DNA of 38,142 nucleotides. Source: a virus. Both the position numbers and the translations under genes were made by a program. The stretch is from positions 1-38,142 of the IMG/VR virus record IMGVR_UViG_3300050011_000059, one strand, 5' to 3'. Positions 1 through 38,142 of this stretch are shown one piece after another. The notes under the pieces were generated by a model. The model worked only from the letters and a program-made list of their open reading frames with translations, ran no database searches and was not told the DNA's origin. Position 1 is the first letter of the stretch. Every line of letters starts with the position of its first letter.

Positions 1-793
1 CGTCGTGATGCAGTTCGCTGCTTGAGCGGCAGCCCAACGACACCAGGGCGCCCGGGCCGCACATTCCCTCCGTCGCCCACGCCTGAACGTGGCTAGCGGC
101 CGCGAACCTGGCGAACACCGCCGGGTCAAGAGCATCCGCGACGGGATACGGGTGCGCGGAAAACGCCTCAGCGCCCGGCAGTCCATCCCGGACCGCGGCC
201 TCCAGGAAACCTAGACCCCACGGGCTGATCTCGCCAGCCACCCGGATAGCCCGGGAAGCAACCTGGACAAGGATCGGCTCGAGCGCCCGCCACGTCAGAC
301 TGTACTGCTGAGCAGTTTCAGCCACGGCATTAGCGAGCTCCTGCTCATTACCGATCGAAACAGCCCACACGTACGGCGCGTACAAGCCGACGATCTGACC
401 GAACCATGCTCGATCCTGCGTGATGCTCCAGAGATTGTTGTACTGGACCACCAGAGCGACCCGGTACCCGGCCTGGTGCGCAGCCTGGGCACACTGCAGC
501 CACCGAGCCGGATCGTCGGTGTAGCCCTCGACGATCCGGACGACGCTAGCGCCCTGCAGCGGCAGGCTCGTGCAGCCGAGCGATCCAACGTCGCCCATCC
601 CGAGCATCGTCGGGCCTGACGTCACGATCGCCTCGGTCGCCTTGGGTGCCTTGACGGCCGGGAAGCGGATCATCGCGATCCGCTCGTGATGGCGATGATG
701 GTGGTGCCGGTGGGGTGCTGCTTGGGCTGCTGCGGGTGCTGCGAGCGCTGAGACTGCTACGAGCGCGCATAACGCGATACGGTGGACCTGCAC
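1..793 (-). CDS. Secreted TIM-barrel glycoside hydrolase (partial, 3' end outside window)
   Basis: The frame is open from a GTG at 793 to the left edge (264 codons), so the C-terminus is missing. GAAGGGA lies 9 nt upstream as ribosome site. Residues 1-25 look like a Sec signal peptide (hydrophobic core, Ala-rich, likely cut near AAQA|AP), followed by a His cluster (HRHHHHRHH, 28-36). The mature part resembles clan GH-A barrels (GH39/GH5-like): a strand ending SIGNEQEL with Glu150 as candidate acid/base, AHPYP around 213-217, and WATEGMC with Glu242 as candidate nucleophile. It is the last gene of the lysis/membrane cassette, after the holin. Inference: it cleaves host surface or extracellular polysaccharide after export. 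Substrate unknown. Hydrolase fold likely; exact family uncertain. Confidence 0.7.
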   Translation of the reverse strand, partial: MQVHRIALCALVAVSALAAPAAAQAAPHRHHHHRHHERIAMIRFPAVKAPKATEAIVTSGPTMLGMGDVGSLGCTSLPLQGASVVRIVEGYTDDPARWLQCAQAAHQAGYRVALVVQYNNLWSITQDRAWFGQIVGLYAPYVWAVSIGNEQELANAVAETAQQYSLTWRALEPILVQVASRAIRVAGEISPWGLGFLEAAVRDGLPGAEAFSAHPYPVADALDPAVFARFAAASHVQAWATEGMCGPGALVSLGCRSSSELHHD

Positions 794-816
794 GGAAGAT
801 ATCCCTTCGGTGCCAT

Positions 817-845
817 GACCCCGGCCGCTACAACGGTGCGGGGTC
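817..845 (-). terminator. GC-rich hairpin between holin and hydrolase genes
   Basis: GACCCCG (817-823) pairs with CGGGGTC (839-845), with an inner CCG/CGG pairing and a short loop. No clear T-run follows on the minus strand; a weak gctttag follows on the plus strand. It may attenuate transcription into the secreted hydrolase or stabilise a transcript end. Terminator function is only a guess. Confidence 0.3.
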
Positions 846-886
846 GCTTTAGATTACGGTCCCTACAACTAGCACAACCAGCGCGG

Positions 887-1348
887 TTACGCAACAATCG
901 GCGGCGTCAAATGCGCCATCGGCACCGGCGGGTCAGCCACCGCTACGGGAGTGGGCGCGAGAGGCGCAGGAGCCGGAGCCGCAGGCTGAGGGAGCTTCGC
1001 TACGAGCTCGTCGAACTTCGCTTGCATCGCCCGCTGAGCCTGAGCCAGCATGTCCTCGAGCATCGGCTTCGCAGCCGGATCAGCCGTCTCGACAGCCGCG
1101 AGGACCGGAGCGGCGTCCGCTGTGACAGCGCCAACGACCTGAAGGACCTTCGACTTGGTCTCAACATCATGAATCAGCTTCACCATCACCGCAGCGCCGG
1201 CTGTCGCGCCGGCCACACCGAATGCGTTGATCCCGGACTGGTCCAGGTGGATGCCGTACTTCGCTGCGGCAGCGGTCAGCCACGCAGCGCCGGCGGCGAT
1301 GAACGGGGCAGCGATACCGAGCAGCAGCTTGGTGGGGTTCAGACTCAT
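887..1348 (-). CDS. Putative holin
   Basis: A 153-aa protein with two hydrophobic segments (about residues 8-27 and 35-55), then an amphipathic Ala/Glu-rich helix and a Pro/Ala-rich tail. This two-helix layout with a polar C-terminus is typical of class II-type holins of phages of Gram-positive hosts, which make inner-membrane lesions that time lysis. The ATG at 1348 was chosen over a longer GTG extension because GAAGGAG lies 11 nt upstream and the ATG overlaps the TGA of the preceding gene (ATGA). It lies between small membrane/Zn proteins and the secreted glycoside hydrolase, downstream of the endolysin candidate. Family by topology and context only. Confidence 0.6.
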   Translation of the reverse strand: MSLNPTKLLLGIAAPFIAAGAAWLTAAAAKYGIHLDQSGINAFGVAGATAGAAVMVKLIHDVETKSKVLQVVGAVTADAAPVLAAVETADPAAKPMLEDMLAQAQRAMQAKFDELVAKLPQPAAPAPAPLAPTPVAVADPPVPMAHLTPPIVA

Positions 1349-1650
1349 GATGGTTGGTTCTCCTTCGATTCGTGATGACGTAAATGGATCTCCCCCAGCG
1401 ACAGCCGATGGCTCGGAAGATCGGGATGGTGCTTGCGGCACAGCTTGTGCTGGCCGTCAGCGGTCTTGTGCGGCCCTCGACGCCAGCACCGGGGCGCGTC
1501 GCAGTTGATGTGCCGGTACGCGCCGATGACTAGGCCGATGACTGTGATCTCACCGAAGTTCGCGCCTGCGCCACTCCATAGCTGATAGCCGTTGTGGTTC
1601 TGAACATGCAGGACGTACGTCGAGAAGGCGTCTGAAATCCAGTGCATCAT
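1345..1650 (-). CDS. Conserved small phage protein with CHx-type Cys/His cluster
   Basis: 101 aa. The N-terminus contains QNHNGYQLWSG and a short hydrophobic stretch (GEITVIGLVIGAY). A Cys/His-rich part follows: C-x4-C, then CRKHHPDLP. From memory, proteins with this NHNGYQ...SG...RHxNC...CRKHHP pattern are frequent in actinobacteriophage genomes near lysis or tail genes; no function is known. The ATG at 1650 overlaps the previous stop (TGATG), implying coupled translation, with AAGGA upstream. A single membrane segment plus a metal-binding tail is plausible. Confidence 0.6.
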   Translation of the reverse strand: MMHWISDAFSTYVLHVQNHNGYQLWSGAGANFGEITVIGLVIGAYRHINCDAPRCWRRGPHKTADGQHKLCRKHHPDLPSHRLSLGEIHLRHHESKENQPS

Positions 1651-1979
1651 CAGCCGATCATCCTTGCCAGCCACGCCAGATCCATCCGCTTACGAGACCG
1701 GTTGAGATCCTGCTGGAGCTCGCCGATCATCTCAACGCTCACGTCCGGGTGATGCAACGCAGCCCGTAGGTGCTCGAGCTGTGCTTGGTACGCCTCCGTC
1801 GTTTCAGCGATCGCGCTGTTCACCGACGCCACAGCCATTGCGTCATAGGCAACAGGGATCAGATGTCGGCGAGCTCGCAACGTGAGCGCATCACCCAACG
1901 GCCGGACAACCAACACCACGACAGCCGCACCGAACAGCGTCAAGCAGCTACCCGCCAAGCCTCCAGCCACGCGTCTCAT
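1650..1979 (-). CDS. Small membrane-anchored coiled-coil protein
   Basis: 109 aa. Residues ~5-26 form a TM segment (LTLFGAAVVVLVV region). The remainder is Gln/Glu/Leu-rich helix ending in RSRKRMDLAWLARMIG, likely coiled coil. One N-terminal TM followed by a periplasmic-type helix is the shape of an i-spanin, but no outer partner is visible and a Gram-positive host would not need one. ATGA overlap with the upstream gene. No family recognised. Confidence 0.6.
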   Translation of the reverse strand: MRRVAGGLAGSCLTLFGAAVVVLVVRPLGDALTLRARRHLIPVAYDAMAVASVNSAIAETTEAYQAQLEHLRAALHHPDVSVEMIGELQQDLNRSRKRMDLAWLARMIG

Positions 1980-2233
1980 GCCGCCTCGTCAAGCGTGTCA
2001 GGACAAGCCGGGGCCAGCTCGAGCACCCATGACGTCGCTACGGACTCCGCGCTGATCCACGTCACATCGCCAGCGTCAGGGCTCGTCACGAACAGCCCTG
2101 GCTGGACCAGGCCAGCCAGCCGGCCGTAGTTGACGCTCGACTCGGCCTCCATGCCGACGACCTGGTAGACGTGTGAGCCCAACTGGATTTTCGCGCCGGT
2201 CTGGCAGCGAGGATCACTCGGCACAAGGATCAT
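1976..2233 (-). CDS. Small hypothetical phage protein
   Basis: 85 aa starting MILVPSDPRCQ. It looks like a compact beta-rich domain (GAKIQLGSHVYQVVGM, then PGLFVTSPDAGDVTWISAE). The start at 2233 follows GGAGG at a short 4-nt spacing and overlaps the upstream stop by ATGA; the longer in-frame extension lacks both. Function unknown. Confidence 0.55.
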   Translation of the reverse strand: MILVPSDPRCQTGAKIQLGSHVYQVVGMEAESSVNYGRLAGLVQPGLFVTSPDAGDVTWISAESVATSWVLELAPACPDTLDEAA

Positions 2234-2421
2234 CGGTCCTCCAAGGTGTGCTCGCGCACCCACTGCTTGTACGGGTGGTTGAGATGGGCGCAACCGGGGT
2301 TCATGTTTGTGCAGCCCTTCGGCTTCCCGCAGCAGCTATAGCCATGCTCGCTGAGGCCCTTGCCGAACCCGAAGTCCACGTCGACGCGTGTCGAGAAGCT
2401 GTCGTTCTGCTCGGCGGTCAT
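2230..2421 (-). CDS. Small Cys-rich hypothetical protein
   Basis: 63 aa from the ATG at 2421, which overlaps the TGA of the preceding 45-aa gene. The centre carries CCGKPKGCTNMNPGC followed by HLNH, a Cys/His set that could bind zinc. GAGGTGG lies upstream; a GTG at 2433 is an alternative start. Unknown function. Confidence 0.55.
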   Translation of the reverse strand: MTAEQNDSFSTRVDVDFGFGKGLSEHGYSCCGKPKGCTNMNPGCAHLNHPYKQWVREHTLEDR

Positions 2422-2555
2422 CGCTGCCACCACCTCTTTCGCCTAGCCGGCGCTAGCCCCGAAGCGAACCGCACCAGCCTGTCGCTCGTCCAACCGCACC
2501 AGACGCAATACAAGACCGGATCGTCGTGCTCGTCAGCATGAAAACAGTCGCTCAT
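2418..2555 (-). CDS. 45-aa zinc-ribbon-like microprotein
   Basis: A very short gene read directly from the sequence: ATG at 2555 overlapping the upstream TGA, and TGA at 2418-2420 overlapping the downstream ATG. The peptide has C-F-H near the N-terminus, then CVWCGW, and ends in a basic tail (ARRKRWWQR). The Cys/His spacing suggests a single zinc knuckle, perhaps nucleic-acid or protein binding. No family recognised; the perfect ATGA junctions on both sides support it as a gene. Confidence 0.6.
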   Translation of the reverse strand: MSDCFHADEHDDPVLYCVWCGWTSDRLVRFASGLAPARRKRWWQR

Positions 2556-2788
2556 GCCGCCTCTTCAGCGGTCGCTGCCCCGTCGAGGGCTGCGAGCTGA
2601 TCGGCCTCGTGCTTCTTGTAGAACCGCTCAAAGTCGAGATGGTTCTTCAAGCTCAACGCCAGATCAGCATCCATCGCCGCGACGTTGGTGACCCGGTCAG
2701 TCCGTTCGAGGCACTCCGGGCAAATGCTGTACTTCGAGGAGTCAGGCCAGTCATGCCCGCACGTGGAGCACCGGAGGCAACCGTTCAT
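2552..2788 (-). CDS. Zinc-ribbon protein
   Basis: 78 aa. The N-terminus holds CLRCSTCGHDWPD...CPEC, two CxxC pairs as in zinc ribbons, followed by a charged helix (LKNHLDFERFYKKHEADQ). The ATG at 2788 overlaps the stop of the endolysin candidate (ATGA), so the two are translationally coupled. Zinc binding is inferred; role unknown. Confidence 0.6.
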   Translation of the reverse strand: MNGCLRCSTCGHDWPDSSKYSICPECLERTDRVTNVAAMDADLALSLKNHLDFERFYKKHEADQLAALDGAATAEEAA

Positions 2789-3432
2789 GGCTTCGCCCTC
2801 CAGTGACCACCGTCCTTACCGACCGCGAGCTGCAAAGCAACATCCAGGTACCGCTCCGGGCCCGTGAAATGGACGCCCAGTCCCGGGAGGCCACGGATCG
2901 ATTCGACCTTCCCAGTGCCGACGTTGACGCTCCCCTCGAAATGCGCTGTCCCGTGCGGCACGTCGGGCTTCGGGAGCGTGCCCTGAAAGAACGTGCCGAG
3001 CGCGACATTGCGATCCACGAGACCAGTCGCGTACTGCTTGCAATCAAAGCCGCCGGGGACCTTGTTGACTCCGTCGTAGTGCGCGACCCACCGTTTGATC
3101 CGGTGGCCGTACTTCGCCAGCACGGCCTGCAGGCCGCTCTGCCACGTGCTGAGGTTCGCGTACACGCAGATCAACTCCACGTTCAGCCGAACCTGCTCAG
3201 CGACCCACGCTTCGGCCTGCGCCGGCGTGAGATCACCCTTCTCGCAGTCACACGCGAAAACGAGATGCCCAGTGAGGCCACGGACGGTGATGGCGTACAA
3301 CTTCGCGTCCCGGCAATGATCCGCGACCGGGACGCGGTTGGCGAACATCCCGTCGGCGTAGTAGACGGCGTTCTTTTGCTTCGGGTCGAGGTTCCCGGCG
3401 GTGACGGCGTCCTCGAAATAGAGGGTGCTCAT
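2785..3432 (-). CDS. GH25/DUF1906-like muramidase (endolysin candidate)
   Basis: 215 aa. The barrel-type motifs of GH25-like lysins are visible: YYADGMF near residue 24, a strand ending FACDCEKGD with the Asp62-x-Glu64 pair in the place of the GH25 DxE catalytic motif, ICVYAN, then WVAHYDG, and FDCKQYATG..DRNVALG, matching the closing QY...VDxN region of GH25. Expected role: hydrolysis of the glycan strands of peptidoglycan at lysis, with export by a holin since no signal peptide is seen. The ATG at 3432 overlaps the stop of the 33-aa TM peptide (TGATG); a longer in-frame extension has no ribosome site. The last ~65 residues may form a cell-wall binding part. Confidence 0.65.
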   Translation of the reverse strand: MSTLYFEDAVTAGNLDPKQKNAVYYADGMFANRVPVADHCRDAKLYAITVRGLTGHLVFACDCEKGDLTPAQAEAWVAEQVRLNVELICVYANLSTWQSGLQAVLAKYGHRIKRWVAHYDGVNKVPGGFDCKQYATGLVDRNVALGTFFQGTLPKPDVPHGTAHFEGSVNVGTGKVESIRGLPGLGVHFTGPERYLDVALQLAVGKDGGHWRAKP

Positions 3433-3533
3433 CAGATCTTGACCGCACCGAAGATCGCGAGGATTGCGATCACGATGATGGCGATCAGCACGAGCCAGCA
3501 GAGCAGGTTGAACGGGCTTTGATTCAGATTCAT
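3432..3533 (-). CDS. 33-aa single-TM peptide
   Basis: A short gene with a strong AAGGAG 6-7 nt before the ATG at 3533, ending in TGATG overlap with the endolysin candidate. After a polar start (MNLNQSPF) almost the whole peptide is one hydrophobic helix (LLCWLVLIAIIVIAILAIF) ending in VKI. Directly upstream of and coupled to the lysin, it is a candidate pinholin, holin partner or antiholin. Too short for family assignment. Confidence 0.6.
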   Translation of the reverse strand: MNLNQSPFNLLCWLVLIAIIVIAILAIFGAVKI

Positions 3534-3554
3534 GGGGACTCCTTACTTGGGGAT

Positions 3555-3974
3555 TCAGGCGACGAGAGCGCTGAGCGCCATCGTCAACACGCACACCACG
3601 ACAAGCACCGCGAACGTCAACCGGTAACCACGGAACCGACCGATCAACACCCCACCAGCAGCAACAATCAATCCGCACGCTATGAGCTGGGCTGCGCCGT
3701 AACCCGCAACAAACGGGACCGCCGGAGCGAGACTCCCAGCCAATGTTGCGGACCCCATCACTCCGGCGCGGCGAAGGCTACGGTTCGTGTCTGACAAGTA
3801 CTCCCCGGCGCCCATCCCAACGGTCGCAGCGACTGCAAGCCCAAGCGCGGCAGCGAGAATGCGCGAACCGTCGTGGGTGCCGGCGATCACAAGACCCGTG
3901 ACGACACCGAGCGCTGACGTGATCCCGTCAAACGAACCGAAGATCGCCTGCTTGAGATCGTCCTGCTCAGCCAT
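3555..3974 (-). CDS. VIT1/CCC1-like membrane protein (short form)
   Basis: 139 aa, five predicted hydrophobic helices. The first helix has GSFDGITSALGVVTGL, which matches the DG...G...G start of VIT/CCC1 Fe/Mn transporters. The second ends GMGAGEYLSD, matching their conserved GEY. Family members are usually ~230 aa and carry a Glu-rich cytosolic metal-binding domain between helices 2 and 3; here only ~15 residues (TNRSLRRAGVMG) connect them. Ion transport is therefore inferred from the membrane part alone. The gene overlaps its upstream neighbour by 8 nt and sits immediately before the TM peptide and endolysin, so a holin-like role is also possible. Confidence 0.6.
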   Translation of the reverse strand: MAEQDDLKQAIFGSFDGITSALGVVTGLVIAGTHDGSRILAAALGLAVAATVGMGAGEYLSDTNRSLRRAGVMGSATLAGSLAPAVPFVAGYGAAQLIACGLIVAAGGVLIGRFRGYRLTFAVLVVVCVLTMALSALVA

Positions 3975-4560
3975 GGAGGATCAGCGTCACGGCGATGGCG
4001 GCTGCCGCGAGGATCGCCGAGCTCATGATGGCTGCGATCATCAGGCAGGCGACGATGATTGCCTGACGGCTCTCACGTGAGTCGCGCGACACGTCGCGGC
4101 CCTCGGTCGTCTGCGCCTTTCCACCGGCGGTCTCGTACTGGACGCGGCGCAGCTCGCTCACGTCCTTGAGAATCGGCTCGAGCGCGCTGCGAAGCTGGTC
4201 AGCGACCTGGACTCGGGCGACCTCGTTCTGGGTCCGCAGCGCCTCAGCCGACGCAGTCACCGTGGTTGCGAGGGTTGTGGCCTGGTTTGCCACGACCTGC
4301 GCGGCACGCTCCGCAGTCCCTACGTCGACGGCACGGATGGCATCGATACGTTTGCTCTCCGCCTCGCGTAGCTCGCTGTCGTACTGAGCACGCAGGGCCA
4401 CGATCTCGCGGACGTGGGCATTCTCGGCCTTGCGCAAGTCATCTTGGCGCCGGCTGTCAGCCGCAACGAGGGATAGAACGTTCACTGACGGGTCCGTCGC
4501 CGTCCTTCCGGCGCTGTCTGTCGCGGGGCCCGGCGGCTGCTGTAGTTCTCCATTGGTCAC
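3967..4560 (-). CDS. Coiled-coil protein with C-terminal TM anchor
   Basis: 197 aa. Residues ~30-165 are charged helix (RKAENAHVREIVALRAQYDSE..., ESKRIDAIRAVDVGTAERAA), strongly coiled-coil in character. Residues ~168-195 are a hydrophobic TM segment ending LHG. From memory, similar phage proteins with this AIRAVD motif and a terminal TM occur near lysis genes and have no proven function. The GTG start at 4560 follows GGGAGGGG; the gene overlaps the VIT-like gene by 8 nt. It could be a membrane-tethered scaffold or lysis accessory. Confidence 0.6.
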   Translation of the reverse strand: MTNGELQQPPGPATDSAGRTATDPSVNVLSLVAADSRRQDDLRKAENAHVREIVALRAQYDSELREAESKRIDAIRAVDVGTAERAAQVVANQATTLATTVTASAEALRTQNEVARVQVADQLRSALEPILKDVSELRRVQYETAGGKAQTTEGRDVSRDSRESRQAIIVACLMIAAIMSSAILAAAAIAVTLILHG

Positions 4561-4563
4561 GGG

Positions 4564-5112
4564 TTATTCCCCTCCCTGGGCTGGAGCTTCTTCCGTGGCG
4601 ATCTGCACCGGAGCATCCGGAAGCTGCAACACACCACGAGCCACGAGAGACCGAAGGATCTCCTCGGCGTTACGCGACTCGGTGATCTGCGTCGGACGGC
4701 CCGTCAAACTCAAAAGCTTGTCCGTATTGGACTGAGCGACCCGCGCGAGGTTCGCGGCGCTACGCGACGGGTCCTCGTCAAGGTTGTCCTCCAAGCGCTC
4801 ACGAGCCCGCTCGACCGCGAGGCGCTGCACCTCGATCGCCTGCCGGGCAGCGTCGCGCATATCGTTCGCGACGGTCTGCTCCACCTTCGAAGCCCACTGC
4901 TCACGCAACTGCTCGAAACGCTCCCAGTGCGTCGTACGCGACCACTGCAACAACGTCGCAGCGCCAGGGATACCGAGGCCAGTGTCGCTGACCGTCGCCA
5001 AGTACCGGACCGCACCAGCCGCATTCCCCGCGTACGCAACGAGTGCCGTCAACGCCCGGTCGATCTCTTCCTGCGAGTACGGCGCAGCCGGCCCCGAGTG
5101 CGTCGCGGCCAC
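4564..5112 (-). CDS. HTH protein resembling small terminase subunits
   Basis: 182 aa with GTG start right after the previous TAA. The N-terminal part (SQEEIDRALTALVAYAGN...LGIPGAATLLQWS) has the layout of an HTH in which a 'tired walker' segment ends in ATLLQW. The middle is a long charged helix (QAIEVQRLAVERARERLED). The C-terminal part carries LLSLTGRPTQITESRNAEEIL. From memory this GRPTxI motif appears in HTH-containing phage proteins with small-terminase-like features. If so it would mark pac DNA for TerL, although TerL lies over 22 kb away. A different DNA-binding role is possible. Confidence 0.45.
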   Translation of the reverse strand: MAATHSGPAAPYSQEEIDRALTALVAYAGNAAGAVRYLATVSDTGLGIPGAATLLQWSRTTHWERFEQLREQWASKVEQTVANDMRDAARQAIEVQRLAVERARERLEDNLDEDPSRSAANLARVAQSNTDKLLSLTGRPTQITESRNAEEILRSLVARGVLQLPDAPVQIATEEAPAQGGE

Positions 5113-5289
5113 TTACTTTTTACCGCCGCGACGAGCCCGCAGGACGCTCTGGACCGACTGCTTCTGAGCAGCGGCCTGCTGCATCGTCGACGCGCCGTAC
5201 TTCTGATTCCCTATCGAAGCCGCTAGGCCTCCAGGGCTCTTGACGCCCTGAGACGCCAGCTTCGACGCCAACTGAGCAAACGCAGACAT
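5113..5289 (-). CDS. 58-aa phage protein with SPxxLAAxIG motif
   Basis: Found between the tail lysin and the HTH gene, with a near-perfect TAAGGAGGTGG ribosome site 5-6 nt before the ATG at 5289. The peptide contains GVKSPGGLAASIGNQKYG followed by MQQAAAQKQ and a basic tail (RARRGGKK). Very short proteins with a P-x-x-LAA-x-IG-x-x-KYG core are common in phage structural regions; function is unknown. The strong ribosome site suggests abundant product. Confidence 0.65.
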   Translation of the reverse strand: MSAFAQLASKLASQGVKSPGGLAASIGNQKYGASTMQQAAAQKQSVQSVLRARRGGKK

Positions 5290-5301
5290 AAGACCACCTC
5301 C

Positions 5302-6420
5302 TTATTTGAGACCACCAAGGAAACTGCGGAAGTTGATACCCGCCGGGGAATTGCCATGAGACGCATCACCGGTCTGGCCCGTCGACTGAGCAAGCGTCTG
5401 CGTGCCAGAAGTACCCCACCCAATCTCAATCCCCGTCCCCGCCGGGGCGTACGTACCGATCGGCTGTCCCACCTTCACCGACTGGCCGACCTTGACCGAC
5501 GGTGCGATCTGCTCAGCGACGTAGTAGTACTTCCCCGCCTGCGGACCGTCGAGCAGCTGAAGCGTGATCTTCGGCTGCCCCTGATACCAACCCTGCTGAA
5601 TGCCAACGACCTTGCTATTCCCGATCGCTCGGATCGGCGCACCCACCTTCAGGTTCGCGTCGACGCCCATGTCCGTCCGGCCGATCACCGCGCCCGGGAT
5701 CGGGTTGACATACCCCTGCGCTCCCGGATGAACGTTCACGAGCGACGTGCCGGCGACCTTCTGCAACGCAGCCGTTGCCGTCTGTACCGTCTTGGTTCCC
5801 TGAAAGTCCGCGGGGTTCGGCGCTGCCGTCGTCAACAACCCCGGAGCGAGCAGCGAACTCGTGCCACCAAACGGGCTGCTACCACTCTTAGCCAGGAACG
5901 AACCAGCGACATACTTAGCGTTCGCCTGATCGAAACCCGCCTGGTTGAATGATGGGACCTGAGACGTCGAACTCGTTGACGCGGACAGCTGCGGTAGCGC
6001 CGGCGAGCCCGACGCCGCTATGGCGTTGCCCTTAGCTCCCAACGCCTGCTGGGCGTAGCTGATCCGGTTCCCCAGCATCGGCGTACCAGGACGCTCATAG
6101 ATGTTCGAGAACATCGTCGCTGCGCTCGCGGCATTCGGCGCTGCCTTGAGCTGCTGCGCCAGCCCCGAGTACGGGCCTTTCAAGTCCTGCGCGAGATACC
6201 CCAGTGCTGCCTGAGACGACGTCGCTGGCAGCCCACGCGACTGCGCGTACTTCACAAGGCCGGTGTACCGACCGCCCTGCCACTGCGCCAGGCCACCGCC
6301 AGCGCTAGCAGGATTGTCGGAGCTCTCCTGTTGCAAATTTCCGGCGATCCCAGCCGCTCCAACGCGACCAACAATCGGAGCCAGAGTGTTGACGATCTGT
6401 CCCGGGGTCAGAGCTGCCAT
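5302..6420 (-). CDS. Tail-associated lysin: tail lysozyme domain plus degenerate M23 domain
   Basis: 372 aa. Residues ~5-130 resemble the phage tail lysozyme family: AGIAGNLQQES with Glu32 as candidate catalytic acid, then GGGLAQWQGGRY. A low-complexity linker follows. Residues ~240-340 resemble the lysostaphin/M23 fold: MGVDANLKVGAPIRAIG, YYYVAEQI, VKVGQPIGTY, GIEIGW. The zinc ligands of true M23 peptidases are absent (TDMGVD where H-x-G-x-D is expected; GIEIGW in place of HLHFE), so this part is probably structural or wall-binding. Role: local peptidoglycan opening during DNA injection. Start at 6420 chosen because GAGGTGG lies 7 nt upstream; it follows the ejection-protein genes. Confidence 0.7.
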   Translation of the reverse strand: MAALTPGQIVNTLAPIVGRVGAAGIAGNLQQESSDNPASAGGGLAQWQGGRYTGLVKYAQSRGLPATSSQAALGYLAQDLKGPYSGLAQQLKAAPNAASAATMFSNIYERPGTPMLGNRISYAQQALGAKGNAIAASGSPALPQLSASTSSTSQVPSFNQAGFDQANAKYVAGSFLAKSGSSPFGGTSSLLAPGLLTTAAPNPADFQGTKTVQTATAALQKVAGTSLVNVHPGAQGYVNPIPGAVIGRTDMGVDANLKVGAPIRAIGNSKVVGIQQGWYQGQPKITLQLLDGPQAGKYYYVAEQIAPSVKVGQSVKVGQPIGTYAPAGTGIEIGWGTSGTQTLAQSTGQTGDASHGNSPAGINFRSFLGGLK

Positions 6421-6436
6421 CTTTTGTCCACCTCTC

Positions 6437-6465
6437 TTGACAGAACGCTCGCGCGGGTGTATGCC
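6437..6465 (+). promoter_or_regulatory. Sigma70-like promoter for the plus-strand gene pair
   Basis: TTGACA at 6437-6442 is a perfect -35 box. After 17 nt comes TATGCC at 6460-6465, a partial -10 box. The predicted transcription start falls at or next to the ATG at 6472, so the first transcript would be leaderless, which fits the lack of a ribosome site. The -10 match is weak. Confidence 0.45.
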
Positions 6466-6471
6466 TACGCC

Positions 6472-6723
6472 ATGACACGCATTGATGAAGCACTTGACTT
6501 CAGCGGCCTCACAGATCGCCGCGATCAACCCAGCCGGGCAGCCTTGGTCGCTCGCAAGCTGCTCTTCACTGTCGAGGCGTTCCTCTATCTCGCCTTCATC
6601 GCTGACTGCTTTGTGCTCTTGGCCTCGGTTGGCCGCAGCGCGAGCTACTACCCGGATGGCGGCGTCAGCTTGATCCCGATACTGCTTCTTATTGGCCTGG
6701 TTCACAACCTGCGAGCGCGCTAG
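6472..6723 (+). CDS. Plus-strand small membrane protein 1 (moron)
   Basis: 83 aa on the strand opposite to the structural genes. A polar N-terminus (MTRIDEALDFSGLTDRRDQP) precedes two hydrophobic segments, ~29-51 (FLYLAFIADCFVLLASV) and ~65-80 (VSLIPILLLIGLV), with a short loop containing SYYPDGG. No ribosome site is visible; a promoter-like -35/-10 pair places the start at the ATG. The stop is followed at once by the ATG of a second membrane protein. Independent promoter, opposite strand and position between two virion genes are the marks of a phage moron. Possible role in lysogenic conversion or superinfection exclusion; no family recognised. Confidence 0.55.
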   Translation: MTRIDEALDFSGLTDRRDQPSRAALVARKLLFTVEAFLYLAFIADCFVLLASVGRSASYYPDGGVSLIPILLLIGLVHNLRAR

Positions 6724-6921
6724 ATGGTGCTCATTCCTACGCGGTGGCTGAAGCTGATCTTCTGGCCGCTATGGCCGGTCGCGCTGGTCTACTGGCTGCG
6801 GGCCTCACGACGCGGCACGGAGCCGGACTGGGGAATCTTTGACTTCTGGGTCGGTCGTGCTTGGTGGGCCATGATTGGAATCGCTGTGATGGTTGGCGCG
6901 ATCTCAGCCGTAGTGCGCTAA
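6724..6921 (+). CDS. Plus-strand small membrane protein 2 (moron)
   Basis: 65 aa, starting directly at TAG|ATG of the preceding gene, so translation is probably by re-initiation. Two Trp-rich hydrophobic segments: ~8-25 (WLKLIFWPLWPVALVYWL) and ~45-63 (WWAMIGIAVMVGAISAVV), joined by a charged loop (RASRRGTEPDWGIFDF). Its TAA overlaps the TAG of the converging 1160-aa ejection-protein gene. Together with the preceding gene it probably forms a two-component membrane system. Function unknown. Confidence 0.55.
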   Translation: MVLIPTRWLKLIFWPLWPVALVYWLRASRRGTEPDWGIFDFWVGRAWWAMIGIAVMVGAISAVVR

Positions 6922-9900
6922 GGAACGACCTTCCAAGCAGTGCCAGTCGATCCAGTGCCGGCGGGATTGCTCTGCACCACGCTCCATTTACCGCCTGACG
7001 CTGACGCACCAGTCTTCGGGATGCTGTAGGTATTACTCGCCTGTGACGCTGGCGTGGCCCCGTACGCCGGCGCCGCGCTAGAGCCCTGCTCCTTCTCAAA
7101 GCTGTAGAACGGGTTCAAGATCCGATCAGCAACGCTCGTCTGGCCCTTCCCTGACTCCGGCTGTGGATTCACGATCGTGCTCGTCCCATACGCGGGCTTG
7201 CCGCCTTCCTCCGCCAGCCGCCCGTAACGCAGGAGCGGCAGGAACGACTCGAGCAGGTTCTCCGTTGCGGCGGCAGCCGCCGGGCCGCTCTGTGCCTTCA
7301 CGTCGCCGTGCGGGCCTTTCAGTGCGCCCTCACCGAACGAGTTGACGCCAGCAAGGTTGTACAACGATCCCTGTGCCTCGGGGAGCAGCGCGCCGAGCAT
7401 CTGCTGACCACCCAACGCCGCGGTCGTTGACGGATGCGTTGACGGTGGCGTGAAAATCCCGAACGGGCTGATACGCCCCAACTCCTGCATCGCATACGCG
7501 TTCAATGGCGCCTGCTTGCCGTCAGCGACATCCTGATTGACCGTCTGCCGCAGCGACGACAGCAACGCCGAGGCAACCGGATGGTGCGCCGGCAGATTCC
7601 ACAACACATACTTCGCGGCGTTCAGGTACCACGGCAAAAACGGCGCGTAGGACTGGATGGCAGCGCGGACCTTGGGGCTGAACTTGTTGTACTTGCCGAA
7701 CGTCTCATCAATCTGCCGGCCGAACTTCGCAACCAGCGTCGGGTCGGACTTCAACTTCGACGCAAGCTGATCCAACGTCTTGCCCTGCAGCACGACAGCG
7801 TCACGCCACGAGTGGCCGAACTCTTGGGCCTGCTGATGCGCAATCTTCCCCAAGCCCATCAACCTGGCGTTGTGCTCAAGGCTGTACATCGTGTGACCGA
7901 CCAGGTTCGCATACCGGTTGTGCGCCGCGATCAATAGCCGGGTTGGCGGGAACGCGTGCGCGCCGGCGGACAGCATCCCGGGGTTGGGGTTATGGACAGC
8001 GAGGGGGTCCTTGCTGTTGTAGAACGTCGCGTTGACCATTTCCATCAGCGACGCGCGACCCTCCTCAGTTCCCTGGAGCCGCTTCATCAATGCGCGGCCA
8101 TCCCGGAGATACCGGGGGTCGAGCGCACCGCCGATCAACGCTCGCAGCCCAGCTTCTGAGCCGATCTGCGTCATCCAGTGCGTGCTGTACGGCAGCACCG
8201 TACGACGGAATTGCTGCGTGACCTTCCCGATCCCCTTCATCGTCGAGTCCGCCTTGGCGAACTGATCGCCGAACCGCTTCGCTGCCACGCTCGGGATTAG
8301 CGTCACGTTCCGGGCTGTTGAGTGCTGGGCATCCTCGATGGCATGAGACATCGCCTGAAGTTCGATCGACGAGACATGATTTAGCTCCATCGGATGCTGC
8401 AAGTTCTTGACAAGCCCGAGCACATGCGCCGGCGCTGTTGAGATCGGCGTGAGCTCGGTCGCGTTCGGGATCGGATTCCCGTGATCGTCCACCAGCGCCG
8501 AACGAGCGAACTTATTTGCCTCGCTCGCGGTGAACAGGCCCTGACGAATCTGCCCGGCCTCCTGCTTCGCCGATTCGATGGTGCGCTTCCCGGCCTTCGC
8601 GTCAGCGAACACCTTCCGGACCATGTCCGCGCGCATCTCAGGCGGCATCTTGATCCCAAGCCGGTTGACCACCCGATCATGCAAGCTTGCCTTCGTGACC
8701 GCCTCAGCACGACTCGCGACCTGTCCCGCGAGGCCTTCGAAGGTGTGATCGTACGCGCCGGTCTGGAACGCCCGTCCCGTCATGTGCGTGTTCCCCAGCG
8801 AACCGCGCGCCAACTTGTACGTACTGTAGAACCGCGCGGGGCTGACCTTCCCCGGGAAATGCCCGACGTACGCAGGGTCGGGAGTACCGCTGGCCTTGGA
8901 GTGCGCGAGGATCTGTTCCGTGGTCAGCGTAGACCCGTCGGGGTTGGTGAACCGCTGGTCGACGTGGTCGAACTTGGCGCCCATGTGCGTCATCGCGTAC
9001 GGCAACACCGCGCGTCTCGCGGCCTGCGCCGGGTCCAACAACGCATGATTGACCAAGTAGGCGTCCTGAGCTTTGATCGCCGGACGAATCTCAGCAGCGG
9101 CCTTGAACGCCTCCGGCAGCTTATCCGGATGCTGCAACGCTGTTGAGAGATCCTTGACCTGCTTGCGGTTCCAGATCTCATGGACGGTCCGTTGACCAGT
9201 CTGCGCGACCTTCAGACGGTTGATCTCGTTCGTGATGTCCCCTACCGCCGTCTCCGGCGACCGAACGACGCCCTGCAAGATGTGCGAGACGACGCCCTTG
9301 ACTTCCTTCGGCGGCGCAGCCTTACGGACAGCGTCGAGCGCTTGGCCGCGTTCCTCACGGCCGGCCATCTGTCGGACAGCGGTCATCTCGTCAGCAACCC
9401 GGTTCAGTTTCGCTTCATGCCCGATGTTGAACGCCTGACGCATCACCGGCGGCACGAACTTCGGCGCCGGCTGCGCGACATTGGGGTTGCGGCCACGAGC
9501 CTTCATGTAGTTCTCGCGGCTGACCTGCATCGCCTTAGTGATCACATCCGGGCTGTAAGAACGAGCCTCCGTGATCGGAGAAGGCTCGTTCGCGATCGTC
9601 CCGACATGCAACGGTGCTCGAGCCGTGCTGGCAGCAACCTGCGCCGCGTCCCCGGCCAGACCAGAACGGGCAACCGCTCCAATTCCGCGACCGATGATCG
9701 CCTTCGGGCCCGCGAGCATCAGTAGCGAGTTCAGCGGGTGGGCCATAAATGTCTGGCCGGGATGCTCGGCAAGCTGCACGTACGGGTCCACGAGCGCATG
9801 GAACGCGTTGCCCTCATGGCCGGTGACGATGTCCTTTCCGATCCCGTACAGACCCTCGACCGTCCCGCCGGGCAGGTTCCACGCATCGTTCGCAGTGTTC

Positions 9901-10400
9901 TGCAACACCTTGAAAATGCCCTTCGCGGGTCCGGATGATGCTGCGCCGATCGCCGCGTCAGCAAGAGGCTGCGCCACGCCTGGCGTGATCGCCGCCAACC
10001 TCGAACTCCCAGAAGGACCCGAGCTGATCCGCTGCACATAGTTCAGGATCAGCTTGCCCTCGGGCGTCTGATTCTTGAGCGCGCCCTGCACGATCGCCTT
10101 CTGCTGAGCCGGGGCCTGATGCTGGAATACATTCAGCACAGCCTTCTGATAGCCCGGCGTCTGCTCGTAGGCCTTCGGAACCGGGGCTTGAGCGATCGCT
10201 GTCCCGCGCGGGTTGTTTCCCGTCGCGAGGGTCTGAGCGGCCTTGTCATTGACCGTCGGCCTGGGAGCCGGAGCGATCGCGACGCCGCGGGGGTTCGCGC
10301 CCGTCGCCACGTTCGCCGGCGCGCCTCTCGGTATCGCCGCTGGGGACGGACCCTTCGGCGGGGGTGCCGGCGCAGGCCCGCGTGAACCCATGAAGGGCAT
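6918..10400 (-). CDS. Large internal virion (ejection) protein
   Basis: 1160 aa, the largest gene here. The N-terminal ~80 residues are Pro/Ala-rich with two NPRG-x-AIA repeats. The middle is long helical sequence, with a hydrophobic stretch (HPLNSLLMLAGPKAIIGRGIGAVA) near 220-245. Residues ~905-950 include SYAPFLPWYLNAAKYVLWNLP, a Trp/Tyr-rich segment able to enter membranes. Size, composition and position (third of three such genes after the connector genes) match the ejected internal proteins of podoviruses such as T7 gp16, which help DNA cross the cell envelope. No peptidase or lytic motif was recognised. The ATG immediately follows the previous TAA, with GGAGG 4 nt before it. Confidence 0.65.
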   Translation of the reverse strand: MPFMGSRGPAPAPPPKGPSPAAIPRGAPANVATGANPRGVAIAPAPRPTVNDKAAQTLATGNNPRGTAIAQAPVPKAYEQTPGYQKAVLNVFQHQAPAQQKAIVQGALKNQTPEGKLILNYVQRISSGPSGSSRLAAITPGVAQPLADAAIGAASSGPAKGIFKVLQNTANDAWNLPGGTVEGLYGIGKDIVTGHEGNAFHALVDPYVQLAEHPGQTFMAHPLNSLLMLAGPKAIIGRGIGAVARSGLAGDAAQVAASTARAPLHVGTIANEPSPITEARSYSPDVITKAMQVSRENYMKARGRNPNVAQPAPKFVPPVMRQAFNIGHEAKLNRVADEMTAVRQMAGREERGQALDAVRKAAPPKEVKGVVSHILQGVVRSPETAVGDITNEINRLKVAQTGQRTVHEIWNRKQVKDLSTALQHPDKLPEAFKAAAEIRPAIKAQDAYLVNHALLDPAQAARRAVLPYAMTHMGAKFDHVDQRFTNPDGSTLTTEQILAHSKASGTPDPAYVGHFPGKVSPARFYSTYKLARGSLGNTHMTGRAFQTGAYDHTFEGLAGQVASRAEAVTKASLHDRVVNRLGIKMPPEMRADMVRKVFADAKAGKRTIESAKQEAGQIRQGLFTASEANKFARSALVDDHGNPIPNATELTPISTAPAHVLGLVKNLQHPMELNHVSSIELQAMSHAIEDAQHSTARNVTLIPSVAAKRFGDQFAKADSTMKGIGKVTQQFRRTVLPYSTHWMTQIGSEAGLRALIGGALDPRYLRDGRALMKRLQGTEEGRASLMEMVNATFYNSKDPLAVHNPNPGMLSAGAHAFPPTRLLIAAHNRYANLVGHTMYSLEHNARLMGLGKIAHQQAQEFGHSWRDAVVLQGKTLDQLASKLKSDPTLVAKFGRQIDETFGKYNKFSPKVRAAIQSYAPFLPWYLNAAKYVLWNLPAHHPVASALLSSLRQTVNQDVADGKQAPLNAYAMQELGRISPFGIFTPPSTHPSTTAALGGQQMLGALLPEAQGSLYNLAGVNSFGEGALKGPHGDVKAQSGPAAAAATENLLESFLPLLRYGRLAEEGGKPAYGTSTIVNPQPESGKGQTSVADRILNPFYSFEKEQGSSAAPAYGATPASQASNTYSIPKTGASASGGKWSVVQSNPAGTGSTGTAWKVVP

Positions 10401-11927
10401 TTACCCTCCCGGGATCTGCGCGTTAGCGGCCGATGTGGGCGCCGCGGAGTTGTACTGCGGCGCCGAATAGTTCGTGGCTGGCTTTGCGCGTGCGTAGCGA
10501 GTGGGATTCTTGATACCCAGCGCCGCGAGAAACGCAAGATCTCCCGACGTTAGACCACTCCCGCCCGAACGCGCGTTGAACGCCGCGTTTAGAACCTGCG
10601 TGCCAAGCCGGTTCGGGAAATACGTACGATAGGTCGCCGTTCCGCTGGCAGAAGTGCCGGTCTGTATGCGACCGCCGTTCTGGATGATGTGGTACGCCTG
10701 CGTGGGCGGCAGACCATGATTGATGAGGTTCTCGATCTCGCCTGTCACATAATCAATGTGGGAGAAAACAGCGTTCGCCTGCGCGCCCGTCGCAACCTTG
10801 CCCGTCTTCGCGGCACGCGCCATCTGCGACACCAGGATGCGGGTCGAGTTGTTCGCTGCATTGTTCGCCGCGCTGGTGTTGGTGGAACGCAGGTTATTGA
10901 GGTTCGACTGGGCGATGGCGGCTGCCCTATTGGTCTGAGTCGCTTGATCGTTCTGCGCGACGGTCTGCGCCGAGTAGACCTTCGTGTTCGCGTTCTTCGA
11001 GTTCGTGTTCGCGTTCTGAGCGCCAGTAGCCGCAGTCGTCGCTTTGATCCCTAAGCCGCCCTCAGCGATCTGGTTCGCGATCTCCTGCTGACGCAGCTTG
11101 CCCAAGTCTGTTGCCGTCAACGCGCCAGTCTGAGCCTGCTCAGCTGCGATCTTCGATACCAACGGCTCGTTCTTCACCGTTCCGGACTGCGCGATGGCCT
11201 TGAGCGCTTCCTGGCCCTGGAGTCCGTACGTCCCCAACTGGGATGCTGCCATCTGCTGGTTGTTCGCGCCCTGTACCGCACCGAACCCCTGATACGTCCC
11301 AGCCTGCTGAGCAGCCAACCCCTGCTGCCTCGCGATCGAAGCCGCCAAGTCCGACGTTGCGGCGTTCGCGAGGCCACCATCGCCCTGCGGCGCGTACTTC
11401 ATCAAGCTCGAGAGCGCGCCCTGACCAATCCCCTGAAGCTGACTCTGAGTGCTCGAGCCGATCCCAGACAGCGTCGAGTTCAAACCCGACGCGATATTGC
11501 CCGAGTCAGTCACGCCCTGCTGCACCGCCGGCATCAGCTGGTTGTAGAACCCGCCGGTCTGGTTGATCGTGCCCTTCGTCTGGGCGTTGTTCGCAGCGAT
11601 CTGCTGCTGAAGCTCAGTGATCGGCCCTTTGGTCTGCGCGTTCGCGAGTCCCTGCGCAGCCGACAACAACGACGCTCCAGACAGAGTCGCGTTGGGGTTC
11701 AGCAACGGACTCAGCGACGGAGCAGCAGTCTTCGCGGGCTTGGGCGCTGGGACGGTACGAGTGTGCGCCTTGACCGTAATCGTCGTCGGCTTGGCTGCCT
11801 TCGGCTTCCCACCAGCAGGAGCCGACTTGGGAGCCGCAGGCCGCGGACCGTACGCCGGCGCAGCCGGTGCCTTCGGCGCGAACGCAGGGGAAGGCACCCC
11901 CGGGAATCCCACACCAGGAGCGGCCAT
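10401..11927 (-). CDS. Internal virion protein, Gln/Ala/Asn-rich
   Basis: 508 aa. The first ~85 residues are Pro/Ala/Lys-rich and disordered-looking. The rest is helical and rich in Q, A, N and S (LQQQIAANNAQTKGTINQ, TNSKNANTKVYSAQTVAQ), like ejection proteins such as T7 gp14/gp15 or P22 gp7/gp20. A more folded part near 370-470 carries FSHIDYVTGEIENLINHGLPP and NPTRYA. Its start overlaps the previous stop by 1 nt (TAATG), so it is co-translated with the 264-aa protein and the 1160-aa protein. Functional assignment rests on size, order and composition. Confidence 0.55.
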   Translation of the reverse strand: MAAPGVGFPGVPSPAFAPKAPAAPAYGPRPAAPKSAPAGGKPKAAKPTTITVKAHTRTVPAPKPAKTAAPSLSPLLNPNATLSGASLLSAAQGLANAQTKGPITELQQQIAANNAQTKGTINQTGGFYNQLMPAVQQGVTDSGNIASGLNSTLSGIGSSTQSQLQGIGQGALSSLMKYAPQGDGGLANAATSDLAASIARQQGLAAQQAGTYQGFGAVQGANNQQMAASQLGTYGLQGQEALKAIAQSGTVKNEPLVSKIAAEQAQTGALTATDLGKLRQQEIANQIAEGGLGIKATTAATGAQNANTNSKNANTKVYSAQTVAQNDQATQTNRAAAIAQSNLNNLRSTNTSAANNAANNSTRILVSQMARAAKTGKVATGAQANAVFSHIDYVTGEIENLINHGLPPTQAYHIIQNGGRIQTGTSASGTATYRTYFPNRLGTQVLNAAFNARSGGSGLTSGDLAFLAALGIKNPTRYARAKPATNYSAPQYNSAAPTSAANAQIPGG

Positions 11928-12721
11928 TATTTCGCCTTCGCCGAGGTCTGCGTAAACATCGCCGTTCCCTTCTTCTGAACCGGAACCGCCTTCGTCAAAG
12001 CCTTCGCCACCGCAGCCCTCGCAGCCGCCACAACCGGCGTTATCGGCGCCGGAGCCAAGGCCTGTCCAGTCGCCGGGTTCGCAGCAGCGAGTTTCGTAGC
12101 CCTGGCTACCGCGTCGTCATACTGCCCCAGCTGGTAGGTCCCCAAGCCTTGCTGCAACCCGGCGATCGAACTGTTGATCGCCGCCTGCTTCTGAGAGTTC
12201 GCCGTCGTATCGGCAGCCTGCTTGGTCAGATACGTGTTGTTCAGGTTTCCGAGGTTCTGGTCATACACGCTCGAGTACAGAGCGCCAGTGTTGTTCGCGC
12301 CCTGCTCGAGCTTGAGCTGGTCGCGGGGCTGCTGGTACGCGAGAGCCGCCAACGCGCTCTGTAGCGCCGTCGTGTCATTCTGGCCCGTTGCGGTCAGCGT
12401 GTTGATCTGACCGCCGACCTTGAGCTGGTTGGCTGCGAGATTGCCGAAGTACGTTGAGTCCAATGGGGACGCGGGCGCGGTACCACCACCCGTCGGAGCC
12501 GGCGCAGCTTGCGCCGGTGCGCCACCCGGCGATACCGGAAGCTGCGCAGCCACCCCGGGACTAGCCCGAGGGACCGACGGCTTCAACGTCGGGGCCTGCC
12601 CGAACGTGATCCCGGCGTTCCCCTTCGGAATCCCAGCCGCCTTCGGGACCGTCGGCGCTTTGATCGACGTGAAAGTCCCGGTGCCCGGCTTAGCGGACGG
12701 AGCGGCGAACGAGATAGGCAT
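11927..12721 (-). CDS. Internal virion protein, N-terminal Pro/Ala-rich
   Basis: 264 aa. Residues 1-85 are Pro/Gly/Ala-rich. From ~88 a helical part begins (DSTYFGNLAANQLKVGGQINTLTATGQNDTTAL, quoted in parts) with QQPRDQLKLEQGANNTGALYSSVYDQN. The 'L..L..Q...TGALYSS' layout recurs in podovirus internal proteins. The tail is Ala/Lys-rich. It precedes the two larger ejection-type proteins in the same operon. Probably part of the ejected inner core. Confidence 0.5.
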   Translation of the reverse strand: MPISFAAPSAKPGTGTFTSIKAPTVPKAAGIPKGNAGITFGQAPTLKPSVPRASPGVAAQLPVSPGGAPAQAAPAPTGGGTAPASPLDSTYFGNLAANQLKVGGQINTLTATGQNDTTALQSALAALAYQQPRDQLKLEQGANNTGALYSSVYDQNLGNLNNTYLTKQAADTTANSQKQAAINSSIAGLQQGLGTYQLGQYDDAVARATKLAAANPATGQALAPAPITPVVAAARAAVAKALTKAVPVQKKGTAMFTQTSAKAK

Positions 12722-12735
12722 TCAGTTCCCGCCTT

Positions 12736-13119
12736 TCATCCGATCGCGATCCAGTTGAAACTGTAGTTATTCGTCCCGGCAGCGAAGTTACCGAACGGCC
12801 GGAACGCGGTACACGTAATCGTTCCCGGCGTCCCGCTGTTCGCGAAGCTACCGATAAACCAGTCGCCGCCTGTCGTCGCGCCGGAGATCGGTAGGAACGC
12901 ACTGACGGTCCGGCCAAGCCCAGTGACGACAGTCAGGCCAATCGCGTTCGTCGCCGAACCATTGAAACTCTGACTACCGACCGCTAGCGCAAGCTTGCCC
13001 GAGACCACGAGCTGCAAGACAGTCTCAGCGGTCAGGTTGAGAACATCCAGCGTCTGCAACTGCTCAAAGTCGAGCGTCGCGTCCTCGAAGTCGATGATCG
13101 GCAACGCCCGGAATTGCAC
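12736..13119 (-). CDS. Small structural protein (fibre/tail type)
   Basis: 127 aa beginning MQFRALPIIDFEDATLDF. A beta-rich body follows with GSQSFNGSATNAIGLTVVTGL, GDWFIGSF and a terminal NYSFNWIAIG strand, as seen in small tail or head fibres. GTG start 3 nt after the previous TAG, with no clear ribosome site, suggests translational coupling. No family recognised. Confidence 0.55.
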   Translation of the reverse strand: MQFRALPIIDFEDATLDFEQLQTLDVLNLTAETVLQLVVSGKLALAVGSQSFNGSATNAIGLTVVTGLGRTVSAFLPISGATTGGDWFIGSFANSGTPGTITCTAFRPFGNFAAGTNNYSFNWIAIG

Positions 13120-13121
13120 GT

Positions 13122-13613
13122 CTAACTCAGCGGGTAGAACGTGTTGTCAAAGCTAACCACGCCGGCTGCGGCGAGGGGGAAGTTTAGGGTAGCGGTCGTC
13201 GCAGCAGGGGCGATGCCGATGGACATATCCATCCAGACGCTCGCCTGGTCAGCCGTGCAAGTGGGGTTCACCTGGTAGGCAGGCGCGGGCAGCCCGGTGA
13301 CAATAGGGCCGTTGGTGGCAATAGTGGAGCCGGAGACGTTCTCCCACTGCCCACGCATGTAGCAACGGTCACCCTCCACGCGATAGGCGACCCCAGGGCC
13401 ACCGGAGGAGCCGTAGCCGGTGCCGGCTCCCGCCCCGATCCACGCGCCGGCCGCTATCTGAGAGAACTTGATCCCAGCCGTTGAGCTGAGATTATTGGTG
13501 TCGAGCGCCCCGTTGATCACGTTCTGAAGGATCGTGAAAGCGTTCTGGATCTTCACGTCCTCGGTCGTGTCGGGCTGGCCAATCACTGGCTGGACGATGC
13601 TGATTATTCCCAT
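13122..13613 (-). CDS. Putative tail fibre / minor tail protein
   Basis: 163 aa. The N-terminus (QPDTTEDVKIQNAFTILQ... then ALDTNNLSSTAGIKFSQIA) is the trimeric-helix type segment frequently seen at the start of phage tail-fibre-like proteins, where an N-terminal bundle is followed by AGI..SQ. The body is beta-rich with YRVEGDRCYMRGQWENVSG and TGLPAPAY, resembling C-terminal tip domains. It starts 1 nt inside the stop of the propeller gene. Likely a virion appendage; receptor unknown. Confidence 0.55.
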   Translation of the reverse strand: MGIISIVQPVIGQPDTTEDVKIQNAFTILQNVINGALDTNNLSSTAGIKFSQIAAGAWIGAGAGTGYGSSGGPGVAYRVEGDRCYMRGQWENVSGSTIATNGPIVTGLPAPAYQVNPTCTADQASVWMDMSIGIAPAATTATLNFPLAAAGVVSFDNTFYPLS

Positions 13614-15145
13614 TAGGTTGTCACCAGATCCTTACGGTCATGCAGAATCATGAGATAGGAAGCCACGTTGTCGGCCGTGGTCGACGTTGCTGAGAACACC
13701 ATCGAAAACGCGTTAGCAACCCCAAGCGAATACACGCGAGCTCGATGGATCGAACTCGCGCCACCAAACGGCTGCGGACCACCGAACGGCTGCGAACCAC
13801 CAAAGTTCGTGCCCGCGAGACTGGCAAGCATATTCGGGCTGATGAGCGTTTCGACAGCCGCGAAATCCTTCGCGAGCGAGAAGTCAACCGTCCCCGACCC
13901 GTCGATACGCACCTGCTTCAGTCGCTTGCGATAGTACTGCGTCGGGAACAAACGGCGGCGAAAGTAGCTCGGGGACTGCCACGGACCACGCCAATACCAC
14001 GTGAACGGCGTGCCGTTATCAACCGTAACGCCCTTCACGAAACACTGGTCAACGATCGCGGCGGTTGTCTTCGCTGAGAAGATCCCCGCGGTCGGTCCCG
14101 TCGGATGCCAGATCGCGAACTGGTTCGACCCGAACGAATGTCGCCACCAGCTGTTGAGCGACTCGTCCCAGTCCAGGACCGTGTCGTTCGGCGCCGACCC
14201 GGCGCCAGCGACACTCAAATAGTAGTGGCCGTTGAAATAGACCGCAGACGCTTTGGAACGCTGCCCATCGACTGCATCGAGCGTTGGCTGGATAACGTCG
14301 CTGATCGACGTGATCTTCGTCCCGTTCGTGACATACACGCCACGATCCTCCGAAACGAAATACGTGCCCTCGGCACCGGACGCGACGGAACGGTGCGCGA
14401 CACACCCGATCGAAGTCGAAACGCGGCGGGTGGCTGCGGTCGCGACGTTCGTGATCAGCCACATCTTCCGTGGCTTGAACACCAGGATATAGGCTCCCAG
14501 CACACCGATCGCGGTGATGGCCTCGCCGTCGTCCGGGTCGAAATCCTCAAACCCCGAGCCCGTCAACGACGCCGGGTCCCAGTTCGTCGGATCAGCAATC
14601 GCCGACCAGAACACTCGGGAAGGCGTAGCCGTCACGCCGGACACGAACACCTGATTGTTGGCGTAGATGCAGTACTTGCCGTTCGGGACCGCGACGCCAC
14701 CAGACGCACTTGTCCACGCCACCGTCGCGGTGCCTGCCGTCGCGCCGGACCATTGCTGCGGCGTATCAGTCCCATTCATCCCGAAGACGGGGCCTTGGCT
14801 CGAGACGACTGGCGCGGACACGAACTCCCACCGCAGATTGCTCGTCAAGCCCGTCTTGATCGACGCGACCGCGCCGGCAGTCGTGACGCTGACGAGCGTC
14901 GTACCGGTCGCTCCCACGAGAGCGTTCGTGGGAGTTGCCTCCGACGCAAACACAGAAGTGAGTGCTGTTGCCGGGGATGCGAACGTGACGAGACCGTTGC
15001 GTTTCGTGATCGCGCCAGCAACCGAACCATTGATGTTCGATAGGTCACGACTTGGCAACGGTCCCAACCCCAGATCAAGCAGATACGGAGAGGCCTTGGT
15101 ATCCAAGCCTAATCCGAAGTTCGTGTAGTAGAGAGGGACGCCCAC
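13613..15145 (-). CDS. Tail hub / DNA stabilisation beta-propeller (P22 gp10-like)
   Basis: 510 aa. Repeated short strands of the type 'L..V...TS.W' and segments such as YCIYANNQVFVSGVTATPSR, WSAIADPTNWDP, FEDFDPDDGEAITAIG, ILVFKPRKMWLIT and SVASGAEGTYFVSEDRGVY are typical of the podovirus tail hub/stabilisation protein that plugs the connector below the adaptor. Length agrees with that group (~470-520 aa). The C-terminal ~120 residues include a GGxQPFGG repeat. GTG start 3 nt after the stop of the adaptor gene, keeping the gp4-gp10 order of P22-like tails. Confidence 0.65.
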   Translation of the reverse strand: MGVPLYYTNFGLGLDTKASPYLLDLGLGPLPSRDLSNINGSVAGAITKRNGLVTFASPATALTSVFASEATPTNALVGATGTTLVSVTTAGAVASIKTGLTSNLRWEFVSAPVVSSQGPVFGMNGTDTPQQWSGATAGTATVAWTSASGGVAVPNGKYCIYANNQVFVSGVTATPSRVFWSAIADPTNWDPASLTGSGFEDFDPDDGEAITAIGVLGAYILVFKPRKMWLITNVATAATRRVSTSIGCVAHRSVASGAEGTYFVSEDRGVYVTNGTKITSISDVIQPTLDAVDGQRSKASAVYFNGHYYLSVAGAGSAPNDTVLDWDESLNSWWRHSFGSNQFAIWHPTGPTAGIFSAKTTAAIVDQCFVKGVTVDNGTPFTWYWRGPWQSPSYFRRRLFPTQYYRKRLKQVRIDGSGTVDFSLAKDFAAVETLISPNMLASLAGTNFGGSQPFGGPQPFGGASSIHRARVYSLGVANAFSMVFSATSTTADNVASYLMILHDRKDLVTT

Positions 15146-15148
15146 GAG

Positions 15149-15811
15149 CTAGAAACCCCAGTCCGTGCCGAAAACCGACCAGCCCCGGTTACCGAGCGCG
15201 GGAGTACCGGTCCACATGTCGGCCGCCTGGGTGTTGACATCATCGTCGGGGAACTTCATGTCAGCGGCGAACTCCGCGAGCCACCTGTCATACCTCGCCT
15301 GCCACTGCTGAGCTGTCGTTGGGTCGTCGTCCGCTGAATAGCACTCCGCGACCGCCCAGTAGACGAGCATGCTGTGATAGTCGGGAGGGATCGTCGGCAC
15401 GTCCGTATCGGCCGTCAACGCGAGCGGCATTTTCCAGTACCGGATCTCGAGGGGGTAGATGTTGTCCGGTGCGGGCCACAAGTGGAGGTTCGCGCCGTCC
15501 ATCGCGTAGTACGCCGGCGCTCCGGTCGTGTTGTAGGACTGGTCGATCTGCCGCAGGCCGCACGCGACCATCTCGACATCCCGGCCGGTGTCGTGCAACG
15601 ATCGGACCTTGACGAAGTTCGCTGGCAGCGGGTACAGCGACGTGCCGGTGATCGTGGGAAAATCATCGGTTGACTCGTCGATGTAGTAGTTGACGCGCCG
15701 GACGACGTTCAAGTAACCATTGTTGATGAACTGGTTCACGCGCGTCTGGGTGTAAAGGCCCGGGTCGAAGCCGCAGGCGTACACCTCGTTACGAATGTCA
15801 ATTAGCTGCAC
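15149..15811 (-). CDS. Head-tail adaptor (P22 gp4-like)
   Basis: 220 aa. N-terminal helices (QLIDIRNEVYACGF.., TRVNQFINNGYLNVVRRVNYY) are followed by FPTITGTSLYPLPANFVKV, then LHLWPAPDNIYPLEIRYWKMP and DYHSMLVYWAVAECYSADDD. This helix-strand-helix order with the 'Y.LP..F..V' and 'YH..LVYWA..' motifs is that of phage adaptor proteins binding below the portal. GTG start at 15811 overlaps the previous gene by 14 nt. Directly precedes the propeller-type hub gene. Confidence 0.7.
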   Translation of the reverse strand: MQLIDIRNEVYACGFDPGLYTQTRVNQFINNGYLNVVRRVNYYIDESTDDFPTITGTSLYPLPANFVKVRSLHDTGRDVEMVACGLRQIDQSYNTTGAPAYYAMDGANLHLWPAPDNIYPLEIRYWKMPLALTADTDVPTIPPDYHSMLVYWAVAECYSADDDPTTAQQWQARYDRWLAEFAADMKFPDDDVNTQAADMWTGTPALGNRGWSVFGTDWGF

Positions 15812-16004
15812 GGCGGCCCTCCTTCATCTTCGCTCGGCGTGACGCCCGTAGCGCACGGTTCAAGGCTGTCCGGCTGAGATCCTTCGCTCTGTACCTCACG
15901 CCCGTGCGCGGGATCAGCCGACCGCAGCTGATACAACCCAATGCCGGGACGAGCGCCGAGTCGTCCGGGACCATCGGCGACCCGCAGCTATTGCACGCCG
16001 TCAC
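15798..16004 (-). CDS. 68-aa double zinc-knuckle protein
   Basis: Starts GTG at 16004 in a GTGA overlap. CNSCGSPM near the start and CISCGRLI at ~24-31 form two CxxC pairs, as in zinc ribbons. The second half is very basic (RYRAKDLSRTALNRALRASRRAKMKEGRR), which suggests nucleic-acid binding. It sits among connector genes, an odd place for such a protein. Function unknown. Confidence 0.55.
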   Translation of the reverse strand: MTACNSCGSPMVPDDSALVPALGCISCGRLIPRTGVRYRAKDLSRTALNRALRASRRAKMKEGRRAAN

Positions 16005-16216
16005 GGGATCGGCTGATACCCAGGCGACGGGTCCGGGACTATCGGCTGCGCCTGAAGGTAAGCACCCATGTGCGACGTGGAACAGAAATCCAAGCCGTTA
16101 TAGGCCTGCGTGCCGGTCGTCAGAGCCAGGGTAGCGCTGACGTTCTGGATGCACGGCACGCCGCTCGGGATCACACCCTTGCACTGATCACAAACCCTGT
16201 TGGTAGCGGTACTCAC
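16001..16216 (-). CDS. Small Cys-containing hypothetical protein
   Basis: 71 aa from the GTG at 16216, which overlaps the previous TGA (GTGA); a GTG at 16225 is an alternative. CDQCKGVIPSGVPC and FCSTSHMG give four Cys and a His that could bind zinc. The tail is Pro-rich (PIVPDPSPGYQPIP). No family recognised. Confidence 0.5.
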   Translation of the reverse strand: MSTATNRVCDQCKGVIPSGVPCIQNVSATLALTTGTQAYNGLDFCSTSHMGAYLQAQPIVPDPSPGYQPIP

Positions 16217-16428
16217 TTCGGCCACTCAAAGACGATATGGATTGTCAAGACCACGAACCCCGCGAGCACCAGTACCTTGATCCATCCCGAGACTGCCTCG
16301 AGATCCCACGCCGTTGCGGACAGCGAACGCCACGGCACCTGGGCGAGCAGTCCGAGTCCCTCGAAGATCAGGAACAACAGCACCCACGCGCCCCACACAA
16401 CGAACGACCAGGTCCAGCTGCCGGTCAT
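16213..16428 (-). CDS. Small two-TM membrane protein
   Basis: 71 aa starting MTGSWTWSF, ATGA-coupled to the previous gene. Two hydrophobic segments, ~9-29 (VVWGAWVLLFLIFEGLGLL) and ~50-66 (IKVLVLAGFVVLTIHIVF), are separated by a loop containing WRSLSATAWD. A longer upstream extension has no ribosome site. In the middle of the head-tail genes it could be a holin-like or virion-associated membrane protein. Unknown. Confidence 0.6.
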   Translation of the reverse strand: MTGSWTWSFVVWGAWVLLFLIFEGLGLLAQVPWRSLSATAWDLEAVSGWIKVLVLAGFVVLTIHIVFEWPK

Positions 16429-16904
16429 TTCGGCAGATCCTTCGGAACAAAGGTCCGTCCCTTGTACCGTTCGCCGAGATCCTTCCGCACAGCGTGCGCC
16501 GTACGCTCCGCGACATCGCCCATCTTCTCCTTGAACCCGTCGCGGCGGTGAGCATGAGCGTCCAGCGTCGCCCGTTCGAGGTCGGCTGCGTAGTCGTAGT
16601 GCCCGCGGCCCATGGGGTCGATCTGTTCGATCCGTTCCACGATCCGGTGATCCAGGCCGGCCCACGTCCCGGATATCGTCTGATGCGCCTGGGCGGTCAG
16701 CACCAGGTGCGTTACGCGACCATCCTCGGACTCGTGGTACACAGCCCAGAACGGCGGGTTACCGTTCTCAGCGAACCTGACCCGCAGACCCTTGTCGATC
16801 CGCTCGAGATCAGCGGCAACCGTGGACGCGTCGGCGCTGATCTGCACCATCCTGCCGTCCGCTGCCTGACGAATCTGACTGATCCTGGCTGGTTCGACCT
16901 TCAT
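16425..16904 (-). CDS. Conserved phage protein of the head-tail region
   Basis: 159 aa. Starts MKVEPARISQIRQ; contains LERIDKGLRVRFAENGNPPF, AVYHESEDGRVTHLVLT and the C-terminal part GDVAERTAHAVRKDLGERYKG. From memory, proteins with the 'L..IDPRLRVRY.e' start and the 'A.ALRKDLG' end occur next to capsid genes of actinobacterial phages, sometimes annotated as head-tail connector. No enzymatic motif seen. Starts 3 nt after the previous stop. Confidence 0.5.
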   Translation of the reverse strand: MKVEPARISQIRQAADGRMVQISADASTVAADLERIDKGLRVRFAENGNPPFWAVYHESEDGRVTHLVLTAQAHQTISGTWAGLDHRIVERIEQIDPMGRGHYDYAADLERATLDAHAHRRDGFKEKMGDVAERTAHAVRKDLGERYKGRTFVPKDLPK

Positions 16905-16907
16905 CGC

Positions 16908-17264
16908 TCAGTTTCCGAACGCGATGATCTGCCACGTAACGCCGGACACGTTGACCGCACTGGCGATCTGGACGCCGGCGTTCGTGAAGCACTCCAGGTT
17001 CGCGCTACCACCACCCGTAGCAGGGATGACCGCCATGCTTGACGACGTGCAGTTCGAGCCTGTCGACGCCTGAATCTCGGCCTGCGCGGCGAAGATGACG
17101 CTGTTGAACCCGAGCTGCTGCGCCGTGATCGCCGATCCGCCCGTAACGTACGACGCCTCGCCGACGACAGTGACGATGGCCATCTTGATATCCCCGACCG
17201 CCATCGGGGCTGCCTGCGTGTTGTGCGGGTCGGTATTGACCGGTGCGACAGTTCCAAGCGCCAT
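16908..17264 (-). CDS. Small head/structural protein (possible decoration protein)
   Basis: 118 aa. MAVGDIKMAIVTVVGEASYVTGG, quoted in parts, followed by LGFNSVIFAAQ and the terminal GVTWQIIAFGN match a common type of small beta-rich phage protein found next to the capsid gene. GGAAGGTGG lies upstream of the ATG at 17264. It is separated from the capsid gene only by the inserted HNH gene and a hairpin, so it was probably the next gene in the head operon. Confidence 0.55.
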   Translation of the reverse strand: MALGTVAPVNTDPHNTQAAPMAVGDIKMAIVTVVGEASYVTGGSAITAQQLGFNSVIFAAQAEIQASTGSNCTSSSMAVIPATGGGSANLECFTNAGVQIASAVNVSGVTWQIIAFGN

Positions 17265-17307
17265 AAGGCGACCACCTTCCAGGTATCATTCAGAGGAGAA
17301 ATAAAGC

Positions 17308-17338
17308 GGCCCCGGCAACGCGTGAACGTTCCGGGGCC
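17308..17338 (-). terminator. Strong hairpin between HNH and head genes
   Basis: GGCCCCGG (17308-17315) and CCGGGGCC (17331-17338) form a perfect 8-bp stem, with an inner AACG/CGTT pairing. Read on the minus strand the hairpin is followed by GCTTTATTT, as in a Rho-independent terminator, so it may end capsid-gene transcripts. It also lies in the leader of the plus-strand HNH gene. Confidence 0.45.
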
Positions 17339-17362
17339 CGACACCAGAAGAAAGGACTTCTG

Positions 17363-17902
17363 ATGCAAGACCCACCATACGGCTATTGCTGCTGCGGATG
17401 CGGAGAGAAAGCTCCGATCTCGCCCCAGACCGTCCGAAAGCTTGGATACGTCAAGGGCGAGCCGCGGAGCTACGTCCGCAACCACGACAAGCGCGGCACC
17501 AGCCCGAAGTACAAGGTTGACGAGAACGGCTGCTGGCTCTTCACTGGCTGGACCAACACCAAGGGCTACGGCATGATCCGTGATGGTGCTCGGATGCGAA
17601 TCGCCCACCGTGTCTTCTACGAGCGGACCAAAGGTCCGATCCCCGAAGGGATGCAGCTAGATCATCTCTGCCGCGTCCCAGCATGCGTGAACCCGGCTCA
17701 TCTTGAGCCGGTCACCAACACTCAGAATGCGCGGCGAGGACGAAAGCCGAAGCTGACGATCGAGCAGGTCCGAGAGATCCGGAGCCGCCCGAAGGTCTAT
17801 GGCTCGACTCTCGCCCTCGCGCGCGAATTCGGTGTTCACACAGCGACAATCACAACCATCCGGAACCAGCCAGACAAAGTCTGGATAGACCCGGATGAAT
17901 GA
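17363..17902 (+). CDS. HNH endonuclease (free-standing homing type)
   Basis: 179 aa on the plus strand, inside the minus-strand head operon. The N-terminus has CCCGCG. A middle segment with DENGCWLFTGWTNTKGYG and RIAHRVFYERTKGPIPEG leads into LDHLCRVPACVNPAHLEPVT, the H...N..H core of HNH_3-type nucleases. The C-terminus (TIEQVREIRS...LAREFGVHTATITTIRN) is an HTH. This fold and domain order are typical of mobile phage endonucleases. AAGGA lies ~7 nt before the ATG. Its stop lies 3 nt from the converging capsid stop, so insertion disrupts no gene. Role: spread by cleaving endonuclease-free relatives. Confidence 0.8.
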   Translation: MQDPPYGYCCCGCGEKAPISPQTVRKLGYVKGEPRSYVRNHDKRGTSPKYKVDENGCWLFTGWTNTKGYGMIRDGARMRIAHRVFYERTKGPIPEGMQLDHLCRVPACVNPAHLEPVTNTQNARRGRKPKLTIEQVREIRSRPKVYGSTLALAREFGVHTATITTIRNQPDKVWIDPDE

Positions 17903-17905
17903 TGA

Positions 17906-19195
17906 TTACACGCGTGCAACTGGGATGTCGTCGTTGATGCCCGTAAACATCCCGTTGCGATTCGGGGCGATGCAGCACAAAATGGCATCCCAAACCATCC
18001 ACGCCTGCCACGTACGAGCCTTTGTACCCAAGGACGCGCCGTCCTTGAGATACAGGATGGAGCCCTTACCGTCGGGCGCCTCGAGCCAGTCCGGAGGGCC
18101 GAGCTGCGCCCACGCGAACGAGCTCTTGTTCAGCAGGAACCCCGTACCGTTCGGGCAGTCGACGTCGGCGAGCATCGGGATCGGCACGCCACCCGCACTC
18201 ACCGGGATCGCTCCCGCGTACCCACCTTCGGGCTTCGTGACGTTCCCGTCATTCCAGCGCTTCTGCGACGCGTACGTGTTCGCGAGCCGGCGCTGACCAC
18301 CGAGGGTCAGCATCCCGAGATCGGGGGTCTTGCCGCCACGCTGACGGATCTGCTGCGCCAACGCCATGATCCCGTCCTCTGACGGGTTCGCCTGACCGAA
18401 AGCCTTGACGTTGGAATCCCAGAACGGGTTGGTTGAACTGTTGATCTGATGCAACGTCCGGCCGGTGTTGCAGATGTTCCGCAGCCCGTCGGACTCTTGG
18501 GAACGGTCACCACTGATGTACACGCCGTACAGGTTCGACGTAGCACCCGCCGTCGTGGTACCGATCGTGAGGGTCGCGTTCGCCTGCGTCGCCGAATTCG
18601 CAGCACCCGTGAACGAGACCGCCGTGACCAGAGTCGCCACGACACCATTCGTGGTCGCACCAGTCGTCTTGACGAGAATGTCGACCGTATCGCCCACGGC
18701 GATGAACTGGCCCGAATCGACCGTGATCGACGTACCGCCACCAGGCGTACCCGTGACCGTCGCGAGCAGACCATCACCGGTGCCGTACGCGATCCTGGTG
18801 ACGTCCTTGCGCATGTCCGTCAGCGCAAGGTCCATTTCAAACGTCAGGGTCCGCACGAACGAGCCCTCGTCGGACTTGGACTGCTTGATCGCCTGGTCAG
18901 ACAGCTCGATGCCGGTGTCGAAATATTTCATTCCGACGATGCCGTCCATCGTGCCCTGCGTCCCCGCGGTAGCGAGCTGGCCACCATCGGTGGGGGAGCC
19001 ACGCCCGCGGTTACGGGAGCTATGGACCGGGAAGATCAACTGTCGACCAAACCCGCTGAACGTACCCAGCTGGTTCGCGTCGGTCTTCTCGAGAATGTCC
19101 AGGATCTGTGTTTCCTGGTTGAGCTGCTCGACCCAAGGGCCGCGATACACGTTCTTCAGTAGGGCGTCAACGCCCGTGAGATTCTGGGTCGCCAT
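17906..19195 (-). CDS. Major capsid protein (HK97-fold type)
   Basis: 429 aa. Starts LTGVDALLKNVYRGPWVEQLNQ, quoted in parts, then GRQLIFPVHSSRNRGRGS, YFDTGIELSDQAIKQSKSDEGSF and LALTDMRKDVTRIAYGTGDG. This helix-rich N-arm and E-loop order is typical of this capsid type. A Thr/Ala/Gly/Val-rich insertion (~150-235, with ITVDSGQFIAVGDTVDILVK) resembles an added beta domain. The C-terminal part includes ILYLKDGASLGTKARTWQAW. Start at 19195 has GGAGGCCC upstream. It follows the scaffold gene, the usual order. Confidence 0.75.
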   Translation of the reverse strand: MATQNLTGVDALLKNVYRGPWVEQLNQETQILDILEKTDANQLGTFSGFGRQLIFPVHSSRNRGRGSPTDGGQLATAGTQGTMDGIVGMKYFDTGIELSDQAIKQSKSDEGSFVRTLTFEMDLALTDMRKDVTRIAYGTGDGLLATVTGTPGGGTSITVDSGQFIAVGDTVDILVKTTGATTNGVVATLVTAVSFTGAANSATQANATLTIGTTTAGATSNLYGVYISGDRSQESDGLRNICNTGRTLHQINSSTNPFWDSNVKAFGQANPSEDGIMALAQQIRQRGGKTPDLGMLTLGGQRRLANTYASQKRWNDGNVTKPEGGYAGAIPVSAGGVPIPMLADVDCPNGTGFLLNKSSFAWAQLGPPDWLEAPDGKGSILYLKDGASLGTKARTWQAWMVWDAILCCIAPNRNGMFTGINDDIPVARV

Positions 19196-19245
19196 AGTGG
19201 CGGGCCTCCTGGTATGTCAGGGTTATTGGGAAGCCCGCATCCCGT

Positions 19246-20088
19246 TTACGCGCGGTTGCTGTGCTGCAGAAACTCGATCGCGGCGTTCTTGACTCCGGGA
19301 TCGTCGATCCGCTTGTACTGTTCCGGCGTTACTAACGGGACACCACCTGATTCCGCCGGCTTGGGCGCGTCCACCTTGGCTTGCAACGCCGACTTCTCGA
19401 CGTCGTTACGCCACCGCTGCAGATCCTCATACGCTCTAGGGATCGCGTTCATCGGGTCTGACTCGATGTACGCGCCCGCGAGCGTGTTGATGAGCTGCTT
19501 GGTTTGATCGTCAAACGCACCGTGCTTCTCTTCAAGCCCAGTGACCTGACCATCGATGAACCGGGCGGCGTCAGCCTCCCGTGCCTGCTGGTCCTGCTGA
19601 TCGAAACGGGTGGAAAACTGCTCCAACTGCTGCGACAGAGGGCCTAGCCGTTGCTCCAACAGCTGCTCTAGCTGCTGCTGGTTAGGGTCCTGGAAGCCGT
19701 ACTCGTCAGCGGCAGCGGCCTGAGCTTCCTCAGCCTGTTTCGGGGTCAACCCATTCTGGGCTGCATACCCGTCCCACCACTGCTGCATGACCTGCGGATC
19801 TTCCATCGCCTGACGGAACTGCACCAGCCACGCAACCTCGTCCGAACTCAGCGAGTTGACGCCCGTGTCTGCGAGCGGTTCCCACTGCTTACGAAACTCG
19901 GCAGCGTCCTGGAACTTACGGGTGGTATTGGCATCGAAGGCTTTGAAAGCCGCCTCAGCCTCGTCCCGTGCTTCTTCTGGGATGCGGTCCAAGTACTCCT
20001 GGTAAGGAGCACCTTGATTGCCTCCGTCGCCCTGGCCTTCAGGATCGGGCTGTGCGACATCGGGTACTTCGGGATCAGCGAAAAACAC
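19246..20088 (-). CDS. Scaffolding protein
   Basis: 280 aa, acidic and Gln-rich. The N-terminus is disordered-looking (DPEVPDVAQPDPEGQGDGG). The core is helical and coiled-coil (QQLEQLLEQRLGPLSQQLEQ...FDQQDQQAREADAARF), and the C-terminus is short and polar (AAIEFLQHSNRA). Position immediately before the major capsid gene and composition fit an internal scaffold that guides procapsid assembly. GTG start at 20088 with GGAGAG upstream. Confidence 0.7.
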   Translation of the reverse strand: MFFADPEVPDVAQPDPEGQGDGGNQGAPYQEYLDRIPEEARDEAEAAFKAFDANTTRKFQDAAEFRKQWEPLADTGVNSLSSDEVAWLVQFRQAMEDPQVMQQWWDGYAAQNGLTPKQAEEAQAAAADEYGFQDPNQQQLEQLLEQRLGPLSQQLEQFSTRFDQQDQQAREADAARFIDGQVTGLEEKHGAFDDQTKQLINTLAGAYIESDPMNAIPRAYEDLQRWRNDVEKSALQAKVDAPKPAESGGVPLVTPEQYKRIDDPGVKNAAIEFLQHSNRA

Positions 20089-20211
20089 CGATCTCTCCTT
20101 TGCTTATGACGCTGTTGCCGTACGCGGCTGTTGCCCTTGGGCTCCTGGCCGCGGCTCCTGGCGTCGAGTGGTTGCTACTGGGGTGCTAACTCTTCGTAAG
20201 GGTCCTACGCT

Positions 20212-20235
20212 TTACCGACCGCTGCGGAAGTTCAT
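20212..20235 (-). CDS. Seven-codon micro-ORF with strong ribosome site
   Basis: ATG at 20235 is preceded by AGGAGGTGGTGGGT, an almost ideal ribosome site, but the frame (MNFRSGR) closes at TAA 20212 after seven codons. It lies in the ~160-nt gap between the 65-aa gene and the scaffold gene. It may be a leader peptide or translational enhancer, or the stump of a decayed gene. The rest of the gap (20089-20211) shows only a weak 6-bp hairpin near 20196-20211 and the scaffold ribosome site. Confidence 0.3.
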   Translation of the reverse strand: MNFRSGR

Positions 20236-20247
20236 ACCCACCACCTC

Positions 20248-20445
20248 CTATTTGCTGTCGGCAGATTCACGGGCCGCGCGCTTCAACCGCTGCGCTTTCT
20301 TCTCGGCCTCGTTCAAATTCTTCGGTTCCGGCTCTGAGTCCTCAGCGTCAACATCCTTACGCTGAGCGGCCTTGAGCTTGTCCAACGTCGACTGCATCTC
20401 AGCGATGAGAGCATCGACGTCTTTGTCCTCCGGGCTCTCGGCCAT
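20248..20445 (-). CDS. Small acidic coiled-coil protein
   Basis: 65 aa, with IAEMQSTLDKLKAAQRKDV, an acidic stretch (DAEDSEPEPKN), then a basic helix (EAEKKAQRLKRAARESADSK). The ATG overlaps the previous stop (TGATG). Located between portal and scaffold; could be a head assembly accessory. No family recognised. Confidence 0.55.
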   Translation of the reverse strand: MAESPEDKDVDALIAEMQSTLDKLKAAQRKDVDAEDSEPEPKNLNEAEKKAQRLKRAARESADSK

Positions 20446-20636
20446 CAGGACGCCTCGGCCGCAGCGGCGATCCGGTCAAAGCGAACCTGATCCACCACGG
20501 ACGCCGGGATGGTGACCACGACCCTCGCGGACTGATGCGCAAGCACGTCGCCCGCGTCGATCTTCTCACAAAGATCGTCGAACGCGCCCTTGCATTCCAG
20601 CATGAACCGGACGTACGCGTCGGTGTACTCAGTCAT
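20445..20636 (-). CDS. Small hypothetical protein of the head operon
   Basis: 63 aa starting MTEYTDAYVRFMLECK, then GAFDDLCEKIDAGDVLAHQSARVVVTIPASVV, quoted in parts. TGATG overlaps on both sides bind it into the portal-scaffold operon. The sequence looks alpha/beta and acidic. Unknown function. Confidence 0.55.
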   Translation of the reverse strand: MTEYTDAYVRFMLECKGAFDDLCEKIDAGDVLAHQSARVVVTIPASVVDQVRFDRIAAAAEAS

Positions 20637-21157
20637 CACCGACCGCCACTGCGATCCGACGGTCTCACATCCGAGTAGTTGACCTCGAGCAGCAGGTTGT
20701 CCGCGTCCCGTGTCCGGATGATGATCACCGTCGGATAGCCAGTCGTCTTGTCATGCGACACCGTTGAGACATACGCGCCGAACCGGCCGACGTACGAGCC
20801 GCTGACAACGTCAACCCACGACCCCAGGAGCGCATCATCATCGTTCCGGGTCGTGAAGTTGTCCACGATCACCGGAGCGGCGCCGGCAGCTGCGACAGCG
20901 GCAGGCTGTTGCGCGACGATCGCCTCTGCGAGATACGCTTTCGTGGCGCTCGCCGGCACGTCAGCACCGACGACATCCGCGGCGGTCACGAGCTCGTCCT
21001 TCTTGAAATCGGCCACGAGCTGCGCAGGGTCCTGCGGCGCCGTGTCAGCGACCGGTGCCGCAACGGCCTGCGGTTCGGGTGCGGCTGCGGTCGCCACGGT
21101 GGGCTCGGGCGCAGGCGCGAGGCCGGCGGGATCGGGCTGAACATTCTCATCGGCCAT
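20636..21157 (-). CDS. Portal-adjacent protein with SAP/HeH-like and SH3-like parts
   Basis: 173 aa. The first ~45 residues are Pro/Ala-rich. Residues ~45-85 (AQLVADFKKDELVTAADVVG...KAYLAEAIVAQ) resemble a HeH/SAP-like helix-extension-helix. The C-terminal ~65 residues contain LLGSWVDVVSGSYVGRFGAYV and VIIIRTRDADNLLLEVNYSDV, a KOW/SH3-like beta unit. It overlaps the portal stop by 11 nt. Possible nucleic-acid or portal contact; a proposal only. Confidence 0.5.
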   Translation of the reverse strand: MADENVQPDPAGLAPAPEPTVATAAAPEPQAVAAPVADTAPQDPAQLVADFKKDELVTAADVVGADVPASATKAYLAEAIVAQQPAAVAAAGAAPVIVDNFTTRNDDDALLGSWVDVVSGSYVGRFGAYVSTVSHDKTTGYPTVIIIRTRDADNLLLEVNYSDVRPSDRSGGR

Positions 21158-23399
21158 TGGGTGCTCCTGACGGTTGCGATTTCGATGGTTGAGGCTGCGG
21201 CTTGCTCAACTGCGTCAGCCGCGTCTGATGCTGCTCCTCGGACTGCCGAAGAGCCTGGTTATGCTGGTCCTGGGCCTGCTGCATCTTCTGCTGATGAAGT
21301 TCTTCCTGCTGACGCTGCGACTGCTCCGCACCGGCGGCCTGGTAGCCCTGCTGCTGACTCGCGCCTGCCTGCTGCTGCTGTTGCTGAGCCATCTGGCCCT
21401 GCTGAGCAACCTGGGCCTGCTGAGCCTGTTGTTGCTGCTGCGCCTGCGCCGCCTCGGGAGGTGGCTGGCCCTGCGCTTGAGCTTGTAGCGCCATTGCCTG
21501 CTGCTGGGTCTGGCTCAACCGAGCTCGGTGAGCAGCGACATGCGTTTCGATGTTCTGCTTGATCTGCGGGCTGAACGTCGCGTACCGAGCCTGACGCTGA
21601 AAACTCTCATGACCATCGATGTGTCCCTGATCGTCGTCATAGTCGTTGATCGGTAGATCAGCGCCCAGTGACATCAGCGAGTCTTCGCGGTTGACCTGAT
21701 CCTCAGTGTCGGAGTACTCCTGTACCAGACGTTCCGTCGCGCCCATCCCGGAATCCCGGAGGAACTGCGAAAGCTTCCGGCCTTGCGGCGGGTTGCCGGA
21801 CTGGACGAAGAACGTCATCCAGTCCTGGATCATTGCCTGCTTCGCGGCCTTGGACTGCGGGAACGCCGAACCGGCCTGAACCTCGACGGTCGTGTTGCCT
21901 TTCAGCATCGCGCCTTTGAAATCGAAGATCTCCCACGCGTCGTCACCGCCGCCGATCTTGATGGTGCGCGCGTCGGTGTAGAAGTTCGCGACGAGCTTCA
22001 GGATCTTCTCGCCGAACCGGCCGATCTGCTCCTCGTAATCCTGCATCGCCAAGCCAAGCCGCGTGTCGTCGGCCTCCTGTAGCAGCGTGATCGCCGATGC
22101 CGCGGTCACGCCCGGGGGGACGTTCGCATTCGTGACCTCGTGCTGCCCGGAGATATCCTCGATCGCCTGTCCGATCAGCGTGACCTCGTTGCTCACATAC
22201 TCCGGAAGCTGAGGCGCCTCGAGATACCGAATCAGCGCGTTCGGGCTGCCGATGTCGTCGTAGAAGTACACGCCGCCGGGCGCCGACGAGGCATCCAGGA
22301 ACTTCTCGGGGTCCTGGACAGCCTGCTTCGACGCCAGCAACGTCGGGTTGCCAACACGGTTGCGGTTCTCCGCCATCTGCGATCTGACCTTGTTCAGCTC
22401 CGTCTGCGGACCCCTGAGCAACTCCACCACGCTCATCGGCCACAACCGGCCCGGAACAGGCACGCCCGTCAGCATCACGTACGGCATCGGGTCGAACGGA
22501 TGATTGTCCGTCTCCAAGACCCGGCCTTGAGACCACACCATCCGGCAGCCGTGCGGATGCTTCGACGAAGGCTTAGACCAATACTCACGGACGCGAACGC
22601 CCTTGTAACCGCCGCTGGCGCCCTGTACCGCGCTCGACCCGATCATCCTCGCCTCAACCAGACCGGGGTTCGCGGCCGTGTCAGCCTTCAGCTTCACGCC
22701 GAACCGGCGGAGCACATACTCCTGGCTCTTGATCGACTCTTCGATCGCCCACTCCGCGTCGGGGAAACTGTCGCAAATCGGGTCGATGAACATCTGGAAC
22801 GGCGAGCGAACCTCGACCCGCACGTCGCCCTTCGCGACCTGCTTGGCCTGCACCTGCGTTTGAAGCTGCTGAGAGAGAGAATCAGCGAGCGTCTTGTCCC
22901 CACGCCGCGCCTTGCCCTGATCGTCCGTCAGCACCTTCCCGTCGGGCCCCACCAGCACGTTCTGGGGATCACCGATCGTTGAGTCCCAATAGCACTTCAG
23001 GAACCCGGCTGAGCAGATCCGTGACCACTCGAGCGCCTTCAACGACTGCTCGTGCATCTTGAGATGGCGCCACATGAACCGCATCACGCGCTCCGCGAGC
23101 TCGGCAGCGTTGGCGTCCTCCTCCTCACCGGTGTTCGGGGTGCAGGTGAACACCGGACGGTTCTTCGTCATCTTCGCGAGCTCAGTCCGAACCGTGCCGG
23201 CGATGCGGTTCTCGACAACCGTGATCCGGTTGCCCGCCAGGACCGGCTTATGCAACCGATCGCCAGCCCATGACACCCACTGCTGCCCCTGGAAGAAGGC
23301 AAGGTCGAGGAACCAGCCGGGCTCGAGCAGCCGCTTCGCTGAACGGGCCTGCTTGAACAGATCGTCGAGATCTTTCGTGACGGGATCGGTTTCAGCCAT
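21147..23399 (-). CDS. Portal protein (P22-like podovirus type)
   Basis: 750 aa. Motifs usual in this portal family: FFQGQQWVSW near 30, NRITVVENRI near 55-65, TCTPNTGEEEDANAAEL near 95, SRICSAGFLKCYWD, DPICDSFPDAEW, GVPVPGRLWPMSVVELLRGPQ and ENRNRVGNPTLLASKQA, VPPGVTAASAITLLQEADDT. Length agrees with the ~725-aa P22 portal. The last ~130 residues are extremely Gln-rich and likely helical, perhaps the barrel or an extension into the head. Role: dodecameric DNA channel and packaging motor dock. Overlaps the upstream TM gene by 8 nt. Confidence 0.8.
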   Translation of the reverse strand: MAETDPVTKDLDDLFKQARSAKRLLEPGWFLDLAFFQGQQWVSWAGDRLHKPVLAGNRITVVENRIAGTVRTELAKMTKNRPVFTCTPNTGEEEDANAAELAERVMRFMWRHLKMHEQSLKALEWSRICSAGFLKCYWDSTIGDPQNVLVGPDGKVLTDDQGKARRGDKTLADSLSQQLQTQVQAKQVAKGDVRVEVRSPFQMFIDPICDSFPDAEWAIEESIKSQEYVLRRFGVKLKADTAANPGLVEARMIGSSAVQGASGGYKGVRVREYWSKPSSKHPHGCRMVWSQGRVLETDNHPFDPMPYVMLTGVPVPGRLWPMSVVELLRGPQTELNKVRSQMAENRNRVGNPTLLASKQAVQDPEKFLDASSAPGGVYFYDDIGSPNALIRYLEAPQLPEYVSNEVTLIGQAIEDISGQHEVTNANVPPGVTAASAITLLQEADDTRLGLAMQDYEEQIGRFGEKILKLVANFYTDARTIKIGGGDDAWEIFDFKGAMLKGNTTVEVQAGSAFPQSKAAKQAMIQDWMTFFVQSGNPPQGRKLSQFLRDSGMGATERLVQEYSDTEDQVNREDSLMSLGADLPINDYDDDQGHIDGHESFQRQARYATFSPQIKQNIETHVAAHRARLSQTQQQAMALQAQAQGQPPPEAAQAQQQQQAQQAQVAQQGQMAQQQQQQAGASQQQGYQAAGAEQSQRQQEELHQQKMQQAQDQHNQALRQSEEQHQTRLTQLSKPQPQPSKSQPSGAPNGR

Positions 23400-23667
23400 C
23401 GTCGTCCGTCAACCCGTAGTCATCGTCGATGACGAGCTCGCCGACCTTGTTCCACTCGTCCGGCTCTCTCTCGGGAAGCTCGAAGTCCGCGGTCTCCCGG
23501 ATCGGCAGACGATCCGGAGCTTGAACGCGGTCAGCCATCGTCTGCAACGTCCGCTCGTACGCGTCGGCACGGTCGGAGCGTTCCTGTGCGTTGGACCGCT
23601 CGAGGCTGTAGATGAGCGCGATGAGCGTCACGATGATGATCGCCTCAGCGATAACGGCATAGATCAC
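23392..23667 (-). CDS. Small TM protein with acidic tail
   Basis: 91 aa. Residues ~2-20 (IYAVIAEAIIIVTLIALIY) form a TM segment. They are followed by a charged helix (SLERSNAQERSDRADAYERT) and an acidic C-terminus ending DDDYGLTDDDG. Directly upstream of and overlapping portal. Unknown role; possibly holin-like or membrane-associated. The 32-nt gap before it holds only its ribosome region. Confidence 0.55.
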   Translation of the reverse strand: MIYAVIAEAIIIVTLIALIYSLERSNAQERSDRADAYERTLQTMADRVQAPDRLPIRETADFELPEREPDEWNKVGELVIDDDYGLTDDDG

Positions 23668-23699
23668 TGAACGATCACCAGTCCTTTCAAAAGTCGTCG

Positions 23700-25988
23700 C
23701 TACGCCACGAGCAGGCAGCGACGACGTCGCACGGGCAGGCTCGTCGTCAACGCGAGCGTTCCGCTCTTGGCGCTCTCGCCTCCGCCGTTCACAGCCGTCA
23801 CCGCGAACTGGGTCACGCCGGGATACCAGAGCGTGTACTGAGGGAACTGGCTTTCCGCGATCAGGGTGTAGGTCGGGCCGGCGGTGACGGAGTACACGTT
23901 GTAGTAGGACGCGAGCGCCTGGTCGCCCCAGGTGAGATTCGCGTAGTCGGCCGTGAGAACACCACCGAGGCTGGCTGGAGCCGAGAGCAACGGCTGGCTC
24001 GCATATGCCGGGTTGGCTAGGTTCGGGTCGATCTGCTCAAAGTTGGCCCACGGGAAGCCGTACAGATTCCCGCCCGCGGTCCCGTATGAGCTGCCGCCTT
24101 GGAAGATGCCGCCTGAGCCAGTCCCGCCGGACGAGTCCGCGGTGTAGGCGTTGTAGCCACCGACCGCAGCGAGCTGCGAGTAGTTCTCGGCCTCGAACAC
24201 GTTGTCGTAGCCCGTCGAATCGGTGATGATCAGCCCGTACTGTTGGCATGCCGTCGCGATCGCCCGACCTGCGGCATAGGGCATCGCGGCGATCAGTGCT
24301 GTGGTTGCCGAATCCTGTTTGAGCCGAAGCCACATGCCCTCTGACAGCGTGTAGGCCGACGTGCTGCCGTCTGTGCGCTGCGCGGGCCACGCGAAAACCT
24401 GATTGGCGTACGTGGTGGTGCAGGACACTGCATGCGGGATCGGGACGCTGCTGAAGACAGCGTTCTGTAGCTCGGAGATGAGAATGTTGCCGTATATCCC
24501 CGGGATACCGGTGGCACGCGGACCCCTGAATGTCCCGTCTGGCGTGTAGAAGCCCGGGTCGAGACTGTTCTGAGTGCTCTTTCTGCCGTAAACGAGCTGA
24601 TACCCGAGGCCAGACGCAGGAGTTACCGCGAGCCCCACGGTGGCGGAAGCGGTGGCGTTGTGGCTGAGCACAACCTTTGTCCCGTCCCATGGTGTGAGAA
24701 CGGTCGTGCTCGCTGGAATGCCAGCCCCGGCGACCGCTGCTCCGCTTGTGAACACAGCCGGATTGGTGGTCTGATCCAGCGCCAGGTTCGGCGACGTGTT
24801 AGTAGTAGTCCCAATCGCCTGGTAGCCCAATGCGGTGCTGAACACGCCGAAGTCCCACGCCTCGTCAGTGTCGGGACATACGATCAGGGTGTGCCCGTCG
24901 CTTCCGGCTGCGGGCCCAAAGGCAGCCGCGTTCCCAGTCCCCAAATACGGGATCGGGACGTCGGCGAACACAGCGTTCAGCTCCGGATCAACAGTCGAGT
25001 CATACCGCGCGTTCGTGACCGGGCGACAGTTCGCGGGGTTCTTACGGTAGCTGCCAGACACCACGTACACCGCAGTGTCGAACTGGTAGTAGTTGATGAC
25101 CGGCGTATTCGTGCCCGAGTTGGTGTTGAGGTTCGCTGACGCCGTGGCGCTCGTCGCCGCGATCGACGTGCCATTCGTCGCGCCGCGGTTGAAGGGGCCG
25201 TTGCGATGCCCGACCGACTTCGGATAGCTGATCGGCCCCGTGTAGCCCGCTTGAGAATGCAGCCGGCGAGCCTCGGGTAGCGTTAGTGCGTGTCCGATCA
25301 GGATGCCCACGTCGTCGAGGAAGCAGTCCGCCGACTTGTAGGACGCGAGAGTACCGGCCGCGCTGGCGTCGCTGGACCCAATTGCAAAATAGTCGTTACT
25401 GCCGCCCTGGGTAATCGCGCTCGTGTTCGCCGCCACTTGGAACCGACTTGTCCAGTCCCCGCAATAAACCGTTATGATCCCAGTGGAATGCGTGTACGCA
25501 ACCGCGAGCATGTGACAGCCCCACTGAGTGATGAACCCCGCTGGGGTCTGGAACTCGTGGGTGCCGGTCCGGTCGGTACCGAAGTTGACTGAGACGGCAC
25601 CGTTGGTCTCCTGGGCGATCGTGAGATTGTGTTGACTCAGGGTCGCGCAAAGTAGATGTCCCTGACTCATGTCGATCGGCTTGTAGCCGCCGAGGATGAT
25701 CGTCCAGTCAGCACCGACGTAGGACGGGTGCGCGTAGTAGCCGGACCCTATGGCGGTATCCCACGCCTGCCCGAGCCACACTCCGCTGGTCTTGCGGTGC
25801 TGGTTCAGCAGTGTCCCCTGCTCGTACCAGCCGCCGGGGTATTCACCGCTCATCGGCCCCGGACTGAAGTTCTGGGGACGAGCGGTGTTGCCGTTCCCGG
25901 ACGAGTCCGCGAAGCCGTTGTCCTCCAGCTTGTAGTACGCCCACACGCCGGGCAGGCTCATCGCGTACGCGGCGAAATCGCAGACCAT
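23700..25988 (-). CDS. Tail fibre / receptor-binding protein with LamG-like and FN3-like parts
   Basis: 762 aa from the ATG at 25988 (TGATG overlap; a TTG two codons earlier is unlikely). Residues ~10-230 resemble a concanavalin/LamG-like lectin domain: GVWAYYKLEDNGFADSSGNG, WTIILGGY, FLDDVGILIGHALTLPEARR. The middle part has GHTLIVCPDTDEAWDFG, VPIPHAVSCTT, LSEGMWLRLKQD and IATACQQYGLIITDSTGYD. From memory this arrangement occurs in secreted carbohydrate-related proteins of actinobacteria. The last ~90 residues look like an FN3 domain (LTWGDQALASYYNVYSV, YTLWYPGVTQFAVTAVN). Likely recognises a host surface glycan. Confidence 0.6.
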   Translation of the reverse strand: MVCDFAAYAMSLPGVWAYYKLEDNGFADSSGNGNTARPQNFSPGPMSGEYPGGWYEQGTLLNQHRKTSGVWLGQAWDTAIGSGYYAHPSYVGADWTIILGGYKPIDMSQGHLLCATLSQHNLTIAQETNGAVSVNFGTDRTGTHEFQTPAGFITQWGCHMLAVAYTHSTGIITVYCGDWTSRFQVAANTSAITQGGSNDYFAIGSSDASAAGTLASYKSADCFLDDVGILIGHALTLPEARRLHSQAGYTGPISYPKSVGHRNGPFNRGATNGTSIAATSATASANLNTNSGTNTPVINYYQFDTAVYVVSGSYRKNPANCRPVTNARYDSTVDPELNAVFADVPIPYLGTGNAAAFGPAAGSDGHTLIVCPDTDEAWDFGVFSTALGYQAIGTTTNTSPNLALDQTTNPAVFTSGAAVAGAGIPASTTVLTPWDGTKVVLSHNATASATVGLAVTPASGLGYQLVYGRKSTQNSLDPGFYTPDGTFRGPRATGIPGIYGNILISELQNAVFSSVPIPHAVSCTTTYANQVFAWPAQRTDGSTSAYTLSEGMWLRLKQDSATTALIAAMPYAAGRAIATACQQYGLIITDSTGYDNVFEAENYSQLAAVGGYNAYTADSSGGTGSGGIFQGGSSYGTAGGNLYGFPWANFEQIDPNLANPAYASQPLLSAPASLGGVLTADYANLTWGDQALASYYNVYSVTAGPTYTLIAESQFPQYTLWYPGVTQFAVTAVNGGGESAKSGTLALTTSLPVRRRRCLLVA

Positions 25989-26827
25989 CAGCAAGGCTGG
26001 ACGATCATAATCGCCCCGCCGACGCTGCCGAACGTGTCCGTGCCAGCGTATAGGTTGCCTCCGGTTGTGCTGCCCCCCGCGGCGAACTTGTATGTGTGGC
26101 TGCCACCAGTGATGCCCGTGAGATAGAACTCGGCGGCATCGCGGAGGGGGAGGGTGGCGCCGTTCGATACGCGCTGATACGCAAGGTCCGTGGCGCCCTC
26201 GCGCAGCCCAAAGTAGAAGATGTTACTGAGGCTGTTTGGGCAGAAAGCCGCAGCAACCGTCACCAGCACCTTCCCCGATGCGGGGGCTGTGAACGTGACC
26301 GCAAGGTTGGTGGCGTCCACGTCCGCGCCCGAAGCCCCGATCGTGTAGGTCGCGGTGCTGCCCGGCGTGTACTCCAAGACCGTAGGCACGCTACCGCCGC
26401 CGCCGCCGCCCGCGGACTGCCCAACGATCGTCGTCCCGTTGTTCGCGCTCCCGACAACGATCAGGTTCGTATGCCCAGCCGTCGTGTCCCACGTCGGCGC
26501 AGTACCGGACGGCTCCCACACCACGCCTGCCAGCGTGATCGTCCAGCCGCCAGTCCCGTCCTGGGTGGCGTAGATCACCGGCTCCGTCTCAACCGTCCCC
26601 GAAGGCCAGTTGATGTACGTGAAGGTCGTATTGCCGGTCATCGTGCAGGAGAACACGACGCCCTGGGAAAGATCGACGTTCACCGCGCCGGAGACGTTCC
26701 CGAGAGCTACGACTGGAGCCCCACTCCCACCACCACCACCTCCGCCGCCCTCAGCCACGACAACCATACGGCCGTCAGCGTCGCGAACATCGCCGCCCGA
26801 AATGTATTCGCCGGCACTCAAAGTCAT
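25988..26827 (-). CDS. Tail-fibre-like protein with glycine hinges
   Basis: 279 aa. The N-terminus SAGEYISGGDVRDADGRMV is a virion-anchor-like motif shared with the neighbouring 57-aa protein. Poly-Gly hinges (GGGGGGGG near 27-35 and again near 145) separate a beta domain (FTYINWPSGTVETEP, GTGGWTITLAGV) from a C-terminal C1q/TNF-like beta domain (ITGGSHTYKFAAGG, GSVGGAIMIVQPC). The final 'AA.FYL.GL..G.HTY' motif is common in phage fibre tips. ATGA-coupled to the preceding gene and TGATG-coupled to the receptor-binding gene. Confidence 0.6.
   Translation of the reverse strand: MTLSAGEYISGGDVRDADGRMVVVAEGGGGGGGGSGAPVVALGNVSGAVNVDLSQGVVFSCTMTGNTTFTYINWPSGTVETEPVIYATQDGTGGWTITLAGVVWEPSGTAPTWDTTAGHTNLIVVGSANNGTTIVGQSAGGGGGGSVPTVLEYTPGSTATYTIGASGADVDATNLAVTFTAPASGKVLVTVAAAFCPNSLSNIFYFGLREGATDLAYQRVSNGATLPLRDAAEFYLTGITGGSHTYKFAAGGSTTGGNLYAGTDTFGSVGGAIMIVQPC
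26769..26827. repeat. Duplicated anchor segment, copy 1
   Basis: This 59-bp segment is about 85% identical to 26939-26997, 170 bp away. Both encode the first ~20 residues (SAGEYISGG-x-VRDADGR) of adjacent fibre-region genes, so one gene start was copied from the other. Confidence 0.7.
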
Positions 26828-26997
26828 GCTGTCACCGCGCCCGTATCAAGCACCACTACGCAGCGCCCGTCCGCGTCACGCTTCTGGCCTCCCGAGTGAA
26901 ACTCGCCGCCAGCACTAGCGTCAATCAACACGACGCGACGCCCGTCAGCGTCGCGTACCTGACCACCCGAAATGTATTCGCCGGCGCTCAAGGCCAT
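26824..26997 (-). CDS. 57-aa protein of two RDADGR repeats
   Basis: ATG at 26997 with GGAGG 5 nt upstream; TGA overlaps the ATG of the fibre gene. The peptide is two tandem ~24-residue units: GEYISGGQVRDADGRRVVL and GEFHSGGQKRDADGRCVVV. The same unit opens the next gene. A free-standing copy of the anchor motif could cap the virion attachment site or be the remains of a split fibre gene. Function unknown. Confidence 0.65.
   Translation of the reverse strand: MALSAGEYISGGQVRDADGRRVVLIDASAGGEFHSGGQKRDADGRCVVVLDTGAVTA
26939..26997. repeat. Duplicated anchor segment, copy 2
   Basis: Second copy of the 59-bp anchor-coding segment at 26769-26827, at the start of the 57-aa gene. About nine mismatches separate the copies, most of them silent or conservative. 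Confidence 0.7.
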
Positions 26998-26998
26998 T

Positions 26999-27340
26999 TC
27001 ATCCTCCCGCGACGAGTTGCCGCAATCGATGGTTCTCGTCCTTCAGCTCGTCACGCTCACGCATCAACATCCGGTTGAGCACCAAATGCCGCTGATGCAA
27101 ACCCGCCTTGTAATCCAACGTCTCGGCAGCCTCGCGGACACATGCTTCGCAGAGGTGGAGCTCGTCGATCGAATCGATGACCGCGCCGGAACCTTCCTCG
27201 ACGATCGCGCCGCGGTCAATCGCGGCGTCCATGTCCACAAACCGGACGCTCGGGTCCGCGGAACACAAGCACGCCGCGCACCGCGTCGGCTGAGGATCAC
27301 TGATCCGAGCGCGGCTGACGCGCTCCGCGATGATGCTCAT
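26999..27340 (-). CDS. Zinc-finger-like protein with coiled-coil C-terminus
   Basis: 113 aa from the ATG at 27340 (GGAGG 6-7 nt upstream); a longer in-frame extension lacks a ribosome site. CAACLCS near 21 and CEACVRE near 65 give two CxxC pairs. Between them lies DMDAAIDRGAIVEEGSG. The C-terminus is a charged helix (LNRMLMRERDELKDENHRLRQ), likely coiled coil. Located between TerL-side genes and fibres. Unknown. Confidence 0.55.
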   Translation of the reverse strand: MSIIAERVSRARISDPQPTRCAACLCSADPSVRFVDMDAAIDRGAIVEEGSGAVIDSIDELHLCEACVREAAETLDYKAGLHQRHLVLNRMLMRERDELKDENHRLRQLVAGG

Positions 27341-27350
27341 AGAGGACCTC

Positions 27351-27551
27351 CTAGCGGGTGCAGGTCGAGACGGTACGCCGCCGGAGGCAACGGCCGCGCC
27401 ACTGCACCCAGCAGATCGTGACGAGATCCTGATGATCGTCGTCGCGGAAGTGGTTGCCATAACCACCGGCCTGCACACCAACGCCAGGTACTTCGGCGGC
27501 GTAGGTGGAGCGCATGGGAATGGGGAACAGCTTGCTGAGCAGGTAACGCAT
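27351..27551 (-). CDS. Small conserved phage protein downstream of TerL
   Basis: 66 aa starting MRYLLSKLFPIPMRSTY, with WVQWRGRCLRRRTVST near the C-terminus. From memory, short phage proteins with the MRYLLSKLFP..YRS.Y start and a W..W.GRCF end recur near terminase or fibre genes. Ribosome site GAAAGGGG. Function unknown. Confidence 0.6.
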   Translation of the reverse strand: MRYLLSKLFPIPMRSTYAAEVPGVGVQAGGYGNHFRDDDHQDLVTICWVQWRGRCLRRRTVSTCTR

Positions 27552-27575
27552 ATGGTCCCCTTTCAGGGATAGGAA

Positions 27576-29111
27576 TCAAACGAACTGGCCGGGCCCGAAG
27601 CCGCTATCGCGCACCGGGGGCCTGTGAAGCCGCTTGAGGTGATGCCTCAAGATCCTGTCCTTCTGAGTATCGGACTCCCGCGGCATGTCCTTATCCGGCG
27701 CGAGGGGGCGTTGCATCACGACATACCGGAGCGCGTCCAAGAGATGGTCGTCCTTCTTGACGGGGCGTTCCGCCGGCGCGTTCTCCGATCGCTTGGAATC
27801 CTTCTGCCACCGGTACTTCTTCAACTCGCCCCTCAGCTCCACGCACCTCGAGCTGATCAACAGTCGTGGAGGTGCAGCCTCGAACCTTTGCCGAATACGG
27901 TTGATCCCGGCACGCACATCATTCTGGCCCGGGAACGCCACTATCCCGCAGTCCACATACTCCTGCTGATCCGACCGGCCAGTCTGCTGATTCCGGTTAC
28001 GCGCCGCCGGATCGATCACCGTCCACGCCGGCGACATCTTCCACCGCTCGCGCTTCAACTTGATCTGCTTCGACACGTCCCGGACCGTCTTGCCCTGGAC
28101 AGCAAGCTCGTCATACACCACAAGACGATCCTCGCTATCGAGGTAGCAGAACACGACAGCGGCCATATGCCGCATCCCCGGGTCCAATCCCTCGAAACAC
28201 TCGACGCCCTCCGGCAACTCATCCTCGTCGGGGACGACATGATTGAACGTCGAAAAGTTCGGATAGATCAACCCGGCGAAACTCACGAACCGGCCGCTCT
28301 TACGAGCCTGACGCTCCTCGTGAGACAGCCCCTGCAAGGCGATCTTCTTGCCCTCCTCCGACAAATGCGGGTTGTCGTCCATATCAACAACCACCACGCG
28401 CACATCGTCGTCCTCGAGACGATCGTTCTCCCACGGCTCGAAAAACTCGTCGTAGATCCACGACATCCCCTGCAACGGCGTCATCGTGAACAACACCTCG
28501 CCACCAAAGTCAATGAGACGCATCAGACATTCCGAGTAGATGTCCTGGCGCGGCTCCTCATCGAACAGGCACCAATGCAACGCCGTACCGCCAAACTTGT
28601 CCAAATCCTGATCGTTCGACATGAACTGCATCCAAGACCCGCACTTGAACCTGAGGATTCGCTGGACCTTGTCAAACGCCCGGTCCACGCTCCCGCCCTT
28701 CAGCGCCGCCGGGGGACACCAATCCCGCACCTTCTGGAGAACCACGCCCTCCATCGTCGACGTGAGATCCGGCGTGACGACACGGCCAAAACACGGATCA
28801 TCGAAACCCCAACGCTTGAACGGCACCAAATGCTCCGGCACGAACTCCGGCGGCAAACACTGCAACATCCCATAACAAATCCCCGACGTCGTCTTCCCGC
28901 TCCGGTTGCCGCCAAGAAACAACCGCGCTCGAGGATGCGGCGGCCCCATGAACACCACCTGCTTCTCATGTGGACTAAACCCCAGCAACGGATTCCGCTT
29001 GAACTCCTGCTCGACCAACCTAAGTTGATCCCTGACCAACTCCCGCTCCGCCGCAGGCAAAGCAGCAAGAACATCCGGATCGACTCGCAGACCCGCCTGA
29101 GAGAGGCTCAC
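27576..29111 (-). CDS. terL: Terminase large subunit
   Basis: 511 aa, the ATP-driven DNA packaging motor with nuclease. Walker A GGNRSGKT is at 67-74; the Walker B strand LHWCLFDEE ends with Asp184-Glu185. A coupling-motif-like LFTMTPLQG is near 207-215. RNase H-like nuclease acids are visible in FEGLDPGM (Asp310), VIDPAA (Asp367) and KKDDHLLDALRY (Asp454/455, Asp459). Length is normal (~450-550). GTG start at 29111, 27 nt after the HTH gene, with only a weak ribosome site. Unusually, six other genes, including the fibres, separate it from portal. Confidence 0.9.
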   Translation of the reverse strand: MSLSQAGLRVDPDVLAALPAAERELVRDQLRLVEQEFKRNPLLGFSPHEKQVVFMGPPHPRARLFLGGNRSGKTTSGICYGMLQCLPPEFVPEHLVPFKRWGFDDPCFGRVVTPDLTSTMEGVVLQKVRDWCPPAALKGGSVDRAFDKVQRILRFKCGSWMQFMSNDQDLDKFGGTALHWCLFDEEPRQDIYSECLMRLIDFGGEVLFTMTPLQGMSWIYDEFFEPWENDRLEDDDVRVVVVDMDDNPHLSEEGKKIALQGLSHEERQARKSGRFVSFAGLIYPNFSTFNHVVPDEDELPEGVECFEGLDPGMRHMAAVVFCYLDSEDRLVVYDELAVQGKTVRDVSKQIKLKRERWKMSPAWTVIDPAARNRNQQTGRSDQQEYVDCGIVAFPGQNDVRAGINRIRQRFEAAPPRLLISSRCVELRGELKKYRWQKDSKRSENAPAERPVKKDDHLLDALRYVVMQRPLAPDKDMPRESDTQKDRILRHHLKRLHRPPVRDSGFGPGQFV

Positions 29112-29138
29112 GACCGGAGTCCCATCGTCCCGAGGGGC

Positions 29139-29444
29139 TTACCCATCCGACGGCGCTGAACGGACGCCTGCCTGGATCGCCCGGTTGCGAGCGTTCATCC
29201 AGGCCAAGCGCTCCTGCGCCGCACGACTCTCAGGCTTGCCGCCTCGCGGCGCAGACGGATAAGAATCGAGCCCGACCACAACGTTGCTACGGCGACTCAG
29301 CGCCTCCAGCCACCGGGCCTGCTCATCAGACGGCTCAGACACTCCGCGCTCGAACCGAGCGACCGTCGACTGCGGCACCTTCAACCAGTCGGCCAACTCC
29401 CGCTGAGACTTCCCAGCAGCCTCTCTAACGGCCTTCACGTCCAT
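29139..29444 (-). CDS. XRE-type HTH protein
   Basis: 101 aa. Residues ~1-55 are a clear Cro/CI-type HTH: VREAAGKSQRELADWLKVPQ then STVARFERGVSEPSDEQARW. The second half is basic and Ala-rich. GGAGG lies 9 nt before the ATG at 29444. Three TGAGTCAG repeats cover and precede the start codon, so the protein may regulate itself. Just before TerL, it could be a control protein for the late operon or, less likely, a small-terminase substitute. Confidence 0.75.
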   Translation of the reverse strand: MDVKAVREAAGKSQRELADWLKVPQSTVARFERGVSEPSDEQARWLEALSRRSNVVVGLDSYPSAPRGGKPESRAAQERLAWMNARNRAIQAGVRSAPSDG

Positions 29445-29483
29445 GAGTCAGAACCTCCGGTATTTGAGTCAGACTTGAGTCAG
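29444..29483 (-). promoter_or_regulatory. Three phased TGAGTCAG operator-like repeats
   Basis: TGAGTCAG occurs at 29444-29451, 29465-29472 and 29476-29483 (plus-strand reading). Start-to-start distances are 21 and 11 bp, about two and one DNA turns. The first copy overlaps the HTH gene start codon and the second and third lie upstream of its ribosome site. This arrangement suits a repressor or activator binding to one face of the DNA. Confidence 0.55.
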
Positions 29484-29770
29484 GCGGCCTCACGAGGACG
29501 CCCCAAATGCGTCCGGCTACGGGGGCCCTCCCTACGCGAAAACTTCGAACTCGTCGCCTACCCCTACCTTGCAGCCCGGGTATGCAGCTGTGCAGCGCGC
29601 GTTTGCCGCGATGCCAGGCCGCGATGCTTGATGCCGTGCCGCCTTATGCCATATGCATGCTGGGCATTGATGATGCATGGCGCTGCCTACTGTGTACGCA
29701 GCCGACCGGCTACGTACAAGCATGCTGTTCGCTTGCCACACGTAAGCGGTACTGCGCCGTACCTGGAGTA
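29484..29770. other. Gene-free gap with repeats and palindromes
   Basis: About 290 bp between the HTH gene control region and the RHH gene. No convincing gene was found: a GTG-initiated 69-codon minus-strand frame (29532-29741) lacks a ribosome site and family resemblance. The gap holds a 26-bp imperfect palindrome at 29693-29718, a GGTAC/GTACC inverted repeat at 29748-29763, a 10-bp direct repeat GCCGCGATGC at 29605-29614 and 29618-29627, and many ATGCAT/GCATGC words. It probably carries late promoters, operators or an attachment site. Confidence 0.5.
29693..29718. other. 26-bp imperfect palindrome (attP- or operator-like)
   Basis: TGTACGCAGCCG and the inverse of CGGCTACGTACA match at 11 of 12 arm positions around a central AC. 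Inverted arms about a non-palindromic central dinucleotide are the form of serine-recombinase crossover sites. The small serine recombinase ends ~370 bp away with only one gene between. An operator for the RHH or HTH protein is the main alternative. Confidence 0.4.
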
Positions 29771-29956
29771 CTAGCGGCCGTTGTCAGCGTCCGTGTTTGC
29801 TGGTGTTTCGGTTGTGCTTGGTGCGCGTTGGTAGGTGTCTGGTAGCCACGACAGGACGTATTGAGTGATGTTCTGGCCGTTCTGCTTGGCGTTGTAGACG
29901 ATGCTGTCGAGCGTTTCAGCAGGAACGCGCATGTTGACGTTCTGTCCTGATGCCAT
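29771..29956 (-). CDS. Ribbon-helix-helix DNA-binding protein
   Basis: 61 aa. NVNMRVPAETLDSIVYNAKQ followed by NGQNITQYVLSWL is an Arc/CopG-type RHH: a short strand, then two helices. The remaining 20 residues are polar. GGAG lies 9 nt before the ATG at 29956. It sits between the serine recombinase and the control gap, suggesting repression of recombinase or late-gene promoters. No toxin partner is visible. Confidence 0.7.
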   Translation of the reverse strand: MASGQNVNMRVPAETLDSIVYNAKQNGQNITQYVLSWLPDTYQRAPSTTETPANTDADNGR

Positions 29957-29981
29957 TCGCTGGATCTCCGTGACGTATGGG

Positions 29982-30002
29982 TTGCGTGTGGTTCTCGCAA
30001 CG
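29982..30002. other. Hairpin in the recombinase-RHH gap
   Basis: GTTGCG (29982-29987) and CGCAAC (29997-30002) form a 6-bp stem with a 9-nt loop. The rest of the 129-nt gap (29957-30085) shows only the RHH ribosome site. It may be an operator or transcript stem; no T-run follows. Confidence 0.3.
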
Positions 30003-30085
30003 GCTCTAATGGACTGAGGACGCGTCGGATCTGGCTAGAACACTGGCATTTCGTGCTGAAACGACGATTCTGCTGCTCGAGCGCG

Positions 30086-30757
30086 CTACTTGACCGCTGG
30101 CAACGATGCCGTGCGACGCTTAGAACGTCTCGTCTTGCCGAGTGCTGCACCGATTGCTGATCTTCGCCACGTCAATCCACCGCGAATCGTTGGGACGCCG
30201 GACGTGTTCAACGCCGTGCAGATCTGGTCGTAGCTGAAGCCGAGCTCGTGCATGTTGCGGATCTGAGCGACGATCACCGGATTATCCGAAACGCTGCCTT
30301 GGTTGATTGGCTGTCCTTGTCTGCGCTTCTCAGCCAACGCGTTCCTGGTGTTCTCAGCGATCACACGGCGCTGCCATTGAGCTAGCGCGGCCATCATATG
30401 AGCGATCAGCTCACCAGCTGGCGTGCTCGTATCCAAATCGAAATCGAGGACCACAAGGATCTTGTCGGCGTCTTTGAACCACTCGACAAGCTGGACGAAA
30501 TCGCCGATTGATCTCGTAAGGCGATCCAGGCGCGTCACGACCAGGCCATCAGCTTCACCGCCTGCTAGGCGTCGGAGGGTGTGTTGCAGCCCATCACGAC
30601 TGAGATCCTTCCCAGATCCTTGCTCTCTGGCTATCTCGAGGACGTGCCATTCCTTACCAGCAGCGTGATAACGAATCTGGTAATCCTGAGCATCCAGCGA
30701 TTTACCAGATTCCTCCTGATCAGCGGTGGACACGCGGCAGTACCCTAGGACTTTCAT
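30086..30757 (-). CDS. Small serine recombinase (resolvase/invertase type)
   Basis: 223 aa. The N-terminal catalytic domain has KVLGYCRVSTADQ with Arg8 and nucleophile Ser10, then REQGSGKDLSRDGLQ, DGLVVTRLDRLTRS (active-site Arg residues) and LDTSTPAGELIAHMMAALAQ leading into helix E (RRVIAENTRNALAEKRRQG). The C-terminal ~70 residues (ELGFSYDQICTALNTSGVPT..GLTWRRSAIGAAL) are a DNA-binding part. It is far shorter than large serine integrases (~500 aa), so inversion, resolution or transposase-like action is more likely than phage integration. ATG at 30757 by ATGA overlap. Confidence 0.85.
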   Translation of the reverse strand: MKVLGYCRVSTADQEESGKSLDAQDYQIRYHAAGKEWHVLEIAREQGSGKDLSRDGLQHTLRRLAGGEADGLVVTRLDRLTRSIGDFVQLVEWFKDADKILVVLDFDLDTSTPAGELIAHMMAALAQWQRRVIAENTRNALAEKRRQGQPINQGSVSDNPVIVAQIRNMHELGFSYDQICTALNTSGVPTIRGGLTWRRSAIGAALGKTRRSKRRTASLPAVK

Positions 30758-30930
30758 GCTGCAGTTTCCCATGGCTGCTTGACTCGCGCCGGCAACTCGC
30801 TCACAGCCAGCTCACGCTCGCAACACGAGCCGCAGATACAGCCGTTCGCGTAGCCATGGCAGAGCTCTGGTCCATCAAGATCGCCGAGGCCGAGTAGTAG
30901 GCCGAGAACACGATCGTTGACGCTGAGCAT
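30754..30930 (-). CDS. 58-aa Cys-cluster protein
   Basis: ATG at 30930 with GGAGG 5 nt upstream; the stop overlaps the recombinase start (ATGA). CHGYANGCICGSCCEREL carries five Cys and one His, likely one zinc site. Located directly before the serine recombinase and translationally coupled to it; it could be a directionality or control factor, but nothing proves this. Confidence 0.55.
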   Translation of the reverse strand: MLSVNDRVLGLLLGLGDLDGPELCHGYANGCICGSCCERELAVSELPARVKQPWETAA

Positions 30931-30948
30931 CAAATCCTCCAGGATCGT

Positions 30949-30974
30949 GTAGGCGCGCTGTGCGCGAAGCCTAC
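30949..30974. other. Leader hairpin before the Cys-cluster/recombinase genes
   Basis: GTAGGC and GCCTAC with an inner GCGC/GCGC pairing form a stable stem in the 76-nt gap 30931-31006, just upstream of the ribosome site of the 58-aa gene. TGTAAAGT (minus strand, just upstream of the stem) resembles an extended -10 box. May control recombinase expression. Confidence 0.3.
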
Positions 30975-31006
30975 CCGGTACTTTACAGCATGGCTGCGGA
31001 CGGAAA

Positions 31007-31444
31007 TCATGCAGCATCGCGATACGCCTTCCGGACCTGATGAATGTATTGCCGACTCACGCCAAACATCCGCACCAAATCGCGCGGCGGTAGATCTGTC
31101 TCAGCTATCCAGCGTTTCCACTGTGGATCGTTCAGCGCCGGTGGTTGTCCTGCGGGGATCGGTGTTCGCTTCCAAGCCTCCAACGTCGCCATGGCCTCAG
31201 CGAGCAGTTCCGTGACCGCACGCGCCGTGTGAGCGCGCCTCAGACGCCGATCGAAGTACTCCACCGACCTCAACGCGAACCCCTCAGCGAAATCGTCCTT
31301 CGCGACAATCCCACCAGACGGACGCTTCCCACCGATATCGTCGTCGGTGCTCTTGGCGTTGTTCTCGAGGTTCGCTGCCGAAACCTGGCTCAGCATCCCG
31401 ATCTGCATGATCGCTTGACGTAACTCCGCGAGATCATCGCTCAT
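31007..31444 (-). CDS. HTH-containing phage protein
   Basis: 145 aa from the ATG at 31444 (AAGGAG 5 nt upstream, ATGA overlap with the 41-aa gene). The first half is acidic and helical (DLAELRQAIMQIGMLSQVSA); the middle has FAEGFALRSVEYFDRRLRRA; the C-terminus LPPRDLVRMFGVSRQYIHQV is an HTH with a clear turn at 'FGVSRQYI'. A C-terminal HTH suggests a transcription regulator of the lysogeny block, between integrase and serine recombinase. Exact family unknown. Confidence 0.6.
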   Translation of the reverse strand: MSDDLAELRQAIMQIGMLSQVSAANLENNAKSTDDDIGGKRPSGGIVAKDDFAEGFALRSVEYFDRRLRRAHTARAVTELLAEAMATLEAWKRTPIPAGQPPALNDPQWKRWIAETDLPPRDLVRMFGVSRQYIHQVRKAYRDAA

Positions 31445-31566
31445 ATACGCTCCTTCCGTGGACTTGATTTCTGCTGGGAAGGGTCTCGCTGTTCTTCGCC
31501 GAGCACCCGAAAACACCAGTGCTCACGGGCGATTACAGGATCATGCTCGGAAGCTTTCACGAGCAT
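31441..31566 (-). CDS. 41-aa microprotein
   Basis: ATG at 31566 lies 10 nt inside the end of the upstream 78-aa gene, and the TGA at 31441-31443 overlaps the ATG of the HTH gene. The peptide (MLVKASEHDPVIAREHWCF then a polar tail ending SSPRKERI) has no known motif. The ATGA junction and lack of any competing frame support it. It may exist mainly to couple translation. Confidence 0.5.
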   Translation of the reverse strand: MLVKASEHDPVIAREHWCFRVLGEEQRDPSQQKSSPRKERI

Positions 31567-31793
31567 GTCTCCAGCAGGGCGTTGAAACGGCGATACCACA
31601 TGCCGTCATCCAGGTTGCCGTCCTCAGCAGCAATCTCGCGCAGCCCCTCAAGCACAACGCGCACAGCCGCGTCTGCCGCCGCCTCGACGTACGGCTCCGG
31701 GTCGGTGTCGGCCTGCCCTACATGGTCCTGAGAGGCATACCAGCGATCAACGGCCGCTCGGCGCCATTCGCTGCTTTGCTCAGGTTCGCGCAT
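31557..31793 (-). CDS. Small acidic protein after integrase
   Basis: 78 aa, starting MREPEQSSEWRRAAVDRWYA, with YVEAAADAAVRVVLEGLREI and an acidic C-terminal part. TGATG overlap with the integrase stop. All-helical in appearance. In this position an excisionase or regulator would be expected, but no HTH is visible. Unknown. Confidence 0.55.
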   Translation of the reverse strand: MREPEQSSEWRRAAVDRWYASQDHVGQADTDPEPYVEAAADAAVRVVLEGLREIAAEDGNLDDGMWYRRFNALLETCS

Positions 31794-32833
31794 CAGTCCT
31801 GATCCTCGAGCAAGACCTGAGTCATCGTCGCAGTGAGCTGGTTCAGATCGTGATCAACGTAGATATCGCCGGTCGTCTGAATCGACGCATGACCAAGCAG
31901 CGCCTGAACAGCCTTCAGATTCCCCGTAGCATCAAGAACGCGCTGGCCGGCGGTATGCCGTGCTTTGTGAATCCGCTCGCCGCTCTCAACACCCTCCGAG
32001 ACGATCCCTGCGGCCGCTAGGCGCCGGTACCACCACGTATGTATGCCATGACCGCCGATCGGCTTTGTTGGGTCCAGGAGCCGTTTCTTCTGGTTTCCGT
32101 TGTTTCGGGGCATCAGATAGTGCGATGCCTGCGCTTCAACGTCGAGGATGTGGCGCTCAAGATCCATCCAGAACTCGGGGTGGGGGATCGGCACATTCCG
32201 GACCTTGCTGCCCTTCGTGAAGATCGTCAGCGTCCGGCGCTGATGATCGAAATGCTTGAACTGGACAACCATCACCGCGCCACGACGCAACCCATAGTCC
32301 AAGAGGAGTCTGAGCGCGATCCGGTCGCGGAGTTCCTCGGCTTCCGCGACGATCGCTCGACGCTGATCACCCGAAAATGTGGTGCGATACACGCCGCGTT
32401 TCTTCGCAACCTCGATCGGCAGCGTCGGATCGCCGTGCATGTTCCCGCGGATGATCTGGAACTTGAAGAAATCCCGAATGATCGACAGATGCTTGTTGTA
32501 CGTCGACGGGGCAGCGTCGCCCCACATCGAATCCAGATACTCCTCAATCCGGTTCGTACCGGCCGGGGGTTCGAACTCCGTGAGACTCTGAGCGTCCGGG
32601 AAGAACCTGGCGAACTTGTCAAGGCTGCTTTCCCAGTCACGCCGGCTGAGATCCGTCAGCCGCTTGCGTTTCACGCGCAAATACGCTTCGGCCTCTTGGC
32701 CCATCGGGAACAGCTGATAGCCCTTATTGCGGATGATCTCTCGGTTCGCTGCCGCGACCAAATCAGGTCGGGCGCGTAGAATCCGCGCAATCTCGTCGCT
32801 CGTCAAGCCCTCCGGTTCCCGTAGCGCGATCAC
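31793..32833 (-). CDS. int: Tyrosine integrase
   Basis: 346 aa. Residues ~55-140 form the core-binding SAM-like domain (WESSLDKFARFF, STYNKHLSIIRDFFKFQ). The catalytic domain shows GLRRGAV (Arg183 or 184), TKGSK (Lys210 region), H289-x-x-R292 in KARHTAG, LGHAS with His315, and GDIYVDHD with nucleophile Tyr325. Length is normal. Role: site-specific integration and excision, so the phage is probably temperate. GTG start at 32833 overlaps the methyltransferase stop (GTGA). No attB-like tRNA fragment was recognised nearby. Confidence 0.85.
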   Translation of the reverse strand: MIALREPEGLTSDEIARILRARPDLVAAANREIIRNKGYQLFPMGQEAEAYLRVKRKRLTDLSRRDWESSLDKFARFFPDAQSLTEFEPPAGTNRIEEYLDSMWGDAAPSTYNKHLSIIRDFFKFQIIRGNMHGDPTLPIEVAKKRGVYRTTFSGDQRRAIVAEAEELRDRIALRLLLDYGLRRGAVMVVQFKHFDHQRRTLTIFTKGSKVRNVPIPHPEFWMDLERHILDVEAQASHYLMPRNNGNQKKRLLDPTKPIGGHGIHTWWYRRLAAAGIVSEGVESGERIHKARHTAGQRVLDATGNLKAVQALLGHASIQTTGDIYVDHDLNQLTATMTQVLLEDQD

Positions 32834-33669
32834 GCGGCAACACCGCCCAGCGCTTGATCGCCAATCGGGTAGTCCCAGCCGAAGCGGGCGCGACGGCTGA
32901 ACAGTTCGGCGTACGGCCCGGGGCTGACTTGCTCCACTAGGTCATAGAAAGCGTCGGGCTTGGCGCTGTGAGCGCCCCGCGGCCACTTGAACCACGTTGA
33001 GATCGGCTTGTCCTTCGGCACCATCGACTCGCCGCGAGTGGCGAAGATGCAACTCTCGGTGTTGTTCCTGAGGTAGTAACCCACCCCGGGCTGAGGCTTG
33101 CACCACGTCACGAGCGTGATCGGCCGGAAGCCCCACGCGATGACCACCTCGTGCGCCTCGCGCATCATGCCGTTGAGCGCCCAGCACCAGAGGTGCGCAG
33201 ACTCGTCGGCCTGCTCCGCAACCGGCAGCGCAGCGATGTCGCTCAGCGTCATCGTGGGGTAGTGCTTGGTCGCGTCGGCCTTCGAGCCGCAGAGCACAAT
33301 GCAGGGCTTGAGCTCTGCCGTCCGAACGTTCTCCATCACCCACGGCAGCCCTGACTGCTCGAGCAGCTCACGCGTCGGAGCGATCAGCGCAGGGTGGTCG
33401 CCCTGGTCGCCCCGCCAGGCCGTGACGTTGGCGTAGTGCTGACAGGGCGGCGAGGCGTGAATCGCGGCGAAGTCGTCGAGCGTCCAGTGGGCGATACCAC
33501 CGCACTCAAGCGTCTCGATGGCGTCCGCCTGCCAGAACTCATCGCCGCAGTAGTTCGGCTGCGGCTCAATATCAACGCCGACCACATAGAAACCGGCGCG
33601 CTGATAGCCCTTGGCGCAGCCGCCGGCGCCGCAGAACAGGTCAAGCAGCCTGGGCCGTAGCGCGCTCAC
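32830..33669 (-). CDS. Chimeric methyltransferase: C5-MTase N-half fused to MT-A70 C-half
   Basis: 279 aa from the GTG at 33669 (GGAGG upstream; GTGA overlap with the preceding 49-aa gene). Residues 8-129 match the start of C5-cytosine methyltransferases: DLFCGAGG (10-17, SAM loop), GVDIEPQP, ASPPCQ with Cys76 as the catalytic Cys, MENV (112-115) and VLCGS (125-129). From ~130 the sequence switches to MT-A70 N6-adenine methyltransferases: HYPTMTLSDIAALPV, HLWCWALN, WGFRPITLVTWCKP, VGYYLRNNTE, ISTWFKWPRGAHSAKPD, FYDLVEQVSPGPYAELFSRR, GWDYPIGD. The C5 recognition domain and motifs IX-X are missing, as is the MT-A70 DPPW motif. The frame is continuous. Activity is uncertain: a hybrid enzyme, a DNA-binding relic, or an assembly join. 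Confidence 0.75.
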   Translation of the reverse strand: MSALRPRLLDLFCGAGGCAKGYQRAGFYVVGVDIEPQPNYCGDEFWQADAIETLECGGIAHWTLDDFAAIHASPPCQHYANVTAWRGDQGDHPALIAPTRELLEQSGLPWVMENVRTAELKPCIVLCGSKADATKHYPTMTLSDIAALPVAEQADESAHLWCWALNGMMREAHEVVIAWGFRPITLVTWCKPQPGVGYYLRNNTESCIFATRGESMVPKDKPISTWFKWPRGAHSAKPDAFYDLVEQVSPGPYAELFSRRARFGWDYPIGDQALGGVAA

Positions 33670-33815
33670 CGCTCTCGCGCCTCCCGTACCGGCGGCCAGA
33701 TCAGATCGCAGAGCTTCCCGCCGGCCCAGAGCTGCGTCATCATCAGCACGTACGCCCAGCTCCAGGGGTTGAGGGCGACGGCGAGGGCCTGGCATGGGGT
33801 GGGCTGCTCAGCCAT
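33666..33815 (-). CDS. 49-aa Trp-rich, possibly membrane microprotein
   Basis: ATG at 33815 overlaps the upstream stop by 8 nt; TGA overlaps the methyltransferase GTG. The middle (ALAVALNPWSWAYVLMMTQL) is hydrophobic enough for one membrane helix; the ends are polar, finishing PPVREARER. No family recognised. Junctions on both sides support it as a gene. Confidence 0.55.
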   Translation of the reverse strand: MAEQPTPCQALAVALNPWSWAYVLMMTQLWAGGKLCDLIWPPVREARER

Positions 33816-34089
33816 CAGAACTTATTCTGGATAGCGTCCGCCGCAGACGTTCCATGGCAGTGAGACGCTCAGTCGTGAACTCAGCATCACAAGCCACCTG
33901 CGCTGCTGCCTGGAGACGCGCGAGATCGCCGATGGTGTCTCCGAGGAGAGCTAGGCGCGTGTTGATGCTGTCGACGATCCGCTCGTGCTCGCTGACGGGC
34001 ATGACATCAACAACTTCAGCGCCGGACTGCCACGTATGGACCACGCTGCCCTGAGGATTGACGTAGAGCGTCCAGCGTTGCTCAGCCAT
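33808..34089 (-). CDS. Small protein with VVxVMPVSExER motif (copy A)
   Basis: 93 aa. MAEQRWTLYVNPQGSVVHTW leads to EVVDVMPVSEHERIVDSI, then a long helix (RLALLGDTIGDLARLQAAAQ...). The DVMPVSEHER segment is repeated almost unchanged in the protein at 34636-34824. Unknown function; possibly a small regulatory protein with a helical C-terminal part. Confidence 0.55.
   Translation of the reverse strand: MAEQRWTLYVNPQGSVVHTWQSGAEVVDVMPVSEHERIVDSINTRLALLGDTIGDLARLQAAAQVACDAEFTTERLTAMERLRRTLSRISSDG
33989..34017. repeat. Direct repeat, copy A (VMPVSE-coding)
   Basis: 29-bp segment, 26 of 29 bases identical to 34778-34806, starting with a perfect 17-bp match. It encodes the shared VVxVMPVSE motif in two otherwise different small proteins. 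Confidence 0.65.
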
Positions 34090-34426
34090 TAGAACCCGCT
34101 TGGCAGCCCTCGCGGTAGCACTTACCCGACCACTGGACCGCGAGCAACTTCTCCAAGTCGGCAGCCATCTCGATCACCGAATAGTCGCCCTCCTGGATGC
34201 GCCCCAAGCGCATGCTGACCCGAGCCCGCAAGGCACCCGCGCTCGTCGTCTGGTCTTTGAGGGATTCCAACTCGGACCGAAGCGCGCAGTTCTCAGCCAG
34301 CAGGCCCATACGCTCAGCCGCGTGGGAATCGAATCTAATGGGGTGCGCCGCGCACGGCCCGTCGTGGCCGTGCGGACGGCTACAGTGCCATCCGTATGGC
34401 GGGCGATCGCAACTCATCGCTTGCAT
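34082..34426 (-). CDS. Small Cys/His protein with coiled coil
   Basis: 114 aa. The N-terminus CDRPPYGWHCSRPHGHDGPC has the C-x-R-P...C-x-R-x-x-GH-x-GPC layout frequent in small phage proteins. A coiled-coil helix follows (ENCALRSELESLKDQTTSAG), and the C-terminus has GKCYREGCQAG. The ATG at 34426 immediately follows the previous TAG. Probably binds zinc; role unknown. Confidence 0.55.
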   Translation of the reverse strand: MQAMSCDRPPYGWHCSRPHGHDGPCAAHPIRFDSHAAERMGLLAENCALRSELESLKDQTTSAGALRARVSMRLGRIQEGDYSVIEMAADLEKLLAVQWSGKCYREGCQAGSNG

Positions 34427-34639
34427 CTAGTCCTCATCCTCTCTCGGCACGGCCCTTAGGTGCAGCGACCGACTACCTCCACACCCGAAGCCGTTCTGCT
34501 CCATCTGTAGGCACAGCAGCTCACGCTCAGACAACGACTCCGGCGAGAGGATCTGCTTCAACCGGATCGCATCCATCCGAGCACGCATCCCTTTCACGTC
34601 GACCTCAGTGGGGACGTCGAAGACGACCGGCTGCGTCAT
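34427..34639 (-). CDS. Small hypothetical early protein
   Basis: 70 aa. VVFDVPTEVDVKGMRARMDA then LSPESLSERELLCLQMEQNG and GFGCGGSRSLHLRAVPRED. ATGA overlap with the previous gene. One CxC-like pair (C-x9-C) only; no family recognised. Confidence 0.5.
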   Translation of the reverse strand: MTQPVVFDVPTEVDVKGMRARMDAIRLKQILSPESLSERELLCLQMEQNGFGCGGSRSLHLRAVPREDED

Positions 34640-34824
34640 AGGGTCTCCCCATCCGCGTCCTTTACTGGGGCGCCGTCATACCAACAGGAGAAGTGAGCCC
34701 AGGCGTTCTTGGTCCGCGCCTGCACGGCCTTCGTCCCCTTGATCGCCTGCTCACAGAAGAAGCAGACGCGCTCGGGTTCGCTGACGGGCATGACCTCGAC
34801 AACCTCTACGTCGGACTTCAGCAT
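34636..34824 (-). CDS. Zinc-finger protein with VVxVMPVSExER motif (copy B)
   Basis: 62 aa. Begins MLKSDVEVVEVMPVSEPERV, nearly the same as the segment in the 93-aa protein ~0.8 kb away, then CFFCEQAIKGTKAVQARTKN and HFSCWYDG: a C-x-x-C...H-x-x-C zinc knuckle. The motif looks like a mobile N-terminal module joined to different partners. Function unknown. Confidence 0.55.
   Translation of the reverse strand: MLKSDVEVVEVMPVSEPERVCFFCEQAIKGTKAVQARTKNAWAHFSCWYDGAPVKDADGETL
34778..34806. repeat. Direct repeat, copy B (VMPVSE-coding)
   Basis: Partner of 33989-34017; see the copy A entry for identity. It is in frame in the 62-aa zinc-finger gene. Confidence 0.65.
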
Positions 34825-34997
34825 TCTTCGTCCTCTCTCAGCAGAACCTCGAGTTCACGAGAGCCACCGAGAGCATGCTCGGCGAATGCGCTCGCACAGT
34901 CCCAACAGACCCAGAGATACCCGCTACCGGCGCGGGCGGCCTCGCAGACACGCTCCTCGCAGCACCAGGCGCACTCGTGAATCGTCTGGTCAGTCAT
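34818..34997 (-). CDS. 59-aa Cys-rich microprotein
   Basis: ATG at 34997 overlaps the upstream stop (ATGA); the end overlaps the next start by 7 nt. HECAWCCEERVCEAARAG and VCWDCASAFAEHA give CxxCC...C and CxxC pairs, a likely zinc ribbon. Ends in an acidic tail (LREDEEC). No family recognised. Confidence 0.55.
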   Translation of the reverse strand: MTDQTIHECAWCCEERVCEAARAGSGYLWVCWDCASAFAEHALGGSRELEVLLREDEEC

Positions 34998-35275
34998 GCC
35001 GCCAGCTCGTCAAGCTCCGGATACAAGTCCCCGATCGCAAAGATCGACCGGCCGTCAACCTCGACAGTCCGGTTCGCGTTCATCAACGCCCTGTCCACCA
35101 CGTCAAACGCCACCGACGGCTGAGTGCCGTAGCGAAAATACTGTGATCGGCGGGGCTCTACACCCAACGCCAAAGCCGTTCCCGTCGGACCAAGCCGGGA
35201 CGCTTTCTCGTACGCCTCGAGGTACCGGCCGAACGGCGCGGACGGCAAACGCTTCAGCAAACTAGACGCAGTCAT
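34994..35275 (-). CDS. Possible DNA-binding early protein
   Basis: 93 aa. LPSAPFGRYLEAYEKASRLG is followed by ALALGVEPRRSQYFRYGTQP and SVAFDVVDRALMNANRTVEV. The 'RR.QYFRYGTQPSV.FDVVDRAL' part resembles the recognition end of small phage HTH proteins where S-x-x-x-x-D-R-x-L follows the turn. The C-terminus is acidic (GDLYPELDELAA). A 14-nt overlap with the previous gene. Assignment is tentative. Confidence 0.5.
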   Translation of the reverse strand: MTASSLLKRLPSAPFGRYLEAYEKASRLGPTGTALALGVEPRRSQYFRYGTQPSVAFDVVDRALMNANRTVEVDGRSIFAIGDLYPELDELAA

Positions 35276-35438
35276 CGTTCTCCTCCTGATCGGGATCGGG
35301 TCTCAGACCCATGACCGCAAGCCTCACGCCGTTCGGCGCGTCCTCGTCCATCCGCTTGAACACCCAGTCAAAGACCTGTTCGGCTTGGCTCGCGGTCTCG
35401 GCTTCGAACGCGACCGCGAGTTCCCACATTCCGGTCAT
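35262..35438 (-). CDS. 58-aa acidic microprotein
   Basis: ATG at 35438 overlaps the upstream TGA. MTGMWELAVAFEAETASQAE, then VFDWVFKRMDEDAPNG and an acidic end (DPDQEENDDCV). The layout suggests a small ferredoxin-like alpha/beta fold with an acidic tail. No family recognised. Confidence 0.5.
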   Translation of the reverse strand: MTGMWELAVAFEAETASQAEQVFDWVFKRMDEDAPNGVRLAVMGLRPDPDQEENDDCV

Positions 35439-35578
35439 GCCGCCACGTTCCAGCTAGCCGCCTGAACCATCTTCCGGCCAGCCCACGCAATCGCGCATGC
35501 GTCGGCCTCATCCTGCGACGCCACACTGATGCCCTTCGCGTCAACCCACGCGCGAACGTGCTCCTTGCCCGCGGTCAT
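35435..35578 (-). CDS. 47-aa RuvC-tail-like peptide (possible gene remnant)
   Basis: GGAGG lies before the ATG at 35578; ATGA junctions on both sides. KEHVRAWVDAKGISVASQDE then ADACAIAWAGRKMVQA resembles the last ~40 residues of phage RuvC-like resolvases, where the final active-site acid sits in DEADA. The preceding catalytic part is absent. Either the stump of a lost resolvase or a separate small protein using this module. Confidence 0.45.
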   Translation of the reverse strand: MTAGKEHVRAWVDAKGISVASQDEADACAIAWAGRKMVQAASWNVAA

Positions 35579-36024
35579 GTGAGAGGCCTCCTGGCCCGTT
35601 TGGCGGCATGATGGAGTTCTCCAGGGATGACAGGCGGAGCAGAATTCGGGGCTATCGCTATCGCCAGCTCGTCGATAGAAGAAGCCTTGATGCGGTCATC
35701 GAGCGGCGACCCATCAAGGACTTCCTCCGCGGGCATCTCACCGACGAAGCCACCCGCGTAGAGGAGCCCGAGTCGCTCGCCGTACTCGAAGGTCTGGTCG
35801 CACAGCCCGGTCGCCGCCTTCAGGTCAGGCGCCGCGACAATGAACTGCATCTGGATACGAAACGGCTTCAGAACCTCCATGACCGTCATGCCCAAACCCC
35901 CAACAGAGCCCTTCTTGTCCTCGGCGTAGCAGTCAACATGCCACGAGCCCCTGCCATCTTGAACTGTGAGGCCGCCCCGCAGGCCACACCTTGGACACCG
36001 ATAGGGATCGTAGATATCAGTCAT
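35575..36024 (-). CDS. Zinc-ribbon-containing early protein
   Basis: 149 aa from the ATG at 36024 (8-nt overlap with the previous gene). YRCPRCGLRGGLTVQDGRG then WHVDCYAEDKKG forms a zinc-ribbon-like N-terminus. The rest includes LKPFRIQMQFIVAAPDLKAA and YGERLGLLYAGGFVGEMPAE; the C-terminus is basic (HHAAKRARRPLT). No enzymatic signature. Unknown function in the replication arm. Confidence 0.55.
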   Translation of the reverse strand: MTDIYDPYRCPRCGLRGGLTVQDGRGSWHVDCYAEDKKGSVGGLGMTVMEVLKPFRIQMQFIVAAPDLKAATGLCDQTFEYGERLGLLYAGGFVGEMPAEEVLDGSPLDDRIKASSIDELAIAIAPNSAPPVIPGELHHAAKRARRPLT

Positions 36025-36286
36025 CCCAACGCATCGCCTCACGGAGACTTTCAACCAGCACAAGGATGTTCACCGCTCGCTTCTTGCGATAGTCCAGAGC
36101 ATCGAACTCGTCGAGGACGGCGACCACGCCAAGGACCTTCTGGCGCTCTGCATCGCAGTCACACGGCTGGACAGTGCCGAACTCCTGCGTGACCGACTCC
36201 GTGAGAGTTCGCGCAGCCACGCGCAGGTCCACGAGTTCCTCGGTTAGATCGTTGAACGTCAGATGATATTCGTCAGGCGTGTTCAT
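36017..36286 (-). CDS. Small helical early protein
   Basis: 89 aa beginning MNTPDEYHLTFNDLTEELVD, ATGA-coupled to the nuclease gene. Long helices (RVAARTLTESVTQEF, DYRKKRAVNILVLVESLREA) flank a CDCD segment. No DNA-binding motif seen. Unknown. Confidence 0.55.
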   Translation of the reverse strand: MNTPDEYHLTFNDLTEELVDLRVAARTLTESVTQEFGTVQPCDCDAERQKVLGVVAVLDEFDALDYRKKRAVNILVLVESLREAMRWDD

Positions 36287-36597
36287 GCCGCCACCTTCCT
36301 TACCGGCCATTCGGCCTCAGAGATCCACTGCAACTTTCCACGAGACGGCCACCACGCCAACAACGCGTCCGCGCCAGCCAGACGCGCCGCAAACGACAGC
36401 CGCTCGCGATCCGCCGGACCGAAATGCTCGTACGGACCCTGCGCAGTCGACTTCACCTCAATCAACCTCGAGCGGCTACCGGCACGCAACGCGACCACAT
36501 CAGCCACGCCCAGCGACGCCGGCGCGCGGAACGCCAGCCAATCCTCGCTCAACAACTGGTTACGCACCGCGCGCTCCCTGTCGTGCCCGCGGCTCAT
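36283..36597 (-). CDS. Hjc-like PD-(D/E)XK nuclease
   Basis: 104 aa. RGHDRERAVRNQLLSEDW carries the N-terminal Glu (8) of the Hjc/VRR-type nuclease, followed by APASLGVADVVAL (Asp33) and RLIEVKST (Glu47-x-Lys49): the classic E...D...ExK core. The later helix (ERLSFAARLAGADALLAWW) fits the family. Role: Holliday-junction or branched-DNA cleavage before packaging, or nuclease work at replication forks. ATGA-coupled to the primase gene. Length is normal for Hjc (~120 aa), slightly short. Confidence 0.7.
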   Translation of the reverse strand: MSRGHDRERAVRNQLLSEDWLAFRAPASLGVADVVALRAGSRSRLIEVKSTAQGPYEHFGPADRERLSFAARLAGADALLAWWPSRGKLQWISEAEWPVRKVAA

Positions 36598-37532
36598 GCC
36601 GCCAACCTTTCGAGAAGATCACGCATCTGATCCAAGCCGCCCTCGTGCGCAGCCTCGCGGACCCAATCCCCAATGTCGTGGCCGTCCACGCGACCCGGCT
36701 CGATGTCAACCATGCGCGCCTTCGGGATCTCCCGAGCCACTTTCACAGCCAACTCCCGGCCCTGCGGATCACAATCAGCGAGCACGATCACACGCCGGCC
36801 AGCCAGCCGGAACGCAAAGTCCGAACGCCACGAATTCGCGCCCGGCAAAGCAACCGCCTGATGACCGCACGACCACACCGCAACAGCGTCCGGCTCGCCC
36901 TCGACGAGGAACACCGGACGTGACCGGACCGTAACCTCCGGAGCCGGGAACAACAACCGCTTCGACCCCGGCAACGCCAACGACTTCGGACTACCACCAG
37001 GCAAATACCGCACCAGGCCGACGATCTTCAGCTTGGCATCCCGGATAGGGAACGTCACACGCTCGCCATCCCACCCCAAGCCACACCGGATGATCGCCGG
37101 GACCGTCCAACCCCTGACCTCCCACAACCGGTCAACGATCGCCGGTGACGCCAACAACCGCTCGCGCCACTTCTTGAGCTCGCGGTTACCCGGCACCTTC
37201 GCCTTCTCCGGCTTCGCGACCTCGAGAAACAAGCCGAACCGTTGCGCCAACGCCCGAGCCCTCGGCTCATCGATGTTGAGCGCCAAGGCAGCCTTGTACG
37301 CGTTCCCGGACGTCCCGCACCCATGGCAATGCCACAGGCCGGTGATCATGTTCAACACGCACGACTTCGACCGGTCCTCATGCGTGTGCGCCTCCGGGGC
37401 CGCGAAGCAGCGGATGCTGACATCGTCAGCGGCCGTCGGTGGGATCTCGATGCCGATCGCGTCGAAGAACCCACGGACGTCCGCCGTCGACTCCGACCGC
37501 AGCCAATCCATCTCAGCAACGCTCGCGCTCAT
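36594..37532 (-). CDS. DNA primase (CHC2 zinc finger plus TOPRIM)
   Basis: 312 aa. The CHC2 zinc finger is at ~42-72 (Cys42, His near 49-51, Cys69 and Cys72 in WHCHGCGTSG). The TOPRIM domain covers ~205-290: FLVEGEPDAVAV (Glu211), VIVLADCDPQGR (Asp253/Asp255), DGHDIGDW. There is no helicase domain, so it corresponds to the primase half of T7 gp4-like proteins and probably borrows a helicase. ATG at 37532 overlaps the previous TGA (TGATG); a GTG one codon earlier is possible. Leads the nuclease and small-protein operon. Confidence 0.8.
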   Translation of the reverse strand: MSASVAEMDWLRSESTADVRGFFDAIGIEIPPTAADDVSIRCFAAPEAHTHEDRSKSCVLNMITGLWHCHGCGTSGNAYKAALALNIDEPRARALAQRFGLFLEVAKPEKAKVPGNRELKKWRERLLASPAIVDRLWEVRGWTVPAIIRCGLGWDGERVTFPIRDAKLKIVGLVRYLPGGSPKSLALPGSKRLLFPAPEVTVRSRPVFLVEGEPDAVAVWSCGHQAVALPGANSWRSDFAFRLAGRRVIVLADCDPQGRELAVKVAREIPKARMVDIEPGRVDGHDIGDWVREAAHEGGLDQMRDLLERLAA

Positions 37533-38142
37533 CACGCAGCAACCGCCTGCTTGATCTTCACGCCATCCTCATCGCACTCGTACAGGACGGTGCAGGTCTT
37601 CGCTTTACACTTATCGGCGATAGCCGGGCTGGTAATCACAACGATGTCCGCAAGCTCCACCCGACACGCCACATACCGTGTGCCGCTGGCGTAGCGGTGT
37701 GCCAGGAACGGCCGCGGGCTGAAATGCAGACCGTAGCCGCAGCAGCCCTCGGTGGTCCAGTCGGCCGCAACAGGCTTCTCGCCTGGCTTGTAGCTGGTGC
37801 CGTGCCCTGACACGAAGTCATCGTTGAGGAGCTTGTAGAGCGTGACGCTCCCTCGCGCCGCCTTGATGCCGTAGAAGTCGCAGAACTCCTCGGCAGTCCC
37901 GACCGGCGGGATCTCGATCAGGACACCGCCGATGACCTTGGGGCCTTTCCCGTGCTTCTGGACGGCCACGAAGGGTGAGGCGCTGACCGTGGCCGAGTCG
38001 TAGGCGTGAATCGCGGCCGAGCCGTAGGCGCTGACCGTGGCCGAGTCGTAGGCGCTGACCGTGGCCGAGCCGTAGGCGTGAATCGCGGCGAAGTCGTAGG
38101 CGTGAATCGCGGCCGAGTCGTAGGCGTGAATCGCGGCGAAGT
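37532..38142 (-). CDS. Octapeptide-repeat protein with DUF7666-like C-terminus (5' end outside window)
   Basis: The minus-strand frame stays open to the right edge, so the N-terminus is missing; an internal GTG at 37969 is not the likely start. The visible N-terminal part is ~6.7 tandem units of eight residues, AY(D/G)(S/F)A(T/A)(V/I)(S/H). The folded C-terminal ~140 residues include VTLYKLLNDDFVSGHGTSY, AADWTTEGCCGYGLHFSPRP, ALADIVVITSP-like strands and CTVLYECDEDG. From memory these match the phage family labelled DUF7666, which often carries 'AYDSATV' repeats that would build a beta-solenoid. Function unknown. Confidence 0.65.
   Translation of the reverse strand, partial: FAAIHAYDSAAIHAYDFAAIHAYGSATVSAYDSATVSAYGSAAIHAYDSATVSASPFVAVQKHGKGPKVIGGVLIEIPPVGTAEEFCDFYGIKAARGSVTLYKLLNDDFVSGHGTSYKPGEKPVAADWTTEGCCGYGLHFSPRPFLAHRYASGTRYVACRVELADIVVITSPAIADKCKAKTCTVLYECDEDGVKIKQAVAA
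37982..38142 (-). repeat. 24-bp tandem repeat encoding octapeptides
   Basis: Six full 24-bp units plus 17 bp of a seventh, running to the window edge. Two main variants (ACGGTCAGC and GCGATTCAC cores) alternate with GAC/GGC and TCG/TTC changes, all in frame. Unit number may vary by slippage or recombination. Confidence 0.85.

Follow-up and report, generated by a model that had tools for sequence, protein, structure and literature searches.

A phage gene that joins the first half of a C5-cytosine methyltransferase to an MT-A70 domain without DPPW, probably a one-off relic of two neighbouring genes

The window that we analysed, the whole 38,142-bp contig of a virus record, contains a gene in which the N-terminal half of a C5-cytosine methyltransferase runs in frame into an MT-A70 adenine methyltransferase domain that lacks its DPPW strand (Table 1). 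This chimera is a single case and a real oddity, probably a one-off relic of two neighbouring genes and not a new kind of enzyme. The explanation towards which we lean, with moderate confidence, is an in-frame deletion that fused neighbouring orphan C5 and MT-A70 genes into a catalytically inactive product, with the frame kept by translational coupling. In such an event, DNA would have been lost between a C5 gene upstream and an MT-A70 gene downstream on the same strand, and the fused product would retain motifs I-VI of the C5 enzyme and the greater part of the MT-A70 domain.

Two families in Pfam and two in PHROGs divide the protein between them. PF00145 (DNA_methylase) matches residues 7-116 with 24.9 bits against a cut-off of 22, ending at position 112 of the 324 in the profile, and PF05063 (MT-A70) matches residues 134-266 with 52.2 bits (cut-off 23.9), covering positions 20-167 of 172, that is, the body of the family. 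Similarly, phrog_363 matches residues 5-121 (E 2e-29) and phrog_359 residues 131-267 (E 7e-42); from the half that each of them matches, we infer that the former is of C5 type and the latter of MT-A70 type. With these E values, the chimeric nature of the protein is, at the level of sequence, real and far beyond chance. The earlier note had placed the gene correctly, leaving its strand unstated (it is read on the minus strand, from 33669 to 32830), and had proposed just such a chimera with one in-frame join near 33282, an assignment that the four family matches and the break described below bear out. It had also named a single known family over the whole protein as the outcome that would speak against this reading; that possibility was rejected, as no family in Pfam, PHROGs, PADLOC or NCBIfam spans both halves.

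Table 1. Positions of the chimeric gene, its parts and its immediate neighbours in the window
Feature	Positions	Strand	Details and evidence
Chimeric methyltransferase gene	32830..33669	minus	279 aa, GTG start, TGA stop; translation, two Pfam and two PHROG families
C5-cytosine methyltransferase N-terminal half, residues 1-129	33283..33669	minus	motif I DLFCGAGG, motif IV PPCQ (Cys76), motif VI MENV, VLCGS; PF00145, phrog_363 and C5 alignment
MT-A70 domain without N-terminal DPPW strand, residues 130-279	32833..33282	minus	PF05063 and phrog_359
Join, S129 (TCG) / K130 (AAG)	33280..33285	minus	L133 and L132 (C5) versus L050 and L052 (MT-A70) around the break
Small 49-aa gene, upstream	33666..33815	minus	its TGA overlaps the GTG of the chimera as GTGA; read from sequence
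Tyrosine integrase, downstream	31793..32833	minus	PF00589, E 3e-19; its GTG overlaps the TGA of the chimera as GTGA

The first half contains the features by which C5 enzymes are recognized, namely the FxGxG of motif I (as FCGAGG), the PCQ of motif IV with its nucleophilic cysteine and the ENV of motif VI, and it is 66% identical in its best segment to the C5 gene of one relative fetched from viral contigs (L133). More generally, phage orphan C5 methyltransferases (PF00145, PHROG 363), such as gene 45 of Gordonia phage Yakult, L133 and L132, resemble residues 5-129 in motifs I, IV and VI and in VLCGS, with around 50-66% identity to the nearest of them. The second half, which carries HYPTM, WGFRPITLVTW and ELFSRR, is 63% identical to its closest MT-A70 relative, L050, and 62% identical to gene 50 of Gordonia phage Fosterous; phage MT-A70 proteins (PF05063, PHROG 359; Fosterous gene 50, L050 and L052) resemble residues 130-279 at 61-63% identity and have in common with them KADA, HYPTM, HLWxW, WGF, TWxKP, NNTE, WPR, HSAKP and ELFxRR. 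The change from one family to the other is abrupt, with everything before 33283/33282 corresponding to C5 and everything after to MT-A70. Near the break, the chimera reads MENVRTAELKPCIVLCGS and then KADATKHYPTM. Its close C5 relatives L133 and L132 have MENVRTRELRACFVLCGSTFGLPVRRHRYFET and IENVRTTALRSPVVLCGSQFGLPIRRHRYFES there, passing from VLCGS to xFGLPxRRHRxFE, while L050 has TIVADPPWQLAQAGVTKADARKFYATM, aligned at the break as DPPWQLAQAGVT and then KADARKFYATM, and the Gordonia phages Fosterous and Mcklovin (62%) have IVADPPWPSMHQRSTYHRGKPERHYPTM.

Both parents lost essential parts at this join, as the earlier note had recognized for the C5 target-recognition domain and the MT-A70 DPPW motif. 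On the C5 side, these parts are motif VIII, the target-recognition domain and motifs IX-X: of the xFGLPxRRHRxFE stretch, the target-recognition region and the C-terminal IPPAYT..IG that follow in phage orphan C5 enzymes, the chimera has none, and its missing RxR..E and IPPAYT motifs were found by pattern in 105 and 100, respectively, of the 121 C5 frames that we fetched. On the MT-A70 side, the short N-terminus, the first strand and the catalytic DPPW, present as [DN]PP[WFY] in 91 of 99 fetched MT-A70 frames, are replaced by the C5 half. The earlier note had further stated that one SAM loop and one Cys nucleophile are kept; this holds for the nucleophile, Cys76, whereas two elements that we take to contact SAM remain, the FCGAGG of C5 motif I and the ELFSRR tail of the MT-A70 part.

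The second half of C5 enzymes provides target recognition and completes the cofactor site. In MT-A70 proteins, the D209A change in the DPPW aspartate of MTA1 almost abolishes activity, and METTL14 and MTA9, in which DPPW is eroded, are inactive (PMC9852454, PMC5023411). Thus, since DPPW is needed in MT-A70 enzymes and the second half is needed in C5 enzymes, both activities would have been lost, and the chimera is most likely inactive for 5mC and 6mA. Phage orphan methyltransferases can shield phage DNA from restriction (PMC4190342), and this phage has probably lost both of these protective methylation activities, unless the chimera has a non-catalytic role. An active hybrid, in which the C5 half would methylate cytosine through Cys76 and Glu113 and the MT-A70 half would serve as a DNA-recognition module, seems scarcely credible to us: the C5 half does have intact motifs I, IV and VI and the MT-A70 half is modelled with confidence, but the protein lacks the target-recognition domain as well as motifs VIII, IX and X, the same layout occurs in no relative of any collection searched, and a single fold is not predicted.

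The structural predictions are from AlphaFold2, which, with an alignment of 86 rows, gave a model of the chimera with a mean pLDDT of 79.6 and a pTM of 0.54. Both halves are mostly confident, and residues 121-142 fall below a pLDDT of 50, a low score at the junction that is partly expected because the alignment had its MT-A70 rows trimmed at this point. As a control, the intact MT-A70 protein of L050 (40 rows) reached a pTM of 0.85, with the DPPW strand in place. The simplest reading of the model would be two incomplete half-domains on one chain with an unstructured junction. In Foldseek searches, the best PDB matches for the MT-A70 part were METTL3 and MTA1, with a query TM of about 0.43, and the viral structure library gave methyltransferase matches with high rmsd, the best being A0A516M216 at 12 Å.

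These matches bear on the possibility that the protein is a non-catalytic binder, either with its DPPW-less MT-A70 part acting as a partner like METTL14 or MTA9, or with the protein as a whole masking sites from restriction enzymes. Eukaryotes are known to have degenerate MT-A70 partners that lack DPPW (PMC9852454, PMC5023411), METTL3 and MTA1 are the best fold matches in the PDB, and conserved positions are intact outside the lost parts. Nevertheless, METTL14 and MTA9 keep an eroded motif in place (the EPPL loop and the NALW motif, respectively) where the chimera has lost the segment, the DPPW strand being absent from its model; they also have no C5 part, which would be an unexplained extra here, and they pair with an active MT-A70 subunit, whereas in the 38-kb contig we saw no such partner and no second match to either half. 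A partner could lie in the host or in a missing part of the genome, but conservation of the fusion was not seen, and we regard this alternative as distinctly unlikely.

The earlier note had offered two functions, a new hybrid modification enzyme and a protein that binds DNA to evade restriction. The former finds no backing, given that there is no second example, that both active sites are incomplete and that the model has no single fold; for the latter, we found no positive evidence. In our judgement it is very unlikely that the hybrid works, as a stable protein that would bind DNA, or use a borrowed recognition surface to methylate cytosine, and would shield the DNA of the phage from restriction; such a protein would be a naturally occurring chimera in which C5 and MT-A70 enzymes are joined half to half. 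If real, this is a phage gene in which two methyltransferase classes that order their motifs differently, C5 and the circularly permuted MT-A70, have been fused, and with its product one could test directly whether halves of domains from unlike classes of methyltransferase are still able to fold or to bind DNA. As a relic, it would illustrate the turnover of methyltransferases in phages, and a best-hit label of “DNA methyltransferase” would mislead on both activities.

The fusion appears to be rare. Searching 50,697 phage and 72,556 plasmid records by tblastn with the whole protein revealed no place covering at least 80% of it, nor was the fusion found in 396 Actinomycetota genomes, and one scan of genome contigs gave C5 relatives only. 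We scanned viral contigs with the whole chimera, with its MT-A70 half, and with MT-A70 and C5 alignments that both had the chimera as their first row; the MT-A70 alignment found 218 relatives and the C5 alignment 548, and the best 80 loci of each scan were taken. Profiles of both halves run over these loci identified the 121 C5 and 99 MT-A70 frames, among which the chimera alone has both halves in one frame. In the viral contigs, a pattern for the MENV-to-HYPTM spacing had no match, and the ten matches to CGxKADAxK included no methyltransferase fusion. Literature searches likewise returned no published description of a C5/MT-A70 fusion. These viral contigs, phages, plasmids and sampled Actinomycetota thus yielded no second fusion, in collections that may omit the records nearest the window, so that close siblings could escape.

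Several loci had the appearance of a second fusion. L063, with a match that spans residues 4-275, and L130, which was found with the C5 alignment and matches MT-A70, were rejected as each has two separate genes, and a second copy in L009 that aligned across the join is an ordinary full C5 enzyme. L006 could not serve as a witness, since its MT-A70 gene (positions 1-435) is cut by the contig edge and the upstream part is not visible. Its nearly identical, unusual C-terminus, GWDYPIGDQALGGVAA, is common to the chimera, while the rest is around 50% identical, and this common tail may reflect exchange or shared descent. Elsewhere among the viral MT-A70 genes, the frame of those in L096 and L112 (2940-3000 in both) changes just after DPPW, within unbroken runs of 11 and 10 G, respectively, so that the remainder of the domain is read in a frame other than that of DPPW; in their relatives L100, L122 and L124, which are in frame, the G runs are shorter or interrupted. 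These runs could be a phase-variable poly-G switch of phage adenine methyltransferases, or homopolymer errors.

That the fusion occurs once, in one metagenomic contig, and that the join sits in the middle of both genes, are also what one would expect from an assembly or chimeric-read artefact joining two genomes or two genes of one genome. We consider this fairly unlikely. Elsewhere in the window, nothing longer than 11 bp matches the join region, and k-mers that span the join are shared with the fetched loci over 15 bp at most, which gives no indication of a misjoin driven by a repeat. Furthermore, the frame is kept across the join (a 1 in 3 chance), the start and the stop both form GTGA overlaps with neighbouring genes, and the two sides are similar in GC3 (0.84 and 0.87).

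The earlier note had proposed a deletion between two adjacent ancestral methyltransferase genes, which is plausible given that pairs of this kind do occur. Seven of the fetched loci have C5 and MT-A70 genes on the same strand and no more than about 2 kb apart; in one of these, L092, the C5 match is weak. Five strong pairs (L063, L067, L073, L108 and L130) are in the reverse order, while L077 has C5 and then MT-A70, the order needed for a deletion fusion, with around 305 bp between the stop-to-stop frames; a deletion of about 750 bp in this locus would yield the layout of the chimera. We found no relative with both intact parents at the position of the chimera, and the deletion itself is a reconstruction from such pairs and not an observed event.

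The halves that remain are in good condition. Defining a conserved column as one that is the same in at least 85% of relatives, the chimera deviates at 0 of 42 conserved C5 columns and at 1 of 31 conserved MT-A70 columns, no worse than typical intact enzymes, and by this comparison the retained halves have no signs of decay. The fusion would therefore be either recent or constrained, and one sequence cannot tell which. Two intact-looking halves could also reflect selection for function, which counts against a deletion relic.

The surroundings of the gene offer a possible reason for its open frame. It is part of a tight operon, with GTGA overlaps on both flanks. The frame could also open at an ATG at 33795 to give 321 aa, but its overlap with the stop codon of the 49-aa gene makes the GTG at 33669 the more probable start. 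The front of the chimera thus pairs with upstream genes and its end with the integrase, the arrangement that a former C5 front gene and MT-A70 back gene at this place would be expected to leave. Under the deletion fusion that we prefer, the frame would still be open owing to a recent deletion and to coupling that runs from the 49-aa gene through to the integrase, and the fusion may have persisted because its in-frame product keeps the integrase translationally coupled.

The rest of the contig encodes, among others, a terminase, a portal, a major head protein and primase-like and resolvase-like proteins, and the nearest phage relatives of both halves come from Gordonia, Mycobacterium and Rhodococcus phages; the virus, a temperate phage, thus probably has an actinobacterial host. 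The seven nearest relatives of its terminase are 49-53% identical, and as neither half of the chimera was found in their available contigs, the gene appears to be accessory cargo. A serine recombinase (30086-30772, minus) lies around 1 kb from the tyrosine integrase, and the early region contains a protein with a match to the archaeal Holliday junction resolvase Hjc (PF01870, E 1e-7) and a DUF7666 protein at 36283-36597 and 37532-37969 (both minus). Lastly, ARAGORN called a tRNA-Ile (GAT) at 12004-12075 (minus), within a 264-aa open frame at 11927-12721; a spurious call or an unusual overlap is the probable explanation.
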